Shown piece by piece: positions 1 to 64,000 of a stretch of 64,000 bases of DNA (the stretch's first letter is position 1; each line of letters starts with the position of its first letter). A model generated the notes under the pieces. The model saw only the letters and a list, made by a program, of their open reading frames with translations, was not told the DNA's origin and did not search any database. This DNA comes from Streptomyces humicola. GTDB taxonomy: Bacteria > Actinomycetota > Actinomycetes > Streptomycetales > Streptomycetaceae. The DNA lies in assembly GCF_024436035.1 (NCBI RefSeq), contig NZ_JANFNG010000021.1, positions 1 through 64,000 of the forward strand, written 5' to 3'. A program made the position numbers and the translations under genes.

Positions 1-180
1 GGAACGGAAGCTTCCATCGAGACCGTCTCACCGGCCCCTCCGGGCTTTCCCTTCGTTTCTCCAGCTTATCAGACCTTTTCAGGACCGAATTCCACTGGCA
101 TCTCCACCGACCCCGATTTCCCGACAGGAAAACGCGACCCTGTCGGGAATCGAAGGTAATGGTTGTCCGCGATCGCAGGG
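1..180 (-). promoter_or_regulatory. probable rRNA operon leader and promoter region
   Basis: No protein gene lies between the left edge and the tyrS stop at 320. Read on the minus strand, the leftmost 75 bases contain GATAAGCTGGAG, AACGAAGGG, GCCCGGAGGG and, at the very edge, GAAGCTTCCGTTCC. This order of short blocks is what I recall of the leader just upstream of 16S rRNA in Streptomyces. I infer that an rRNA operon starts off the left edge and is transcribed leftwards, with its promoters between here and tyrS. The rRNA itself is not in the window, so this rests on memory of the leader only. Confidence 0.45.
120..147 (-). terminator. inverted repeat downstream of tyrS
   Basis: Nine-base arms CCCGACAGG and CCTGTCGGG flank a 10-base loop containing AAAA. 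It lies about 170 bases beyond the tyrS stop on the transcribed side and before the presumed rRNA leader. It may end the tyrS transcript or belong to the rRNA promoter region. No clear T-tract follows. Confidence 0.4.
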
Positions 181-319
181 GCCCCGGGCGACGTGATCGT
201 CGCACCGTGCGGCGCCCTGTTCCAGCGGCTCGGACTACGTTAGGCGCTCGGCGGGCCGGAGTCAAACCACCGACCCGCCGAATCTGAAGTTCCGTGAACT
301 TCCGTCGCCCGGACGGCCG

Positions 320-1585
320 TCAGGCCCGTTCGACCTCGATCGCGGCCAGGTTCTTCTTGCCCCGGCGCAGCACCAGCCACCTGCCGTGGAGCAGGTCGGA
401 CGAGCTCGGGACATCGTCCTCGCTTTCTACCTTCGCGTTGTTCACGTACGCGCCGCCCTCCTTGATGGTGCGGCGCGCCGCCGACTTGCTGGGCACGAGC
501 CCGACCTCGGTGAAGAGGTCGACGACCGGGCCCAGCGTTGCCACCTTGGCGTAGGGCAGCTCGGAGAGCGCCGCACCGAGGGTGGACTCGTCGAGTCCGA
601 CCAGTTCGCCCTGGCCGAAGAGCGCCTTGGATGCTGCGATCACGGCGGCGCACTGGTCCGCGCCGTGCACGAGCGTGGTCAGTTCTTCGGCGAGTGCCCG
701 CTGAGCGGCCCGTGCCTGCGGGCGCTCCGCGGTCTGCCGTTCCAGCTCCTCGATCTCCTCACGGCTCCTGAAGCTGAAGATCCGCAGGAACTGAGAGATG
801 TCCCGGTCGTCTGCATTGATCCAGAACTGGTAGAAGGCGTAGGGCGTGGTCATCTCGGCGTCGAGCCAGACGGTGCCGCTCTCGGTCTTGCCGAACTTGG
901 TGCCGTCCGCCTTGGTGATCAGCGGCGTGGCGAGTGCGTGTACCGACGCGCTCTCGACCCGGTGGATCAGGTCGATGCCGGCCGTCAGGTTGCCCCACTG
1001 GTCGCTGCCGCCGGTCTGCAATGTGCACCCGTACCGTCGGTAGAGCTCCAGGAAGTCCATGCCCTGGAGTACCTGGTAGCTGAACTCGGTGTAGCTGATG
1101 CCGGCGTCGGAGTTGAGGCGGCGGGCAACCGCGTCCTTGGTGATCATCTTGTTGACGCGGAAGTGCTTGCCGATGTCGCGGAGGAACTCGATCGCCGACA
1201 TGCCCGACGTCCAGTCCAGGTTGTTGACCATGATGGCCGCGTTCGGTCCCTCGAAGGACAGGAACGGCTCGATCTGGCCCCGCAGTCGTTCGACCCATGC
1301 TGCGACGACACTCGGGTCGTTGAGCTTGCGTTCCGCCGTCGGCTTGGGGTCGCCGATCAGCCCTGTCGCACCGCCGACCAGGCCGAGGGGACGGTGGCCC
1401 GCCTGCTGGAGGCGGCGAAGGGTCAGGATCTGCACCAGGTTGCCCAGGTGAAGGCTGGGCGCGGTCGGGTCGAAGCCGCAATAGACCGTGACCGGGCCGT
1501 CCGCGAGAGCCTTGCGCAGTGCGTCCTCGTCGGTGGACAGGGCGATCAGCCCGCGCCACCGCAGCTCGTCGACGATGTCCGTCAC
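320..1585 (-). CDS. tyrS: tyrosyl-tRNA synthetase
   Basis: Class I aminoacyl-tRNA synthetase that charges tRNA-Tyr in the cytoplasm. The 421-residue product has the usual bacterial length. The HIGH-like signature is HLGN at residues 46-49, the class I lysine loop is KFGKT near residue 230, and the C-terminal 70 residues look like an S4 RNA-binding domain. I chose the GTG at 1585 because family similarity starts at [10 protein letters not shown]. The open frame runs far upstream but is unrelated sequence antisense to the next gene. AAGGAGA lies about 11 bases upstream, slightly far. No T-box leader is evident in the 110 bases before the gene. Confidence 0.97.
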
Positions 1586-1694
1586 GGTGTCTCGTTTCTC
1601 CTTCGTCCGTGTACGCGACCTTCGCGTACAGACAGCGTGTCCGAGAGTACGCGGTTCCGGCCAGCCGTTTGTTGCCGATGAGGCCGGGGAGGTA

Positions 1695-2339
1695 CTAGCG
1701 GCGCTTCTTCGGAGCGTGGGCCCGGTAGGGGCTGACGGTGGGGTCGTGCTCGATCCAGAACCGCCAGGGGTGAGCGGCGCCCTCGCCGCCGACGCCGGTG
1801 CGGGGGCCGTTGCGGACGGTGGCCGGATCGGCAGGAGCGCCGGTGAGGATGCGGAAGGGGGAGGCCGCCGGGTCGGAGGGGAAGAGGTCGCTGCCGTCGA
1901 GGGAGCGGTCGACGTCGAGGGCGGTGGCGAGGCGAGCCGGTCCCTGAGCGAGGTCGGCGAGGCGGCGCGAGGTGGTCCGGCGCTTGCGGGCCAGGTCGGC
2001 TCCGGTGATGATCTCGCCGGCGCGCAGCAGGACGGCACTGGCGGTGTCCTCGGGGCCGCAGACCAGATTCATGCAGTGCCACATCCCGTAGGTGAAGTAG
2101 ACGTAGACGTGGCCGGGCGGGCCGAACATCACGGCGTTCCGGTCGGTGCGTCCGCGGTAGGCGTGCGAGCCGGGGTCGGCGGGACCCGCGTAGGCCTCGA
2201 CCTCGGTCAGGCGTAGCTCGATCGGGCCATGTTCGGTATGGCGGACCAAGATGCGGCCGAGGAGGTCCGGGGCGACGTCGAGGACCGGTCGGTCGAAGAA
2301 CGACCGGTCGAGCGGTGCGCGTTGCGATGCGGCGATCAT
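1695..2339 (-). CDS. mpg: 3-methyladenine DNA glycosylase (MPG/AAG family)
   Basis: Base-excision repair glycosylase that removes alkylated purines. The 214-residue protein shows the AAG-family block LTEVEAYAG (the Glu activates water), followed by DPGSHAYRG and [20 protein letters not shown]. Family knowledge assigns these to the catalytic and base-flipping pocket. The length is typical for bacterial MPG. It lies 110 bases upstream of tyrS in the same direction and may be co-transcribed with it. Substrate range cannot be told from sequence. Confidence 0.93.
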
Positions 2340-2454
2340 CGCTCTGAGCCTACTGGACGTGGCGGTGGCGTCACGGTGACCGAATACCGACCACGGGGGC
2401 CCGTGGTTCTAGGGTGACGGGGCAAGCGACAGGCGCGATGCAGGAGGTAGCCAG

Positions 2455-2997
2455 GTGACCGAGCAGAAGAGGCGGCCGCTCCCCCACGACTTCCACCCGC
2501 CGGTGGCGTCGTTCACCGTAGTCAGCGACGATGTGGCGCCGGATGCGGTGCTCGACGACAAGCAGGTGTACGCCAAGGGCAACACGTCGCCGCATCTGCG
2601 CTGGGAGGGCTTCCCGGCCGGTACGAAGAGCTTCGCCGTGAGCTGTTACGACCCGGACGCGCCGACCGGCAGCGGATTCTGGCACTGGATGGTGTTCGAC
2701 ATCCCGGCTTCGGTGACGGAGCTTCCGGCCGGTGCGGGCTCCGGTGACTTCGTCGGGCTTCCCAAGGGCGCGATTCACGTGCGGAACGACTACGGGACGC
2801 GGGATTTCGGCGGTGCGGCGCCGCCGCCCGGGGACCCGGCGCACCGGTACGTCTTCACGGTGTACGCGGTGGACACCGAGAAGCTCGGGCCGGATGCGGA
2901 CGCGACACCGGCGGTGGTGGGCTTCAACCTTCGGTTCCACACGCTGGGCCGGGCGCAGCTGATCGGTCTGTACGAGGCGCCTGCGGCCGACGGCTGA
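2455..2997 (+). CDS. YbhB/YbcL-type PEBP (Raf kinase inhibitor-like) protein
   Basis: A 180-residue phosphatidylethanolamine-binding-protein fold member. The family signature is visible in SCYDPDAPTGSGFWHWMVFDIP around residues 63-84 and in NDYGTRDFGG and HRYVFTVYAVD further on. These contain the conserved Asp-Pro-Asp and His residues that line the ligand pocket. There is no signal peptide. The GTG start at 2455 follows GGAGGTAGCC. The gene diverges from mpg and stands alone. Bacterial members have no firmly established role. Confidence 0.9.
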   Translation: MTEQKRRPLPHDFHPPVASFTVVSDDVAPDAVLDDKQVYAKGNTSPHLRWEGFPAGTKSFAVSCYDPDAPTGSGFWHWMVFDIPASVTELPAGAGSGDFVGLPKGAIHVRNDYGTRDFGGAAPPPGDPAHRYVFTVYAVDTEKLGPDADATPAVVGFNLRFHTLGRAQLIGLYEAPAADG

Positions 2998-3397
2998 GCG
3001 AGCGGTCCTGCTGACCGGGACGTCCGGAAATTCCGTTGCGCCCCGCGGCCTGCGGCCGCACAGTGGTGTCTGTCCGGTGGCTGGACCACCGTCACCGGGC
3101 AGTCGGCACCGCAGTGGCGGAGGCGGCGGGGCGTTCGCGTCTGCCGCTTGCCGGAGCCCGGTCGTCAACCGGGTGGCCGCGCCGGCTGCCGTACGCTCCG
3201 GGTGGCCCTTTGTCTTGACGGGGGAAGGGCGCCCGGAGCGATCGGCTCCCTCCATTCCGATGACACCCTCGCAGCCTTTCCGATGAGGCGTCATATCGTC
3301 GTGGAGCTGCGGATATTGCGTTGTCCGCCGGGTGGCCGAGCGGCCACAGTGGTGCCACCTCGCCGTGGGGCGGGGAGGGACCCGGGAGGTGGACGGG
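2998..3397. other. 400-base intergenic region
   Basis: No gene is supported here. It contains a TTGACG at about 3215 that could be a -35 box, although I see no convincing -10 at normal spacing. Nested small palindromes occur near 3331-3359 (GTGGCC-GAGC-GGCCAC, enclosed by GGTGGC and GCCACC). These sit about 40-65 bases upstream of the HNH gene start and could be an operator. Confidence 0.5.
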
Positions 3398-3910
3398 ATG
3401 CGCGAGACGTTGGTGCTCAACGCGAGCTTCGAGCCGCTTTCGACGGTGTCGCTTCGACGCGCCGTGGTGCTGGTGATGCAGGACAAGGCCGTGGTCGAGC
3501 AGGCGCATCCTGGGCTGCGGCTGCGTGCGGCGGCGGTCGACATACCGGTGCCGCAGGTGATCAGGCTCTGCCGGTATGTGAGGGTGCCGTTCCGACAACG
3601 GGCGCCGTGGTCGCGGCGGGGTGTACTGGTGCGTGACCGTCACCGGTGCGCGTACTGCGGACGCCGGGCGACCACGGTGGATCACGTCGTACCGCGCTCG
3701 CACGGTGGTCGGGACACATGGCTGAACACGGTGGCGGCATGCGCTGCGGACAACCACCGCAAGGCGGACCGTACACCGGAGCAGGCGGGGATGCGGCTGC
3801 TGTCGCAACCGTTCGAGCCGACTCCCGCGGATGCGCTGCTGCTGGCGCTGGGGTTGGGGCCTTCGGACGGCGTGAAGCTGCCCGAGTGGCTCGCGGTTCG
3901 TGCTGCGTAA
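3398..3910 (+). CDS. HNH endonuclease family protein
   Basis: A 170-residue protein with a C-terminal HNH domain. DRHRCAYC supplies the zinc cysteines, TTVDHVVPRSHGG the first H, and the following TWLNTVAAC and NHRKADRTP complete the beta-beta-alpha-metal motif. The N-terminal MRETLVLNASFEPL is the usual start of this actinobacterial subfamily. I therefore take the ATG at 3398, which is preceded by GGGAGGT, rather than the upstream start at 3332. The target is unknown. No methyltransferase neighbour suggests restriction, and genus-wide conservation suggests a housekeeping role. Confidence 0.88.
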   Translation: MRETLVLNASFEPLSTVSLRRAVVLVMQDKAVVEQAHPGLRLRAAAVDIPVPQVIRLCRYVRVPFRQRAPWSRRGVLVRDRHRCAYCGRRATTVDHVVPRSHGGRDTWLNTVAACAADNHRKADRTPEQAGMRLLSQPFEPTPADALLLALGLGPSDGVKLPEWLAVRAA

Positions 3911-3914
3911 ACCT

Positions 3915-4871
3915 CTAGTCCTTGTCGAGGCGGGGGGTCTCACGTCGAGGCCCCTCGCCTGCGCTGCCGTTGTCGCCGGTGGCCGGCGGTCCTTGCGGTG
4001 CCCGGAAGTTGCCGATGGCGCCGCCGAGGCCCTTGAGCGCCTCGCCCAGCTCGCTCGGCACGATCCAGAGCTTGTTGGAGTCGCCTTCGGCGATCTTCGG
4101 GAGCATCTGGAGGTACTGGTAGGCGAGGAGCTTTTGGTCCGGGTCGCCGGCGTGGATGGATTCGAAGACCGTGCGGATCGCTTGTGCTTCGCCCTCTGCG
4201 CGCAGTGCGGCGGCCTTGGCCTCACCTTCGGCCCTGAGCACGGCCGATGCCTTCTCGCCTTCTGCGGTGAGGATCTGGGACTGCCGGATTCCCTCGGCGG
4301 TGAGGATGGCTGCGCGCTTGTCCCGGTCGGCGCGCATCTGCTTCTCCATCGAGTCCTGGATGGAGGTCGGGGGCTCGATCGCCTTGAGCTCGACGCGGTT
4401 GACGCGAATGCCCCACTTGCCGGTGGCCTCGTCGAGGACTCCGCGCAGCGCCGCGTTGATCTCCTCGCGGGAGGTCAGAGTGCGTTCCAGGTCCATGCCA
4501 CCGATGATGTTGCGCAGCGTGGTGACGGTGAGCTGCTCAATGGCCTGGATGTAGCTTGCGACTTCGTATGTTGCCGCCCGTGCGTCGGTGACCTGGTAAT
4601 AGATGACGGTGTCGATGTTGACCACCAGGTTGTCCTGGGTGATCACCGGCTGCGGCGGGAAGGGAACGACCTGTTCTCGCAGGTCGATGCGGTTGCGGAT
4701 GCGGTCGATGAACGGCACCACGATGTTGAGGCCCGCGCTGAGGGTGCGGGTGTAGCGGCCGAAGCGCTCCACGATGGCGGCGCTGGCCTGTGGGATGACC
4801 TGGACGGTCTTGAGAAGTGCGATGAAGACGAGCACCACCAGGATGACCAGGACGATGATGATGGGTGTCAC
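3915..4871 (-). CDS. SPFH/Band 7 membrane protein (stomatin/QmcA-like)
   Basis: Membrane-anchored scaffolding protein. One N-terminal hydrophobic segment (PIIIVLVILVVLVFIALL) is followed by an SPFH domain starting QVIPQASAAIVERFGRYTRTL. A long Ala/Glu-rich coiled coil with three EGEA/EGEK repeats comes next, then a Gly/Pro-rich tail. I place the start at the GTG at 4871 because GGGGAG lies five bases upstream. An in-frame ATG at 4919 would add 16 residues. The nfeD gene lies 130 bases upstream in the same direction, which is the classic NfeD-SPFH pairing. The inferred role is membrane microdomain organisation or protease control. Confidence 0.92.
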   Translation of the reverse strand: MTPIIIVLVILVVLVFIALLKTVQVIPQASAAIVERFGRYTRTLSAGLNIVVPFIDRIRNRIDLREQVVPFPPQPVITQDNLVVNIDTVIYYQVTDARAATYEVASYIQAIEQLTVTTLRNIIGGMDLERTLTSREEINAALRGVLDEATGKWGIRVNRVELKAIEPPTSIQDSMEKQMRADRDKRAAILTAEGIRQSQILTAEGEKASAVLRAEGEAKAAALRAEGEAQAIRTVFESIHAGDPDQKLLAYQYLQMLPKIAEGDSNKLWIVPSELGEALKGLGGAIGNFRAPQGPPATGDNGSAGEGPRRETPRLDKD

Positions 4872-5003
4872 GACCACTCCCCAGTGCCACACGCCGCTGT
4901 ACGGATGTCCGATGATCAAGTCTGGCAGACGCTGGGCCCGGTACGAAGAGGGTTCGGCGAATTCCCGTCACGTCGCCACGGGCCGGTCACATCGCAGGGT
5001 CGG

Positions 5004-5435
5004 TCACATGACGACGGCTGTCGCCCCCTCGATGTCGACGACGTCGACGCGCTGGCCGACCTCGAAGATCTGATCGGCGTCGAGGGAGCGCGCCGACCAG
5101 ATCTCGCCACCGAGTTTGATCCGTCCGTCGTGGCCGTCCACCCGTTCGAGCACGGTCGCCTGGCGTCCTTTGAGCGCCTCGACTCCGGTGGGCAGCGCCG
5201 GTCTGGTGGATCGGTGGCGTACGGCGATCGGGCGGACCACTGCGACGAGCGCGACGGAAACCGCGGCGAAGACGACGACTTGGAGAACGACACCGCCGCC
5301 GAGCGCCGCGACGACGGCCGCCACGAGGGCTCCGACCGCGAACATCCCGAATTCGGGCAGCGCCGTGATTACCAGCGGGATGCCCAGAGCGGCGGCGGCG
5401 ACCAGCCACCAGACCCATGTGTCCACAACTCCCAT
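5004..5435 (-). CDS. NfeD family membrane protein
   Basis: A 143-residue protein with two or three N-terminal membrane helices (roughly residues 8-25, 29-50 and 50-68). The C-terminal OB-fold-like domain contains GRQATVLERVDGHDGRIKLGGEIWSARS, the NfeD C-terminal pattern. It is the short, protease-less NfeD class. It precedes the SPFH gene in the same direction, and such pairs are thought to act together at the membrane. Confidence 0.9.
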   Translation of the reverse strand: MGVVDTWVWWLVAAAALGIPLVITALPEFGMFAVGALVAAVVAALGGGVVLQVVVFAAVSVALVAVVRPIAVRHRSTRPALPTGVEALKGRQATVLERVDGHDGRIKLGGEIWSARSLDADQIFEVGQRVDVVDIEGATAVVM

Positions 5436-5523
5436 GGTAGAGCGCGCACACCCGGGCGGGAACGGCTTTCGAGGGCGCCCGGAGCCGCGTTGACGGCGCC
5501 TCGGCGCCCCCTCCCGCGCCCTG

Positions 5524-6315
5524 CTACGACAGCGGCAGTCCTTGGGCCGTCCAGCGGTCGCCGCGCTGTTCGACGACGAGCGGAAGGCCGAAGCAGTGGG
5601 AGAGGTTGCGCGAGGTGAGTTCGGTCTCCAGGGGGCCGGCGGCCACCACCTTGCCCTGACTGATCATCAGGACGTGGGTGAAGCCGGGGGCGATCTCCTC
5701 GACGTGGTGGGTCACCATGATCATGGAGGGCGCGATCGGGTCACGGGCGAGGCGGCCCAGCCGGCGCACCAGGTCCTCGCGGCCTCCGAGGTCCAGTCCT
5801 GCGGCCGGCTCGTCGAGGAGCAGCAGCTCGGGGTCGATCATGATGGCCCGGGCGATGAGGGTGCGCTTGCGCTCGCCCTCGGAGAGGGTACCGAAGCGGC
5901 GCTGGGCGAGTTCTGCCATGCCGAGCCGGTCGAGGATGAACAGGGCACGCTCTTCGTCGCTGGTGTCGTAGCTCTCGCGCCAGTGGGCGGTCATGCCGTA
6001 TGCGGCGGTGAGCACGGTTTCCAGCACCGTCTGGCGGCGCGGCAGCTTGTCCGCCATCGCCACGCCGGCCATGCCGATACGCGGGCGCAGGTCGAAGACG
6101 TCGACGCTGCCGAGCTTCTCGCCGAGGACCTGGACCGTTCCGGAGGTGGGGAAGAGGTAGCTGGAGGCGATGTTGAGCAGGGTGGTCTTCCCGGCGCCGT
6201 TGGGACCGAGGATCACCCATCGCTCACCCTCTGCGACCGACCAGGAGACCTGGTCCACCAGAGCGCGTCCGTCGCGGACCACGGATACGTCCACCAGCTC
6301 CAGTACATCGCTCAT
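5524..6315 (-). CDS. ABC transporter ATP-binding protein
   Basis: Stand-alone ABC ATPase of 263 residues with Walker A GPNGAGKTT, the unusual signature LSEGERKR, Walker B LLLLDEP and switch histidine in MVTHHVEEI. The ATG at 6315 (MSDVLELVDV) is the family start, and an upstream start at 6333 is unlikely. No permease gene is adjacent, so the partner is elsewhere or the protein acts alone, as in the ModF/YlmA-type ATPases it resembles. The substrate is unknown. Confidence 0.92.
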   Translation of the reverse strand: MSDVLELVDVSVVRDGRALVDQVSWSVAEGERWVILGPNGAGKTTLLNIASSYLFPTSGTVQVLGEKLGSVDVFDLRPRIGMAGVAMADKLPRRQTVLETVLTAAYGMTAHWRESYDTSDEERALFILDRLGMAELAQRRFGTLSEGERKRTLIARAIMIDPELLLLDEPAAGLDLGGREDLVRRLGRLARDPIAPSMIMVTHHVEEIAPGFTHVLMISQGKVVAAGPLETELTSRNLSHCFGLPLVVEQRGDRWTAQGLPLS

Positions 6316-6475
6316 GAGCGCGTTGTCTCCCAAGTGCAGTGATCGCAGTTTTTGCCATCGCGTTCCGCGGTCTCGGTCGGCCGCGGGTAACAGCCCCGAG
6401 GGAAAACCTACGCCACGCGTCGGGCGGCCCAGTCCATAGGCTGGGTGGATGCTTCAGGAACCTCGCTCAGGACGC

Positions 6476-7252
6476 ATGGCAGCATGGGGAAATGCCCTTC
6501 TTGGGGGTTTTGCATCCCCGGATGAGGCGGTGGAGGAGATCGTCGGCGGCGATTCGGTGCACCGCATCGAGGGCCTGCCCGGCGAGCAGGCCCCGGTCGG
6601 GCTCTCGCTGGGGCTCGGCCGGCTGCGGGCGCTGGGGGTGACCGGCTTCCGGGTGGCACTGCCCGCGCCCGGGCATCCGCTGGGGCTGAGCGGGCCGTCG
6701 GAGTTCAATGCGCGGGCGCTCGCCGCGCAGGAGGCGGTGATCTCGGTCGGCAGGGCGGCGCTCGGCCTGGTGCCGCAGGTGACCGAGACCGGGTCACGAC
6801 AGGACCGCCACGTCGAGGTGGTGTGGCAGTGCCTCGGGGTACGGGACGCGCCCCCGGCCGATGTGCCCTCGCTGGGCGAGGCGGAGCGTGAGCTGGCCGA
6901 GGCGCTGCGGGACGCGACGGCGGCGCTGGCCAAGCTGGACGTGTCGGGCGCGGGCCCTGCCGCGCAGGCGGCGCTGGACGCCTACCGGGCCCGGGCGGAG
7001 CGCGGCCGCGAAGTGCTCGCCCCGGGGTATCCGGCGCGGGCGGCGCGCGTGCTCGAACTGGCCCAGCGGGTGGCGGCGTTGACGTCGATCGCGCAGGGCC
7101 GCGACGACAGCGCCGAGCACGGTACGGCGGTGAGCGCGTCGCAGATCGCGGCCCGGGCGGAGCTGTTGCGGCCGGTGGAGCGGACGGCGCGGCGCGCCCA
7201 GGTGGCCGCGTACAACGCATATGTCGAGGAGGCCGAGCGGCGGCGCGGATGA
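6476..7252 (+). CDS. hypothetical protein, conserved in Streptomyces
   Basis: A product of about 258 residues with no domain I can name. The N-terminal half (GLSLGLGRLRALGVTGFRVA and so on) looks like a compact alpha/beta domain. The C-terminal half from about residue 130 is Ala/Arg/Glu-rich helix likely to form a coiled coil. There is no signal peptide or membrane segment. The start could be the ATG at 6449 or 6476. I prefer the second because MAAWGNALLGGF begins the recognisable sequence. Function unknown. Confidence 0.7.
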   Translation: MAAWGNALLGGFASPDEAVEEIVGGDSVHRIEGLPGEQAPVGLSLGLGRLRALGVTGFRVALPAPGHPLGLSGPSEFNARALAAQEAVISVGRAALGLVPQVTETGSRQDRHVEVVWQCLGVRDAPPADVPSLGEAERELAEALRDATAALAKLDVSGAGPAAQAALDAYRARAERGREVLAPGYPARAARVLELAQRVAALTSIAQGRDDSAEHGTAVSASQIAARAELLRPVERTARRAQVAAYNAYVEEAERRRG

Positions 7253-7267
7253 CCGTGCGGGGACGGG

Positions 7268-7299
7268 ACCGGCCCCGGGGCGATGCCTCCGGGGCCGGT
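7268..7299. terminator. bidirectional hairpin terminator
   Basis: Perfect 11-base arms ACCGGCCCCGG and CCGGGGCCGGT flank a 10-base loop. It sits between two convergent genes (hypothetical plus-strand gene and chpE on the minus strand) and can serve both. There is no T-tract, as is usual in this genus. Confidence 0.7.
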
Positions 7300-7322
7300 G
7301 GTCGCGTCAGGACCGTGTCCGC

Positions 7323-7358
7323 GCGCGGTATGCGCGGTATGCGCGGTATGCGCGGTGT
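7323..7358. repeat. 9-bp tandem repeat, four units
   Basis: GCGCGGTAT occurs three times in tandem, followed by GCGCGGTGT. It lies between the hairpin terminator and the chpE stop codon, so it is in the chpE 3' untranslated region. It is probably a replication-slippage array and likely to vary in copy number. Confidence 0.85.
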
Positions 7359-7377
7359 GCGTGCGCCAGCGGTCGGA

Positions 7378-7614
7378 TCAGCGGTTGAAGGCGCTGTTGC
7401 CGAACGCGGGGTTCAGCAGGCCGATGACGTTGACGGTGTTTCCGGAGACGTTGACCGGCACGTGGACCGGGGCCTGCACGTTGTTGCCGGAGATGACACC
7501 GGGCGAGTTCACGGCGGCGCCGTGCGCACCGGCGTCGGCGGTCGCGACACCGGCAGCGGCGACGGCGAGCCCACCGGCGAGCATGGAGACGGCCGCGGCC
7601 TTCTTCAGGTTCAT
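7378..7614 (-). CDS. chpE: short chaplin, ChpE-type
   Basis: Secreted amyloid-forming surfactant protein that coats aerial hyphae and spores. The 78-residue precursor has a Sec signal peptide (residues 1-27, lysines at 4-5, hydrophobic core, cleavage after ATA). One chaplin domain follows (about residues 36-76: NSPGVISGNNVQAPVHVPVN, then NTVNVIGLLNPAFGNSA). The domain has no cysteine. Other short chaplins have two, whereas ChpE of S. coelicolor (SCO1800) lacks them, and the neighbouring two-component pair and serB fit that locus. The ATG at 7614 is chosen as start of the signal peptide. Confidence 0.93.
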   Translation of the reverse strand: MNLKKAAAVSMLAGGLAVAAAGVATADAGAHGAAVNSPGVISGNNVQAPVHVPVNVSGNTVNVIGLLNPAFGNSAFNR

Positions 7615-7764
7615 CACTTCTAACTTCCTCCTAGCGTGGTGCGGCAGCCGTTCGCTGCGTGCACGCCATGGAGAACGGGCAACGGCGGCGCCGGTTGCGC
7701 CAAGTGGGGGACATATACACGACGGTATGAATCTCGGCCCGGAAGACGACATTCCGCGTCCAGT

Positions 7765-8430
7765 TCAACCGCCCATGCCGTGCCGTACCGCCCATAGAGC
7801 GGCCTGCGTGCGATCCGCCAGGTCGAGTTTCATCAGGATGTTCGACACATGCGTCTTGACGGTCTTTTCCGACAGTACGAGTGCACGGGCGATCTCCCGG
7901 TTGGAGCGGCCGTCGGCGATCAAGCCGAGCACCTCGCGCTCCCGGTCCGTCAGCGAACCGCCGCGCCCCTGGCCCGCACCCGGTTCCTCGCGCGAGAGCA
8001 GCGCATCGGCCACCTCGGGCTGGAGCAGCACATGCCCGGCATGCACGGAACGGATGGCACCGGCCAGCGCGTCCGGGTCGACATCCTTGTACAAATAGCC
8101 GGCGGCGCCCGCCCTCAGCGCGGGCACCACGGTGCGCTGCTCGGTGAAGCTGGTGACGACCAGCACCTTCGCGGCGACGCCGAGTTCTCGCAGCTTGCGC
8201 AGACAGGCGATACCGTCCATGCCCGGCATCCTGATGTCGAGCAGGATCACATCGGGGCGCAACTCCTCGGCCCGGCACACGCCCTCGTCGCCGTCGGACG
8301 CCTCGCCGACCACCTCGATGTCGTCCTGCACCTCCAGGAAGGTCCGCAGGCCACGGCGGACCACCTGGTGGTCGTCGACGAGCAGGACCCTGATCGCACC
8401 GCCCGCCGTCGGTCCGCCCTGATCAGCCAC
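7765..8430 (-). CDS. NarL/LuxR-family response regulator
   Basis: A 221-residue two-component regulator. The receiver domain (about residues 12-130) has acidic pair DD at 19-20, phosphoacceptor Asp65 in LLDIRMPG, and the conserved Thr/Ser and Lys (VVTSF, YLYKD). The LuxR-type DNA-binding domain (about 155-221) carries LTDREREVLGLIADGRSNREIA. It is translationally coupled to the upstream kinase, whose stop overlaps its start by 8 bases. It lies next to chpE, but target genes cannot be inferred from sequence. Confidence 0.95.
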   Translation of the reverse strand: MADQGGPTAGGAIRVLLVDDHQVVRRGLRTFLEVQDDIEVVGEASDGDEGVCRAEELRPDVILLDIRMPGMDGIACLRKLRELGVAAKVLVVTSFTEQRTVVPALRAGAAGYLYKDVDPDALAGAIRSVHAGHVLLQPEVADALLSREEPGAGQGRGGSLTDREREVLGLIADGRSNREIARALVLSEKTVKTHVSNILMKLDLADRTQAALWAVRHGMGG

Positions 8431-9586
8431 CGGGCACCTCCATCTCGATCACGGTGCCCTTGCCGGGCGCCGAGTCCACGGTCAGCCGTCCGCCCGCTCC
8501 CGCAGCGCGGTCCCGCATCGACACCAGTCCGAGGTGCCGGCCCGCACGGCGTACCGCGGAGGGGTCGAACCCCTGGCCGTCGTCGCACACGCGCAGCACC
8601 GCGCCCTTTCCGCGGCCCTCGAGGCGCACGTCGACACCCGAGGCCCCCGAATGCCGCAGGGCGTTGTGCAGGGCTTCCTGGGCCACGCGCAGCATCGCCT
8701 CCTCCTGGGCGGCCGGAAGCGCGCGCATCCCGCGTGCCCGGAAGCCGATGCGCGCGGAGTGCGCCCGGGCCAGCACCCGGGTCTGGGTGCGCAAGGTGGC
8801 GACCAGTCCGTCCTCGTCCAGCTCCGCGGGGCGCAACTCCACCACGACGTCCCGCAGTTCGTCGGCGGCCTCGGCCGCGAGCCGGGCCACCTCCTTCAAC
8901 TCGCCCTTGGCGCGGGCCGGGTCGCGGTCGACCAGCGCTGCCGCTGCCTGGGCCGTCAGCCGCAGTGAGAAGAGTTTCTGGGCGACGGCGTCATGGAGTT
9001 CGTGGGCGATGCGGGCGCGCTCGCCCGCGATGGTCAGCTCGCGGCTGCGTTCGTACAGCCGGGCGTTGGTCAGTGCGAGAGCGGCGTGCGCGGCGAGCGT
9101 GCGCAGCAGCGCCTCGTCCTCCTCGGTGAAGCCGCAGCCGCCGTCCTGTGGCTTCGGGCACTTCTTGTTCGCGAGGAAGATGGCGCCCAGGGTCTCGTCG
9201 CCGTCGACGACCGGCATGCCCAGGAAGTCGGACATCTCGGGATGCGCCTTGGGCCAGCCCCCGAAGCGCGGGTCCTTGCGGACGTCGGCGAGGCGCTGCG
9301 GGGCGGGGTCGTGGAGCATCGCGGCGAGGATGCCGTGCTGGCGGGGCAGCGGGCCGATCGCCTTCCACTCCTTGTCGCTGACGCCGTCGACCACGAACTG
9401 GGCGAAGCCACCGTGGTCGTCGGGTACGCCGAGGGCCGCATACTCGGCGTCGAGCAGTTCGCGCGCGGAGGTGACGATCGTGTGCAGCACGTCGCGCATC
9501 TCGCGGTGCCTGCTCATCGCGAGCACAGCCGCACTCACTGCTTCGATGCCGTGGCGGGGCGACCCGTCAGGAGACCGACTGGACAT
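8423..9586 (-). CDS. GAF-domain sensor histidine kinase (HisKA_3 type)
   Basis: Cytosolic sensor kinase of 387 residues and partner of the overlapping NarL regulator. A GAF domain spans about residues 25-175, the dimerisation/phosphoacceptor helix carries ARIAHELHD with His195, and a HATPase domain follows (EALHNALRHSGA, DDGQGFD, GLVSMRDRA). There is no membrane segment. The GAF domain carries a cysteine pair, C143 and C151, in a short Gly/Pro loop after FLANKK. Related GAF kinases usually have a plain Gly-rich turn there, so a redox or metal role is possible but unproven. Confidence 0.94.
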   Translation of the reverse strand: MSSRSPDGSPRHGIEAVSAAVLAMSRHREMRDVLHTIVTSARELLDAEYAALGVPDDHGGFAQFVVDGVSDKEWKAIGPLPRQHGILAAMLHDPAPQRLADVRKDPRFGGWPKAHPEMSDFLGMPVVDGDETLGAIFLANKKCPKPQDGGCGFTEEDEALLRTLAAHAALALTNARLYERSRELTIAGERARIAHELHDAVAQKLFSLRLTAQAAAALVDRDPARAKGELKEVARLAAEAADELRDVVVELRPAELDEDGLVATLRTQTRVLARAHSARIGFRARGMRALPAAQEEAMLRVAQEALHNALRHSGASGVDVRLEGRGKGAVLRVCDDGQGFDPSAVRRAGRHLGLVSMRDRAAGAGGRLTVDSAPGKGTVIEMEVPGG

Positions 9587-9711
9587 GTGTTCACGGTACC
9601 GGCGGGGTCGGACAACGAGGATCGGCCGCTCGGCGTGCCCGGCCTCGGCCTGGCGGCGTAGGCCGAAGCTCCCCGTGCGGCTGCGGCGCGCGGCCGAGGC
9701 CGGGCGGTTCC

Positions 9712-9966
9712 GGGGACGTCTCCCACCACGGGTTCCGTGATCTGCCAGGACTGCTGCGCGCCGGAGATGTGCTGGCGGCCTCCGCCGAGGCGGACGAGCC
9801 GCCGTACCCGGAGCGGTTCTCGGTGCCTGAGTCCACCGCCTGGCTGGTCAACGCGGCGCGCGCGGGCGGCGGAAGGGTGATCGCGGTGGGGACGACGGCG
9901 GTGCGCGCGCTGGAATCGGCGGCGGACGAGCACGGCACGATCCGGGCTTCGCAGGGCCGGAGCTGA
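9712..9966 (+). pseudogene. queA-like S-adenosylmethionine:tRNA ribosyltransferase-isomerase relic
   Basis: The reading frame VSHHGFRDLPGLLRAGD (about 9718-9768) matches the N-terminal region of QueA-family proteins, where SH-RF-DLP-LL-GD precedes the first catalytic block. After only eight residues it runs straight into PYPERFSVPESTAWLVNAA and GGRVIAVGTTAVRALESAAD, a block from the C-terminal half of the same family. It then stops at TGA after IRASQGRS. Roughly 150-200 internal residues and the C-terminus are missing, and no start with an RBS is visible. I read it as one gene collapsed by internal deletion and truncated at the 3' end. The enzyme cannot be functional. Confidence 0.82.
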
Positions 9967-9974
9967 GGTGCCGG

Positions 9975-10006
9975 CGGCGGCGCCCCTGTTCCCGGGCGCG
10001 CCGCCG
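9975..10006 (-). terminator. imperfect hairpin after the FHA-ABC gene
   Basis: CGGCGGCGCCC pairs with GGGCGCGCCGCCG with a two-base bulge. It lies 13 bases beyond the stop of the minus-strand exporter gene, a plausible terminator position. Confidence 0.45.
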
Positions 10007-10018
10007 TGTGCGCGTGGG

Positions 10019-12574
10019 TCACTTCTCGCGCATCACCTCGGGCTCGTGCCGTCGCAGCAGGCGGGCGACGGCGAAGCCGCAGATCACGCTCATCACGACG
10101 AGCGCGAAGACGTCCAGGAACCAGGTTCCGGCGTTGTGGTCCCACAGCGCGTCGGTGTTGGTGGGGTCCCAGGGCATCAGGGTGTTGAGTTGCGCGGTGG
10201 TGCCCAGGGCGGCCATGGCCCACCGGGACGGCATCAGCCAGGCCACCTGCTCGATACCGGGCTTGGCGTAGAGCTGGAAGAGCACACCGGTGAAGACGAC
10301 CTGGACGATGGCGAACATCACCAGCAGCGGCATGGTCTTCTCGGCGGTCTTCACCAGCGAGGAGATGACGAGCCCGACCATCATCGAGGTGAAGCCGATC
10401 GCGATGACGGCCAACGTCATCTCGATCGCTGGGGCGTTGTGGAAGAGCACGCCCTCGGCCGGCAGGGTGCGCGGTGCGAAGCCGATCCCGCAGATGATCA
10501 CGCCCTGCAGCGCGGTGATGAGGCCGAGCACGATCACCTTGGACATCAGGTAGGCGGAGCGCGACAGGCCTACGGCGCGTTCCCGCTCGTAGATGACGCG
10601 TTCCTTGATGAGTTCCCGCACCGAGTTGGCGGCGCCCGAGAAGCACGCGCCGACGGTGAGGATCATCAGGATGGTGCCGGCGTCCTTGTTGTAGAAGTGG
10701 GCCTGCGGCGGTCCGAAGCCGAGGCCGCTCTTGGCAGGGATGACGGTGCTCACCACGCCCAGCACCGCGGGCAGGACGAGCATCAGCCCCATGAAGCCCC
10801 GGTCGGAGGCGATCACCGACAGATAGCGGGCGATCAGCGTCCACAGTTGCGAGCTCCAGCTCTGCGGCTTCTGCTGACGGGCCTGCGCCGGCTGCGGGTG
10901 CGGCTTCGGGGCCATGTGCGGCTGCTGCGGTGGGTGCGGTTGGTACGGCTGCTGCTGGGGTGCCGCGTCGAAGTCGGCCGCGTACATCTGGTAGTGCTGC
11001 GAACCGCGCCAGCGGCCGGACCAGTCGTAGTCGCGGTAGTTCTCGAAGGCCTGGAAGACGTCGGCCCAGCTGTCGTAGCCGAAAAAGGTGAGCGCCTCCT
11101 CCGGCGGGCCGAAGTACGCCACCGAACCGCCGGGGGCCATCACCAGCAGCCGGTCGCAAAGGGCGAGTTCGGCGACCGAGTGGGTGACCACCAGCACCGT
11201 GCGGCCGTCGTCGGCGAGGCCGCGCAGCAGTTGCATCACGTCGCGGTCCATCCCCGGGTCGAGGCCGGACGTCGGCTCGTCGAGGAAGATCAGCGACGGC
11301 TTAGTGAGCAGTTCCAGGGCGACCGAGACGCGCTTGCGCTGGCCTCCGGAAAGGGAGGTGATGCGCTTGTCGGCGTGGATGTCGAGCTTGAGTTCTCGCA
11401 GCACCTCGTCGATGCGGGCGTTGCGCTCGGCGGCGTGGGTGTCGCCGGGGAAGCGGAGCTTGGCGGCGTACCGCAGTGCGGTGCGCACCGACAGCTCCTT
11501 GTGGAGGATGTCGTCCTGCGGCACCAGGCCGATGCGCTGGCGCAGCTCGGCGAACTGCTTGTAGAGGTTGCGGTGGTCGTAGAGAACCTCGCCGTGGTCG
11601 GCGGGGCGGTAGCCGGTGAGCGCGCGCAGCAGGGTGGACTTTCCGGAGCCGGACGGTCCGATCACGCCGACGAGCGACTTCTCCGGGACGCCGAAGGAGA
11701 CGTCCTCGAGGATGGTCTTGGTGGTCCTGCCCTGCGGCACCTGGACGGTGAGCCGCCGGGCGGAGAAGGAGACCGCGCCGGTGTCAACGAACTCCTCGAG
11801 CCGGTCGCCGACGAGCCGGAACGTCGAATGGCCCACGCCGACGATGTCGCTCGGGCCGATGAGGTGGCCTTCGACGGGCTGGCCGTTGACGTACGTGCCG
11901 TTGTGGCTGCCGAGGTCGACGATCTCCATGCGGCCGTCGGGGTGCGCGTGGAACTCCGCGTGGTGGCGGGAGACCTGCAGATCGGAGACGACGAGGTCGT
12001 TGTCCAGGGCACGTCCGATGCGCATGACGCGGCCCGCGGCCAGCTGGTGGAAGGTGGTCGGGCTGCGGTCACCGCGGGCCGGGGGCTGCTCCTGCGGCCT
12101 GGCGGGCGGCGTCTGGGCGGATATCGGTGGCGGGGCCGGCCGGGGGCTCTGCTGGTACGGGGCCCAGCCGGCGGGTGCGGCTGCGGGGGCGGGTACGGGA
12201 GCGGTTTCAGGTGCTGCCGTTGCCGTCTGCCCGCTGTACGCCTCTGCGGGGGCCGGCTGCGGCGCGGCCGAGGCGGCGGAGAAGGCAAGCCGCGGGCCGT
12301 CGGTGGCATTGCCGAGATGCACGCTGGTTCCGGGGACCAGTTCGCATTGCTGGATGCGTACGCCGCCGGCGTATGTGCCGTTGGTGCTACCGAGGTCCTC
12401 CATGACCCACTGACGTCCGTTCCAACGGATCGTCGCGTGCCGCCAGGAAACCCTGGCGTCGTCGAGGGCCAGGTCCCCCTGCGGATCCCTCCCCACATTG
12501 TATGACCTGGACGCGTCAAGAATCCGGGTATGTCCGTTCAAATCCAGTACGAGTTCCGGCACTCCATGCCCCAC
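10019..12574 (-). CDS. double-FHA ABC-2 type exporter (fused ATPase and permease)
   Basis: An 851-residue membrane exporter with regulatory domains. FHA 1 spans about residues 10-95 (VGRDPQGDL, SWRHA, GSTNGTY). FHA 2 spans about 180-255 (IGRALDNDLVV, SRHHAEF, GSHNGTYVNG). The ABC ATPase spans about 275-510 with Walker A GPSGSGKST, signature LSGGQRKR and Walker B LIFLDEP. A Pro/Gln/His linker follows, then an ABC-2 permease with about six membrane helices. FHA domains bind phosphothreonine, so activity is probably tied to Ser/Thr kinases. The GTG at 12574 has GGGGGA seven bases upstream. The substrate is unknown; mycobacterial Rv1747 has the same architecture. Confidence 0.93.
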   Translation of the reverse strand: MGHGVPELVLDLNGHTRILDASRSYNVGRDPQGDLALDDARVSWRHATIRWNGRQWVMEDLGSTNGTYAGGVRIQQCELVPGTSVHLGNATDGPRLAFSAASAAPQPAPAEAYSGQTATAAPETAPVPAPAAAPAGWAPYQQSPRPAPPPISAQTPPARPQEQPPARGDRSPTTFHQLAAGRVMRIGRALDNDLVVSDLQVSRHHAEFHAHPDGRMEIVDLGSHNGTYVNGQPVEGHLIGPSDIVGVGHSTFRLVGDRLEEFVDTGAVSFSARRLTVQVPQGRTTKTILEDVSFGVPEKSLVGVIGPSGSGKSTLLRALTGYRPADHGEVLYDHRNLYKQFAELRQRIGLVPQDDILHKELSVRTALRYAAKLRFPGDTHAAERNARIDEVLRELKLDIHADKRITSLSGGQRKRVSVALELLTKPSLIFLDEPTSGLDPGMDRDVMQLLRGLADDGRTVLVVTHSVAELALCDRLLVMAPGGSVAYFGPPEEALTFFGYDSWADVFQAFENYRDYDWSGRWRGSQHYQMYAADFDAAPQQQPYQPHPPQQPHMAPKPHPQPAQARQQKPQSWSSQLWTLIARYLSVIASDRGFMGLMLVLPAVLGVVSTVIPAKSGLGFGPPQAHFYNKDAGTILMILTVGACFSGAANSVRELIKERVIYERERAVGLSRSAYLMSKVIVLGLITALQGVIICGIGFAPRTLPAEGVLFHNAPAIEMTLAVIAIGFTSMMVGLVISSLVKTAEKTMPLLVMFAIVQVVFTGVLFQLYAKPGIEQVAWLMPSRWAMAALGTTAQLNTLMPWDPTNTDALWDHNAGTWFLDVFALVVMSVICGFAVARLLRRHEPEVMREK

Positions 12575-12791
12575 AAAGTTGTCCCCCGACTGACCCCCGC
12601 TCCGGGGAGTCCAGGGATGGCGAACATCGGGAGGAACTATTTCAGGGACTCAGGTGCAACGGGAAACCGCCCTCCGCCGCCGACCGCACCCCGTTCGCTT
12701 TGACGCCGGCGAAACACCCGCGGAGAGTGAAAACACCCCTGGATCAGCACAGATAACAGTAATCCGGGTAACTCCTCGGGCAGGAGGCGTC

Positions 12792-14207
12792 ATGTCCCAC
12801 ACCACGCTCGCTCCCGCGCCCGGTCTCGCCGGACCGCGGCGCCCGGTCCCGTGGGTCAGCGCGCTGGCCACAGCGGTCGCCTCGGTCGGGTGGGCCTTCG
12901 TGGGCATGACAGCGGTCGCGGCGCTCGGGCTCCATCTGCTGGGCGCGGACACCCAGGGGTCACTCGCGCCGATGACGGCGGCCGTCGTCACGATGGCGGT
13001 GGGCGGCAAGGTCAGCCCCTCCGGCGATCTTTCGGTCTTCGGCGTGAGCGGGGCCGGGGCGACGGCGGCCGTCGACATCATCCCGCTTGGGGTGGGCCTT
13101 GCGGGCGCACTGCTGCTCGCCTGGATCTTCCTGCGGTCGCTGCGGCAGGCGGGCCTCCGGATCGGCTGGGGTGAGCTGGCGGCCCGTGCGGTCATGCTGG
13201 TGGTGCTCTTCGCCGCCGCGCTGTGGGGGCTCGCATGGGCGGGGCATGACACGATCTCGATAAACGGAGCCACGCTCGGCAGTGGAGGAGGCGGGAGCGG
13301 CGGGATCCTCGGCTCCGTCCCCGGCCTCGGCGACCTGGGGAACCTCGATCCCGGCCTGCTCGGCGGCCTGAACGACCTGGTCAAGACGCGGACCTCGGTC
13401 GGCTTCCACGTCGAGACCGGACCCACGCTCGCCTCCGGGGTGCTGTGGGCGGTCGCCGTCCTGGCCATCGCCCTGCTCGCCTCGCGCCACACGCCGCTGC
13501 CGCACGGCTGGGAGGCCCTGCACCGCCAGGTGCGGCCGGCCGTCTCCGCACTGTGCGCGGCACTGCTGCTCACCGTGGCCGCGGGCCTCCTCGTCTCGGT
13601 GTACGCGGCGGTCACCGACGACCACCCGGGGCGGATCATCGGCACCGCCCTGGTGGGCGGCGTCAACGGGGTGTGGCTCGGCGCGGCACTCGGGCTCTTC
13701 GTCCCGTGGCACGGACGGGCGACCGGTCCGCTCGCCCAGCTGGTGCCGCATCCGCTCGACCGGCTCATCGGCGCCGGCTCCGAGCGGCCGGTGACCGTCT
13801 CCCGCCTGGCGCAGCTCGACGGCAGGGTGTGGCTGCTGGTGGTGGCGGCCGCGCTGATGATACTCACGGCCGGGGTGCTGGCCGCGGCCCGTACTCCCGT
13901 CGCAGGTGCGTCCCCGTGGCGGTACACGGCACTGTGCGCGCTGCGGCTGGGGCTCGCGACCGCGGTCGGCCTCGGTGCCGCGGTGTGGCTGACCGGCTTC
14001 TCGGTCAATGCGGATCTTTCGGTCTTCGGCTTCGATGCCGTGGGCGCAGGGGTCGATCTGCACGCCTCACTGGCAGCCGCCGTGGGGCTGGGCGCGGCAT
14101 GGGGAGCGGCGGCCGGGGCGGTCGGTGCGCTGCTGGCCCGCGCCACGGGCGCAGCGGGCAGCCGGGCCTCGCCGTTGGCCTCGGCGACCAGGGGTGTTGC
14201 CGGCTGA
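12792..14207 (+). CDS. streptophobe-family integral membrane protein
   Basis: A 471-residue very hydrophobic protein with about ten predicted membrane helices. It matches what I know of the Streptomyces-restricted streptophobe family. The motif DLSVFG followed by a Gly/Ala segment occurs twice, near residues 77 (DLSVFGVSGAGA) and 410 (DLSVFGFDAVGAG), suggesting an internal duplication or paired elements. A Gly-rich loop (GGGGSGGILG) lies between helices. The ATG at 12792 follows AGGAGG. Function unknown. It is transcribed divergently from the FHA exporter. Confidence 0.85.
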   Translation: MSHTTLAPAPGLAGPRRPVPWVSALATAVASVGWAFVGMTAVAALGLHLLGADTQGSLAPMTAAVVTMAVGGKVSPSGDLSVFGVSGAGATAAVDIIPLGVGLAGALLLAWIFLRSLRQAGLRIGWGELAARAVMLVVLFAAALWGLAWAGHDTISINGATLGSGGGGSGGILGSVPGLGDLGNLDPGLLGGLNDLVKTRTSVGFHVETGPTLASGVLWAVAVLAIALLASRHTPLPHGWEALHRQVRPAVSALCAALLLTVAAGLLVSVYAAVTDDHPGRIIGTALVGGVNGVWLGAALGLFVPWHGRATGPLAQLVPHPLDRLIGAGSERPVTVSRLAQLDGRVWLLVVAAALMILTAGVLAAARTPVAGASPWRYTALCALRLGLATAVGLGAAVWLTGFSVNADLSVFGFDAVGAGVDLHASLAAAVGLGAAWGAAAGAVGALLARATGAAGSRASPLASATRGVAG

Positions 14208-14272
14208 GCGCGGTCCCGCCATACGGGACACTCCTCCAGTGTTCGAGTAACGCCAGATACGGTGGTTGCACC

Positions 14273-15523
14273 ATGGACGACGCATCGCAGCCTTACACTG
14301 CCCCCGCCGTTCCCGAGACGGCCCCGCCGCCCGGTCCGACCCTGCTCGTCAAGATCTTCGGCAAGGACAAGCCGGGGATCACCGCCGGACTGTTCGACAC
14401 CCTGGCCGCGTACGGCGTGGACGTGGTGGACATCGAGCAAGTGGTGACGCGTGGCCGCATGGTGTTGTGCGCGCTGGTCACCGTGCCCCCGGGCGGCTCG
14501 TCCGCGGAGGGTGAGCTGCGCGCCACGGTGCACAGCTGGGCCGAATCGATCAAGATGCAGGCCGAGATCATCTCCGGGGTCGGCGACAACCGGCCGCGCC
14601 GCACCGGCCGTTCGCACGTGACCGTCCTCGGCCATCCGCTCACCGCCGAGTCGACGGCCGCCATAGCGGCACGGATTACCGCCCTTGGCGGCAACATCGA
14701 CCGTATTTTCCGCCTCGCGAAGTACCCCGTCACGGCGGTCGAGTTGACGATCTCGGGCGCTCCGACCGATCAGCTGCGGACCGCGCTGGCCATGGAGGCC
14801 GCGCACCGCGGGATCGACGTGGCCGTGGTCTCGGCCGGGCTGCATCGCAGGGCGCAGCGGCTCGTCGTGATGGATGTGGACTCCACCCTCATCCAGGACG
14901 AGGTGATCGAGCTGTTCGCGGCCCATGCGGGTTGCGAGGCCGAGGTCGCCGCGGTGACGGCGGCGGCAATGCGCGGTGAGCTGGACTTCGAGCAGTCCCT
15001 GCACGCCCGGGTCGCGCTGCTCGCAGGCCTCGACGAGTCGGTGGTCGACAAGGTACGCGCCGAGGTCCGGCTGACGCCGGGCGCCCGCACGCTGATCCGC
15101 ACCCTCAAGCGGCTCGGCTACCAGGTGGGCGTCGTCTCGGGCGGATTCACGCAGGTCACCGACGAGCTCAAGGAACGGCTCGGCCTCGACTTCGCCTCCG
15201 CCAACACCCTGGAGATCGTGAACGGAAAGCTCACCGGCCGGGTGATCGGTGAGGTCGTCGACCGGGCGGGCAAGGCACGGTTGCTGCGCCGTTTCGCCGG
15301 GGAGGCCGGCGTCCCGCTGTCGCAGACCGTCGCCATCGGGGACGGGGCCAACGACCTGGACATGCTCAACACGGCCGGTCTCGGCGTCGCCTTCAACGCC
15401 AAGCCACTGGTACGCGAGGCGGCACACACCGCCGTCAATGTGCCGTTTCTCGACACGGTGCTGTATCTGCTCGGGATCACGCGCGAGGAGGTCGAGGCGG
15501 CCGATCTGCACGTCGAGTCCTGA
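14273..15523 (+). CDS. serB: phosphoserine phosphatase with N-terminal ACT domains
   Basis: Last step of serine synthesis: phosphoserine to serine. The 416-residue product has two ACT-like domains (about residues 24-100 and 115-185, probably binding serine for feedback) and a HAD phosphatase domain. The nucleophile motif is DVDSTL, with Asp201 the nucleophile and Asp203 the general acid; SGGF and GDGANDLDM follow. The long form with ACT domains is typical of actinobacteria. The ATG at 14273 is used and lacks a strong Shine-Dalgarno. Confidence 0.96.
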   Translation: MDDASQPYTAPAVPETAPPPGPTLLVKIFGKDKPGITAGLFDTLAAYGVDVVDIEQVVTRGRMVLCALVTVPPGGSSAEGELRATVHSWAESIKMQAEIISGVGDNRPRRTGRSHVTVLGHPLTAESTAAIAARITALGGNIDRIFRLAKYPVTAVELTISGAPTDQLRTALAMEAAHRGIDVAVVSAGLHRRAQRLVVMDVDSTLIQDEVIELFAAHAGCEAEVAAVTAAAMRGELDFEQSLHARVALLAGLDESVVDKVRAEVRLTPGARTLIRTLKRLGYQVGVVSGGFTQVTDELKERLGLDFASANTLEIVNGKLTGRVIGEVVDRAGKARLLRRFAGEAGVPLSQTVAIGDGANDLDMLNTAGLGVAFNAKPLVREAAHTAVNVPFLDTVLYLLGITREEVEAADLHVES

Positions 15524-15571
15524 GCCGGGAGCCCTCAGCCGGGAATGGTGAGCCGGGAATCTTGAGCCGCA

Positions 15572-15611
15572 ACGACGATCGCCTCCCGGCTCTCCGGGAG
15601 GCGATCGTCGT
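15572..15611. terminator. perfect 18-bp hairpin, bidirectional terminator
   Basis: Arms ACGACGATCGCCTCCCGG and CCGGGAGGCGATCGTCGT are exact reverse complements around a 4-base CTCT loop. It lies between convergent serB and the phosphatase gene, about 50 and 25 bases from their stops. No T-tract flanks it. Confidence 0.9.
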
Positions 15612-15634
15612 GGGGTCTCCGACGTCCGGTTACC

Positions 15635-16150
15635 TCAGTCGTGCGGCGCCCAGTAGGCCACGAGGCGGCCGACACCGTGCTCGACGGACTTCCATGAGCC
15701 GGAGAAGGCGACGACGGCGGCGGCCGACGTCGGGAAGCCACGGTGCAGACGGCTGAGCACATCGCCCTCCGCCTCGCCGGCAAGGGCGTCGGCGAGGCCC
15801 TGCATCCCCGGGTTGTGGCCGACGAGCAGCAGATCGGCGACATCGTCGGGGGTCTCGTTGAGCAGCGCGATCAGGTCACCGAGCGTCGCCTCGTAGAGCC
15901 GCTCCTCGTAGACGGTCTTGGGGCGCTGCGGCAGCTCGTGGGCGACGAGCTTCCAGGTCTCGCGGGTGCGTACGGACGGTGAGCAGAGGGTGAGATCGGG
16001 AAGGATGCCCGTTCCGGCGAGCCAGCGTCCGGCAGCCGGCGCGTCCTTGCGGCCACGCTCGGCGAGCGGCCGCTCGGTGTCGGGTACGGAGGACCAGTCG
16101 GCTTTGGCGTGTCTGAGGAGGACGATCCTTCGGGGCGTTGCGTCGCTCAT
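15635..16150 (-). CDS. SixA-like phosphohistidine phosphatase
   Basis: A 171-residue histidine-phosphatase-superfamily protein. The catalytic RHAK motif is at residues 14-17 (IVLLRHAKADW), SPSVRTRETW carries the second active-site Arg, and LLVGHNPGM contains the second His. The RHAK rather than RHGE form, and the short length, point to the SixA branch, which dephosphorylates phosphohistidine in proteins. The actual target is unknown. It is convergent with serB. Confidence 0.9.
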   Translation of the reverse strand: MSDATPRRIVLLRHAKADWSSVPDTERPLAERGRKDAPAAGRWLAGTGILPDLTLCSPSVRTRETWKLVAHELPQRPKTVYEERLYEATLGDLIALLNETPDDVADLLLVGHNPGMQGLADALAGEAEGDVLSRLHRGFPTSAAAVVAFSGSWKSVEHGVGRLVAYWAPHD

Positions 16151-16223
16151 GCCCTTCAGCTTTCCAGAAAACCCCGCGCCAGGCGCGGGGTGCGAAGGTT
16201 CTCACCCGCAGGTGTCCATACGA

Positions 16224-16442
16224 TCACATGATGCGCAGGAGCAGCTCGTGAAGACGGCCGGTGAACTGCGCGAGCGACTCGGCCGCCGGGGCGGAACCGC
16301 CATGTCCCGAACCGGTGACGAGGGTGAGCAGCGCGGCGAAGGCGAGCGCGGGCAACGCAACCGCCCACCACGGCAGCCGGGTCGTGGGCCGCGGCGCGGG
16401 TGCGTTGCTGTGAGCACTGGTGAGGGCGGGGCGCGGCGACAT
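16224..16442 (-). CDS. small membrane protein
   Basis: A 72-residue protein with one membrane helix (about residues 24-44, WWAVALPALAFAALLTLVTG) followed by a short Ser/Ala-rich segment and an amphipathic C-terminus (ESLAQFTGRLHELLLRI). The Pro/Thr-rich N-terminus is probably cytoplasmic. AAAGG lies nine bases upstream of the ATG. It is the kind of small protein seen near serB in Streptomyces. Function unknown. Confidence 0.6.
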   Translation of the reverse strand: MSPRPALTSAHSNAPAPRPTTRLPWWAVALPALAFAALLTLVTGSGHGGSAPAAESLAQFTGRLHELLLRIM

Positions 16443-16560
16443 CGGGAAGTGCCTTTCGGAGTCTGGTCTGAGCTGTCCGACACCGACGACGCTACGGATT
16501 CCGAGCGATGCAACCCATCAGGCAGCCCACCCAGTTGACCCTGACACTGGCCCCCTAGGG

Positions 16561-16582
16561 GAGGTGGGGACAACCCCACCTC
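16561..16582 (-). terminator. hairpin terminator
   Basis: GAGGTGGGG and CCCCACCTC pair perfectly around an ACAA tetraloop. It lies 36 bases beyond the stop of the small transporter-associated gene and probably ends the MFS operon. Confidence 0.75.
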
Positions 16583-16617
16583 GGTCTCACCCTGCCTGGA
16601 GCGGACACTCCGCCCGG

Positions 16618-16740
16618 TCAGCCCATCTTGGCCGCGAAGCTGGCGACGACGGCGACGAGCGCCGGGACGCCGAGGATCAGCACCATGAGCAGCAGGAGCT
16701 TCTTGTGGGGTTGGGGCGGATTCGGTTCGAGCACTGGCAT
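16618..16740 (-). CDS. SGM_5486-type transporter-associated peptide
   Basis: A 40-residue single-pass membrane peptide: MPVLEPNPPQPHKKLLL, then a helix LLLMVLILGVPALVAVVAS and a short tail. It follows the CynX/NimT-type MFS gene in the same direction, 58 bases after its stop. The Streptomyces family I know as SGM_5486 transporter-associated proteins has this size, N-terminus and position. The ATG at 16740 is used; upstream sequence in frame is not part of the family. The role is presumably an accessory to the transporter. Confidence 0.72.
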   Translation of the reverse strand: MPVLEPNPPQPHKKLLLLMVLILGVPALVAVVASFAAKMG

Positions 16741-16798
16741 GCGCCCCAGTCTCGCACTGCTTCCTGAGCGCTCGTGACCGGGGCCGGGCCCAGGCGTG

Positions 16799-18106
16799 TC
16801 AGAGTTCGTCCTCGATGTGGCGGTCGCGGCCCGCATACAGGCCCGCCACGATCTGCGGCACCATGAGCCCGGCCATCAGCGCGATGGGCAAGCTCCAGCC
16901 CCCGGTGAGCTGGTAGAGCGTGCCGACGAGGATGGGACCGGGGATGGAGATCAGATAGCCGGTGCTCTGCACGAAGGCCGACAGGCGCACCACGCCCGTG
17001 CCGCTGCGCGACCGCATGCCGATCATCGTCAGGGCGAGCGGGAAGGCGCTGTTGGCCACACCGAGCAGCAGCGCCCAGGCGAGCGGCGCAGCAGCGGGCG
17101 CCAGCCACAGCCCCGCGTACCCGACGAATCCGAAGGCTGCGAGGACGACGGCGAGCGGGCCCTGGCGGCGCATCCGCCCTGCCACGGCCGGCAGGACGAA
17201 CGAGAGCGGGACGCCCACGGCCATGGTCGCCGCGAGCAGCACACCGGCGGTGTCCGCCGAGACTCCGGCGTCGCGGAAGATCTGCGGCAGCCACCCCATG
17301 GTGATGTACGCGCCGGTGGCCTGGAGCCCGAAGAAGACGGCAAGCGCCCACGCGGTACGGCTGCGGGTGATCCGCCCGGAGCCCGCAGCGCCGGGCTCGG
17401 GCCCGGCGGCCGAGGGGTCCGGTGCCGGTGCCGCGCCGGGGCGATTGCGGACCAGGCCGAGCCACGGCAGCGCGGCGGCGGCGGCGAGCAGTGCCCACGC
17501 GCCGAGGCCGAGGCGCCAACTGCCGCCCAGAGCATGGGTCATGGGGACGGTGACGGCGGCTGCGATGGCGGTGCCGAGGGCTAGCGCCATCGAGTACACG
17601 CCCGTCATCGCGCCCACCCGGTCCGGGAAGTAGCGCTTGACGATCACCGGCATGAGCACGTTGGTGACCGCTATCCCAGCGAGGGCGAGCACACTGGCCA
17701 CGACGAACGTCGCCGCGGCACCCGCGAACGGCCGCAGCAGCAGCCCCGCGGTGATCACCGCCATCCCGGCGCAGACGACGGCGCCCGGGCCGAAGCGCCG
17801 GGCGAGGCGGGGAGCGGCGACCCCGAAGACGGCAAAGCAGAACGCGGGCACGGAGGTGAGCAGTCCCGCGACGGTGCCGCTCATGTGGAGGCCCTGGCGC
17901 ACCTCTTCGAGCAGCGGGCCGAGGCTGGTGACCGCGGGACGGAGGTTCAGCGCGGCGGCCACCATCCCGACGGTCACCAGCCGCCGCGTCCACGTGCCGG
18001 CTCTCGCGGCCCTCGTGGGACCGGCGGAGCCGGCCGACCCCGTCGCGGCCCGGGTACCGGCCGACGGGAGATCGTCGCAGGTCACGGCAGTGTCGTCGTC
18101 GCGCAT
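16799..18106 (-). CDS. CynX/NimT-family MFS transporter
   Basis: A 435-residue major-facilitator protein with twelve predicted helices and the CynX/NimT pattern (NLRPAVTSLGPLLEEVRQGL in the first helix region). Homologues export or import small anions and nitro-compounds (cyanate, 2-nitroimidazole). The substrate here is unknown. The ATG at 18106 is chosen; sequence upstream is promoter. It diverges from a GntR regulator with 92 bases between, including a palindrome at 18113-18125, so regulation by that neighbour is likely. Confidence 0.92.
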   Translation of the reverse strand: MRDDDTAVTCDDLPSAGTRAATGSAGSAGPTRAARAGTWTRRLVTVGMVAAALNLRPAVTSLGPLLEEVRQGLHMSGTVAGLLTSVPAFCFAVFGVAAPRLARRFGPGAVVCAGMAVITAGLLLRPFAGAAATFVVASVLALAGIAVTNVLMPVIVKRYFPDRVGAMTGVYSMALALGTAIAAAVTVPMTHALGGSWRLGLGAWALLAAAAALPWLGLVRNRPGAAPAPDPSAAGPEPGAAGSGRITRSRTAWALAVFFGLQATGAYITMGWLPQIFRDAGVSADTAGVLLAATMAVGVPLSFVLPAVAGRMRRQGPLAVVLAAFGFVGYAGLWLAPAAAPLAWALLLGVANSAFPLALTMIGMRSRSGTGVVRLSAFVQSTGYLISIPGPILVGTLYQLTGGWSLPIALMAGLMVPQIVAGLYAGRDRHIEDEL

Positions 18107-18112
18107 GGACCT

Positions 18113-18125
18113 ATCATAGAATGAT
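18113..18125. promoter_or_regulatory. probable GntR/FadR-type operator
   Basis: ATCAT-AGA-ATGAT is a perfect palindrome with a three-base centre. It sits seven bases before the MFS start and 73 bases before the GntR start. FadR-family regulators typically bind short inverted repeats of this size between themselves and a divergent target. Confidence 0.6.
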
Positions 18126-18198
18126 GGGATGATTGCCTGACAAGTCCTTTGCCGATCCGCACGCACCCAGCAGGCTGCAGCCTCAACCGAGGAGAACC

Positions 18199-18873
18199 AT
18201 GCCGCTGACCTCACCCCGGCGTTCCGCTCTCGCCGACCAGGTCATCTCCGAGCTACGGGCACAGATCACCTCCGGCGAGTGGCCGGTGGGCACCCGCATC
18301 CCGACCGAGCCGGAGCTCGTCGAGCAGCTCGGCGTCGCACGCAACACGGTGCGTGAGGCCGTCCGCGCTCTCGCACACAACGGCCTGCTGGACATCAGGC
18401 AGGGCTCGGGCACGTATGTCATCGCCACCAGTGAGCTCGCCGGCGTGATGCACCGGCGCTTCGCCGGGACCGATCCGCAGCATGTCGCCGAGGCGCGCAG
18501 CGTTCTGGAAGCCGCGGCGGCACGGCTCGCCGCCGGGCGCCGCACCGCGCGCGACCTGGCCCACCTGGACCGCGTGCTCGCCCGGCGCGAACGCGCCTGG
18601 GAATCGGGGAGCGCGCAGGCCTTCGTGGATGCGGACGCGGCCCTGCACCTGGCGGTGGTGGCGGCCGCGCACAACGACGTCCTCGCCGAGATGTACGCGG
18701 ATCTCGGCCAGGTGCTGCGCGACTTCCTGCGCGCGGACGTCGGCGAGGTGCTCAGCCCCGAGGGCTATGTCGACCACTCGCGGCTCGTCGAGGCGATCCG
18801 GGACAGGGACGGTGAACGCGCCGCCGCGGAGGCGGGGGCGCATGCGCTGGGCTGCCGGTTCAGCGGCGGGTGA
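18199..18873 (+). CDS. FadR-subfamily GntR transcriptional regulator
   Basis: A 224-residue regulator. The N-terminal winged helix-turn-helix (about residues 8-75) contains GTRIPTEPELVEQLGVARNT and GLLDIRQGSGTYV. The C-terminal all-helical FCD ligand domain (about 85-215) contains VLEAAAARLAAGRR and the metal-site-like DADAALHLAVVAAAHN. The ATG at 18199 follows GAGGAG and begins MPLTSPRRSALADQV. It probably represses the divergent MFS gene through the palindrome in between. The ligand is unknown. Confidence 0.92.
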   Translation: MPLTSPRRSALADQVISELRAQITSGEWPVGTRIPTEPELVEQLGVARNTVREAVRALAHNGLLDIRQGSGTYVIATSELAGVMHRRFAGTDPQHVAEARSVLEAAAARLAAGRRTARDLAHLDRVLARRERAWESGSAQAFVDADAALHLAVVAAAHNDVLAEMYADLGQVLRDFLRADVGEVLSPEGYVDHSRLVEAIRDRDGERAAAEAGAHALGCRFSGG

Positions 18874-19198
18874 GGGTGACCCAGACCGCGCGGATCTCCT
18901 TCCAGCACCGGCCGCTCAGCACGATGGTCTGGGCCGGGCCGACGGTCGCCGCAGCGGTGTCCACGGAGGGGTCCCACCAGCGGGCGCACCGGATGTGCAA
19001 CCTCAGCCACACCTGCTCGGGGTCGGGGTTGTGGCAGGCGGCAGCGGCCGTGCTGCCCTGCGTCGCGGTGTAGCACTGCGGGCCGGCGGCGGCCGGCCCG
19101 CCGGGCGCCGGGGCGGCCGCTGTCACGGCGACGACGACCGCCGTCACTGCGGCTGCGGCTGTCACTGTGGCTGTGGTCCTGCGGCAACGCGCGTGCAT
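18860..19198 (-). CDS. small secreted protein
   Basis: A 112-residue protein with a signal peptide (residues 1-28: Arg at 4, 6 and 7, then an Ala/Val core). The mature part of about 80 residues has four cysteines (QCYTATQ, AACHNP, IRCARWW, GRCWKE), enough for two disulfides. GGAGGT lies seven bases upstream of the ATG. Its 3' end overlaps the convergent GntR gene by 14 bases. I do not recognise a family. Confidence 0.65.
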   Translation of the reverse strand: MHARCRRTTATVTAAAAVTAVVVAVTAAAPAPGGPAAAGPQCYTATQGSTAAAACHNPDPEQVWLRLHIRCARWWDPSVDTAAATVGPAQTIVLSGRCWKEIRAVWVTLTRR

Positions 19199-19334
19199 GG
19201 CGGGACCTCCACTGGGGGCCTGATGCAGCCTGGTGCACTAGTGGTGTCGCCGGTTCGGGTGCATTCATCCTGCGCGGCTTCGCTGGGCAGGCCTACTCCT
19301 GCTCACCCGTTCGGGGGATATCGGTCACCGCGGC

Positions 19335-19372
19335 GGAGCCCCGGTCGCGCCGTGCGGCGTGACCGGGGCTCC
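19335..19372 (-). terminator. hairpin terminator after fabI
   Basis: GGAGCCCCGGTC and GACCGGGGCTCC form a 12-bp stem whose loop can extend pairing (CGCCG/CGGCG). It lies 23 bases beyond the fabI stop. Confidence 0.8.
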
Positions 19373-19394
19373 GGCGCATGGGTTCGGCGCGCGC

Positions 19395-20162
19395 TCAGGC
19401 ACCGATGGCGTGCAGGCCGCCGTCGACGTGGATGATCTCGCCGGTGGTCTTGGGGAACCAGTCCGAGAGCAGGGCCACCACACCGCGGCCCGCGGGCTCC
19501 GGGTCGGTCAGGTCCCACGCCAGCGGGGCACGGGTCTCCCAGACCTGGGCGAGCTCCTCGAAGCCGGGGATGGACTTGGCCGCCATCGACTTGATCGGGC
19601 CGGCCGAGACCAGGTTCACCCGCACGTTCTGCGGGCCGAGGTCACGTGCGAGATAGCGGGAGGTGGACTCCAGCGCGGCCTTGGCGACGCCCATCCAGTC
19701 GTACTGCGGCCATGCGATCTGCGCGTCGAAGTCCATGCCGACCACCGAACCGCCGTTCTCCATGAGCGGCAGGCACGCCATGGTGAGCGACTTCAGCGAG
19801 TACGCGGAGACCTGGACGGCGGTGGCGACCGACTCCCACGGGGTGTTGAGGAAGTTGCCGCCGAGGGCGTCCTGCGGGGCGAAGCCGATGGAGTGGACGA
19901 CGCCGTCGAGGCCGTCGACGTGCTCGCGCACCCGGGCGGCGAGGGAGTCGAGCTGCTCCTGGTTCTGCACGTCGAGCTCGATGACGGGGGCCGGCTTGGG
20001 CAGCCGGTTGGCGATGCGCTCGACCAGGCTGAGCCGGCCGAAGCCGGTGAGCACGACCTCGGCGCCCTGCTCCTGGGCGAGCTTGGCGGTGTGGAAGGCG
20101 ATCGAGGACTCGAGCAGTACGCCCGTGACCAGGATGCGCTTACCGGTGAGAAGTCCGCTCAT
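19395..20162 (-). CDS. fabI: NADH-dependent enoyl-[acyl-carrier-protein] reductase
   Basis: Last reduction in each fatty acid elongation cycle. The 255-residue SDR-fold enzyme starts MSGLLTGKRILVTGVLLESS, the nucleotide-binding variant found in FabI/InhA. Catalytic Tyr and Lys lie in YDWMGVAKAAL (Y-x6-K). VSAGPIKSMAAKSIPGF and the C-terminal GGLHAIGA are typical. It lies four bases after fabG in the same operon, the arrangement seen in mycobacteria (mabA-inhA). Confidence 0.96.
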   Translation of the reverse strand: MSGLLTGKRILVTGVLLESSIAFHTAKLAQEQGAEVVLTGFGRLSLVERIANRLPKPAPVIELDVQNQEQLDSLAARVREHVDGLDGVVHSIGFAPQDALGGNFLNTPWESVATAVQVSAYSLKSLTMACLPLMENGGSVVGMDFDAQIAWPQYDWMGVAKAALESTSRYLARDLGPQNVRVNLVSAGPIKSMAAKSIPGFEELAQVWETRAPLAWDLTDPEPAGRGVVALLSDWFPKTTGEIIHVDGGLHAIGA

Positions 20163-20166
20163 GATC

Positions 20167-20871
20167 TCAGTGACCCATGCCCAATCCGCCGTCGACGGGA
20201 ACGACGGCTCCAGTGATGTATGCGGCGTCGTCGGAGGTGAGGAAGCGCACCGAGGCGGCGACCTCCTCCGGCTTCGCGTAGCGGCCGAGGGGGACTTGGC
20301 CCATGATCGACTCGCGCTGCTCGTCGGTGAGCACGCGGGTCATGTCGGTGTCGACGAATCCAGGGGCGACGACGTTGACGGTGATGTTGCGGGAGCCCAG
20401 TTCACGGGCGAGGGAGCGCGCGAACCCGACCAGGCCGGCCTTGGAGGCGGCGTAGTTGGCCTGCCCCGCCGAGCCGAGCAGCCCGACCACGGAGGAGATC
20501 AGCACGATGCGGCCCTTGCGCGCGCGGAGCATCCCGCGGGCGGCGCGCTTGACCACCCGGAAAGTGCCGGTGAGGTTGGTGTCGATGACGGAGGTGAAGT
20601 CGTCCTCCGACATCCGCAGCAGCAACTGGTCGCGGGTGACACCGGCGTTGGCCACCAGCACCTCGACCGCGCCCTGCTTCTCCTCGATCTCCTTGTAGGC
20701 CTGCTCGACCTGCTCGGGGTCGGTGATGTCGCACTTGACCGCCAGGAAGCCCTCGGGCGGCTCCCCGGAACGGTACGTGATCGCGACCTTGTCGCCTGCG
20801 TCGGCAAAGGCACGGGCGATGGCGAGGCCGATGCCCCGGTTGCCTCCGGTGACGAGAACCGAGCGGCTCAA
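20167..20871 (-). CDS. fabG: 3-oxoacyl-[acyl-carrier-protein] reductase
   Basis: NADPH-dependent ketoreductase of fatty acid synthesis. The 234-residue SDR has cofactor motif TGGNRGIG, the NAG motif (VANAGVT), catalytic Ser in LISSVVG, YAASK as the catalytic Tyr-Lys pair, and PGFVDTDM. It is the first gene of the fabG-fabI operon, preceded by an inverted repeat at 20895-20911. Confidence 0.96.
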   Translation of the reverse strand: MSRSVLVTGGNRGIGLAIARAFADAGDKVAITYRSGEPPEGFLAVKCDITDPEQVEQAYKEIEEKQGAVEVLVANAGVTRDQLLLRMSEDDFTSVIDTNLTGTFRVVKRAARGMLRARKGRIVLISSVVGLLGSAGQANYAASKAGLVGFARSLARELGSRNITVNVVAPGFVDTDMTRVLTDEQRESIMGQVPLGRYAKPEEVAASVRFLTSDDAAYITGAVVPVDGGLGMGH

Positions 20872-21178
20872 GGGATCTCCCTTTCCGTTGTCATTCGTTC
20901 GCTGCGAACGATACGAAAACTATCGGTCCGCGGCCGGTCACCGAGAATCCAGCACGCACAGGGGCTCGCCGGAGACGCTGTGGGATCTCTACAGAAAACC
21001 GGCGGGCGGGGCCCCTGTGACCGACGCACGCGAGCAGGCGGAGGAGGCCCCCGCGGAGCAGGGGAGGGCGGAGAGATGAACGGACGGCCTCGCTGTCGGA
21101 GGGGCATGATTCACTGCGATGACAGATCGCAGGACGGACCGGAAGACAGATCGGGACGGGCGAGAAGGGGAGACAGCC
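20872..21178. other. divergent intergenic region between fabG and tldD
   Basis: Some 300 bases without a gene. The fabG side holds an inverted repeat and an AT-richer stretch (ATACGAAAACTATC, 20911-20924) that probably contains the fab promoter. The tldD side holds the AAGGGGAG ribosome-binding site at about 21165-21172. Confidence 0.6.
20895..20911. promoter_or_regulatory. inverted repeat upstream of fabG
   Basis: TCGTTCG-CTG-CGAACGA: perfect 7-base arms, 3-base centre, 24 bases before the fabG start. It is placed to overlap the promoter or 5' end of the fabG-fabI message, so it is a candidate operator for a fatty-acid regulator. The binding protein is not in the window. Confidence 0.6.
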
Positions 21179-22702
21179 GTGCCCAAAGAGATCGATCAGT
21201 CGTTCCTCGCGTTGCCGTTGCAGGCCCTGGCCGACGCGGCACTGGCCAGGGCGCGGGCGCTCGGAGCCGAGCACGCCGACTTCCGCTTCGAGCGGGTGCG
21301 CAGCGCCTCGTGGCGGCTGCGGGACGCCAAACCGGCGGGGTCCTCGGACTCCACGGACACCGGCTATGCGGTGCGGGTGGTCCACGGTGGGGCCTGGGGG
21401 TTCGCCTCCGGGGTGGACCTGACGATGGACGCGGCCGCGCGGGTGGCGGGCCAGGCGGTGGCGATGGCGAAGCTGTCGGCCCGTGTCGCCGCCGCCGCGG
21501 GTGCCGAGGACCGGGTCGAGCTGGCGGACGAGCCGGTGCACGCGGAGCAGGTGTGGGTCTCCTCCTACGCGGTCGATCCGTTCGGGGTGCCGGACCGGGA
21601 GAAGACCGAACTGCTCGCGCAGTGGAGCTCCCGGCTGCTGGCGGCCGAGGGGGTGGCTCACACGGACGCCTCGCTGCTCACCGTCCAGGAGAACAAGTTC
21701 TACGCGGACACGGCGGGCACGAGCACCACGCAGCAGCGGGTGCGGCTGCACCCGGAGCTGACGGCGTTCGCGGTGGACCAGGAGTCGGGAGAGTTCGACT
21801 CGATGCGCACGCTGGCGCCGCCCGTCGGGCGCGGCTGGGAGTATCTGACGGGCACAGGCTGGGACTGGGACGGCGAGCTGGACCGGATCCCGGAGCTGCT
21901 CGCCGAGAAGATGCGGGCGCCGAGCGTCGATCCGGGCTCCTACGATCTGGTGATCGATCCGTCCAATCTGTGGCTGACCATCCATGAGTCGATCGGGCAC
22001 GCCACGGAGCTCGACCGGGCGCTGGGGTACGAGGCCGCGTACGCGGGCACGTCCTTCGCCACCTTCGACCAGTTGGGGAAGCTCAGGTACGGCTCCGAGG
22101 TCATGAATGTGACGGGCGACCGCACCGCCGAGCACGGCCTTGCCACCGTCGGCTTCGACGACGAGGGCGTGGCCGGGCAGTCCTGGGACCTGGTCAAGGA
22201 CGGCACGCTCGTCGGCTACCAGTTGGACCGGCGGATCGCGCGACTGTGCGGCTTCGAGCGTTCCAACGGGTGTGCGTACGCGGACTCCCCGTCCCATGTG
22301 CCGGTGCAGCGGATGGCGAACGTGTCCTTGCAGCCCGCACCGGACGGTCCGCCGACCGAGGAACTGATCGGCGGGGTGGACCGGGGCATCTACGTGGTCG
22401 GCGACCGGTCGTGGTCCATTGACATGCAGCGCTACAACTTCCAGTTCACTGGGCAGCGTTTCTTCCGCATCGAGAACGGGCGGCTGGCCGGGCAGGTGCG
22501 CGACATCGCCTATCAGGCGACCACCACGGACTTCTGGGGCTCGATGGAGGCGGTCGGCGGCCCGCAGACCTATGTGCTGGGCGGCGCCTTCAACTGCGGC
22601 AAGGCGCAGCCGGGACAGGTCGCGTCCGTCAGTCACGGCTGTCCCTCCGCGCTGTTCCGTGGCGTCACGATCCTCAACACCACGCAGGAGGCGGGCCGAT
22701 GA
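21179..22702 (+). CDS. tldD: TldD-type metalloprotease subunit
   Basis: A 507-residue TldD/PmbA-family protein. The metal-binding element HESIGHATELD (H-E-x3-H) lies near residue 267, the hallmark of the catalytic TldD subunit. The C-terminal region (GGPQTYVLGGAFNCGKAQPG) is conserved. I chose the GTG at 21179, eight bases after AAGGGGAG; the upstream ATG at 21119 would add 20 Arg/Asp-rich residues. TldD/TldE act as a heterodimer that trims unfolded or leader peptides. It overlaps tldE by 4 bases. Confidence 0.94.
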   Translation: MPKEIDQSFLALPLQALADAALARARALGAEHADFRFERVRSASWRLRDAKPAGSSDSTDTGYAVRVVHGGAWGFASGVDLTMDAAARVAGQAVAMAKLSARVAAAAGAEDRVELADEPVHAEQVWVSSYAVDPFGVPDREKTELLAQWSSRLLAAEGVAHTDASLLTVQENKFYADTAGTSTTQQRVRLHPELTAFAVDQESGEFDSMRTLAPPVGRGWEYLTGTGWDWDGELDRIPELLAEKMRAPSVDPGSYDLVIDPSNLWLTIHESIGHATELDRALGYEAAYAGTSFATFDQLGKLRYGSEVMNVTGDRTAEHGLATVGFDDEGVAGQSWDLVKDGTLVGYQLDRRIARLCGFERSNGCAYADSPSHVPVQRMANVSLQPAPDGPPTEELIGGVDRGIYVVGDRSWSIDMQRYNFQFTGQRFFRIENGRLAGQVRDIAYQATTTDFWGSMEAVGGPQTYVLGGAFNCGKAQPGQVASVSHGCPSALFRGVTILNTTQEAGR

Positions 22703-24090
22703 CACGTACGACCGCAGCCCACGAAATCGTCGAGCGGGCGCTGGAGTTGTCGCAGGCGGACGGCTGTGTCGCCATCGCCGACGAGGAGTCGACCGCCAAT
22801 CTGCGGTGGGCGCGCAATGCGTTGACGACCAATGGCGTGACGCGAGGCCGCACGCTGACGGTGATCGCGACCGTGGACGGCGCACAGGGCACGGCGTCCG
22901 GTGTGGTCTCGCGCTCCGCCGTGACCGCGGATGATCTCGAACCGCTGGTGCGGGCGGCGGAGGCGGCGGCGCGCGAGGCGGAGCCCGCCGAGGACGCCCA
23001 GCCGCTGGTGACGGACGTGCCGGCGTCCGCCGATTTCGCCGAGGCGCCCGACGAGACCTCCTCCGAGGTGTTCGCGGACTTCGCGCCCGCGCTCGGCGAG
23101 TGCTTCGCAGCGGCACGTGGCGGCGGCCGCGAGCTGTACGGCTTCGCCTCCCACTCGCTCACCTCCAGCTATCTGGGCACCTCGGCGGGGGTCCGGCTGC
23201 GGGCCGACCAGCCGTCGGGCACGCTCGAACTCAACGCCAAGTCGCCCGACGGCGCACGCTCGGCGTGGGCGGGCGCGTCGACCCGCGACTTCAAGGACGT
23301 GGACCCCGCGGCGATGGACGCCGGGCTGGCCCAGCGGCTGGAGTGGGCGCGCCGACGCGTGGAGCTGCCCGCGGGCCGCTACGAGACGCTGCTGCCGCCG
23401 ACCGCTGTGGCGGATCTGCTGATCTACCAGATGTGGTCGTCGGGGGCGCGGGACGCGGCGGAGGGCCGCACCGTCTTCAGCCGTGCCGGTGGCGGCACGC
23501 GGGTCGGCGAGAGACTGTCGGAGCTGCCGCTGACGCTGTACAGCGATCCGCACGAACCGGGCCTGGAGACGGCCCCGTTCGTGCTCGCGCACGCCTCGGG
23601 CGACGACATGTCCGTGTTCGACAACGGGCTGCCGCTCGGCCGGACGGAGTGGGTGCGCGAGGGGGTGCTGCGCAAGCTGATCACCACCCGTCACACGGCG
23701 GGGCTGACCGGGCTGCCGGTGGCGCCCCCCGTGGACAATCTCATCCTCGACGGCGGAGGCACGAAGTCGCTGGAGGAGATGGTCGCGCAGACCGGGCGCG
23801 GGCTGCTGCTGACGTGCCTGTGGTACATCCGCGAGGTGGATCCGGCGACGCTGCTGCTCACCGGGCTCACCCGGGACGGGGTGTACCTGGTGGAGAACGG
23901 CGAGGTGACGGGCGTGGTGAACAACTTCCGCTTCAACGAGTCACCGGTGTCGCTGCTGGGCCGGGCCACGGAGGCCGGCCGTACCGAGCGGACGCTGCCG
24001 CGCGAGTGGGGCGACTGGTTCACCCGGGCCGCCTTCCCGACGGTGCGTGTCCCGGACTTCAACATGAGCTCGGTGAGCCAGGGGGTGTGA
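22699..24090 (+). CDS. tldE: TldE/PmbA-type metalloprotease subunit
   Basis: The 463-residue partner of TldD. It has the same fold but no HExxxH motif, as expected for the non-metal-binding subunit. PTAVADLLIYQM, DNLILDGGGTKSLEEM and the C-terminal VPDFNMSSVSQGV are typical of the family. Its start overlaps the tldD stop by four bases (ATGA), indicating coupled translation and stoichiometric assembly. Substrates in Streptomyces are not known to me. Confidence 0.93.
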   Translation: MTRTTAAHEIVERALELSQADGCVAIADEESTANLRWARNALTTNGVTRGRTLTVIATVDGAQGTASGVVSRSAVTADDLEPLVRAAEAAAREAEPAEDAQPLVTDVPASADFAEAPDETSSEVFADFAPALGECFAAARGGGRELYGFASHSLTSSYLGTSAGVRLRADQPSGTLELNAKSPDGARSAWAGASTRDFKDVDPAAMDAGLAQRLEWARRRVELPAGRYETLLPPTAVADLLIYQMWSSGARDAAEGRTVFSRAGGGTRVGERLSELPLTLYSDPHEPGLETAPFVLAHASGDDMSVFDNGLPLGRTEWVREGVLRKLITTRHTAGLTGLPVAPPVDNLILDGGGTKSLEEMVAQTGRGLLLTCLWYIREVDPATLLLTGLTRDGVYLVENGEVTGVVNNFRFNESPVSLLGRATEAGRTERTLPREWGDWFTRAAFPTVRVPDFNMSSVSQGV

Positions 24091-24227
24091 CAGGCCGGTA
24101 CGTCATCGGGCGTAGCGCAGACGGCACGCCGGGGACAGCACCCGGTCTCCAATGCTGCGCACCTGCGGCGTAGCGTGGAAAGTGCCGGGCCAGGGTTGGT
24201 ACCGGCAGGTGGATCGGGTGGTGGGAC

Positions 24228-24623
24228 GTGACGCGGAAGCACGGCGGTACGGAGGTCTTCCGGATCACCGGAGCCCGTTCGGGGCTGAGCGAGGATGTTC
24301 GCGGTCGGCAGCGCAGGTATGTCATCTCGATGTCGGTCCGCACGGTCTGCTTCCTGCTCGCCATCGCGCTGTGGCATGTCCAGATCGTTCTCGCCGTCAT
24401 CGCGCTGGTCCTCGGCGGGGTGTTGCCGTATATCGCTGTGGTGATCGCCAATGCGGGGCGGGAGAACGCCACGGATCTGCCGTCCACGTTCGTTCCTCCG
24501 CCGGCGCGCCCGGTGCTGAACCGGGGGCCCGATGCACCGGAGGCACCTGGCGAAGAACGGCAGAGCTCAGCGCAGCCAGGTCCGGAACGCACCAAGGAGG
24601 CGAAGCGCGACGGAGTGGGCTGA
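24228..24623 (+). CDS. DUF3099 membrane protein
   Basis: A 131-residue protein matching the actinobacterial DUF3099 pattern (ITGARSGLSEDVRGRQRRYV). Two membrane helices follow (about residues 33-47 and 50-75), then an Asn-Ala-Gly-Arg motif and a Pro/Glu-rich cytosolic tail. The GTG at 24228 is the only start that keeps the conserved N-terminus, though its ribosome-binding site is weak. Function unknown. It lies 138 bases after tldE in the same direction. Confidence 0.85.
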   Translation: MTRKHGGTEVFRITGARSGLSEDVRGRQRRYVISMSVRTVCFLLAIALWHVQIVLAVIALVLGGVLPYIAVVIANAGRENATDLPSTFVPPPARPVLNRGPDAPEAPGEERQSSAQPGPERTKEAKRDGVG

Positions 24624-24714
24624 GCTGAGCAGTTTGTGAAAGCTCAAGAAATGCTCAGATCAATACCGCCGTTCCGCTGCACCGGCGGGGCGTGTGCGTG
24701 ACATACTGCGTAGG

Positions 24715-24792
24715 CGCTCCGCATCCCCCGTCGGAGCGACGGACCGACGTCGGGCGGCTCCCCCCGTGGCTGCCCGGCGTCGTTCTTTTTTT
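24715..24792 (+). terminator. leader terminator/attenuator with upstream competing hairpin
   Basis: A 14-bp stem (24745-24758 with 24769-24782, two G-U pairs, 10-base loop TCCCCCCGTG) is followed at once by TTCTTTTTTTCCC, a textbook intrinsic terminator and rare in this GC-rich genome. Just upstream CGCTCCG (24715-24721) pairs with CGGAGCG (24732-24738). CCGTCG-GAG-CGACGG (24728-24742) is an alternative fold. The T-run ends about 20 bases before the next gene's ATG. Either this ends the DUF3099 transcript or it attenuates the downstream gene. Confidence 0.8.
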
Positions 24793-24813
24793 CCCGAGTG
24801 AAGGTTTCGATCC

Positions 24814-25062
24814 ATGCAGCACGCCGAGTCCGCGAAGAACACCGCGGACGGGAAGCCGATCTGCTCGGCCAAGGGCTGTCAGGCGGCCGCGGAGTGGGTC
24901 CTGGCGTGGAACAACCCGAAGATCCACGCCCCTGAGCGGCGCAAGACGTGGCTGGCCTGCGACGAGCACCGCGAGTACCTGTCGAAGTTCCTCGGGGTGC
25001 GCGGCTTCCTCAAGGACGTGGTGACGCTGCAGGACTGGGAGTCCCGCGACACCGGCGAGTGA
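24814..25062 (+). CDS. small Cys/His protein (often labelled acetone carboxylase-like)
   Basis: An 82-residue cytosolic protein with CSAKGC near residues 17-22 and ACDEHRE near 48-54. These give three cysteines and a histidine that could bind one zinc. LAWNNPKIHAPERRKTW and FLGVRGFLKDVV are strongly conserved among actinobacteria in my recollection. Database names such as acetone carboxylase do not fit its size. The ATG at 24814 has GAAGG nine bases upstream. It must be transcribed through or from within the strong hairpin before it. Confidence 0.8.
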   Translation: MQHAESAKNTADGKPICSAKGCQAAAEWVLAWNNPKIHAPERRKTWLACDEHREYLSKFLGVRGFLKDVVTLQDWESRDTGE

Positions 25063-25092
25063 CCGGGACGTGATGGAGGCGCGGCCGCCCGG

Positions 25093-26127
25093 TCAGCCGC
25101 CGATGGCGGACATCGGGCGCTGCGGTTGCAGGAACGAGGGGTCGTCGAGGCCGGAGCCCGCCTTCTTGCCCCACATCGCGGCGCGCCACAGTGCGGCGAT
25201 CTCGGCGTCCGCCGCGCCGGCGCGCAGCGCCGTGCGCAGGTCGGACTCCTCGCGGGCGAACAGGCAGTTGCGCACCTGCCCGTCGGCGGTGAGCCGGGTG
25301 CGGTCGCATGCGCGGCAGAAAGGCCGGGTGACGGAGGCGATCACTCCCACCGTGGCCGGGCCGCCATCGACGAGCCAGCGCTCGGCGGGCGCCGAGCCGC
25401 GCGCGGAGGACTCCTCGGGGGTGAGGGTGAAGCGGGTGGAGAGCTTGGTGAGGATCTCCTCGGCGGTCACCATGTTCTTCCGCTGCCAGCCGTGCTGGGC
25501 ATCGAGCGGCATCTGCTCGATGAAGCGCAGCTGGTAGGCGTGTTCCAGGGCCCAGGCGAGCAGTTCGGGGGCCTCGTCGTCGTTGATGCCGCGCATCAGC
25601 ACGGAATTGATCTTGACCGGGGTGAGGCCGGCATCACGGGCTGCGTGCAGACCCTCGATGACATCCGTGTGCCGCTTGCGGCGGGAGAGGGTCTGGAAGA
25701 CGTCGGGGCGCAGGGTGTCGAGGGAGACATTGACCCGGTCGAGCCCGGCGTCGCGCAGCGACGCCGCGATGCGGGCCAGGCCTATGCCGTTGGTGGTCAG
25801 CGAGAGCCTGGGGCGGGGTTCCAGAGCTGCGCAGCGCCCGACGATGGAAACGAGGCCGGGACGCAGCAACGGCTCGCCGCCGGTGAATCGCACCTCGGTG
25901 ACGCCCAGGGTGGTGACCGCGATCCGGACGAGCCGCACGATTTCGTCGTCCGTGAGCAGATCGGGCTTCGCGAGCCACTGCAGACCCTCCTCGGGCATGC
26001 AGTACGTGCACCGCAAATTGCACCGGTCGGTCAGCGAGACCCGCAGATCGGTGGCGATCCGCCCGTAGGTGTCGATCAGCACGGGTTGCGCGCCTCCCCT
26101 CGGGGGCGCGGGACGCGCCCTTTGCAT
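25093..26127 (-). CDS. moaA: GTP 3',8-cyclase (molybdenum cofactor step 1)
   Basis: Radical SAM enzyme that starts molybdopterin synthesis from GTP. The 344-residue protein has the N-terminal cluster motif CNLRCTYC within VSLTDRCNLRCTYCMPEEG, GGEPLLRPG for SAM binding, and a second cluster in the C-terminal domain (CRACDRTRL with a further Cys in VRNCLF). It ends in the Gly-Gly tail (SAIGG) needed for activity. I chose the ATG at 26127, preceded by GGAG. The longer open frame upstream is not family sequence. No other moa gene is adjacent. Confidence 0.96.
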   Translation of the reverse strand: MQRARPAPPRGGAQPVLIDTYGRIATDLRVSLTDRCNLRCTYCMPEEGLQWLAKPDLLTDDEIVRLVRIAVTTLGVTEVRFTGGEPLLRPGLVSIVGRCAALEPRPRLSLTTNGIGLARIAASLRDAGLDRVNVSLDTLRPDVFQTLSRRKRHTDVIEGLHAARDAGLTPVKINSVLMRGINDDEAPELLAWALEHAYQLRFIEQMPLDAQHGWQRKNMVTAEEILTKLSTRFTLTPEESSARGSAPAERWLVDGGPATVGVIASVTRPFCRACDRTRLTADGQVRNCLFAREESDLRTALRAGAADAEIAALWRAAMWGKKAGSGLDDPSFLQPQRPMSAIGG

Positions 26128-26297
26128 CTTGCTCCAGCGTAGATCGCGGGTCCGACATTCCCACCGGAGCCGGTGCGCGGGCAACGCCCGCATCCGTATC
26201 CGCACTCTGCCGCAGAGTACGCGATGACCTGCCCCTTGCAACAATTTGTTTAAAGCGTGGGCCGACACCGCGCCCGCCCCGGTTCGTTCTACAGGGC

Positions 26298-26483
26298 GTG
26301 AGCCCCCCGCCGCCCTCTCCGCCCCCAGCGTCCGGCAAGCGGCCGTACGGCAGCGTGCAGCTTGCGGTGCCCGTGACACCCCCGGCCGCCGCCCGCGCCT
26401 CCTGGCGTCCGCCCGCCGGCGTGTGGTTCGGGCCGCGGGTGCCGATACCGCCACTGAGCATCGAGGGGCTGCGCGGCGCCTAG
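26298..26483 (+). CDS. possible 61-residue proline-rich protein
   Basis: A short frame from GTG 26298, of the form SPPPPSPPPASGKRPYG with C-terminal IPPLSIEGLRGA. Nearly nine in ten third codon positions are G or C, as in real genes here, but proline-rich GC sequence gives that easily and the ribosome-binding site is weak. It lies in the 360-base gap between moaA and the dehydrogenase relic; the rest of the gap shows only an AT-richer patch (AATTTGTTTAAAG, about 26242-26254). Confidence 0.3.
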   Translation: MSPPPPSPPPASGKRPYGSVQLAVPVTPPAAARASWRPPAGVWFGPRVPIPPLSIEGLRGA

Positions 26484-26487
26484 CGGG

Positions 26488-27034
26488 TCAGGGCGTGACC
26501 AGCACCTTCAACGCGGTGCGCTCGTCCATCGCGCGGTAGCCGACGGGCACGCCCTCCAGGGGACCTCCAGGTCGAAGACGGGTGACGGGTCGATGGCACC
26601 GCCGAGTACGTCGCGCAGCAGCTCGGGGATGTAGGTGCGCACGGGTGCGATCCCGCCGCGCAGCGCGATGTTGCGGCCGAACATCACCCCGAGGTCGAGC
26701 CCGGTGCTGCTGCCGTGCGGGACACCGGCGCAGCCGATCGCGCTGTCCCGCACGATGTTCACCGCGGTGCGCATCGACTGCTCGGTGCCGACCGCCTCGA
26801 TGACGGCGTGCGCGCCCTGCCCGCGCGTCATTGCGCGCACCGCCTCGACGGCGGCGTCACCGCGCTCCGCGACGACCTCGGTGGCGCCGAACCTGCGCGC
26901 GATGTCGGTACGGGCCTGGTGCCGGCCGAGGGCGATGATGCGATCCGCGCCGAGCCGGTGCGCCGCCAGGATCCCGCACAGGCCGACCGCACCGTCACCG
27001 ACCACTACGGGGCGTGGATGACGGTGGCGCGCAT
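26488..27034 (-). pseudogene. zinc-dependent alcohol dehydrogenase relic
   Basis: ATG at 27034 opens MRATVIHAP, the classic start of a medium-chain zinc alcohol dehydrogenase, but TAG follows at once. One frame away the sequence continues VVVGDGAVGLCGILAAHRL, the NAD-binding Rossmann start near residue 170 of a normal enzyme. The whole catalytic domain with its zinc ligands is missing. The tail VFDLEVP loses frame near 26561 and continues in another frame as LEGVPVGYRAMDERTALKVL to a TGA at 26488. So there is one large internal deletion plus one frameshift. It lies at the end of the amidohydrolase operon. Confidence 0.88.
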
Positions 27035-27113
27035 GAGGGTCATCGGATGATCGGTGAGCCGTGGATCAGATGTACGTCACCAGACGCTACGCCTGCCGGT
27101 GCGTCGCCGCACG

Positions 27114-28349
27114 TCACCAGACGCGCGGCGCTCCGCCCACCGCGAAGGCGGGACTCGTCGCGTCCCGAGGCGGCTCTTGGAGCGGCTCGGATATCTCCTC
27201 GGCCGTGGGCCCGACCCTTGCGGCTATCGGGTCGAGCAGGTCGAGGTCGAATCCGTAGACGCGCGCCGCGTTGCCGCCGACCATCGCCGCGACCTCCCCG
27301 GGCGGCAGACCGGCGTACGCAGCCCGCAGCCCTTCCCTGGTGTACGGGTAAGTGCCTTCGTCGTGCGGGTAGTCGCTCCCCCACATGATCTTGTCCAGGC
27401 CGATGCGGTGACGCAGCGGCGCCTCGTGCGGGCGCATGAAGCTCGCGCCGACGAAGCAGTTCTCCTGCCACACCTCCTTCGGCCCGCGCCCCATCGTCTC
27501 GGCGAGCCCCGCTCCGAACTTCGCCTCGGCGGTCAGCGTCCCCGCTGTGCCGGGAGCCGCCCGCACCAGCCGCCCGTGGTAGTACTCCAGCATGTCGAGC
27601 ACGCCGGGGATCCACCCCGATCCCTGCTCGGTGAGGACGAGCCGCAGCCGTGGATGGCGGTGGAAGGCGCCCCCGAAGAGCAGGTGCCACAGCGCCCGGT
27701 GCGAGAACCAGGTCGTCTCCACCATGAACACGGCGCGGGACGCCGGATCGTCACCGAGCGGCGGCGACGCGGTGCCCGCATGGTGGTTGACAGGCACCTC
27801 CAGCTCTTCGCACACCGCCCACAGCGGGTCGTAGACGCGCGAGTGCAGCTCCGGCAGGCCCGAGCCGGGGGGTGCGCCGGGAAGCGTCACTCCCCCGTGC
27901 AGCCCGGCCGACTTGGCCCATCTCACCTCCCGTACCGCCTCGTCCACGTCGCCCAGAAGGATCTGCGCGACGCCCGCGCGGCGGCCCGGCGCCTGGGCAC
28001 AGAAGTCGGCAAGCCAGCGGTTGTGGGCGCGCAGCCCGGCCCAGCGCAGCTCGAATTCCTCAGCCGTCGGAGCGGGGGCGGTGAGCGAGCCGCTGGGAAA
28101 GAACGGCGGGACGGTGTTGGGGAAGACGACCTCGGCGACGATGCCGTCGGCCTCCAGCTCGGCGATCCGCCGGTCGGAGTCCCAGTTGCGGTCGGCTTCC
28201 GGCGCCATCAGGTCCTCGAACGGATTGACGTACGTGGCCGCCCACGCGTCGAAGGCCTCATGGTGCCTGGACTCCAGATACGGCCGGTAGTCCAGCAGAT
28301 CGGCGCCGGCGTGGCAGTCCGCCGAGATCACCGTATAGCGGTCGTTCAC
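27114..28349 (-). CDS. amidohydrolase-2 family protein (copy 1)
   Basis: A 411-residue TIM-barrel metal-dependent hydrolase or decarboxylase of the ACMSD/gamma-resorcylate class. Visible family features are SADCHAG at the first strand, NHHAG mid-protein, and the C-terminal WGSDYPHDEGTYPYT with the catalytic Asp. The GTG at 28349 overlaps the stop of copy 2 by four bases. The two copies share layout and motifs and look like old tandem duplicates. Substrate unknown. Family members often decarboxylate or hydrolyse aromatic acids and cyclic ketone products. Confidence 0.88.
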   Translation of the reverse strand: MNDRYTVISADCHAGADLLDYRPYLESRHHEAFDAWAATYVNPFEDLMAPEADRNWDSDRRIAELEADGIVAEVVFPNTVPPFFPSGSLTAPAPTAEEFELRWAGLRAHNRWLADFCAQAPGRRAGVAQILLGDVDEAVREVRWAKSAGLHGGVTLPGAPPGSGLPELHSRVYDPLWAVCEELEVPVNHHAGTASPPLGDDPASRAVFMVETTWFSHRALWHLLFGGAFHRHPRLRLVLTEQGSGWIPGVLDMLEYYHGRLVRAAPGTAGTLTAEAKFGAGLAETMGRGPKEVWQENCFVGASFMRPHEAPLRHRIGLDKIMWGSDYPHDEGTYPYTREGLRAAYAGLPPGEVAAMVGGNAARVYGFDLDLLDPIAARVGPTAEEISEPLQEPPRDATSPAFAVGGAPRVW

Positions 28350-29638
28350 GTTGCCGTCTCCCTCCCCACGTACGGAAAGTCGTGCCCCGTCAACCAGTGG
28401 CGGCCTGTCTCGCGGGCTCGTGCCCACGACGCCTCGACCGCGCTCTGGTCCTCCGGCTGGCCCAACTCCTGCGGCCGTGGCCCGATCCGGGCCGCAACCG
28501 GCCGCAACGCATCGGCGTCGAACCCGAAGACGTCGAGTGCCGCAAGACCCAGCATGCGCCTCGCCTCTGACACCGGGATGTCGTGGAAGGTGTCGCGCAG
28601 CCACTCGCGGGTCCTCGGCCAGGTGCCCTCCGGGTGCGGGAAGTCGCTGCCCCACAGGATGTTGTCGATGCCGATCTCGTAGCGCTGGGCCAGCTCACGG
28701 CGTTTGGTGTTGGTGGCGCAGATGAAGACGTTGCGGTCGAGGTAGGCGCTGGGTGGCTGCGTCAGCTCGGCGAACGGGGAGAGCTTCTTGCCGCCGTGCG
28801 CGCCCAGGTAGAGCCGGTCCATGAACCACAGCAGGTTCGGCAGCCACCAGCAGCCCGATTCGGCGACGCCGAAGCGCAGCCCGGGGAAGCGTTCGAAGAC
28901 CCCGGACCACAGCAGGAACCACAGCGGACGGGCCGGCCACCAGGTGACCTCGCTGACGTAGATGCCCAAGTGGTCGCCGTACTCATGGCGCGGTGCCGCT
29001 CCCGAATGGGTGACGACGGGCATCCGCAGCGCCTCGGCCTCCGCCCACACCGGGTCGTAACGACGATCGTGGTAGGGGGCCTTGTCGTCCCACATCGCGG
29101 GGATCATCAGCGCGCCGAGTCCCGTCTCCTTCGCCCGCCTGATCTCGGCGACGACCTCCGCCACGTCCCCCGTGACCGGCAGCAGCGCGACCCCACAGCG
29201 GCGTTGGGGCTCACGGGCACAGAATTCGGCGAGCCAGCGGTTGTGAGCGCGTGCCCCCGCCATGCCCAGCTCCGGGTCCTGGTCGCCGCTCAGGCCGAGG
29301 CCGACGCCGAAGGGCGCGGCGGTTCCGCTGTCGACGGCGTCCGCGTCAGGGAAGATCACTTCCGCGGCGACTCCGTCGCCGTCGAGTTCCTTGTCACGTT
29401 GTGCGCTGTCCCAGCCCCCGCGCAGTCCCTCCTCGTTGTCGGCGAACCACCGCGCCGCGAAGGCCTCGTTGCGGACGCCGAGCCGGGTCATCGCCTCGCG
29501 CCGGGCATCACGTTCGGAGAGGAAGTCGTCGAACTCGCGGTGGAACCTGCTCTCCAGGTAGGGCCGGTACTGTTCGGTCGGCGGACCGGCATGGCAGTCG
29601 GAGGAGACGATCAGATACGGCTCCGGCATATCCGGCAT
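28346..29638 (-). CDS. amidohydrolase-2 family protein (copy 2)
   Basis: A 430-residue paralogue of the next gene, with VSSDCHAGP, THSGAAPRHE and WGSDFPHPEGTWPRT. Both proteins share RPYLESR-H-EFD near the N-terminus and GLGALMIPAMW/GLHGGVTLPGA at the same strand. The ATG at 29638 has GGGGGCAGGT just before it; a second ATG nine bases on is possible. It is third in the operon, 39 bases after the SDR gene. Enzymatic substrate cannot be assigned. Confidence 0.87.
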   Translation of the reverse strand: MPDMPEPYLIVSSDCHAGPPTEQYRPYLESRFHREFDDFLSERDARREAMTRLGVRNEAFAARWFADNEEGLRGGWDSAQRDKELDGDGVAAEVIFPDADAVDSGTAAPFGVGLGLSGDQDPELGMAGARAHNRWLAEFCAREPQRRCGVALLPVTGDVAEVVAEIRRAKETGLGALMIPAMWDDKAPYHDRRYDPVWAEAEALRMPVVTHSGAAPRHEYGDHLGIYVSEVTWWPARPLWFLLWSGVFERFPGLRFGVAESGCWWLPNLLWFMDRLYLGAHGGKKLSPFAELTQPPSAYLDRNVFICATNTKRRELAQRYEIGIDNILWGSDFPHPEGTWPRTREWLRDTFHDIPVSEARRMLGLAALDVFGFDADALRPVAARIGPRPQELGQPEDQSAVEASWARARETGRHWLTGHDFPYVGRETAT

Positions 29639-29677
29639 ACCTGCCCCCAATCATCCAGTGGTCCAGTCGTCATCGGG

Positions 29678-30565
29678 TCATTGGTCGAGAATGAATCGTT
29701 CGAGATAGTCCGGATTCGATCGGTCGAGCATCGATTGCGATCGCGCCCTGATCTGCGCGTCGCTGTGCTCGCTCGGCGGCAGCATCCAGAAGCGGTCTTC
29801 CCTGATGCCGCCGACCACCAGCTCCGCGACGTCCTCGGCCGGGGTGAAGCGCACCTCGTGGCCGGCGTCCCGCATCGCCGCCTCCCACTGTGCGAGCGTG
29901 CGGTAGGGGGTGCGGCGGGGACGGGACTTGGCGTACTTGTGCTGGCGGTTGCGGTGCGAGTCCCACAGACCGGTGCGCAGCATGTGGGGCCCGGGGAAGA
30001 GGACTGAGGCGCCCACACGCGCGCCTTCCGCCTTCAGATGCGCGTAGAGCGACTCGGTGATGGTGACGACGGCCGACTTGGTGACGGCGTACACGGACGC
30101 GGTCGGCAACGGCGCGATCCCGCCGTCGCCCGATGAGGTGTTGACCACATGACCCGGTTCGCCGCCGTCCAGCATCCTCGGCAGGAACGCCTGGATGCCG
30201 TGGAAGACGCCCCAGACGTTGACGGCGAAGGCCCATTGCCAGTCCTGCGGGTCGTGCTCCCACATCCGGCCTTCGGCGCCCGAGCCCACACCGGCGTTGT
30301 TGCACAGGACGTGAACAGCGCCGAAGGCCTCGTAGGCGGCGCGCGCGAGCGCGTCGACCGAGGAGCGTTCGCTCACGTCGGTCGCCACCGCCAGCGCGCG
30401 GGCGCCGCGTTCGCGCAGTCCGGCGGCGGTCTTGTCGAGCGCCGGCTCCTCGATGTCGGCGAGTACGACCCGCAGCCCTTCGGCGGCGAACCGTTCCGCC
30501 ATGGCGCGCCCTATGCCGCTTCCCGCTCCGGTGACCACCGCCACCTGTCCTGCCCGAAGCTCCAT
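29678..30565 (-). CDS. short-chain dehydrogenase/reductase
   Basis: A 295-residue SDR with cofactor motif TGAGSGIG, NNAGVGSG, catalytic Ser in NTSSGDGG and YAVTK. An Asp after the second strand (VLADIEEP) suggests NAD rather than NADP. The 45-residue C-terminal extension (YRTLAQWEAAMRDAGHEVRF onward) is longer than in plain SDRs. Its start overlaps the acetoacetate-decarboxylase-like stop by one base (TGATG). Context suggests oxidation of a hydroxy or keto intermediate in the same catabolic route. Confidence 0.88.
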   Translation of the reverse strand: MELRAGQVAVVTGAGSGIGRAMAERFAAEGLRVVLADIEEPALDKTAAGLRERGARALAVATDVSERSSVDALARAAYEAFGAVHVLCNNAGVGSGAEGRMWEHDPQDWQWAFAVNVWGVFHGIQAFLPRMLDGGEPGHVVNTSSGDGGIAPLPTASVYAVTKSAVVTITESLYAHLKAEGARVGASVLFPGPHMLRTGLWDSHRNRQHKYAKSRPRRTPYRTLAQWEAAMRDAGHEVRFTPAEDVAELVVGGIREDRFWMLPPSEHSDAQIRARSQSMLDRSNPDYLERFILDQ

Positions 30566-31359
30566 CACGGCTCCTTCACGGGCGCATCGAGGATCTGCGC
30601 CGGGTCGTCGTAACGCTGGTGGATGTACGGCAGCAGCGCCTGCGCACTCACTCGTTCGGCGACACGACCGGACTGGTCGCCGGTCTTCTCCCCGATGGTG
30701 ATCCCGACGAGGCGGCGCACGGCGAGGTCGGCGACCGGATCGTAGGCGGACTCGCGCAGGACGACGCGCCCGGTCACCGGCTCCAGCCTGCGCACGCGCT
30801 CGCGGCGCGTGCAGTGGACGAGCAGCGGTTCGCCGTCGAGGCCGTTGCCGTCCACCGCGGGCAGGAACTTGTAGTAGAAATCGGTCTTCTCGCTCTCCTC
30901 GGGCAGCGGAAGCGGCCCGCCGACCGCCCCGTCGATCTCGACGAATGCGATGCCGTGCCGTGCGAGCCTGGCCGTGACCACGTCGCCGTCCCGTTCGACC
31001 GTGACCTCCCCGAGCTTCTTCGGTTCGCCGAACACCTCGCGCCCGCCCGTCAGCGCGCGTTCCGTGGTCATCGGCATGACCAGCGGATACCACCCGTCGA
31101 CGGCGCCGTGCCGGGCGGCGACCGCCACGGATCCCGCGCCGAGCGTGTGGCCGAACAGGTCGACACGGCTGATGTTCGCCCGCACCAGCGGCCTCTCGCC
31201 CGGTTTCAGCGGCGGTGGCAGGACCTGCGCCAGCAGCTCCGGTTCGGTCTCCCAGATCGCGACCACGCCCGTCGACCAGATGTCCGCGAGCGACGCCGCA
31301 CCGCCTCTCGCCGCCTCCCGCTCCACATCGCTCCGCGGGCCGTACCTCACTCGCACCAT
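30565..31359 (-). CDS. acetoacetate decarboxylase family protein
   Basis: A 264-residue protein with the ADC-family core: GREVFGEPKKLGEVTV contains the adjacent lysine pair whose second member forms the Schiff base in true acetoacetate decarboxylase, and SRVDLFGHTLGAGSV precedes it. The first gene of a four-gene minus-strand operon. I chose the ATG at 31359 (MVRVRYGP), after GAGGGGAGCC. Many ADC-family members are hydratases or decarboxylases of other keto acids, so acetoacetate itself is not assured. Confidence 0.85.
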   Translation of the reverse strand: MVRVRYGPRSDVEREAARGGAASLADIWSTGVVAIWETEPELLAQVLPPPLKPGERPLVRANISRVDLFGHTLGAGSVAVAARHGAVDGWYPLVMPMTTERALTGGREVFGEPKKLGEVTVERDGDVVTARLARHGIAFVEIDGAVGGPLPLPEESEKTDFYYKFLPAVDGNGLDGEPLLVHCTRRERVRRLEPVTGRVVLRESAYDPVADLAVRRLVGITIGEKTGDQSGRVAERVSAQALLPYIHQRYDDPAQILDAPVKEP

Positions 31360-31498
31360 GCCGTGGCTCCCCTCTTCCGCGCCTGTCCCCCGCATCGGTC
31401 CGCTGCAACTTTCTGATGCACCGTCACATTCTTCGCGTGAGAGGTAAAGACACGTGCACGTACGGACCTGTCAGTGGCGGCCCGTATCCTCATGGACC

Positions 31499-32518
31499 AT
31501 GCTGGAGGACCTCACCACCGCGCCGACCGAGCCCGCCTTTCCGTGGCCCGCCGCCTACCCGGACGGCTATGCGGTGGTGGACGTGGAGACCACCGGCCTC
31601 GGCCGCGACGACCGGATAGTGTCGGCGGCGGTCTACCGGCTGGACGCCCGTGGCGACGTCGAGGACCACTGGTACTCGCCCGTCAACCCTCAGCGCGACC
31701 CAGGACCGGTGTGGATCCACGGTCTGACCAGCGAACAGCTCGCGGACGCGCCGCTGTTCGCGGAGATCGCCGACGAGCTCGCCGAACGCCTCGCCGGACG
31801 CGTGCTCGTGGCGCACAACGCGGTCTTCGACTGGTCGATGATCGCCCGCGAGTACGCCCGCGCCGACCACCGCCCGCCGGTGGAGCAGCGGTTGTGCACC
31901 ATTCTCCTGTCCAAGGAGCTGCGGCTGCCGCTGCCCAACCACAAGTTGGAGTCGCTCGCCGCGCACTACGGCGTCGTCCAGCAACGTGCCCACCACGCCC
32001 TCGACGATGCGCGCGTCCTCGCCGAGGCGTTCCGCCCCAGCCTGCACATGGCCGCCACGGCAGGGCTGCGGCTGCCGCTGCACACCTGCCGTCCGCTCAC
32101 CGAGTGGTCACCGGCCGGCGGCCCGCTGCGCTCGGCCGGCTACGCACCGCGAAGCTGGCGTCCCTCGCGCAAGCGACCGCCGTGCCCGTACCCCAACCCC
32201 GGGCGGCTGGAGCCGGGCGGCCCGCTGGTGCAGGGCATGCGGGTGGCCTTCTCGGGCGACACCACGGTCGACCGCGAACTGCTCGAGGACCGGGCGACCG
32301 AGGCCGGGCTGCACGTCGCATCGGCCGTGTCGCGTCTGACCAGTCTGCTGGTCACCAACGACGCACTCTCGCGGACCGGCAAGGTCGTCAACGCGCACCG
32401 CTTCGGCACGCCCATCGTGGACGAGCGGCGGTTCCGCGAGCTCCTGGACGGGGTCGTGCCCGCCCCCTCGCTGATCTGTGGGCAGCCCGCGGGGCAGGAG
32501 TGGACGGGACGGGATTAG
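31499..32518 (+). CDS. DEDDh 3'-5' exonuclease with BRCT domain
   Basis: A 339-residue protein related to the DNA polymerase III epsilon subunit. The exonuclease domain (about residues 20-185) has ExoI VDVETTGLG, ExoII HNAVFDWSM and ExoIII HHALDDARV, giving D-E-D-D with His. A BRCT-like domain follows (about 240-325, VQGMRVAFSGDTTVDRELLE, ending VDERRFRELLDG). The fusion is common in actinobacteria and suggests a repair role rather than replicative proofreading. The ATG at 31499 has no strong ribosome-binding site. Confidence 0.9.
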   Translation: MLEDLTTAPTEPAFPWPAAYPDGYAVVDVETTGLGRDDRIVSAAVYRLDARGDVEDHWYSPVNPQRDPGPVWIHGLTSEQLADAPLFAEIADELAERLAGRVLVAHNAVFDWSMIAREYARADHRPPVEQRLCTILLSKELRLPLPNHKLESLAAHYGVVQQRAHHALDDARVLAEAFRPSLHMAATAGLRLPLHTCRPLTEWSPAGGPLRSAGYAPRSWRPSRKRPPCPYPNPGRLEPGGPLVQGMRVAFSGDTTVDRELLEDRATEAGLHVASAVSRLTSLLVTNDALSRTGKVVNAHRFGTPIVDERRFRELLDGVVPAPSLICGQPAGQEWTGRD

Positions 32519-32607
32519 GCCGCAGGAATAGGCCGTACGAGCGGAGTGGTCGCGACGCGTGCCGCACCCGCTTGCCGGGGCGCCCACGGCAGCGCAGGCT
32601 GGGTTGC

Positions 32608-32859
32608 ATGGCACGATGTGAGGTCTGCGGAAACGACTACAACATGGCTTTCACTGTGGAAGCCCAAGGCGCCCGCCACACCTTCGACTGCTTCGAGTGC
32701 GCGATCCACCGCATGGCTCCCATCTGTGAGCACTGCCGCGTGCAGATCGTCGGACACGGCGTCGAGGCGGACGGCCGCATGTACTGCTGCGCGCACTGCG
32801 CGAAGGCCGAGGGAGCGACCGGCATCGTCGACCACGTCGAGACCGCCGCGTCGTTGTGA
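32608..32859 (+). CDS. small Cys-rich protein, prokaryotic metallothionein-like
   Basis: An 83-residue protein with CEVC at residues 4-7, CFEC at 28-31, CEHC at 40-43 and CCAHC at 60-64, plus several histidines: enough ligands for two or more zinc ions. FECAIHRMAPICEHC is the strongest block. Similar actinobacterial proteins are named prokaryotic metallothionein, although spacing suggests treble-clef or zinc-ribbon folds rather than a metal store. It lies 90 bases after the exonuclease gene. Function unproven. Confidence 0.78.
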   Translation: MARCEVCGNDYNMAFTVEAQGARHTFDCFECAIHRMAPICEHCRVQIVGHGVEADGRMYCCAHCAKAEGATGIVDHVETAASL

Positions 32860-32910
32860 CAGGCACCCCCTAGCGGCAGCCCGTGCGGGAGCGGGTTGTA
32901 CCGTCGTGGG

Positions 32911-33768
32911 GTGTACCGCTTCCTGCTGTCCAGGCAATGGGTGATCCTCACCCTCATCGCCCTGATCCTGATGCCCGTCATGGTGGAGCTGGGCATCTGG
33001 CAGATGCACCGCCATGAGCAAGAGAACGCGACCAACGCAGTGATCAGTGCGAGCCTGGCCGCACCCGCCGTCCCGGTGGAGAAGCTGACTGCGCCGGGCG
33101 CCCGCGTGCCGTCCCACGACAACTTCCGGACCGTGACGGCCACCGGCCACTACGACACCGCGCACCAGGTTGTGGTGCGCCACCGTACCTCGGCCGACGA
33201 CTCCACCATCGGCTACTACCTGGTCACGCCGCTGGTGATGACCGACGGCAGGGCGGTCCTGGTCAATCGCGGCTGGATCCCGGCGCCGCAATCCGGAAAC
33301 GACGCCCAGTTCCCCGTGCTGCCGCCCACCCCCTCCGGCCAGGTCTCGATCACCGGCCGCATCCGCCCCGACGAGACGACCGCGAGCACCGGCATCGTCG
33401 ACCGGCCGGGCCTGCCGCCGCACATGATCATGCTGATCAACAGCGGCAAGCTGGCGAGCCAGCTGCCCGAGCAGGTGCTCGGAGGCTACGTCGAGCTCAC
33501 CGGTACCTCTCCCAGGCCGACCGGCAGCCAGCCCCAGCCCGTCCCCGCCCCCACGCCGGGCCAGAGCAACGGCGGCTACAGCCCCCCGCACCTGGCGTAC
33601 GCCTGGCAATGGTGGCTGTTCGTTGCCATGGTCCCGGTCGGATGGGCCATCCTGGTACGACGGGAGCTCAAGGACCGGCGCGCCCAGCGGGCGAAGGCGA
33701 CGGCGCAGCCGGGCCAGGGGCAGGACGAGAAGCCCTCGGTCCCCGCGGAGGCCTCCCTCGCGGAGTAA
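32911..33768 (+). CDS. SURF1 family cytochrome oxidase assembly protein
   Basis: A 285-residue membrane protein with the SURF1 layout: N-terminal helix (about residues 8-25), a periplasm-facing domain containing GHYDTAHQVVVRHR and LVNRGWIPAP, and a C-terminal helix (AYAWQWWLFVAMVPVGWAIL). SURF1 assists heme a insertion into aa3-type oxidase. The GTG at 32911 begins VYRFLLSRQW as in relatives. A TTG at 32896 after GGGAG is the alternative. Confidence 0.9.
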   Translation: MYRFLLSRQWVILTLIALILMPVMVELGIWQMHRHEQENATNAVISASLAAPAVPVEKLTAPGARVPSHDNFRTVTATGHYDTAHQVVVRHRTSADDSTIGYYLVTPLVMTDGRAVLVNRGWIPAPQSGNDAQFPVLPPTPSGQVSITGRIRPDETTASTGIVDRPGLPPHMIMLINSGKLASQLPEQVLGGYVELTGTSPRPTGSQPQPVPAPTPGQSNGGYSPPHLAYAWQWWLFVAMVPVGWAILVRRELKDRRAQRAKATAQPGQGQDEKPSVPAEASLAE

Positions 33769-33843
33769 CGTCCCCTCGCGCGCCCCGGCACACCGGCACC
33801 ACCGGCACGACGTGACGACAGCTCGTTCGAGGAAGGCGGCACT

Positions 33844-35670
33844 GTGGCAGGACGCATCGAGGACTACGCGCTCATAGGCGATCTGCAAAGCGCCGCACTC
33901 GTCGGCAGGGACGGTTCCATCGACTGGCTCTGCCTCCCCCGGTTCGACTCACCCGCGTGCTTCGCCGCCCTGCTCGGTACCAAGGACAACGGCCACTGGC
34001 GCATCGCCCCCGCCGGCGCGGGCGATGCCCCTGGCCCTTCGGGCATGGGGAACACCGCCCGCCGCTCGTACCGTGGCGACACCCTCGTCCTGGAGTCGGT
34101 GTGGGAGACGGCCTCCGGCGCCGTCAAGGTGATCGACTTCATGCCGCAGCGCGACAAGGCGCCCGACGTGGTCCGCATCGTCGAGGGCATCTCCGGCCGG
34201 GTCGAGATGCACAGCAGGCTGCGGCTGCGTTTCGACTACGGCAGCATCGTCCCCTGGGTGCGCCGCACCGACGGCACCCGGGTCGCGATAGCCGGGCCCG
34301 ACGCGGTGTGGCTGCGCAGCGAGCCCGAGGTGCACACCTACGGCAAGGACTACTGCACCCACTCGGAGTTCACCGTCTCCGCGGGCGAGCAGGTCGCCTT
34401 CGTGCTGACCTGGCATCCGTCCTACGAATCCCGCCCCAAGCTGGTCGACCCCTACAAGGCGCTTCGGGAAAGCATCGAGGGCTGGGAGCGCTGGTCCGCC
34501 CAGTTCTGCTACGAGGGCCCCTACCGTGAGGCGGTGCTGCGTTCACTGATCACGCTCAAGGCGCTCACCTACAAGCCGAGCGGCGGGATTGTGGCCGCGG
34601 CCACCACCTCGCTCCCCGAGGAGATCGGCGGGGTGCGCAACTGGGACTACCGCTACTGCTGGCTGCGCGACTCCACGCTCACCCTGAACGCGCTGGTCGA
34701 GAGCGGCTTCCGCAAGGAGGCCGCCGAGTGGCGCGACTGGCTGCTGCGCGCGGTGGCCGGTGACCCGGCGGATCTGCAGATCATGTACGGGATCGCCGGG
34801 GAGCGGCGGCTGCCGGAGGCCGAGGTGGACTGGCTGCCGGGGTACGAGGGCTCCTCGCCGGTGCGCATCGGGAACGCCGCGGTGCGCCAGCTCCAGCTTG
34901 ACGTCTACGGCGAGGTCATGGACTCGCTGTTCCTCTCCCGCGAGTACGGGATGCCGCAGAAGAAGCATGCATGGAGCGTGCAGCGTGCGCTGATGGACTT
35001 CCTCGAGTCGACGTGGCAGGAGCCCGACGAGGGACTGTGGGAGGTGCGGGGGCCCCGGCGTCATTTCGTGCACTCCAAGGTGATGGCGTGGGTCGCGGCG
35101 GACCGGGCGGTACGGACGGTCGAGGCCAACCCGGAACTGCGCGGCGACGTCGACCGCTGGCGGCGGATGCGCGACGAGGTGCACCGCGAGGTGTGCGAGC
35201 GCGGGTACGACAAGGAACGCAACACCTTCACCCAGTACTTCGGCTCCAAGGAGCTGGATGCGGCGACCCTGCTCATTCCGCAGGTCGGCTTCCTGCCGGC
35301 CACCGATCCGCGGGTGATCGGCACCGTCGACGCGATCCGTGACGAGCTGAACCACGGCGGCTTTGTACGCCGCTACACGATCGACGATTCGCAGAGCTCA
35401 TCGGTCGACGGTCTGCCGGGCTCCGAGGGTGCCTTCCTCGCCTGCTCGTTCTGGCTCGCCGACGCACTGAGCGCGACCGGCCGGCAGAAGGAGGCGCGCG
35501 AGCTGTTCGAGCAGCTGCTGTCGCTGCGCAACGACGTCGGGCTGCTCGCCGAGGAGTGGGACCCGGTGACCGGCCGCCAGCTCGGCAACTTCCCGCAGGC
35601 GTTCAGCCACATCGGCCTGGTCAACACGGCGATGACGCTGGGCCGGTGCGCCGAGGCCTCCGGCAGCTGA
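33844..35670 (+). CDS. glycoside hydrolase family 15 protein
   Basis: A 608-residue cytosolic GH15 enzyme. The N-terminal beta-sandwich region begins RIEDYALIGDLQSAALVGRD. The (alpha/alpha)6 barrel carries GGVRNWDYRYCWLRDS, with the acidic general-acid region, and a later EEWDPVTGRQLGNFPQAFSH near the C-terminus, where the second catalytic Glu lies in relatives. No signal peptide. Actinobacterial members of this type include trehalases as well as glucoamylase-like enzymes, so substrate is open between trehalose and alpha-glucans. The GTG start follows GAGGAAGG. Confidence 0.9.
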   Translation: MAGRIEDYALIGDLQSAALVGRDGSIDWLCLPRFDSPACFAALLGTKDNGHWRIAPAGAGDAPGPSGMGNTARRSYRGDTLVLESVWETASGAVKVIDFMPQRDKAPDVVRIVEGISGRVEMHSRLRLRFDYGSIVPWVRRTDGTRVAIAGPDAVWLRSEPEVHTYGKDYCTHSEFTVSAGEQVAFVLTWHPSYESRPKLVDPYKALRESIEGWERWSAQFCYEGPYREAVLRSLITLKALTYKPSGGIVAAATTSLPEEIGGVRNWDYRYCWLRDSTLTLNALVESGFRKEAAEWRDWLLRAVAGDPADLQIMYGIAGERRLPEAEVDWLPGYEGSSPVRIGNAAVRQLQLDVYGEVMDSLFLSREYGMPQKKHAWSVQRALMDFLESTWQEPDEGLWEVRGPRRHFVHSKVMAWVAADRAVRTVEANPELRGDVDRWRRMRDEVHREVCERGYDKERNTFTQYFGSKELDAATLLIPQVGFLPATDPRVIGTVDAIRDELNHGGFVRRYTIDDSQSSSVDGLPGSEGAFLACSFWLADALSATGRQKEARELFEQLLSLRNDVGLLAEEWDPVTGRQLGNFPQAFSHIGLVNTAMTLGRCAEASGS

Positions 35671-35684
35671 GGCAGGATGAGCCC

Positions 35685-36446
35685 ATGGATCTCGGACTGA
35701 AGGACAGGGTCTACGTCGTCACCGGCGGAACGCGCGGCCTGGGGCATGCCGCGGCGCGCGAGCTCGTGGCCGAGGGCGCGAAGGTGGTGATCAGCGGCCG
35801 CAAGGACGACTCGGTGGCGGCGGCCGTCGAGGCGCTCGGCGGCGGAGAGTTGGCGTTCGGCGTCGTCGCGGACAACGCGGACGCGGACGCCGCCGAGCGG
35901 CTGATCGGCGCCGCGCGCGAGCGGTTCGGCGGCTTCGACGGGGTGCTGATCAGCGTGGGCGGGCCGCCCGCGGGTCCGGTCGCTGCGATCACCGACGATC
36001 AGTGGCGCGAGGCGTTCGAGTCCGTCTTCCTGGGTGGGGTGCGGCTGGCCCGCACGGCGGGCGGTGAGCTCGGCGACGGAGGCGTGATCGGCTTTGTGCT
36101 CTCCGGCTCCGTGCACGAGCCGATTCCGGGCCTGTCGGTCTCCAACGGCCTGCGGCCGGGGCTCGCGGGCGTCGCCAAGACCCTCGCCAACGAGCTCGGG
36201 CCGCGGGGCATCCGGGTGGTGGGGCTCCTCCCCGCCCGTATCGACACCGACCGGGCGCGCCGGCTCGACGCGCTCGGCGGGGACCCGGAGGGCGCCCGCG
36301 CACGCAGCTGTGCAGCGATCCCCCTGCGCCGCTACGGCACGCCGGAGGAGTTCGGCAGGGTCGCCGCCTTCGTGCTCTCCCCCGCCGCCTCCTATCTGAC
36401 CGGCATCATGCTGCCGGTCGACGGCGGTCACCGGCACAGCTTCTGA
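35685..36446 (+). CDS. atypical SDR family protein lacking YxxxK
   Basis: A 253-residue Rossmann protein with TGGTRGLG cofactor motif, a Ser after strand 5 (LSGSVHEP) and the C-terminal PEEFGRVAAFVLSPAASYLTG and VDGGH. Where classical SDRs have the catalytic Tyr-x3-Lys it reads GLSVSNGLRPGL, with no Tyr or Lys in those positions. It may use another mechanism or bind cofactor without classical catalysis. It starts 15 bases after the GH15 stop and is probably in the same transcript. Confidence 0.85.
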   Translation: MDLGLKDRVYVVTGGTRGLGHAAARELVAEGAKVVISGRKDDSVAAAVEALGGGELAFGVVADNADADAAERLIGAARERFGGFDGVLISVGGPPAGPVAAITDDQWREAFESVFLGGVRLARTAGGELGDGGVIGFVLSGSVHEPIPGLSVSNGLRPGLAGVAKTLANELGPRGIRVVGLLPARIDTDRARRLDALGGDPEGARARSCAAIPLRRYGTPEEFGRVAAFVLSPAASYLTGIMLPVDGGHRHSF

Positions 36447-36454
36447 CCGTCCGG

Positions 36455-37060
36455 CTACTCGACGCGGCGGGCGCGGTGGCGCTCGGCGCGCAGCCGTACC
36501 TCGGCGGGCAGCGCGGCAAGCCCCGCCGAGCGGCGGGCCGCGTCGAGCACCCGCTCGTCGAGCCCGCGCACGACGGCCTGCGGGGCGGCGCCCGCTTCGA
36601 GTACGACCTGCATCAGCGCGGCGGGGGCGGCGCGCCGGCGGGTGAGCAGGACTCCGGCCCGCCCCACGCCGTCGAGGAACTCCGCGTCGGCCGCGATCGC
36701 CTGCTCCAGGGCGCGGCCACGCACCAGCGCCCTCCCGTCGTCACCGCTGTCGACGACGACCTGGCCGAGGCGTCGGTCGTGCAGCTGGGAGAGAAGCCAC
36801 CACAGCGCGACGGCCACCAGGAGTGCGAGTACGCCGATGACCATCGGCCACCACCAGCCCTGTCCGCGGTAGCGGGTGCGGGCGTGCGCGCCGAGCAGCA
36901 CGTCGTGCCGGCCCGCGTACGGCCACCACGACGGCAGCGTGAACCCCAAGCGACGGGGGAGGTCGAGCCCGCCGACCAGCACCGCGCCCCCGACGGCGAG
37001 CAGGATCAGTCCGACGACCCCGAGCAGCACCCGGTTGACCACGCCACGCACCGCCACCAC
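36455..37060 (-). CDS. amaP: alkaline shock response membrane anchor protein
   Basis: A 201-residue protein with two membrane helices (about residues 10-30 and 72-92) separated by a basic, Trp-containing loop, and a C-terminal cytosolic domain of about 100 residues. This is the AmaP layout: in Firmicutes AmaP anchors Asp23 to the membrane. It is the last gene of the minus-strand Asp23 cluster, starting seven bases after the DUF6286 stop, with a GTG start. Confidence 0.82.
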   Translation of the reverse strand: MVAVRGVVNRVLLGVVGLILLAVGGAVLVGGLDLPRRLGFTLPSWWPYAGRHDVLLGAHARTRYRGQGWWWPMVIGVLALLVAVALWWLLSQLHDRRLGQVVVDSGDDGRALVRGRALEQAIAADAEFLDGVGRAGVLLTRRRAAPAALMQVVLEAGAAPQAVVRGLDERVLDAARRSAGLAALPAEVRLRAERHRARRVE

Positions 37061-37067
37061 CGCCCGC

Positions 37068-37649
37068 TCACCCCCTTCCGGCCCTGCGCACCTGCAGCGA
37101 CAGCGTCAACGGCCTGGCGAGGGCGAGGTCGTGCACCGCCTCTTCGAGAACCGCGTCCAGATCCCGTCGTACGTCGTCCAGTTCACGGAAGTGCGCATCG
37201 GCCCGTACCTGGATGCGGCGGCGGCTCACGGAGACCCGCACCCATCGCACCCCCGGCACCTCGGTGGCACGGTCGCGCAGCAGCAGCGCCGCCGCGATCC
37301 GGTCCACCCCGGCGCGTACCGCAGGGGGTACCTCCTGCCGTAGGCAGGGGGATGCATGCGTCCGCATCCGCAGCACGGCACGCAGCCCCGGGGTCAGCGC
37401 GAGGACGAGCAGCCACACACCGACGAGCGAGGCGACCGCGGCGCCGAGGATCACCCAGTGGTCCTGCAACGGCCGGGTGGCCAGTTCGGCGGCGAGGCGC
37501 CTGCGCCACTGCGCGGCGGGGCGGCCCGCGCGCACCGCGGAGACGTCGTACAACAGCGCACCGGCGACGACGAGTACGAGCAGCGCGGTGATTGCAGCCG
37601 GCACGCGGCGCTCCGACCAGAAACGGCGGTCGCTGCCGGGGCCCGTCAT
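37068..37649 (-). CDS. DUF6286 membrane protein
   Basis: A 193-residue protein with two membrane helices (about residues 17-36 and 68-87) and a C-terminal domain. The C-terminal part (RVSVSRRRIQVRADAHFRELDDVRRDLDAVL and so on, about residues 135-190) has the strand-helix periodicity of an Asp23-like half. Its ATG overlaps the Asp23 stop by four bases. It is a regular member of Streptomyces Asp23 clusters. Function unknown, presumed membrane partner. Confidence 0.8.
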   Translation of the reverse strand: MTGPGSDRRFWSERRVPAAITALLVLVVAGALLYDVSAVRAGRPAAQWRRRLAAELATRPLQDHWVILGAAVASLVGVWLLVLALTPGLRAVLRMRTHASPCLRQEVPPAVRAGVDRIAAALLLRDRATEVPGVRWVRVSVSRRRIQVRADAHFRELDDVRRDLDAVLEEAVHDLALARPLTLSLQVRRAGRG

Positions 37650-38044
37650 GTCACCCGCCCCCTGACCGCTCGCCCGGTCGCCTCGGAATGGAGCCGTTCG
37701 ACTTCCACGGTGACCTCCGGGACCTCCATCCCCGTCAACGCGTGCACCGTCGCCACGACATGGCGGCGCACCTTCGCGCAGACCGCGGCGATGTCGGCCG
37801 GGTACCCGATTTCGACGGAGAGCCGAACCCGGGCCTGCCCGCGCATGCCTGCGGCGGGTGCGGCCTGCCGCACCACCACTGAGGCGTGCGGGACGCTGTC
37901 GTCCGGCACCCACTCGGCCTGCGGCGCGGCGCCGAGCGCTTCGCGCGCGGCCTGGGAGGCGATCTTCGACACGACCCGGTCGGCGATCCGCGTGGCCCCG
38001 CGGTCCGCCGGCGGCGGGGCCGCCTCGGACGGAAGGGTGCTCAT
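37646..38044 (-). CDS. Asp23/Gls24 family envelope stress protein (short)
   Basis: A 132-residue Asp23-family protein. TRIADRVVSKIASQAAREALG is the N-terminal helix block and ARVRLSVEIGYPADIAAVCAKVRRHV the core. GMEVPEVTVEVERL forms the last strand. There is no membrane segment, so it likely joins the membrane through AmaP or DUF6286. It overlaps the genes on both sides by four bases, indicating tight coupling. Confidence 0.88.
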   Translation of the reverse strand: MSTLPSEAAPPPADRGATRIADRVVSKIASQAAREALGAAPQAEWVPDDSVPHASVVVRQAAPAAGMRGQARVRLSVEIGYPADIAAVCAKVRRHVVATVHALTGMEVPEVTVEVERLHSEATGRAVRGRVT

Positions 38045-38259
38045 CGCCGCTTGTCGCGGTCGCCCCTGCGGAAGTCCCGTGTGCGGACGGCCCGCGTGCG
38101 GAAGAAGTCCCCGGGCTCCAGGTCGCCCTCGAGGAACCGCCCCACCACGAAGCCGACCGCGCCGAGCGCCGCCACCAGCAGGAAGGCCTCGAAGCCTCCG
38201 AAGTACCCGGCGAAGCCGAGCGCCATTCCGACGATCACGCCTACGACGGCCATGCTCAT
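38041..38259 (-). CDS. small membrane protein of the Asp23 operon
   Basis: A 72-residue protein with two short hydrophobic segments (residues 3-20 and 24-42) and a basic, Asp/Arg-rich tail. It resembles the DUF2273-type small proteins that accompany Asp23 genes, though I cannot assign the family firmly. GAGGAG lies seven bases before the ATG. It sits between the two Asp23 genes and overlaps the second by four bases. Confidence 0.72.
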   Translation of the reverse strand: MSMAVVGVIVGMALGFAGYFGGFEAFLLVAALGAVGFVVGRFLEGDLEPGDFFRTRAVRTRDFRRGDRDKRR

Positions 38260-38269
38260 CGTCCGCTCC

Positions 38270-38800
38270 TCACTGGAGCCCGCCCGAAGCCGGCTCGGGC
38301 TCTTCGTCCTCCTCGTCGGGGAGCTTCACGTCGTCGACGGCGATGTTGACCTCGACGACGTCGAGTCCCGTCATCCGCTCGACCGCGTCGATGACGTTCT
38401 CCCGTACGGCGCGGGCGACCTCGTGGATGGCGACCCCGTAGTCCACGACGATGTCGATGTCGAGCGCGGTCTGCACCTCGCCGACCTCCGCCTTGACGCC
38501 GCGGCAGGCGGCTGCGCGGGCACCGCCCGGCACCCGCTCCCGTACCGCGCCGAGCGTGCGGGCGAAGCCGGTGCCCAGGGCGTGGACGCCGATCACCTCG
38601 CGCGCGGCGAGTCCCGCGATCTTCTCCACGACCCCGTCGGCGATGGTGGTCCGGCCTCGGGTGGCCGGATCGCCGAGCTCTCCGGTACGGGGGCGTGCTC
38701 CGGCACGTGTGGCGTGCGGTGTGCTCGCGCCCGGGGGCTGGATGCCCGGGGTTTCGATGTCCGGGGTGTCGGGCCGGTTCCGGCGTGCGCTCTCGGTCAT
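38270..38800 (-). CDS. Asp23/Gls24 family envelope stress protein (long)
   Basis: A 176-residue Asp23-family protein, the first gene of the operon. A disordered Pro/Thr-rich N-terminus (about 45 residues) precedes TTIADGVVEKIAGLAAREVIG and the core LDIDIVVDYGVAIHEVARAV, ending VEVNIAVDDVKLPDEEDEEP. The acidic tail and disordered head distinguish it from the short copy. The family is linked to cell-envelope or alkaline stress in Gram-positive bacteria. Confidence 0.9.
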   Translation of the reverse strand: MTESARRNRPDTPDIETPGIQPPGASTPHATRAGARPRTGELGDPATRGRTTIADGVVEKIAGLAAREVIGVHALGTGFARTLGAVRERVPGGARAAACRGVKAEVGEVQTALDIDIVVDYGVAIHEVARAVRENVIDAVERMTGLDVVEVNIAVDDVKLPDEEDEEPEPASGGLQ

Positions 38801-38930
38801 CGCGAGTCGTCCCTTCCGGTCGCAGCAACTGTGCGGCGGATCCGCAGTCCACACTAGGCGTGCGGGCGCGACAGTGCGCCGGGGTTGCGTCCGTCCCCGG
38901 CCAATCGGGCGATGTGAGGAGCGGCGGGTG

Positions 38931-39653
38931 ATGACGGACCGTTTGACCCAGGCGGTACGCGAGCAACTGGGCTTCGGCAGGCTGCTGCCGCTCGGCGGGG
39001 CGCAGGACCGGGCCTGGGTGATGGAGCACGCCGTGGCGGGCGTGCTGCGCGCGGAGGCTGCCGCGGTGGACACGGTGCTCATCCGGACGCTGCGGATCGA
39101 ACCGTCCGGCCCGTCGCGCGAGGACGTCCCGGAGCCGTTGCCGCCCAGCGCACTGCCGCCGGGGCCGCTGCTGATCACGGCCGATGTCGAGGCGGTGCCC
39201 GACGATCCACTGCCTGCGTCCGCGCAACGGCTGCGGGGTGTGCTCGCGCGGACGGCGGTCGACCGGATCGGCCTTGACCTCACCGGCGTCGACCTGCGCG
39301 TCACGGGGCTTCTCGACCAGCCCGTGGGCCAGCCCGTGGAGGAGCCGGCCGATCAGCCGGTCGGGGAACACGGAGACGACGAGGGGCCGCCGCCCGCGGA
39401 TCCCCTCGCGGTGGCGGCCGCTGCGGTGCCCGGCGTGGTGCGGCTCTCGCCGTGGGTGGGAAGCGGCGAGGGGGTCCAGATCGTGGAAGCGACGGAGCCG
39501 CCGGTCCGGCATGTGCAGGTGCAGATCACCGCCGACCACCGCCACCGCACGCTCGACGTCGCCCGCGCGGTGCGCGCCGCCGTGACGGCCGCAGCGACCG
39601 CGCAGGCGCCCGGCCCGGTAACGGCGGCCGTCGTCGTGACGGCGATCGCCTGA
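38931..39653 (+). CDS. hypothetical protein divergent from the Asp23 operon
   Basis: A 240-residue protein. Relatives in Streptomyces are sometimes labelled nucleopolyhedrovirus P10, which I consider a misnomer. The C-terminal 75 residues contain VQVQITADHRHRTLDVARAVRAAV and then PVTAAVVVTAI. This lines up by eye with the Asp23 core VDYGVAIHEVARAVRENV and VVEVNIAVDD of the divergent gene, so I infer an Asp23-like domain. A middle acidic/Pro stretch (about residues 125-150) is likely disordered. The ATG at 38931 follows GAGGAG. Confidence 0.75.
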   Translation: MTDRLTQAVREQLGFGRLLPLGGAQDRAWVMEHAVAGVLRAEAAAVDTVLIRTLRIEPSGPSREDVPEPLPPSALPPGPLLITADVEAVPDDPLPASAQRLRGVLARTAVDRIGLDLTGVDLRVTGLLDQPVGQPVEEPADQPVGEHGDDEGPPPADPLAVAAAAVPGVVRLSPWVGSGEGVQIVEATEPPVRHVQVQITADHRHRTLDVARAVRAAVTAAATAQAPGPVTAAVVVTAIA

Positions 39654-39667
39654 CCTCTACTCCCCCA

Positions 39668-40519
39668 CTATTCCCCCACGCCCGCCAGGTCACGCAGGCG
39701 GCGTGCCTGTGCGGCGCGCTCAGCGGCGCGCTGCTCCTCGTACCCCCGCGAAGCGGCCCCGCGCAGCAGCGCCTTGGTCTCGACGACCGCGTCGCGCGGC
39801 GCGGCGAGCAGCGCAGCCACCAGATCGCCGACGGCGTCGTCGAGTTCGTCGCGTGCCACCACCGCGTTGGCGAGACCGGTGCGTCCGGCCTCGTCGGCGT
39901 GGACGAAGCGGCCGGTGGCGCAGATCTCCAATGCCTGTGCATAGCCGACGAGTTCCACCAGTGGCTTGGTGCCGGTCAGATCGGGCACCAGGCCGAGGCT
40001 GGTCTCGCGCATGGCGAACTGCGCGTCGTCCGCGCAGACCCTCAGATCGCAGGCGAGCGCCAATTGGAAGCCCGCGCCGATGGCGTGGCCCTGCACGGCC
40101 GCGATGCTCACCACGTCATTGCGCCGCCACCAGGTGAACGCCTCCTGGTACTCGGCGATGGTGGAGTCCAGCTCGGCGTCGGAACCGCGCGCGAGGTCGA
40201 TGAAGGACGGCTCGCCCTCGAACCCTTCAGGCGTGAACGCCTGCCGGTCGAGGCCGGCGGAGAAGGAGACGCCCTCGGCGCGCAGCACGACGACGCGCGT
40301 GGTGCCGGGCAGCAGCCGCCCCGCCTCGGCCAGTGCCCGCCACATGGCGGGCGATTGGGCGTTGCGCTTTGCGGCGTTGCACAGCGTCACGGTGGCGACG
40401 GTCGCCCCGTCGTGCCCGTCGTCCGCGTCGTGGACGGTGAGCCGTACGCCGTCGCGATCGAGCAGCGGGCCCGGGCCCGCGTCGGTGTGAGCGGTACGGG
40501 CGGCGGTGGGGTCGGACAT
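39668..40519 (-). CDS. enoyl-CoA hydratase/isomerase family protein
   Basis: A 283-residue crotonase-fold protein. The oxyanion-hole segments are VVLRAEGVSFSAGLDRQAF and AAVQGHAIGAGFQLALACD. The second catalytic acidic position of classical hydratases is not obvious (LGLVPDLTGTKPLVELVG), so isomerase or another reaction is possible. The 14-bp palindrome TTACTG-AA-CAGTAA lies 30 bases upstream of the start and probably controls it. It stands alone, convergent with the divergent-Asp23 hypothetical gene. Confidence 0.88.
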   Translation of the reverse strand: MSDPTAARTAHTDAGPGPLLDRDGVRLTVHDADDGHDGATVATVTLCNAAKRNAQSPAMWRALAEAGRLLPGTTRVVVLRAEGVSFSAGLDRQAFTPEGFEGEPSFIDLARGSDAELDSTIAEYQEAFTWWRRNDVVSIAAVQGHAIGAGFQLALACDLRVCADDAQFAMRETSLGLVPDLTGTKPLVELVGYAQALEICATGRFVHADEAGRTGLANAVVARDELDDAVGDLVAALLAAPRDAVVETKALLRGAASRGYEEQRAAERAAQARRLRDLAGVGE

Positions 40520-40549
40520 CGGGCACCTCCGAGCAGGCCACGGACTGGA

Positions 40550-40563
40550 TTACTGAACAGTAA
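40550..40563. promoter_or_regulatory. palindromic operator upstream of the enoyl-CoA hydratase-like gene
   Basis: TTACTG-AA-CAGTAA is a perfect palindrome beginning 31 bases before the minus-strand start. TetR-family regulators of acyl-CoA genes often bind palindromes of this size. No TetR gene is in the neighbourhood, so the regulator is elsewhere. Confidence 0.6.
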
Positions 40564-40595
40564 CCACCCGGTCGGACTCGCTGGCGACCGGGTGG
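40564..40595 (-). terminator. hairpin between the HTH gene and the enoyl-CoA hydratase-like gene
   Basis: CCACCCGGTCG and CGACCGGGTGG pair perfectly around a 10-base loop. It directly abuts the palindrome and could end the HTH transcript before the hydratase promoter. Confidence 0.65.
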
Positions 40596-40635
40596 TCGCC
40601 GTCCGGGTCCTCCCATGCCCGTGAGCATCTCCGCC

Positions 40636-40671
40636 CTCCCCCATAGCCTGCGGGCATGGGGAGTGCCCCCT
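40636..40671 (-). repeat. dispersed GGGGGCAC palindromic element, copy A
   Basis: On the minus strand it reads AGGGGGCACTCCCCATGCCC followed by GCAGGCTATGGGGGAG, forming a stem (CTCCCCATGC/GCxxATGGGGGAG, imperfect). The same head, hairpin core GCAGGCT and tail occur between cobI and cobM (60978-61010). I know similar short elements scattered through Streptomyces intergenic regions. Confidence 0.65.
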
Positions 40672-40762
40672 CCCAGGCTCCGCGGACGGCCCCGTGCCTC
40701 GGCCGACCACTTCGCCTGCTCGCGCGCGCCGCTCACACGGCCGTCCCGGATGCCCGGTGTCG

Positions 40763-40984
40763 TCAGGCCGTCGCCGCTTTCTTGCCGCGGGTCGCCCCGC
40801 CGCGGCCGCGCAGAGTCACACCGGACTCGCTGAGCATGCGGTGCACGAATCCGTAGGAACGGCCGGTTTCTTCGGCCAGCGCCCGGATACTCGCACCGGC
40901 GTCGTACTTCTTCTTCAGGTCTGCCGCGAGCTTGTCGCGCGCGGCGCCGGTCACCCGGCTGCCCTTCTTCAGAGTCTCGGCCAC
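40763..40984 (-). CDS. small helix-turn-helix protein
   Basis: A 73-residue basic protein. AETLKKGSRVTGAARDKLAA precedes the helix-turn-helix ASIRALAEETGRSYGFVHRM, then a Gly/Arg/Lys tail resembling nucleoid-associated tails. GGAGG lies five bases before the GTG at 40984, so I prefer it to the ATG at 41050. It is strongly conserved across Streptomyces in my recollection. Its role is unknown; DNA binding is likely. Confidence 0.85.
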   Translation of the reverse strand: MAETLKKGSRVTGAARDKLAADLKKKYDAGASIRALAEETGRSYGFVHRMLSESGVTLRGRGGATRGKKAATA

Positions 40985-41030
40985 CCGTGCCTCCTCTAGG
41001 GAAGTGCGCTCTGGACTCTCATGATCACCC

Positions 41031-41300
41031 CTACGGCGCTTCCTGGCCACCCATTCGACAAGGTCCGTAGAACAACATTCGTGTCACGCGAAAACCGACA
41101 CGCGGTGAGTGCTCCGTCACAGCGACGGATTTCCGGCCGCCGCGTTTGCGCCGAATTCCGTGGGCGACCGAAAAGCGGCTGGTCATCACGGTGCGTAAGG
41201 AGTCTTGCACGGTTACGGAAGTGATCAGTGGACGGCCCGGGCCGGTGTGGCGCACCTCCGCCCAGGTGTACCAGCCCGTCTCACGCAATTGATGGATCAC
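41031..41300 (-). CDS. doubtful 89-residue frame in the HTH/ABC-F gap
   Basis: It would begin MIHQLRETGWYTWAEVRH. The first third has G/C-rich third positions as in real genes, but the rest does not, and codon 35 is TTA (41196-41198), very rare in this genus. Its 3' end overlaps the upstream start region of the HTH gene. The rest of the 416-base gap (40985-41400) holds imperfect GCCGGC repeats near 41357-41382 that may terminate the ABC-F gene. Confidence 0.25.
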   Translation of the reverse strand: MIHQLRETGWYTWAEVRHTGPGRPLITSVTVQDSLRTVMTSRFSVAHGIRRKRGGRKSVAVTEHSPRVGFRVTRMLFYGPCRMGGQEAP

Positions 41301-41400
41301 GCATCGGCCGAATGATCCAGAAGTGATCCGGACAGCTGATCACGACCGGGTCGGCACGCCGGCACGCCGCCACGCCGGCAGGGGACGGCAGGCGCCGTGC

Positions 41401-42999
41401 TCAGGCGAGCGAGACCAGGTCCGCGTAGTCCTCGCCCCACAGGTCCTCGACACCGTCCGGGAGCAGGATGATCCGCTCCGGCTGCAGGGCGTCCACCGCG
41501 CCCTCGTCGTGTGTGACGAGCACGACCGCGCCCGTGAAGGAGTGGAGCGCGCCGAGGATCTCCTCGCGGCTGGCCGGGTCGAGGTTGTTGGTCGGCTCGT
41601 CGAGGAGCAGGACGTTGGCGCTGGAGACCACGAGGGTGGCAAGCGCCAGACGCGTCTTCTCGCCGCCGGAGAGCACGCCCGCGGGCTTGTCGACATCGTC
41701 GCCGGAGAAGAGGAAGGAGCCGAGGATCTTGCGGATCTCGACCAGGTCCATGTCGGGAGCGGCGGAGCGCATGTTCTCCAGGACCGTGCGCTCCGGGTCG
41801 AGCGTCTCGTGCTCCTGCGCGTAGTAACCGAGCTTGAGACCGTGGCCCGGTACCACCTCGCCAGTGTCCGGCTTCTCGACGCCCGCAAGCAGCCGCAGCA
41901 GCGTCGTCTTGCCCGCACCGTTGAGGCCGAGGACGACGACGCGGGAGCCCTTGTCGATGGCGAGGTCGACGTCGGTGAAGATCTCCAGCGAGCCGTAGGA
42001 CTTGGACAGGCCGCTGGCGGTGAGCGGGGTCTTGCCGCACGGCGCCGGGTCGGGGAAGCGCAGCTTGGCCACCTTGTCCGACTGGCGTACCTCGTCCAGG
42101 CCGGAGAGCAGCCGCTCGGCGCGGCGGGCCATGTTCTGCGCGGCGACGGTCTTGGTGGCCTTGGCGCGCATCTTGTCGGCCTGGGCGTTGAGGGCGGCGG
42201 CCTTCTTCTCGGCGTTGGCGCGCTCGCGCTTGCGGCGCTTCTCGTCGGCCTCGCGCTGGGCCAGGTACTGCTTCCAGCCCATGTTGTACAGGTCGATGCA
42301 GGCGCGGTTGGCGTCGAGGTAGAAGACCTTGTTGACCACCTCGTCGACGAGGTTGATGTCGTGCGAGATGACGACGAAGCCGCCCCGGTAGGTCTTGAGG
42401 AAGTCCCGCAGCCACAGGATCGAGTCGGCGTCGAGGTGGTTGGTCGGCTCGTCGAGGAGCAGGGTGTCGGCGTCGGAGAAGAGGATGCGGGCGAGCTCGA
42501 CGCGGCGGCGCTGGCCGCCGGAGAGCGTCTGCAGCGGCTGGCCGAGCACCCGGTCCGGCAGGCCGAGCGCGGCGGCGATGGTGGCGGCCTCGGCCTCGGC
42601 AGCGTAGCCGCCCTTGGTGAGGAACTCGGTCTCCAGGCGCGAGTACTTCTTCATCGCGTTCTCGCGGGTGGCGCCCTTGCCGTTGGCCATCCGCTCCTCG
42701 TTCTCGCGCATCTTGCGGAGCACGGTGTCCAGGCCGCGGGCGGACAGGATGCGGTCGCGGGCGAGCACGTCGAGGTCGCCGGTGCGCGGGTCCTGCGGGA
42801 GGTAGCCGACCTCGCCGCTGCGGGTGACGGTGCCGGTGGCGGGCTGACCCTCGCCGGCGAGCACCTTGGTGAGGGTGGTCTTGCCCGCACCGTTGCGGCC
42901 GACCAGGCCGATGCGGTCGCCACGGGCGATGCGGAACGATGCGGACTCGATCAGAATGCGGGCGCCGGCGCGCAGCTCCAGGCCGGTGGCAGTGATCAC
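41401..42999 (-). CDS. ABC-F family ATPase
   Basis: A 532-residue soluble protein with two ABC ATPase domains and no membrane segment. Domain 1 has Walker A GRNGAGKTT and signature LSGGQRRR with LLLDEPTNHLD. The interdomain linker (about residues 245-310) is charged and helical (EADEKRRKRERANAEKK). Domain 2 has LNGAGKTT and LSGGEKTR with LLLDEPTNNLD. ABC-F proteins act on ribosomes. The short C-terminus and context do not single out antibiotic resistance, so a housekeeping translation factor is more likely. GTG start at 42999. Confidence 0.92.
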   Translation of the reverse strand: MITATGLELRAGARILIESASFRIARGDRIGLVGRNGAGKTTLTKVLAGEGQPATGTVTRSGEVGYLPQDPRTGDLDVLARDRILSARGLDTVLRKMRENEERMANGKGATRENAMKKYSRLETEFLTKGGYAAEAEAATIAAALGLPDRVLGQPLQTLSGGQRRRVELARILFSDADTLLLDEPTNHLDADSILWLRDFLKTYRGGFVVISHDINLVDEVVNKVFYLDANRACIDLYNMGWKQYLAQREADEKRRKRERANAEKKAAALNAQADKMRAKATKTVAAQNMARRAERLLSGLDEVRQSDKVAKLRFPDPAPCGKTPLTASGLSKSYGSLEIFTDVDLAIDKGSRVVVLGLNGAGKTTLLRLLAGVEKPDTGEVVPGHGLKLGYYAQEHETLDPERTVLENMRSAAPDMDLVEIRKILGSFLFSGDDVDKPAGVLSGGEKTRLALATLVVSSANVLLLDEPTNNLDPASREEILGALHSFTGAVVLVTHDEGAVDALQPERIILLPDGVEDLWGEDYADLVSLA

Positions 43000-43139
43000 G
43001 GAAAGGGCTCCAGGACGTCGTGGACGAGGGGACGGTCGGGCGGGATCGGCCGGGCGCCGTCTAATCCGTGGGATCCGTGAGCAAAACTGCCATGGGGAGA
43101 GTCTACCGGGGCCCCGCAACCGCATTTCGGCCCGCCGGG

Positions 43140-44492
43140 TCACCCGCCGTCGTGGACTCCCTGGTGGACCTGGAACGCCGCCCGTCGCACGGCCTTGGCC
43201 AGCACCGGGTCGGGGTGGGCCGCGGCGAGCGCCACCAGCACCTGCACGGTGCGGGGGTGGCCGGTGCCGCGCACCTCCTCCAGCAGCCGGGACAGGGACT
43301 CCTGGACCGCGCCGTCCAGATGGCCGACGAGCAGATGCCCGTCGCCGTGGTCGGCGACGGCTGCCGCGGTGTCGACCCACAACCAGGTGGCTTCCTCCCG
43401 GGTGAGCAGCGCCATCTGCTCCTCCGGCTGGCAGCCCTGCTGCTCGGCGAGCCAGAGCAGGGCGTAGGGGCGCAGCTGCGGCTCGTCGACGACGGCACGA
43501 ACGGCGGGTTCGGCGGGGGCGCCGACGGTGCGCAGCGCCTCGAAGGCGAGCCCGCGCAGCAGGGCGTCGTCGCCGCGTGCGACGTCGAGGAGTTCGGCGA
43601 CGGCCTGTGCGGCGGGGCGGGCGGCGAGCCAGGCGCGGTACTCGACGCGGGCGGGGCCCGGCGAGTAGTCGGCGCAGGCGCGCAGCAGGTCCTCGGCGGA
43701 CTGCTCGATGTGCCCGGCGGGTGACTGGGCGGCGACGCAGATCTGTTCGAGTTTGACCCACACCGCCCAGTTGCCGAGGGCGGTGAGCGCGACCTCCTCT
43801 CCGGGGCCGGCGACGCGGGCGCCGGCGTCGCCGGATCTCAACGCGCCGGTCGACCCCAACGCTTCCAGCGTCCACTCCAGCAGTCCTGGCAGCGGGTCGC
43901 CGCCGCCGTCGGCGGGCGGCTCACGGCGCTCGGTGCGCAGCTCGGCGACGCGCTGGCGCAGCAGGTCGAGGAGGGCGGAGACCGGCACCGGGCCCGAGGA
44001 CAGGTGGAGGAACGACAGCAGCTGCGGTGCCGCCTCGATGACCTCGGCGACGAGGGCGGGGTCGGCGGCCTCGGGGGCGAGACGGCCGAGGTGGGCGAGG
44101 GACCAGGCGTCGAAGAGCGCGACCCAGCCGCGCAGCACGGCGGTGTCGTCCCGGTCCCATGCGCGCAGCCGCCACCCGGGACGGGCGGCGCCGTCGCGCA
44201 GTTCGACGAGGCCGGCCAGCCGGGCACGGTCCCATGAGGCCCGCACCTGATCGGTCTTCAGCTCCAGTGCGAGCGCGGCGCGTTCCAGGTCGGCCTCGGG
44301 CAGTATCCCGCTCGGCGCCGGCCGCAGCGGCGCCCTGCGCCCGGTCTCCGCCTCCGCCCAGCGGGCCAGCTGGACGGCGTCGGCGAGGACGTGCCGTGCC
44401 TGTGCGGCGAGTGCGGTGGGGGTGGGCGTCCCGTCGGGCGGTCGCGGCGGCCCGTTCCGGCGGACGGTGGTCACCTTGCGCACGGCCGCCAT
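43140..44492 (-). CDS. hypothetical helical protein, actinobacterial
   Basis: A 450-residue cytosolic protein. The N-terminal third (ARHVLADAVQLARWAEAETGRR; ASWDRARLAGLVELRDG) resembles a winged-helix arrangement. The C-terminal half consists of short helical repeats (AVAELLDVARGDDALLRGLAFEALR; PYALLWLAEQQ) reminiscent of HEAT repeats. The ATG at 44492 is chosen; a GTG 54 bases upstream is possible. No family I can name. It follows ABC-F upstream in the same direction. Confidence 0.68.
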   Translation of the reverse strand: MAAVRKVTTVRRNGPPRPPDGTPTPTALAAQARHVLADAVQLARWAEAETGRRAPLRPAPSGILPEADLERAALALELKTDQVRASWDRARLAGLVELRDGAARPGWRLRAWDRDDTAVLRGWVALFDAWSLAHLGRLAPEAADPALVAEVIEAAPQLLSFLHLSSGPVPVSALLDLLRQRVAELRTERREPPADGGGDPLPGLLEWTLEALGSTGALRSGDAGARVAGPGEEVALTALGNWAVWVKLEQICVAAQSPAGHIEQSAEDLLRACADYSPGPARVEYRAWLAARPAAQAVAELLDVARGDDALLRGLAFEALRTVGAPAEPAVRAVVDEPQLRPYALLWLAEQQGCQPEEQMALLTREEATWLWVDTAAAVADHGDGHLLVGHLDGAVQESLSRLLEEVRGTGHPRTVQVLVALAAAHPDPVLAKAVRRAAFQVHQGVHDGG

Positions 44493-44614
44493 CGGCCTGC
44501 TGGGTACGAGACGAAGCCTGCTGTCACGCGGGGAACGGGACGTCACGGGAGCAGTCTTACCGGCTGAGCCCCCGGAAACCCAAACGAGCGCCCCCGGGCA
44601 CCCGCCGGCACGGG

Positions 44615-45763
44615 CTACATCAGCGGGGTCAGGAAGCGGCGCAGCGCCTCCTCGTACCTGTCCGGGTCGGCGTTCCACATCGCCTGGTGACCGGCGTTCG
44701 CCACGGTGTGGAGGGTGACCAGGTCCGGGCGGAGCTCGGCGAGTCGGCGGGAGTGCTCCCATGGGGCGATGGTGTCGTCCGGGCCGTGGAACACCAGTGC
44801 GGGAACGGCCAGTTTGGCCGGTTCCGCGGAATCCGTGAGGCGCTGCGCGTGCAGTCCGGTGCGGCCTTGTGCGGCCCGTATCGCAAGTGGCACCAGCGGA
44901 GCCGGCACGCCGTGGCCCCGGACCAGCCCGCGGAGCGCGGACTGCCAGTCGAGCACCGGCGAGTCGAGGACGAGGCCGCTGATCCGGCTGCGCTGCGGCG
45001 AGTGGTCGGCGACGCGCAGCGCCATCGTCGCCCCCACGGACCAGCCGTAGAGCACGGCCCGTTCGGCGCCGTAGCGCACCGCGTAGCGCAGTGCCGCGTC
45101 GACGTCGCGCCATTCGGTGTCGCCGAGGTGCCCTATGCCGTCGGGGGACCTCGGCGCGCCCGCGTCGTTGCGGTAAGTCATGACGAGGACGGGGAAGCGC
45201 AGACGGTGCAGGAGCGGCAGGACGGCGAGCGGCTGGCGGCGGCTGGTGCCGAGGCCATGGACGGCAATGACGCAGGTGGAGCGGTCTCCGGGCACGAACC
45301 AGGCGGGCATCGGACCGAGTTCGCCGTCGACCTCCACGTCGCGGTAGGCGATTGCGTGTGCGGTCTGCGGATCGCCGGCGTACGCCTCGGGGGTGAGGTG
45401 CACGGGCATGCCGGTGACCGGGGCGCCTTCCTGGACCCGGTCGAGACGGCGGGTGACGGAGTCGGGGGTGGTGGCGAGGACGGGGCCGAGCAGGGCGTGG
45501 CAGCCGTCGGCGGACAGTCCGTAGACGCCGGGGCGCAGCGAGGCGAGCGTGCGGGTCAGGGTGACGGCCCCGGCGGCGGTATCGTGCACGGTCAGCGGGT
45601 CGTCCTCGCGGTCCGGCGAGCCGAGGGCCGGGCCGTTCGGCCGCGGGTTGAGGGCGAGGCCGGAGACGTACCGGCCGGCCGCCACCGCGGCAGCACCGGC
45701 ACCGAGACATGTGGCGGCCACGGTCGCCGCGGTACGCAGGCGCATCCGTTCCAGTGTCGGCAC
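44615..45763 (-). CDS. alpha/beta hydrolase, membrane-anchored or secreted
   Basis: A 382-residue serine hydrolase. The N-terminus has a hydrophobic segment (about residues 11-31) that could be a signal or anchor. After a linker domain, the hydrolase core shows VIAVHGLG for the oxyanion strand, nucleophile elbow GWSVG at residues 230-234, Asp in FHGPDDTIAP and His in NAGHQAMW, a complete triad. This resembles the BEM46/prolyl-oligopeptidase-like lipase group. Substrate unknown. Confidence 0.85.
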   Translation of the reverse strand: MPTLERMRLRTAATVAATCLGAGAAAVAAGRYVSGLALNPRPNGPALGSPDREDDPLTVHDTAAGAVTLTRTLASLRPGVYGLSADGCHALLGPVLATTPDSVTRRLDRVQEGAPVTGMPVHLTPEAYAGDPQTAHAIAYRDVEVDGELGPMPAWFVPGDRSTCVIAVHGLGTSRRQPLAVLPLLHRLRFPVLVMTYRNDAGAPRSPDGIGHLGDTEWRDVDAALRYAVRYGAERAVLYGWSVGATMALRVADHSPQRSRISGLVLDSPVLDWQSALRGLVRGHGVPAPLVPLAIRAAQGRTGLHAQRLTDSAEPAKLAVPALVFHGPDDTIAPWEHSRRLAELRPDLVTLHTVANAGHQAMWNADPDRYEEALRRFLTPLM

Positions 45764-45832
45764 CCCGGGCGGATGCGGCCAGTGGGGGGAAGCGGGCGGG
45801 TGAGGGATAGGCGTGCTCAGGGCTTCGGGGCC

Positions 45833-46492
45833 TCAGGGCCTTTGCCCGTACCCGCGCAGTTTGGCGCCGACGCGGTCGATCTCTTCGCGGGCAAGGAGGG
45901 TGGGGGTGCCTGCGGCGGTCGCGGCGAGCCATACCTGGCACATCCACTCCAGCTGCGCGGTGTGGTCGTACGCCTGGTCGAGGCTCGCGCCGTGGACGAC
46001 AGTGCCGTGGTTGCGCAGCAGGCAGCCGGTGCGGTCGCGGAGCGCTTCGAGCATGTTCGCGGCGAGCTCCTGCGATCCGTACGTGGCGTAGGGGGCGACC
46101 CGCACCGGGCCGCCGAGGGCGGCGCACATGTAGTGGACGGCGGGGAGCTCGTCGACGAGGGTGGAGACGGCCGTGGCGTGCACGGCGTGGGTGTGGACGA
46201 CGGCCCGGGCACCGGTGGTGCGGTAGACGGCGAGGTGCAGGGGGAGTTCGCTGGTGGGCCGCAGGATGCCGATGCGGGGCCTGCCGTCGAGTCCGACGGC
46301 GAGCAGGTCGCCGGGACCGAGCCTGTCGTAGCGCACGCCGCTCGGCGTCACCAGCACCAGGTCGCCGACCCGGACCGAGACGTTGCCCGACGTCCCGACC
46401 ACGAGGCCGTCGGCGGCCGTGCGCCGCGCGGTGGCCACGAGGTCGTCCCACGCCTCGCGCAGATCCTCGCCGCCCGTGTGCCCGTCCGTCAT
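45833..46492 (-). CDS. class II aldolase/adducin family protein
   Basis: A 219-residue zinc aldolase-fold protein. GLVVGTSGNVSVR binds substrate phosphate in relatives. VVHTHAVHATAV supplies two zinc histidines, and RNHGTVVHG the third. The size fits fuculose-phosphate aldolase or methylthioribulose-phosphate dehydratase; I cannot choose. GGAGG lies eight bases before the ATG at 46492. It diverges from the FAD oxidoreductase. Confidence 0.88.
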   Translation of the reverse strand: MTDGHTGGEDLREAWDDLVATARRTAADGLVVGTSGNVSVRVGDLVLVTPSGVRYDRLGPGDLLAVGLDGRPRIGILRPTSELPLHLAVYRTTGARAVVHTHAVHATAVSTLVDELPAVHYMCAALGGPVRVAPYATYGSQELAANMLEALRDRTGCLLRNHGTVVHGASLDQAYDHTAQLEWMCQVWLAATAAGTPTLLAREEIDRVGAKLRGYGQRP

Positions 46493-46520
46493 CTGCCGCA
46501 CCTCCGGTAACTGATCCTGA

Positions 46521-46534
46521 CACGTTGCACGTTG
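46521..46534. repeat. direct repeat CACGTTG x2 in a divergent promoter region
   Basis: CACGTTGCACGTTG lies between the divergent aldolase and oxidoreductase starts (111-base gap). It could be a half-site pair for a regulator of both genes. Confidence 0.45.
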
Positions 46535-46603
46535 CCGGTCGCGACGAGGGCGCAATAGCATCCCCCACCACGACGACCAGCACTGACACCTGCAGGGGCA
46601 TCC

Positions 46604-47995
46604 ATGACCACCGTCAACGGCGGTATCTCCTTCTGGTACGCGAGCACCGGCATACCCGCTCCGCGGGAGCCGCTGCCGGGCGACGCGGCGGCGGACGTGT
46701 GCATCGTCGGCGGTGGCTTCACCGGACTGTGGACGGCGTACTACCTGAAGAAGTCCGTACCGTTCCTGCGGATCACCGTGCTGGAGCAGAAGTTCTGCGG
46801 GTACGGCGCCTCGGGGCGCAACGGCGGCTGGCTCTACAACGGCATCGCCGGCCGCGACGCCTATGCGAAGCGGCACGGCCTCGATGCGGCGGTGCGGCTG
46901 CAACAGGCGATGAACGAGACGGTCGACGAGGTGGTTCGGGTCACCGACGAGGAGGGGATCGACGCCGACGTCCACAAGGGCGGGGTGCTCGAGGTCGCCT
47001 ATTCCCCTGCGCAGTTGGCGCGGTTGAAGGCCTTTCACGAGGCGGAGGTCGCCTTCGGCGAGAAGGAGCGGGTGCTGCTCGGCGCGGCCGAGGCCGCCGA
47101 GCGGATCCGGGTGGCGGGAACGGTGGGCGCCACGTGGACCCCGCACGGCGCGCGGATCCACCCGGTGAAGCTGGTGCAGGGGCTTGCGCGGGCGGTGGAG
47201 GCGCTGGGGGTGGTGGTCCACGAGTCGACGCCGGTGACCGAGATCCGGCCGAAGCACGCGGTCACCCCGTACGGCACCGTACGCGCGCCCTATGTGCTGC
47301 GCTGCACCGAGGGGTTCACTGCGGCGCTGAGGGGACAGCGGCGGGTGTGGCTGCCGATGAACTCCTCGATGATCGCCACCGAGCCGCTGCCACAGGCGGT
47401 GTGGGAGACCATCGGCTGGGAGGGGTTGGAGACCCTCGGCGACATGGCCCATGCGTACATGTACGCGCAGCGGACGGCGGACGGGCGCATCGCGCTGGGC
47501 GGCCGGGGCGTGCCGTACCGGTTCGGGTCGCGGACCGACAACGACGGCCGGACGCAGCAGTGGACGGTGGAGGCGCTGCGCGAGATCCTGGTGCGCTTCT
47601 TCCCGGCGACGGCCGGGGTCGCGATCGACCATGCCTGGTCGGGGGTGCTCGGGGTGCCGCGTGACTGGTGTGCGACGGTCACGCTCGACCGGTCGACGGG
47701 GCTCGGCTGGGCGGGCGGCTATGTGGGCAGCGGGGTCGCCACCGCGAACCTCGCGGCGCGCACGCTGCGCGACCTGGTGCGGCTCGATTCCGGACAGGAC
47801 GGGCCGACGGAGCTGACGGAGCTGCCGTGGGTCGGGCACCGGGTGCGGCGCTGGGAGCCGGAGCCGCTGCGCTGGCTCGGGGTGCACGGGCTGTACGCGG
47901 CGTACCGGGCGGCGGACCGGCGCGAAAGCACCGGGCGCAGCGCGCAGACGGCTACGCTGGCGCGGCTTGCGGACCGGGTGTCCGGGCGCGGGTGA
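46604..47995 (+). CDS. FAD-dependent amine/amino-acid oxidoreductase (DAO family)
   Basis: A 463-residue flavoprotein. DVCIVGGGFTGLWTAYYLKK (about residues 31-50) is the Rossmann FAD motif, followed by GYGASGRNGGWLYNGIAG typical of PuuB/glycine-oxidase relatives. The C-terminal SGVLGVPRDWCATV and GGYVGSGVATANLAARTL complete the family pattern. It probably oxidises an amine or imino acid; substrate not inferable. ATG start at 46604. Confidence 0.9.
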   Translation: MTTVNGGISFWYASTGIPAPREPLPGDAAADVCIVGGGFTGLWTAYYLKKSVPFLRITVLEQKFCGYGASGRNGGWLYNGIAGRDAYAKRHGLDAAVRLQQAMNETVDEVVRVTDEEGIDADVHKGGVLEVAYSPAQLARLKAFHEAEVAFGEKERVLLGAAEAAERIRVAGTVGATWTPHGARIHPVKLVQGLARAVEALGVVVHESTPVTEIRPKHAVTPYGTVRAPYVLRCTEGFTAALRGQRRVWLPMNSSMIATEPLPQAVWETIGWEGLETLGDMAHAYMYAQRTADGRIALGGRGVPYRFGSRTDNDGRTQQWTVEALREILVRFFPATAGVAIDHAWSGVLGVPRDWCATVTLDRSTGLGWAGGYVGSGVATANLAARTLRDLVRLDSGQDGPTELTELPWVGHRVRRWEPEPLRWLGVHGLYAAYRAADRRESTGRSAQTATLARLADRVSGRG

Positions 47996-48057
47996 TCGCC
48001 GGCGGCTGATGGTTGCCGTGGCCGGAAAGATCCCCCGGCTCCCGCAGGCCGCCTGCT

Positions 48058-48079
48058 GTTCACCTTCCGTTCATTCTCA
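48058..48079 (+). promoter_or_regulatory. PHO box (PhoP-binding direct repeats)
   Basis: GTTCACCTTCC is followed at once by GTTCATTCTCA: two 11-base direct repeat units, the first with the exact GTTCACC core of Streptomyces PHO boxes. It ends 49 bases before the pit start. It predicts phosphate-starvation control by PhoR-PhoP. Confidence 0.82.
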
Positions 48080-48128
48080 GTCCCTACGGTCGCCGCGTTA
48101 CTGACCGATCAAACGATTGCCTGGGTGA

Positions 48129-49394
48129 ATGGAACACATCACGCTGCTCGTTGGAGTCGTGATCGTCACCGCTCTCGTCTTCGACTTCACGAACGGCTTC
48201 CACGACACCGCCAACGCCATGGCGACCACGATTTCCACGGGCGCCATGAAGCCCAAGATCGCGGTGGCGATGTCCGCGGTGCTCAACCTCGCCGGGGCCT
48301 TCCTCTCGGTCCAGGTCGCCAAGACGATCTCGGGCGGGATCATCGACGAGAAGTCCGGTGTCCGGCCCGAAGTGATCTTCGCTGCGCTGATCGGGGCAAT
48401 CGTCTGGAACCTGGTGACCTGGCTGGCCGGGCTCCCGTCGAGTTCCTCGCATGCGCTCTTCGGGGGGCTCATCGGCGCGACCCTGGTCGCGGTGGGCCTG
48501 CACGGCATCAACGGCGACGCGATCATGATGAAGATCGTGATCCCGGCGGTCGCCTCCCCGGTCGTGGCGGGTATTGCCTCGTTCCTGGCGACCCGCGCGA
48601 CGTACCGCATCGCACGTGACGCAGGACCGAAGGCCACGTCGAAGGGCTACCGCGCGGGGCAGGTCTCCTCGGCGGCTCTCGTCTCCCTCGCCCACGGCAC
48701 CAGTGACGCCCAGAAGACCATGGGTGTCATCACCCTCGCCCTCGTCAGCGCCGGTCTGGTGGCGCCGCACTCCGACCCGCCGGTGTGGGTGATCCTCGTC
48801 GCGGCGACGGCGATGGGTCTCGGTACGTACATCGGCGGATGGCGGATCATCCGCACGATGGGCAAGGGCATCACCGACATCCAACCGGCGCAGGGCTTCG
48901 CCGCGCAGACCGGTGCGGCCGCCACCATCCTCGCCTCCTCGCATCTCGGCTTCGCGCTGTCGACGACGCATGTGGTCTCCGGTGCGGTGATGGGCACCGG
49001 GCTCGGCCGCAGGGGAGCCGTGGTGCGGTGGATCACCGCGAGCCGGATGGCGGCCTCGTGGATCATCACGCTGCCGGCGGCGGGTCTGGTGGCCGGAGGC
49101 GCGACGCTCCTCGTCGACGAGGGCACCTGGGGCCTGTGGGTGGTCACGCTGCTGGCACTGGCGGTCTGCGCCGGCGCGTATGGAGCGGCGCAGCGCAGGC
49201 GCATCGACCACACCAACGTCAACGACGTCGAGTACGTCGAGAACGCGGTGGGTGCCGAGCGCGCCGCAGCCGATGTGCCGGCCGGCGCGGAGCGCTTCGA
49301 CGCCTTCGCCCCGCCGCTGAGCACGACGATCGCGGCGCCGGCCTCCCGTGCCGTCCAGACGCCCATGCAGACGCAGAAGGAAACGGCACTGTGA
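48129..49394 (+). CDS. pit: low-affinity inorganic phosphate transporter (PiT family)
   Basis: A 421-residue membrane symporter. The two PHO4 signature repeats are DFTNGFHDTANAMATTIS near residue 19 and VSLAHGTSDAQKTMGV near 185, with the usual inverted-repeat topology of about ten helices. A cytosolic C-terminal tail of about 60 residues follows. It moves phosphate (often as metal-phosphate) with protons. A PHO box lies just upstream, and the next gene overlaps by four bases. Streptomyces usually has two such transporters, one of them PhoP-controlled. Confidence 0.94.
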   Translation: MEHITLLVGVVIVTALVFDFTNGFHDTANAMATTISTGAMKPKIAVAMSAVLNLAGAFLSVQVAKTISGGIIDEKSGVRPEVIFAALIGAIVWNLVTWLAGLPSSSSHALFGGLIGATLVAVGLHGINGDAIMMKIVIPAVASPVVAGIASFLATRATYRIARDAGPKATSKGYRAGQVSSAALVSLAHGTSDAQKTMGVITLALVSAGLVAPHSDPPVWVILVAATAMGLGTYIGGWRIIRTMGKGITDIQPAQGFAAQTGAAATILASSHLGFALSTTHVVSGAVMGTGLGRRGAVVRWITASRMAASWIITLPAAGLVAGGATLLVDEGTWGLWVVTLLALAVCAGAYGAAQRRRIDHTNVNDVEYVENAVGAERAAADVPAGAERFDAFAPPLSTTIAAPASRAVQTPMQTQKETAL

Positions 49395-49612
49395 ACATCG
49401 ACTGGGGAGCCCTGGGCTCGGTCCTCGGCGTCAGCGTCATCAGCACGGTCGGGCTGGTGGGCCTGTTCACGCTCGGCATCGCCGCTCTGTCCAGGCAAGA
49501 GGCGGCCGAGGCGCGCGGAGCGGCGGCGCCGCTGGCGCGCGGGGGCGCTTATGCCTGTTTCGCACTGTGCGCGGCGGCCGTCGCCTATGGGATCTATCTG
49601 ATCGCCCTGTAG
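49391..49612 (+). CDS. small membrane protein coupled to pit
   Basis: A 73-residue protein with two membrane helices (about residues 10-32 and 49-70). Its GTG overlaps the pit stop by four bases, so it is translated with the transporter and may be a subunit or stabiliser. I recognise no named family. Confidence 0.78.
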   Translation: MNIDWGALGSVLGVSVISTVGLVGLFTLGIAALSRQEAAEARGAAAPLARGGAYACFALCAAAVAYGIYLIAL

Positions 49613-49627
49613 CGGCGGGGAGTTCGG

Positions 49628-49649
49628 CGGGTGGGGTGCGCCCCGCCCG
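49628..49649 (+). terminator. hairpin terminator after the pit operon
   Basis: CGGGTGGGG and CCCCGCCCG pair (one T-G wobble) around TGCG, 15 bases beyond the small membrane protein stop. Confidence 0.7.
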
Positions 49650-49714
49650 CGTTTGCGCTCTCATGCGCGCCGTGTGTGCCTCGGCACACTCCCCCCTCGC
49701 AGGTCAAGGGGAAG

Positions 49715-49744
49715 TTGACTGCCGTTCGCGGAACATGGTGGACT
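49715..49744 (+). promoter_or_regulatory. probable promoter of the cobalamin operon
   Basis: TTGACT at 49715-49720 and TGGACT at 49739-49744 are spaced by 18 bases. They would put the transcript start near 49751, just where the riboswitch begins. Confidence 0.45.
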
Positions 49745-49750
49745 TCGCGG

Positions 49751-49895
49751 TGCCAAACGGCGACAGGAGAGGAAGCCGGTGAGAATCCGGCGCGGTCCCG
49801 CCACTGTCACCGGGGAGTGCGTCCCCACCCGAGCGTCACGGCCGAGGGATCGGCTGGAAGGCCCGGGGACGTGCCGATCCGGGAGCCAGGAGACT
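49751..49895 (+). promoter_or_regulatory. adenosylcobalamin riboswitch
   Basis: The region carries the conserved cobalamin aptamer: GGAAGCCGGTGAGAATCCGG (49781-49800 region), the B12 box with GGTCCCGCCACTGTCACC (about 49794-49812), and the closing GGGAGCCAGGAGACTCTCAT (about 49881-49900). It lies about 100 bases upstream of cbiB. Known riboswitches of this class switch off biosynthesis genes when adenosylcobalamin binds. Here it should control the whole downstream cob operon. In Streptomyces, control is probably at ribosome-binding-site access, though I did not find the exact sequester pairing. Confidence 0.93.
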
Positions 49896-49998
49896 CTCAT
49901 CGCCGGTCACGTCGAACCAGGGCGCGGACCCTGAGTGAGGACTTCTGCCATGTCCGGCATCCGCCGAACGCCTCTCAGCCCGACGGCGGTGTGAGCCC

Positions 49999-50955
49999 AT
50001 GCATGCCGATCGCACCTTCGCGTACGGCGCGGCTCTCGGCTTCCTCGGCGACAAACTCGTGGGCGATCCACGCCGCGGGCATCCCGTCGCCGCGTTCGGC
50101 CGCGCCGCCGCCGCCCTCGAACACCGGCTGTGGAGCGACGACCGCGGCCGCGGGGCGCTGCACGCCCTCGTGTGCGCGGGCGGCGCCCTCGCCGTCGCCG
50201 GAGCGCTGGCGCGCTGCGCACGGCGCTCGGCCGCCGGTGAGGTTGCACTGACCGCGGCCGCCACCTGGGCGGTGCTGGGCGGCAGTTCGCTGGGGAGCGA
50301 GGCGCGCATGATCGGGCGCGCACTGGAGGCCGGGGACGTCGCAGCGGCCCGCAGGCGCCTGCCGCATCTGTGCGGACGCGACCCGCAGGCGCTCGACGGG
50401 CAGCAGATCGCCCGCGCGGTGGTGGAGTCGGTTGCTGAGAACACCTCGGATGCGGTGGTGGGCGCGCTGGTGTGGGGGGCCGTCGGCGGGGTGCCGGGCC
50501 TGGTCGGCTTCCGGGCGGTGAACACGCTCGACGCCATGGTGGGTCACAAATCGGCGCGTTACTGGCGGTTCGGCTGGGCTGCGGCACGCCTGGACGACGT
50601 CCTCGGCTATCCCGGGTCGCGGCTGACGGCGGCGCTGACGACGGTCGCGGGGCCCGACCCGCGCGGCGCATGGCGGGCATGGCGGGCCGACGGCCGCAAG
50701 CATCCCAGCCCCAACGCGGGCCCTGTGGAGGCGTCGTTCGCCGGCGCGCTCGGTGTGCGGCTCGGGGGGCGGCTGGCATACGGCGGGCGGGTGGAGCACC
50801 GGCCCGTGCTCGGGGCGCACCACCGGGCCGTCGAGGCGCGGGACATCGAGCGTGCAGTGCGGCTGTCGCGGCGCGTCGGGGTACTGGCGCTCGCGGCGTG
50901 CGCAGGTGCGCGGCTGGCGGCTGCCGCGGCGTGCCGGGCAGGGAGAAAGCGGTGA
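49999..50955 (+). CDS. cbiB: adenosylcobinamide-phosphate synthase
   Basis: Membrane enzyme (CbiB/CobD) that attaches aminopropanol or its phosphate to adenosylcobyric acid. The 318-residue protein has GDKLVGDPRRGHPVAAFGR at the N-terminus, VVESVAENTSDAVVGALVW and FRAVNTLDAMVGHKS in the centre, and GRKHPSPNAGPVEASFAGAL near residue 235, all family hallmarks. Helices are predicted across the protein. It is the first gene behind the riboswitch and overlaps cobQ by four bases. Confidence 0.95.
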   Translation: MHADRTFAYGAALGFLGDKLVGDPRRGHPVAAFGRAAAALEHRLWSDDRGRGALHALVCAGGALAVAGALARCARRSAAGEVALTAAATWAVLGGSSLGSEARMIGRALEAGDVAAARRRLPHLCGRDPQALDGQQIARAVVESVAENTSDAVVGALVWGAVGGVPGLVGFRAVNTLDAMVGHKSARYWRFGWAAARLDDVLGYPGSRLTAALTTVAGPDPRGAWRAWRADGRKHPSPNAGPVEASFAGALGVRLGGRLAYGGRVEHRPVLGAHHRAVEARDIERAVRLSRRVGVLALAACAGARLAAAAACRAGRKR

Positions 50956-52457
50956 GCGGGCTGCTGGTCGCGGGGACGACCTCCGACGCGGGCAAGAGCG
51001 TGGTGACGGCCGGTATCTGCCGCTGGCTGGTGCGCAAGGGCATCGCCGTGGCGCCGTTCAAGGCGCAGAACATGTCGCTGAACTCGTTCGTGACGCGCGA
51101 GGGCGCCGAGATCGGCCGGGCGCAGGCGATGCAGGCGCAGGCGGCGCGGATCGAGCCGAGCGCGCTGATGAATCCCGTGCTGCTCAAGCCGGGCGGCGAC
51201 AGCAGCAGTCAAGTGGTGCTGCTGGGCAAGCCGGTGGGCGAGCTGAGTGCGCGCGGCTACCACGAGGGCCGTCAGGAGGCCTTGCTCGCCACGGTGACGG
51301 ACTGCTTGCGTCAGTTGCGGGACACCTACGACGTGGTGATCTGCGAGGGTGCCGGCAGCCCCGCCGAGATCAATCTGCGCCGCACCGACATCGTCAACAT
51401 GGGTCTTGCGCGGGCCGCCGGGCTGCCGGTGGTGGTGGTGGGGGACATCGACCGCGGCGGGGTCTTCGCGTCGTTCTTCGGGACGACCGCGCTGCTGAGC
51501 CGTGAGGACCAGGCGCTGGTGGCCGGGTATCTGGTCAACAAGTTCCGCGGCGATGTCTCCCTGCTCGAACCGGGTCTGGGGATGCTGCGTGATCTGACCG
51601 GGCGGCCGACGCTGGGCGTGCTGCCGTACACGCACGGCCTCGGCATCGACGAGGAGGACGGTCTGAGGGTCTCGCTGCGCGGCACCGTGCGCGAGTCGGT
51701 GGTGGCGCCGCCGTACGGCGAGGACGTGCTGCGGGTGGCGGTGCCGGCGGTCCCGCTGATGTCGAACTTCACGGATGTGGACGCGCTCGCTGCCGAACCG
51801 GGCGTCGTGGTGCGCTTCGTGGACCGGCCCGAGGAGCTCGCCGACGCCGATCTCGTCGTGCTGCCGGGCACCCGCGGGACGGTGAAGGCGTTGCGCTGGC
51901 TGCGCGAGCGCGGTCTCGCGCGGGCCGTGGCCCGGCGCGCCGCCGAGGGGCGCCCGGTGCTCGGCATCTGCGGCGGGTTCCAGATGCTCGCCGAGACGAT
52001 CGAGGACGAGATCGAGTCGCGGGCGGGCCTTGTGGACGGTCTCGGGCTGCTGCCGGTGCGGATCCGTTTCGCCGCGGACAAGACGCTGACCCGGCCGGCC
52101 GGCAAGGCGCTGGGCGAGCATGTCGAGGGCTACGAGATCCATCACGGGATCGCCGATGTGGCGGGCGGCGACGAATCGTTCCTGGATGGCTGCCGGGTGG
52201 GCTCGGTGTGGGGCACGCACTGGCACGGCTCGCTGGAGAGCGACGGCTTCCGCCGGGCGTTCCTGCGCCGGGTGGCGGCGGACGCGGGCCGGCGCTTCGT
52301 GCCCGCGCCCGGGACGAGATTCGGCGCGCTGCGCGAGGAGCAGCTCGACCGGCTCGGTGATCTCGTCGAAGAACACGCGGACACCGCCGCGTTGCTGCGT
52401 CTGATCGAGGACGGGATCCCGTCCGGCCTTCCCTTCGTACCCCCGGGGGCACCGTGA
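50952..52457 (+). CDS. cobQ: cobyric acid synthase
   Basis: Glutamine-dependent amidation of four carboxylates of adenosyl-cobyrinate a,c-diamide. The 501-residue enzyme has the P-loop GTTSDAGKS at the N-terminus, PFKAQNMSLNSFVT, and a C-terminal class I-like glutaminase with the nucleophile Cys in GICGGFQML and a later VWGTHWHG. The GTG start overlaps the cbiB stop. A second four-base overlap links it to cobN. Confidence 0.95.
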   Translation: MSGLLVAGTTSDAGKSVVTAGICRWLVRKGIAVAPFKAQNMSLNSFVTREGAEIGRAQAMQAQAARIEPSALMNPVLLKPGGDSSSQVVLLGKPVGELSARGYHEGRQEALLATVTDCLRQLRDTYDVVICEGAGSPAEINLRRTDIVNMGLARAAGLPVVVVGDIDRGGVFASFFGTTALLSREDQALVAGYLVNKFRGDVSLLEPGLGMLRDLTGRPTLGVLPYTHGLGIDEEDGLRVSLRGTVRESVVAPPYGEDVLRVAVPAVPLMSNFTDVDALAAEPGVVVRFVDRPEELADADLVVLPGTRGTVKALRWLRERGLARAVARRAAEGRPVLGICGGFQMLAETIEDEIESRAGLVDGLGLLPVRIRFAADKTLTRPAGKALGEHVEGYEIHHGIADVAGGDESFLDGCRVGSVWGTHWHGSLESDGFRRAFLRRVAADAGRRFVPAPGTRFGALREEQLDRLGDLVEEHADTAALLRLIEDGIPSGLPFVPPGAP

Positions 52458-55400
52458 CCACCGTACTGCTGCTGTCCACCGCCGACACCGATCTGCTGGC
52501 GGCCCGCGCCTCCGGTGCGCCGTACCGGATCGGCAATCCGGCCCGGCTGGCCGCCGACGGGCTGGCGCCGCTGCTGGAGGGTGCGGACGTCGCCGTCGTA
52601 CGGCTGCTCGGCGGCAAGCGGGCGTGGGAGGAGGGCCTTGCGGCGCTGCGCGCCTCCGGGATCCCGACGGTGCTGCTGGGCGGCGAGTCGGTGCCGGATG
52701 CGGAGTTGATGGCCGAATCGTCGGTTCCGGCGGGTGTGGTCGCCGAGGCGCTGCGCTATCTCGTGGAGGGAGGTCCGGGCAATCTGGCGGAGCTGGCGCG
52801 ATTCCTCTCCGACACGGTGCTGCTGACGGGCGAGGGTTTCGCGGCGCCGCGGCCGATGCCCGAGTACGGGGTGCACGGCGCGTACGAGCAGGTGGCGGGC
52901 AGGCCGACGGTCGGCGTGCTGTTCTACCGGGCGCACGAGCTGTCGGGCAACACCGCGTTCGTCGATGTGCTGTGCGAGGCGATCGAGGCGAAGGGGGCCA
53001 ATGCGCTGCCGGTGTACTGCGGTTCGCTGCGGGGCGCCGATGCGGGTCTTTACGAGCTGCTGGGGCAGGCGGACGCGTTGGTGGCGACGGTGCTCGCGGC
53101 GGGCGGTACGCGGGCTTCGGATGCGTCCGCCGGCGGGGACGACGAGGCCTGGGACATCGGCGCGCTCGCGGCGCTCGACATCCCCGTGCTGCAGGGGCTG
53201 TGCCTGACCTCGTCGCGCGCCGCGTGGCAGGGCTCGGACGCGGCGCTGTCGCCGATGGACGCTGCCATGCAGGTGGCGATCCCCGAGTTCGACGGGCGGC
53301 TGGTCACCGTGCCGTTCTCGTTCAAGGAACAGGGCGAGGACGACGTTGCGGTGTATGTCGCCGATCCGGAGCGCGCGGCGCGGGTCGCCGGGATCGCCGT
53401 GCGCCATGCGGCGCTGCGCCACAAGCCGAACGCGGACAAGCGCCTGGCGCTGGTCTTCACGGCGTATCCGACCAAGCACTCGCGGGTGGGCAACGCCGTG
53501 GGCCTGGACACCCCCGCTTCGGCGGTGCGGCTGCTGGATGCGCTGCGCGACGCCGGGTACGGGGTCGACGCCTACCCGGACGACGGCGACGAGTTGATTC
53601 ACCGGCTCATCGCCGCTGGCGGCCATGACGTGGAGTGGCTCACCGAGGAGCAGCTCGCCGTCGCGCCGGCCCGCGTGCCGCTCAAGGAGTACGAGCAGTG
53701 GTTCGCCACGCTCGATCCGGCGCTGCGCGAAGGGATGCTGGAGCACTGGGGCGAGCCGCCGGGCAGTCTGTATGTCGACGGCGAGGACATCGTGCTCGCG
53801 TCGCTGCAGTTCGGCAATGTCGTCGTCATGATCCAGCCGCCGCGCGGTTTCGGGGAGAACCCGATCGCGATCTATCACGATCCGGACATGCCGCCGTCGC
53901 ACCACTATCTGGCGGCGTACCGCTGGCTGGAGCAGTCGTTCGGCGCCGACGCGATCGTGCATCTGGGCAAGCACGGGACGATGGAGTGGCTGCCGGGCAA
54001 GGGGCTCGGCCTGTCGGCCGGCTGCGCACCGGACGCGGTGCTCGGCGAACTGCCGTTGGTCTACCCCTTCATCGTTAACGACCCGGGTGAGGGAACGCAG
54101 GCGAAGCGCCGCGGTCACGCCACCGTCGTCGACCATCTGGTGCCGCCGATGGCGCGCGCCGACTCCTATGGCGACCTGGCGAAGCTGGAGCAACTCCTCG
54201 ACGAGTACGCCCTCGTCAGCGATCTGGACCCGGCCAAGGCCCCGGCGGTGCGCAGCCAGATCTGGACGCTGGTGCGGGCCGCGGAGCTCCATCACGACCT
54301 GCATGTCGACGAGCAGCCGGGCGAGGACGCGTTCGACGAGTTCGTCATGCACGTCGACGGCTGGCTGTGCGAGATCAAGGATGTTCAGATCCGTGACGGC
54401 CTGCACATCCTGGGCGGCGGGCCGGTCGGCGAGCCGCGCGTCAACCTGGTGCTGGCCGTGCTGCGTTCGGCGCAGATCTGGGGCGGTGTCGGAGGCGCGC
54501 TGCCCGGGCTGCGGGCCGCGCTGGCGGCCGCGTTCGGCCTGGAGGAGAAGGCGCTGCTCGCCGAGCCGGGGGCGCGCGTCGAGGTGCCGCAGGAGCTCAC
54601 GGCTCTGGTGGGCGGGCCTTCCCGGACCGCCTCCGATGCGGTCGACCTGCTGGAGCGGCTCGCCCGGCTGCTCGCGGAGGCGATGGAGGCACGCGGCTGG
54701 GACGGCGCCGCGGCGGGCTCGGTCGTCGCGGAGGTGCTGCGGCGCGACGTGCCGGATGCGGTGCGGGTGCTGCGGTTCTCGGCCGACGAGGTGGTGCCGC
54801 GGCTGGTCCGGACGACGGACGAGATCGATCACGTCCTGCGGGCGCTGCGCGGCGGATACGTTCCGGCGGGCCCGTCCGGCTCGCCGACCCGCGGCCTGGT
54901 CAACGTGCTTCCCACGGGTCGTAACTTCTACTCCGTCGACCCCAAGGCGATTCCCTCCCGTCTCGCCTGGGACGTGGGCTGTGCGCTCGCCGATTCACTG
55001 CTCGCCCGTCATCTCGCCGACAACGGCGTCTACCCGCGGTCGGTGGGGCTGACGGTGTGGGGAACCTCGTGCATGCGGACGCAGGGCGATGACATCGCCG
55101 AGATCCTCGCGCTGCTCGGCTGCCGCCCGGTGTGGGACGACGCGTCGCGCCGCGTGACCGGTTTCGAGGTGGTACCGCTCGAGGAGCTCGGCCGGCCGCG
55201 GATCGATGTGACGGTGCGCATCTCCGGGTTCTTCCGGGACGCGTTCCCGCATGTCGTGGCGTTGGTGGACGACGCCGTGCGGGCCGTCGCCGAGCTGGAC
55301 GAGCCCGCCGACCGCAACTTCGTGCGCGCCCACGCCGACGAGGACACCGCGCACCACGGCGACCGGCGCCGGGCCACCACCCGGATCTTCGGCTCGAAGC

Positions 55401-56116
55401 CGGGCGCGTACGGAGCGGGGCTGCTGCCGCTGATCGACGCCCGCAACTGGCGTTCGGACGCGGACCTCGCCGAGGTCTATGCGGTGTGGGGTGGCTACGC
55501 ATACGGGCGGGGCCTCGACGGGCGAGTGGCGCGCGGCGACATGGAGGCGGCGTTCCGCCGGATCCAGGTGGCGGCGAAGAACGTCGACACGCGCGAGCAC
55601 GATCTCGTCGACGCCGACGACTACTTCCAGTACCACGGCGGCATGGTCGCCACGGTGCGCCATCTCACCGGCTCCTCCCCGGAGGCGTATGTGGGCGACA
55701 GCGCGCTGACCGACCAGGTGCGGACGCGGACGCTCGGCGAGGAGACGCACCGTGTCTTCCGTGCCCGGGTGGTCAACCCCCGCTGGATGGCGGCGATGCG
55801 GCGCCACGGCTACAAGGGCGCCTTCGAGATGGCGGCCACCGTCGACTACCTCTTCGGCTACGACGCGACGGCCGGTGTGGTGGACGACTGGATGTACGAG
55901 AAGCTCGCCGCCGAGTACGTCTTCTCCTCCGAGAACCGGGAGTTCATGGAGAGGTCCAACCCGTGGGCGCTGCGCGGGATCAGCGAGCGGCTGCTGGAGG
56001 CGGCGGACCGCGGTCTGTGGGCCGAGCCGGAGCAGGAGACGCTGGAGCGGTTGCGCGAGACGTATCTGCAGTTGGAGGGCGACCTCGAAGGCGACCACCT
56101 GGAAGGTGATGCATGA
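52454..56116 (+). CDS. cobN: cobaltochelatase large subunit
   Basis: ATP-dependent insertion of cobalt into hydrogenobyrinate a,c-diamide, the late-insertion route. The 1220-residue protein has the expected length and CobN/BchH-family blocks: YPTKHSRVGNAVGLDTPAS, HLGKHGTMEWLPGKGLGLSA, RNFYSVDPKAIPSRLAWDVG and, near the C-terminus, NPRWMAAMRRHGYKGAFEM. It works with a ChlI/ChlD-like ATPase, which is the next gene and overlaps by four bases. Confidence 0.97.
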   Translation: MTTVLLLSTADTDLLAARASGAPYRIGNPARLAADGLAPLLEGADVAVVRLLGGKRAWEEGLAALRASGIPTVLLGGESVPDAELMAESSVPAGVVAEALRYLVEGGPGNLAELARFLSDTVLLTGEGFAAPRPMPEYGVHGAYEQVAGRPTVGVLFYRAHELSGNTAFVDVLCEAIEAKGANALPVYCGSLRGADAGLYELLGQADALVATVLAAGGTRASDASAGGDDEAWDIGALAALDIPVLQGLCLTSSRAAWQGSDAALSPMDAAMQVAIPEFDGRLVTVPFSFKEQGEDDVAVYVADPERAARVAGIAVRHAALRHKPNADKRLALVFTAYPTKHSRVGNAVGLDTPASAVRLLDALRDAGYGVDAYPDDGDELIHRLIAAGGHDVEWLTEEQLAVAPARVPLKEYEQWFATLDPALREGMLEHWGEPPGSLYVDGEDIVLASLQFGNVVVMIQPPRGFGENPIAIYHDPDMPPSHHYLAAYRWLEQSFGADAIVHLGKHGTMEWLPGKGLGLSAGCAPDAVLGELPLVYPFIVNDPGEGTQAKRRGHATVVDHLVPPMARADSYGDLAKLEQLLDEYALVSDLDPAKAPAVRSQIWTLVRAAELHHDLHVDEQPGEDAFDEFVMHVDGWLCEIKDVQIRDGLHILGGGPVGEPRVNLVLAVLRSAQIWGGVGGALPGLRAALAAAFGLEEKALLAEPGARVEVPQELTALVGGPSRTASDAVDLLERLARLLAEAMEARGWDGAAAGSVVAEVLRRDVPDAVRVLRFSADEVVPRLVRTTDEIDHVLRALRGGYVPAGPSGSPTRGLVNVLPTGRNFYSVDPKAIPSRLAWDVGCALADSLLARHLADNGVYPRSVGLTVWGTSCMRTQGDDIAEILALLGCRPVWDDASRRVTGFEVVPLEELGRPRIDVTVRISGFFRDAFPHVVALVDDAVRAVAELDEPADRNFVRAHADEDTAHHGDRRRATTRIFGSKPGAYGAGLLPLIDARNWRSDADLAEVYAVWGGYAYGRGLDGRVARGDMEAAFRRIQVAAKNVDTREHDLVDADDYFQYHGGMVATVRHLTGSSPEAYVGDSALTDQVRTRTLGEETHRVFRARVVNPRWMAAMRRHGYKGAFEMAATVDYLFGYDATAGVVDDWMYEKLAAEYVFSSENREFMERSNPWALRGISERLLEAADRGLWAEPEQETLERLRETYLQLEGDLEGDHLEGDA

Positions 56117-58191
56117 GTACGGCGTATCCGTTCAGCGCGATCGTCGGCATGGACGATCTGCGGCTGGCGCTGCTGCTCAACGCGGTGTCGCCGGCCGTCG
56201 GTGGCGTGCTGGTGCGCGGTGAGAAGGGCACCGCCAAGTCGACCGCGGTGCGTGCGCTGTCCGCGCTGATGCCGGAGGTCGAGGTGGTGGCCGGGTGCCG
56301 GTTCTCGTGCGATCCTGCGTCGCCGGATCCGCACTGCCCGGACGGCCCGCACGGCGAGGACACCGGCGGAGTGTCGCGGCCGGCGCGGATGGTGGAGCTG
56401 CCGGTCGGGGCGTCGGAGGACCGTCTCGTCGGTGCCCTCGACATCGAACGGGCGCTGTCGGAGGGGAAGAAGGCGTTCGAGCCGGGTCTGCTCGCCGCGG
56501 CGCATCGCGGACTGCTCTACGTCGACGAGGTCAACCTGCTCCACGACCATCTGGTGGACCTGCTGCTGGACGCCGCGGCGATGGGCGCCTCGTACGTCGA
56601 GCGGGAGGGCGTGTCGGTGCGGCACGCCTCGCGGTTCCTGCTGGTGGGGACGATGAACCCGGAGGAGGGCGAGCTGCGGCCGCAGTTGCTCGACCGTTTC
56701 GGGCTCACCGTGGAGGTGGCGGCCTCGCGCGAGCCGGACGAGCGGGTCGAGGTGGTGCGGCGCAGGCTCGCCTACGACGAGGATCCGGCCGGGTTCGCGG
56801 CGCGCTGGACGGGCGAGGAGGCTGCGCTGCGCGAGCGGATCGCGGCGGCGCGGGCGCTGCTGCCGCATGTGCGGCTCGGCGACGGCGCCCTGCGCCAGAT
56901 CGCCGCGGTGTGCGCGGCGTTCGAGGTGGACGGGATGCGCGCGGACATCGTGACGGCGCGTACGGCGACGGCGATCGCCGCATGGGCGGGGCGCACCGAG
57001 GTGCTCGCCGAGGACGTACGGCAGGCGGCGCTGCTGGCGCTGCCGCATCGCCGCAGGCGCAATCCGTTCGATGCGCCAGGGCTGGACGAGGATACGCTCG
57101 ACGAGACGTTGGAGCAGTCTCGTGGCGAGGACGACGACCCGGATCCGGACGGTCCCGACGGGGGCGGCGGGCGGCCACCGCAGGACGGCGACGACGGCGG
57201 GCCGCAGACCCCCGCACCGCGTGAATCGGCGGAGAACGAGCGCGTGAACGAGACGGTGGACGAGGGCGGTGCCGCCGCCCCGCGGGGGGCGGGCGAGCAG
57301 TCGGCCGTCGCGGCCGGTGAGCCGTTCAAGGCGCGGCTGCTGGACGTGCCGGGCCTGGGCGAGGGGGTCGCGGGTCGCCGTTCCCGCGCCCGTACCGCGC
57401 ACGGGCGCACGACGGGCGCACACCGCCCGCAGGGTGCGCTGACCGCACTTCACCTTGCGGCCACGGTGCGGGCGGCCGCCCCGTACCAGCACGCGCGCGG
57501 CCGCAGCGGTCCCGGTCTCGTCGTGCGCCGCGACGATCTCCGGCAGGCGGTGCGGGAGGGCCGTGAGGGCAATCTCGTGCTGTTCGTGGTGGACGCGTCG
57601 GGGTCGATGGCGGCACGGCAGCGGATGAGCGCGGTGAAGGGCGCGGTGCTGTCGCTGCTGCTCGATGCCTACCAGCGCCGCGACAAGGTGGGGCTTGTCA
57701 CCTTCCGCGGTACCGGCGCGGAGGTGGCGCTGCCGCCGACGTCGTCGGTGGAGGCGGGCGCTGCCCGTCTCGGGAAGCTGCCGACCGGTGGCCGTACGCC
57801 GCTGGCGGCCGGGCTGCTCAAGGCCCGTGAGGTGCTGCGGGTCGAGCGGCTTCGCGATCCGTCGCGCCGGCCGCTGCTGGTGGTGGTGACCGACGGGCGG
57901 GCGACGGGATCCGGCACAGTGGCGCGAAGCTCCCGCCCGTCGCCGGCCACCACCCTCAGCGCAGGCGGGCGACAGGGCGGGACCGAGCCGGTGCGGCTGG
58001 CGTCGCGGGCGGCGCGGTTGCTCGCCGCCGACGGCGCGGCGTCGGTGGTGGTGGACTGCGAGAGCGGTCCGGTGCGGCTGGGGCTCGCGGGCGCGCTCGC
58101 CCGTGATCTCGCCGGGACCGTGGTGACGTTGGACGAGCTGCGTGCGGACGCCGTGTCCGCGCTGGTACGGGACGTGAGGAGGGCCGCGTAA
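56113..58191 (+). CDS. fused ChlI/ChlD-type chelatase ATPase subunit for CobN
   Basis: A 692-residue motor subunit. The N-terminal AAA+ domain (residues 1-330) has Walker A GEKGTAKSTA and Walker B LLYVDEVNLL. An acidic Pro/Gly-rich linker (about 330-410) leads to a vWA domain (about 475-692) with MIDAS DASGSMAA and VTDGRATG. It replaces the separate CobS and CobT of Pseudomonas-type pathways. An unusual 25-residue stretch (SGTVARSSRPSP and following) interrupts the vWA domain just after VTDGRATG and coincides with a DNA hairpin at 57931-57982. It overlaps neighbours on both sides. Confidence 0.93.
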   Translation: MSTAYPFSAIVGMDDLRLALLLNAVSPAVGGVLVRGEKGTAKSTAVRALSALMPEVEVVAGCRFSCDPASPDPHCPDGPHGEDTGGVSRPARMVELPVGASEDRLVGALDIERALSEGKKAFEPGLLAAAHRGLLYVDEVNLLHDHLVDLLLDAAAMGASYVEREGVSVRHASRFLLVGTMNPEEGELRPQLLDRFGLTVEVAASREPDERVEVVRRRLAYDEDPAGFAARWTGEEAALRERIAAARALLPHVRLGDGALRQIAAVCAAFEVDGMRADIVTARTATAIAAWAGRTEVLAEDVRQAALLALPHRRRRNPFDAPGLDEDTLDETLEQSRGEDDDPDPDGPDGGGGRPPQDGDDGGPQTPAPRESAENERVNETVDEGGAAAPRGAGEQSAVAAGEPFKARLLDVPGLGEGVAGRRSRARTAHGRTTGAHRPQGALTALHLAATVRAAAPYQHARGRSGPGLVVRRDDLRQAVREGREGNLVLFVVDASGSMAARQRMSAVKGAVLSLLLDAYQRRDKVGLVTFRGTGAEVALPPTSSVEAGAARLGKLPTGGRTPLAAGLLKAREVLRVERLRDPSRRPLLVVVTDGRATGSGTVARSSRPSPATTLSAGGRQGGTEPVRLASRAARLLAADGAASVVVDCESGPVRLGLAGALARDLAGTVVTLDELRADAVSALVRDVRRAA
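57931..57982 (+). repeat. hairpin-bearing in-frame insert within the chelatase gene
   Basis: TCCCGCCCGTCGCC (57931-57944) pairs with GGCGACAGGGCGGGA (57968-57982) with one bulged A, around a 23-base loop. The hairpin falls exactly in the stretch that looks extra in the protein (about 57910-57986). It resembles a small palindromic mobile element that inserted without breaking the frame. Confidence 0.6.
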
Positions 58192-58787
58192 TGCCGCAGG
58201 GGAAGCCGAGCGTCGTACCGGACGACGGGCTGACGACGCGTCAGCGTCGTAACCGTCCGCTGGTCGTGGTGCACACCGGGATCGGCAAGGGGAAGTCGAC
58301 GGCGGCCTTCGGGCTGGCACTTCGGGCGTGGAATCAGGGTTGGCCGATCGGGGTGTTCCAGTTCGTGAAGTCCGCGAAGTGGCGCGTCGGCGAGGAGCGG
58401 GCGCTGCGGGTGCTCGGGAATTCCGGCGAGGGCGGCAGCGTGGTGTGGCACAAGATGGGTGAGGGCTGGTCGTGGGTCCAGCGTGGCCTGGAGTCGAGCG
58501 AGGAGGCGGCGCGCGAGGGCTGGGAGCAGGTCAAGCGTGATCTGGCGGCGGAGACCTACCGGCTGTACGTGCTCGACGAGTTCGCCTACCCCATGCACTG
58601 GGGATGGGTCGACACCGACGAGGTGGTCTCGGTGCTGAGCGACCGTCCCGGTGCCCAGCATGTGGTCATCACCGGGCGCAATGCTCCGCAGAAGCTGGTG
58701 GACGCAGCGGATTTGGTGACCGACATGTCCAAGGTCAAGCACCCGATGGACGTGGGCCAGAAGGGCCAGCGGGGTATCGAGTGGTGA
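58191..58787 (+). CDS. cobO: cob(I)yrinic acid a,c-diamide adenosyltransferase
   Basis: Adds the adenosyl group from ATP to reduced corrinoid. The 198-residue protein is of the CobO/BtuR type: P-loop HTGIGKGKSTAAFGLALRAW, then LYVLDEFAYPMHWGWVD and ITGRNAPQKLVDAADLVTDM, KHPMDVGQKGQRGIEW at the end. Its ATG shares a base with the chelatase stop (TAATG), and its stop overlaps cobB. Confidence 0.96.
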   Translation: MPQGKPSVVPDDGLTTRQRRNRPLVVVHTGIGKGKSTAAFGLALRAWNQGWPIGVFQFVKSAKWRVGEERALRVLGNSGEGGSVVWHKMGEGWSWVQRGLESSEEAAREGWEQVKRDLAAETYRLYVLDEFAYPMHWGWVDTDEVVSVLSDRPGAQHVVITGRNAPQKLVDAADLVTDMSKVKHPMDVGQKGQRGIEW

Positions 58788-60142
58788 GCAGCGTCCCCCG
58801 CCTCGTCATCGCCGCCCCGGCCTCCGGGAGCGGCAAGACGACCGTCGCCACCGGTTTGATGGCCGCGTTCGCCGAGCGCGGTCTCGCCGTCTCCCCGCAC
58901 AAGGTGGGCCCCGACTACATCGATCCGGGCTATCACGCGCTGGCGACGGGGCGTGCGGGCCGCAATCTCGACTCGTACCTGTGCGGTGAGGAGCGGATCG
59001 CGCCGCTGTTCCTGCACGGGGCGCGGGGGTGCGATCTCGCCGTGGTCGAAGGTGTGATGGGGCTGTTCGACGGGGCGGCGGGGCAGGGCGAGGCCGGGTC
59101 CACGGCGCAGGTGGCGAAGGTGCTGGGCGCACCGGTGGTGCTGGTCGTGGACGCCTCGTCGCAGTCGCGCTCGGTGGCGGCGCTGGTGCACGGGTTCGCG
59201 TCGTGGGATCCGCGGGTGCGGATCGGCGGGGTGATCGTGAACAAGGTCGGCTCGGACCGCCATGAGGAGCTGCTGCGGGCCGCGTTGGACGAGTCCGGGG
59301 TTCCCGTGCTCGGTGTGCTGCGGCGCGAGGCGGATGTGCGGACGCCGAGCAGGCATCTGGGGCTTGTCCCGGTGGCGGAGCGGGGTGCGGAGGCCGTCGA
59401 GGCGGTTGCCGCCATGGCGGCGCGGGTGCGCGCGGGGTGCGATCTGGATGCCCTGCTGGCGCTGGCGCGCAGCGCTCCTCCGCTTGCGCACGCTCCGTGG
59501 GATCCGGCGACGGAGGTCGGCGGTGGTGCGGTGCCGGGACGGCGTCCGGTGGTGGCCGTGGCGGGCGGGCCGGCGTTCACCTTCTCGTATGCCGAACACG
59601 CCGAGTTGCTCGCGGCGGCCGGCGCCGAGGTCGTCCGGTTCGATCCGCTGCGGGACGAGGAACTGCCGCAGGACACAGCGGGTTTGGTGATCGGTGGTGG
59701 GTTCCCCGAGGTGTACGCGCCGGAGCTGTCGGCGAACGAGCGGCTGCGGAAAGCGGTCGCCGGCCTTGCCGCGTCGGGCGCGCCTGTCGCTGCCGAGTGC
59801 GCCGGACTGCTCTATCTGGCAGGGGAGTTGGACGGTGCGCCGATGTGCGGGGTGCTGGACGCCCGGGCCCGGATGGCGGAGCGGCTGACGCTGGGCTACC
59901 GGGAGGCGGTCGCCGTCTCGGAGAGCGTGCTGGCGCCGGCGGGGACGCGGCTGCGCGGGCACGAGTTCCATCGCACGGTGACCGATCCGGGGGCAGGCGC
60001 AGCGCCCGCCTGGGGCTGGTCGCAGCCGGAGCGCCGTGTCGAGGGTTTCGTCCACGAGGGTGTGCACGCCTCGTATCTGCATGTGCACTGGGCGGCCGAG
60101 CCGTCGCTCGCCCGCAGGTTCGTCGAGAGGTGTGCCGCATGA
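58784..60142 (+). CDS. cobB: cobyrinate (hydrogenobyrinate) a,c-diamide synthase
   Basis: Glutamine amidotransferase that amidates the a and c side chains. The 452-residue protein has P-loop APASGSGKTTVATGLM, HKVGPDYIDPGYH, VEGVMGLFDG and a C-terminal glutaminase domain with Cys in AAECAGLLYLAGEL, then GYREAVAV and HEFHRT. Because CobN is present, the natural substrate is probably hydrogenobyrinic acid (no cobalt yet). GTG start overlaps cobO by four bases. Confidence 0.95.
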   Translation: MSSVPRLVIAAPASGSGKTTVATGLMAAFAERGLAVSPHKVGPDYIDPGYHALATGRAGRNLDSYLCGEERIAPLFLHGARGCDLAVVEGVMGLFDGAAGQGEAGSTAQVAKVLGAPVVLVVDASSQSRSVAALVHGFASWDPRVRIGGVIVNKVGSDRHEELLRAALDESGVPVLGVLRREADVRTPSRHLGLVPVAERGAEAVEAVAAMAARVRAGCDLDALLALARSAPPLAHAPWDPATEVGGGAVPGRRPVVAVAGGPAFTFSYAEHAELLAAAGAEVVRFDPLRDEELPQDTAGLVIGGGFPEVYAPELSANERLRKAVAGLAASGAPVAAECAGLLYLAGELDGAPMCGVLDARARMAERLTLGYREAVAVSESVLAPAGTRLRGHEFHRTVTDPGAGAAPAWGWSQPERRVEGFVHEGVHASYLHVHWAAEPSLARRFVERCAA

Positions 60143-60879
60143 GCACAGGGACCAAGCGGCTGATCGGCGTCGGAGTCGGCCCCGGCGATCCGGAGCTGGT
60201 GACGGTCAAGGGCGTACGGGCGCTGCAGGCCGCCGACGTCGTTGTCGTACCCGTCATGGACACTCTGGAGCGGGGGCGCGCAGAGGCAACGATCCTGCAC
60301 TACGTGGACGCCGCGAAGGTGGTCCGGGTGGTGTTCGCGCTCAACGAGCGCAGCGACCGGGCGCGTCGTGCGGCGGCGTGGGACGCGGCGGGCGAGCGCG
60401 TGGCGGAACTGCTGCGTGCGCACTCCACGGTGGCGTTCGCGACCATCGGCGACCCGAACGTGTACTCCACGTTTACCTATCTCGCGCAGACCGTCTCCGG
60501 TCTGGTCGAGGGTGTGGTGGTGGAGACGGTGCCGGGGATCACGGCGATGCAGGATCTCGCGGCGCGCAGCGGGGCGGTGCTCACCGAGGGCACCGAGCCG
60601 CTGACGCTGGTTCCGGTGACGGCTGGGGCTGCGGTGCTCAAGGAGGCGCTGCAGGGGCCGGGCACGGTGGTGGCGTACAAGTTCGGGCGGCTCGCGGAGG
60701 AGGTCGCCGCCGCGCTGCGCGAGACGGGTCGGACCGAGGGCGCCGTGTGGGGTTCGTCGCTGGGGTTGCCGGAGGAGTCGATCCGGCCGGCCGCCGAACT
60801 GTCGGAGGTTCCGTTGCCGTATTTGTCGACGTTGATCGCACCCGCTCGGCGGGACGGCGGACGTGGAGGGAAGCTGTGA
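60139..60879 (+). CDS. cobI: precorrin-2 C20-methyltransferase
   Basis: SAM-dependent methylation of precorrin-2 at C20. The 246-residue tetrapyrrole methylase starts with LIGVGVGPGDPELVTVKGVR, has FATIGDPNVYSTFTYLAQ for SAM binding and VPGITAMQDLAARSG. Length and motifs match CobI/CbiL. It overlaps cobB by four bases. The stop codon overlaps the GTG of a 50-codon insert ORF rather than cobM directly. Confidence 0.93.
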   Translation: MSTGTKRLIGVGVGPGDPELVTVKGVRALQAADVVVVPVMDTLERGRAEATILHYVDAAKVVRVVFALNERSDRARRAAAWDAAGERVAELLRAHSTVAFATIGDPNVYSTFTYLAQTVSGLVEGVVVETVPGITAMQDLAARSGAVLTEGTEPLTLVPVTAGAAVLKEALQGPGTVVAYKFGRLAEEVAAALRETGRTEGAVWGSSLGLPEESIRPAAELSEVPLPYLSTLIAPARRDGGRGGKL

Positions 60880-61028
60880 GCGACGCACACGCGGGCGCCC
60901 GGCCGCAGACAGCAACAGGGGGCACCCCCGGACGGAATCCGGTGGAGGCCGCACCTCTGCGCCGCGCGAGCGGAGAAGGGGGCACCTCCCAGGCGCAGGC
61001 TCTGGGAGAGAACGGAAGGAAGCTGTGA
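60876..61028 (+). CDS. 50-codon insert ORF between cobI and cobM
   Basis: GTG at 60876 overlaps the cobI stop by four bases, and its TGA overlaps the cobM GTG by four bases. The peptide is low-complexity (SDAHAGARPQTATGGTPGRN, later EGGTSQAQALGENGRKL) and looks like translated repeat DNA. It starts and ends at a near-identical 15-base segment (60865-60879 and 61014-61028, 14 of 15 matching) that holds ribosome-binding site, GTG and TGA. I see it as a passive bridge keeping translation coupled, not a functional protein. Confidence 0.6.
   Translation: MSDAHAGARPQTATGGTPGRNPVEAAPLRRASGEGGTSQAQALGENGRKL
60918..61010 (+). repeat. two GGGGGCACC palindromic elements in tandem
   Basis: Element 1 (60918-60947) is GGGGGCACC followed by a CCGGA/TCCGG hairpin and GTGGAGG. 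Element 2 (60978-61010) is GGGGGCACC followed by CTCCCAG, GCGCAGGCT and CTGGGAG. Head and hairpin-plus-GGAG tail are shared, and copy A at 40636-40671 has the same head and core in reverse orientation. Confidence 0.65.
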
Positions 61029-61837
61029 ACGGCAAAGTGAGCGGCAAGGTGACGTTCGTCGGGGCGGGGCCCGGCGCGGCCGATCTGCTGACGTTCAGGG
61101 CGGCGCGGGCGATCGCGGACGCGGACGTGGTGATCTGGGCGGCGAGCCTGGTCCAGGCCGAGGTTCTGGAACACGCCCGTGAGGGCGCGCAGATCCTCGA
61201 CTCGGCGGCGATGTCGCTGGAGGACGTGCTCGTGGTGTATGAACGGGCGGCGCGCGAGGGGCTGAAGGTGGCGCGGATCCACTCCGGCGACCCGGCCCTG
61301 TGGGGCGGTACGCAGGAGCAGCTCGACCGGTGCTGTGAACTGGGCCTGGAGACGGAGGTCGTGCCGGGCGTGTCGGCGTTCTCGGCGGTGGCCGCCGTGG
61401 CGCAGCGGGAGTTGACGATCCCGGAGGTCGCGCAGTCGGTGATCCTGACTCGGCTGGGCGGAGGGAAGACGCCGATGCCGCCGGGTGAGGAGGTCCGGGA
61501 GTTCGCGCGGCACGGGACGACGATGGCGGTCTTCCTGTCGGCGGCGCGCTCCGGGCAGTTGGCCGCGGAGCTGCTGGAGGGCGGCTATCCGCAGACGACT
61601 CCGGTGGTGATCGCGTACCAGGCGACATGGCCGGAGGAGCTGGTGCTGCGCTGCACGGTCGGGACGCTGGAGGAGACCGTCAAGGAGCACAAGCTGTGGA
61701 AGCACACACTGTTCCTGGTCGGTCCGGCGCTCTCGGCCACAGGGACGCGTTCGCACCTGTACCACCCGGGTCACTTCCACGGTTACCGCCGTGCCGATCC
61801 CGCGGCGCGGCGGGCGTTGCGCGCCTCTCGCGCATAG
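61025..61837 (+). CDS. cobM: precorrin-4 C11-methyltransferase
   Basis: SAM-dependent methylation at C11. The 270-residue tetrapyrrole methylase has VTFVGAGPGAADLLTFRAAR at the N-terminus, IHSGDPALWGGTQEQL, VPGVSAFSAVAAVAQREL and GGGKTPMPPGEEVREFA, the CobM/CbiF hallmark. The GTG at 61025 follows GGAAGGAAGCT. It is separated from cobI by the inserted segment described above. Confidence 0.93.
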   Translation: MNGKVSGKVTFVGAGPGAADLLTFRAARAIADADVVIWAASLVQAEVLEHAREGAQILDSAAMSLEDVLVVYERAAREGLKVARIHSGDPALWGGTQEQLDRCCELGLETEVVPGVSAFSAVAAVAQRELTIPEVAQSVILTRLGGGKTPMPPGEEVREFARHGTTMAVFLSAARSGQLAAELLEGGYPQTTPVVIAYQATWPEELVLRCTVGTLEETVKEHKLWKHTLFLVGPALSATGTRSHLYHPGHFHGYRRADPAARRALRASRA

Positions 61838-61897
61838 CGCTGCATACGACGACACGCTCAAGGACTCGCTGAAACCACGGTGAAAGGAGGGACGGCC

Positions 61898-63061
61898 TTG
61901 GAGGACCGGGACCACGACCAGCAGCAGCCCGAGCTGCGCGAGCCGGATCTGCCGCGTACCGCCAAGGTGCGTCCCAAGGCGCTGCGCACGGGGTGGACGA
62001 CCGGCACGTGTGCGTCGGCCGCCGCGCGCGCCGCCGCGTTGCATCTGGTGACCGGGGAGCCGCAGCGCTGGGTCGAGGTGGCGCTGCCGTCGGGGCAGCG
62101 GGTGACGTTCGCGGTGGAGCGGTGCGAGGAGTTGCGGCCCGGCCGTACGGAGGCGGTCGTGGTCAAGGACGCGGGTGACGATCCGGACGTCACGCATGGC
62201 GCGCACCTGACAGCGACGGTCACCTGGCGGCAGGCGCCCGGGATCGGGTTGCACGGCGGCATCGGCGTGGGCGTGGTCACCAAGCCCGGTCTCGGGCTCG
62301 ACGTGGGAGGTCCCGCCATCAACGCGACGCCGCGCGCGATGATCACCCAGGCGGTGCGCGAGGCCGTGGATCTCGATGTTCGCGGCGTGGATGTGACCAT
62401 CAGCGTGCCGGACGGCGAGGTGCGGGCCCGCAAGACGACCAACGCCAGGCTGGGCATCATCGGCGGGATTTCGATTCTCGGCACGACCGGGATCGTCCGG
62501 CCGTTCTCGACGGCTTCGTGGCGAGCCAGTGTCGAGCAGGCGGTGTCGGTGGCGGCGGCCCAGGGCGAGCGCACGGTCCTGCTTTGCACGGGCGGGCGCA
62601 CGGAGAAGGGCGCGATGGCGCTGCTGCCGGACCTGCCGCAGGTGTGCTTCATCGAGGTCGGTGATTTCACCGGCGCCGCGCTGCGGCGCGCGGTCGAACA
62701 CGGCCTGGAGCGTGTGGTGTTCGTCGGCATGGTGGGCAAGCTGACGAAGCTCGCCGCGGGCGTGCTGATGACGCACTACACGCGCTCCGCAGTGGATCCG
62801 GGTGTGCTCGCCCGGATCACGCGGGACGTCGGCGGCGACGCTGCGCTCGTCGACCGGGTCGCCTCCGCCAACACCGCGCGCCACGGATACGAGTTGTGGC
62901 AGGAGGCGGGGTTGCTGGAGAGCGCGGGGGCGGAGCTGTGCCGTCGCGTCACGGACGTGATGGGGCGGTTCGTGGATCACCGGCTCGTGGCGGAGGCCGC
63001 GATGGTGGACTTCACCGGCCGTACGCTGATCGCCTCCTCGGGTGGGGAGTTGCTGTCGTGA
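61898..63061 (+). CDS. cbiD: cobalt-precorrin-5B C1-methyltransferase-type enzyme
   Basis: A 387-residue CbiD-family protein: LRTGWTTGTCASAAARAAAL, then TKPGLGLDVGGPAINATPR, GISILGTTGIVRPFS and VGMVGKLTKLAAGVLMTHYT. I chose the TTG at 61898 because an ideal AGGAGG lies seven bases upstream; the GTG at 61880 would overlap that site. It adds the C1 methyl group in cobalt-first pathways. Here it accompanies CobN, a cobalt-late enzyme. Its stop overlaps cobL by four bases. Confidence 0.93.
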   Translation: MEDRDHDQQQPELREPDLPRTAKVRPKALRTGWTTGTCASAAARAAALHLVTGEPQRWVEVALPSGQRVTFAVERCEELRPGRTEAVVVKDAGDDPDVTHGAHLTATVTWRQAPGIGLHGGIGVGVVTKPGLGLDVGGPAINATPRAMITQAVREAVDLDVRGVDVTISVPDGEVRARKTTNARLGIIGGISILGTTGIVRPFSTASWRASVEQAVSVAAAQGERTVLLCTGGRTEKGAMALLPDLPQVCFIEVGDFTGAALRRAVEHGLERVVFVGMVGKLTKLAAGVLMTHYTRSAVDPGVLARITRDVGGDAALVDRVASANTARHGYELWQEAGLLESAGAELCRRVTDVMGRFVDHRLVAEAAMVDFTGRTLIASSGGELLS

Positions 63062-64000
63062 TCACGGTTGTGGGTGCGGGTACGGGCACGGGCCTGCCCG
63101 GACCGGCGCGGGAGGCGCTGGCGGGGGCCACGCTCGTGGTGGGCGCGGCCCGTCACCTCGCGGCGGCGGAACTGCCGCCGGCCACCGAGCGGATCGCCCT
63201 GGGCCCGCTGGCCCCGGCGCTCGACGCCATCGGAGCCCGCCTGGCCACGCGCGAGCCAGGACGCGTCGTCGTCCTCGCGTCGGGCGACCCCGGTTTCTTC
63301 GGGATCGTGCGCGCTCTCTCCGAGCGGTTCGGCCCCGAACGGCTTGATGTGCATCCCGCGTCGGCATCGGTGGCCGTGGCCTTCGCCCGGCTCGGACTCG
63401 CGTGGGACGACGCCGTCGTGGTCAGCGCCCATGGCCGTGCGCTGCGCACCGCGGTCAACGTCTGCCGCGCGCATCCGAAGACCGCGGTGCTGACGGGCCC
63501 GGGGGCCGGACCGGCGGAGCTGGGCCAGGCTCTCGCCCGTACCGGACTCCCCCGAACCCTGGTCGTCGCGGGCGCCCTCGGCACCCCGGACGAGTACGTG
63601 CAACACCTCACCCCGGCCGAGGCAGCGGGCCGTGACTGGCCGCCGGGCATGGTCAGCGTCGTGGTGTGCCTGGACGAGCGTCGGCTGGCTTCCTCCCTTC
63701 GCACGGTGGCCGGTTCTCCCCCCGCCCCCGCCCGATGGGCGTTGCCGGAGGAGGAGTTCGAGCACCGCGACTCGATGGTCACCAAGTACGAGGTGCGGGC
63801 GCTGGCGCTGGCGCGTCTGGGGCCGCGCACCGGGGAGCTGGTGTGGGACATCGGCGCTGGATCGGGCTCGGTCGCGGTGGAGTGCGCGCGCTTCGGTGCC
63901 GCGTCGGTGGCCGTGGAGAAGACCCCCGACGGCGTCGAACGGATCCGGGCCAACGCCGCCGCCCATGGCGTGGACGTCGAGACCGTGCACGGCACCGCGC
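63058..64000 (+). CDS. cobL: precorrin-6Y C5,15-methyltransferase (CbiE-CbiT fusion), 3' end outside window
   Basis: Bifunctional methylase and decarboxylase acting on precorrin-6B; about 314 residues are visible. The CbiE half starts ITVVGAGTGTGLPGPAREAL with VVLASGDPGFFGIVRAL as SAM motif. The CbiT half begins after HRDSMVTKYEVRALALARLG with the Rossmann motif VWDIGAGSGSVAVECAR. The frame is open to the last base. It overlaps cbiD by four bases. Confidence 0.94.
   Translation, partial: MITVVGAGTGTGLPGPAREALAGATLVVGAARHLAAAELPPATERIALGPLAPALDAIGARLATREPGRVVVLASGDPGFFGIVRALSERFGPERLDVHPASASVAVAFARLGLAWDDAVVVSAHGRALRTAVNVCRAHPKTAVLTGPGAGPAELGQALARTGLPRTLVVAGALGTPDEYVQHLTPAEAAGRDWPPGMVSVVVCLDERRLASSLRTVAGSPPAPARWALPEEEFEHRDSMVTKYEVRALALARLGPRTGELVWDIGAGSGSVAVECARFGAASVAVEKTPDGVERIRANAAAHGVDVETVHGTA

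Follow-up and report, generated by a model that had tools for sequence, protein, structure and literature searches.

The sequence inserted between cobI and cobM in a 64,000-nucleotide stretch of Streptomyces humicola (contig NZ_JANFNG010000021.1, positions 1 to 64,000; hereafter, "the window") is very probably a MIRU-like element, that is, a small dispersed repeat that would serve as a translational coupler within the cobI-cobM operon. MIRUs lie within operons in the orientation of the flanking genes, lack dyad symmetry, and form tandem copies whose number varies between strains; in 1997, Supply reportedly placed them at DTGA sites. These short repeats of mycobacteria are described as mobile and as inserting at start codons, with an ORF coupled to the gene at a spacing of -4 nt, and are thought to move with little harm to expression (PMC12548453); a second source, citing Supply et al. 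1997, gives their length as 40-100 bp and counts 41 loci in M. tuberculosis H37Rv (PMC2734929). We use the name "MIRU-like" because the anatomy agrees while kinship at the level of sequence is not established. The open-access literature that we searched contains no description of the Streptomyces element.

The insert between cobI and cobM

The two genes were named by the NCBIfam equivalog models TIGR01467 and TIGR01465. The features of the junction, all on the forward strand, are as follows:

60139..60879, +, cobI, precorrin-2 C(20)-methyltransferase (TIGR01467, 239.7 bits, cut-off 163)
60865..60879, +, left copy of the Shine-Dalgarno (SD) sequence plus GTGA (GGAGGGAAGCTGTGA), the native end of cobI, present as a single copy in the empty sites of relatives
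60876..61028, +, element micro-ORF (VSDAHAGARPQTATGG...LGENGRKL-stop), 153 nt, with a GTGA overlap at each end
60876..60916, +, conserved 5' arm of the dispersed element (GTGAGCGACGC...CCGCAGACAGCAAC), with blastn and covariance-model matches to other copies
60917..60946, +, palindromic repeat 1 (AGGGGGCACCCCCGGACGGAATCCGGTGGA), nested in the element; L032 and L034 have related copies at this element position
60947..60976, +, conserved 3' arm of the element (GGCCGCACCTCTGCGCCGCGCGAGCGGAGA), with matches to other copies
60977..61009, +, palindromic repeat 2 (AGGGGGCACCTCCCAGGCGCAGGCTCTGGGAGA), nested in the element; L033, L114 and L118 have related blocks at this position
61010..61028, +, element tail: SD sequence (GAACGGAAGGAAGCT) plus the GTGA that overlaps the cobM start; right copy of the 15-nt repeat
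61025..61837, +, cobM, precorrin-4 C(11)-methyltransferase (TIGR01465, 312 bits, cut-off 260)

The cobI stop TGA (60877-60879) overlaps the GTG of the micro-ORF at 60876, and the frame opening there runs stop-free for 50 codons to the TGA at 61026-61028, which in turn overlaps the cobM start GTG (61025-61027), leaving a 4-nt GTGA overlap on each side. The segment at the end of cobI (GGAGGGAAGCTGTGA at 60865) recurs 149 bases on, at the start of cobM (GGAAGGAAGCTGTGA at 61014), forming a direct repeat (60865-60882/61014-61031) that is identical at 16/18 positions. A sequence-only reading of the window had described this recurrence, the bridging frame and an insertion at the cobI-cobM GTGA overlap that left such an overlap on both sides, and our analysis bears out all three. 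It had also predicted that related strains would show the direct overlap with no insert, which is what we found: cobI and cobM of relatives meet at a direct GTGA overlap with one copy of the segment (e.g., GGAGGAAAGCTGTGA in L002 and L006 and GGAGGCAAGCTGTGA in L007 and L010), and the remaining relatives have short native extensions or a rearranged gene order. Relatives do not share the 149 bases, which, given their direct overlap with a single copy of the segment, are an insertion in the window lineage.

The insert matches many places in its own genome, piecewise, and by sequence similarity belongs, as a degraded copy, to a ~90-bp element that is dispersed and often tandem. It ranks among the weaker matches of the family (24.4 bits, E 2e-4, with R1, the sequence-only model of the element that was used for copy searches), and it is 149 bp long because two palindromes are nested in it. 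At the same cobI-cobM GTGA, the genome G099 carries three tandem units of 89 bp, each with a 30-codon frame and with a GTGA overlap from unit to unit. Both palindromes are absent from these units, and the window copy is nearer to copies elsewhere in its own genome than to them; the junction was likely hit independently in the window lineage and in G099.

A dispersed family in Streptomycetaceae

The consensus of the element is GTGAGCGACGC...GGGCGGAGAAGCGAAC-SD-DTGA, ~90 bp in length, and aligned copies read GTGAGCGACGCRCGCGNGGCCNCCGGGCCGCAGA... GCACCTCTGCGCCGCGCGGGCGGAGAAGCGAAC, after which comes a short tail that contains an SD sequence and DTGA. With R1, ~30 copies were found in the window's own genome at E<=1e-3, often in tandem; across loci, as distinct from strains of one species, tandem arrays have 2-5 units. 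Relatives with matches at E<=1e-4 numbered 39 of 199, 38 belonging to the same family and one being a weak match outside it, and a class-wide sample of 395 genomes yielded 17 same-family genomes plus one weak match outside. The host range of the element appears to be almost only Streptomycetaceae. Plasmids of three named Streptomyces each carry a copy; the linear plasmid of Streptomyces sp. NBC_00161 has its copy, which is unannotated, between argC and argJ (L218, NZ_CP108157.1 115970-116027). A search of phage records with the element gave no match.

Presence at a given junction is patchy. The pgk-tpiA junction is filled in the window's own genome and empty in its genus-mate G001 and most others, and the argC-argJ junction is empty in both of these genomes and filled in several other species. 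Because the sites without the element are exact empty sites, this patchiness reflects gain of the element, or its exact loss.

Several variants were seen alongside the main form. A second subfamily (GAGCAGGCGGAGTGGCCGGCCGAGG...CCGTCCGCGGAGC) is common in the window's genus (L076, L177, L176, L084; relatives L055, L171, L172, L174); several of its copies may no longer pass ribosomes, since they meet a stop after 6-8 codons (GAGTAG). Two copies, L081 in the own genome and L173 in G001, lack GTGAG, are bounded by CCTGA...TCAGG, and lie away from any start/stop overlap. There is also a recurrent target: in at least 6 species the element precedes the same small downstream gene (GTGAACAAGGGATCG...; L094, L108, L114, L118, L119, L127), with tails that differ among copies and a palindrome in L114 and L118.

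Position at start/stop overlaps

We read 112 arrays from fetched loci of the own genome and of relatives. An NTGA start is present in 101/112 (96 GTGA, 4 ATGA, 1 TTGA, 0 CTGA), a count to be read with the training of R1 on GTGA-ended copies in mind, which favors such hits at the 5' end and leaves the phase of flanking genes unaffected. That phase was compared with 492 control GTGA sites in the flanks of the arrays. In 76/101 arrays, the TGA falls in the GC3 frame of the upstream gene, versus 67/492 controls (13.6%; Fisher 3e-34), arrays at one junction in related species being non-independent within these and the following counts. Downstream, 70/101 arrays (71 with a slightly looser rule) have a micro-ORF chain whose end coincides exactly with the start codon of a GC3-coherent ORF, versus 22/492 controls (1e-46), the other two frames giving 22 and 17. 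The element is thus oriented like its flanking genes, within operons, as judged by the upstream (76/101) and downstream (70/101) phase. The mean Shine-Dalgarno match is 4.41 nt in the native left flank and 4.75 nt in the right tail, against 2.2 at random.

The ~30/101 arrays without a clean start-to-start chain show in-frame fusion to the next gene, early stops, or decay. Where the micro-ORF is in frame with the next gene, element repeats become an N-terminal extension (L092 in G034, L137 in G013, L047, L039 in the own genome, L124, and L178), and in L092 three units are fused.

Reading frame, peptide and RNA fold

Unit length is typically 90, 93 or 96 bp, other values being rarer, and from start to start it is a multiple of 3 in 61/80 loci (15 and 4 in the other classes), although these do not amount to 80 independent events because related copies share ancestry. 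A conserved small protein, in which a functional ~30-aa peptide (VSDARxAxGPQ..APLRRAGGEAN) is kept as a gene, would account for the recognisable peptide motif that the copies have in common. We consider it very unlikely: pairwise dN/dS is 0.92 in the micro-ORF's GTG frame and so falls between those of its other two frames (1.08 and 0.79), with no purifying selection on the peptide seen; the peptide has no match in Pfam or NCBIfam; and in some copies the 3' arm is read in other frames, although the end still coincides with the next start codon.

An RNA regulatory element inside operons (an attenuator, riboswitch or processing site) would fit the intercistronic position and the palindromes present in some copies, the window's included. 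Its probability is just as slight, as no Rfam covariance model matches at E<=1, 75 units do not exceed their dinucleotide shuffles in folding (z of +0.11 on average, and of -1.1 for the window insert), and strict reading-frame phasing would be unexpected for such an element. With that mean z, dyad symmetry is absent from the element; the window copy departs from this because palindromes are nested in it.

With lengths divisible by 3 at most loci, a dN/dS of 0.92 and no predicted RNA structure, it seems to be the frame that is kept and not the peptide. Most likely, the frame persists as a carrier of ribosomes across the insert, with the peptide free to drift.

Palindromes and the flanking repeat

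The sequence-only reading explained the junction differently: palindromic repeats, which would be REP-like, were inserted, the SD/start region was duplicated, and a bridging ORF arose de novo. Two GGGGGCACC palindromes are indeed present, if imperfect, with perfect arms of 5 bp in the first (60928-60932/60938-60942, read from the sequence) and 7 bp in the second (60986-60992/61002-61008), and no other left/right pair among 65 arrays is as good as the 15-nt repeat. However, the start and end segments of the ORF are conserved parts of the micro-ORF family at ~100 other gene junctions, mostly without palindromes, and the palindromes occupy element-internal positions common to other copies. An ORF born here through spreading palindromes is therefore very improbable; the insert belongs to a ready-made micro-ORF family whose members bring a start, a frame, an SD tail and a stop of their own.

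The exact palindrome pattern has only 3 hits in the own genome. Block 1 (60917-60946) has relatives in L032 and L034 and block 2 (60977-61009) in L033, L118 and L114, at the same internal positions. Because both occur inside other copies of the element, the palindromes appear to have been nested later, either as insertions or as markers of a subfamily, with the frame preserved (153 nt). Other nested modules (CCGTGGCGGAGCCACTGATG...GCCAGTAGCCGC and CAGTGACATCAGCCGC...) were observed in L032, L034, L041, L051, L052, L086 and L179, within the element's 3' half, where they replace the usual GGAGAAGCGAAC end and mostly keep the overlap with the downstream start.

Whether the 15-nt copies reflect a true target-site duplication of ~12-16 nt upon insertion or the element's own SD tail, which resembles its target, is more closely balanced. 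The window's flank pair is the most alike of the 65 arrays (score 10, equaled by 0/128 mismatched pairings), and own left/right pairs exceed shuffles overall across these arrays. When shuffling is confined to within genomes, the observed value is reached in 138/5000 shuffles with the window included and in 487/5000 without it (p ~0.10), and a general 12-16 nt target duplication is rejected, being lost in this control once the window is left out. Furthermore, most right tails at argC-argJ are not copies of the native SD, and three tails from other junctions (L118, L114 and L115) agree with the window's right copy at 16/18 positions, against 14/18 for the cobI copy. We regard a true duplication as having a little under an even chance; copying of the 15-nt SD region from cobI, as the sequence-only reading had it, may hold for the window and is not general.

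Proposed mechanism and comparison with known systems

The proposed element would insert at DTGA sites, i.e., at start codons, often where these overlap the stop of the preceding gene, through a copying process that would account for its mobility. It would bring a frame of ~30 codons that opens with GTGA and, behind it, a 3' tail containing a Shine-Dalgarno sequence and a DTGA at the end. In the window, a ribosome finishing cobI would re-initiate on the micro-ORF, stop at the second GTGA, and re-initiate on cobM, and for this reason the element could occupy a coupled operon with cobM not cut off. The two palindromic repeats would have entered this copy later, in frame (153 nt, a multiple of 3).

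Like MIRUs, the element consists of short dispersed and tandem units, stands at start codons with an ORF that overlaps the next gene by 4 nt and begins with A, G or T, and lies in operons in the orientation of the flanking genes, with no dyad symmetry of its own. Unlike MIRUs, its host family is Streptomycetaceae, and some copies contain nested palindromes. By every anatomical feature tested, it appears to work as a MIRU does, the likeness being to descriptions of MIRU and not to MIRU sequence. In 298 Mycobacterium genomes (no M. tuberculosis complex genome among them), the matches of R1 were single, scattered and at background level, and approximate M. tuberculosis MIRU primer patterns hit unrelated genomes plus one mycobacterial locus, with 1 mismatch, that lacks any repeat.

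The two GGGGGCACC... blocks, as small palindromes that entered the window element, resemble REP/MITE-like palindromic repeats, whereas the element itself is directional and bound to start/stop overlaps, and shows neither dyad symmetry nor an RNA fold. Rickettsia palindromic elements are small repeats, translatable inside genes, that are inserted in frame within proteins. The Streptomyces element is likewise a small repeat that stays translatable, but its unit is a separate micro-ORF between genes and only sometimes fused to the next protein.

On balance, we lean toward the view that Streptomycetaceae possess mobile translational couplers of their own, unrelated in sequence to MIRU and convergent with it, with a putative insertion machinery that recognises DTGA, and kept for their frame and SD tail, not for their peptide. 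The family provides a natural library of ~100 insertions with empty orthologous sites, in which selection seemingly acts only on the frame and the start/stop overlap. With it, the old idea that MIRUs persist because they leave translational coupling intact becomes directly testable in Streptomyces, which are harmless and tractable, and what look like small genes or N-terminal extensions at operon junctions are explained as repeat-derived.
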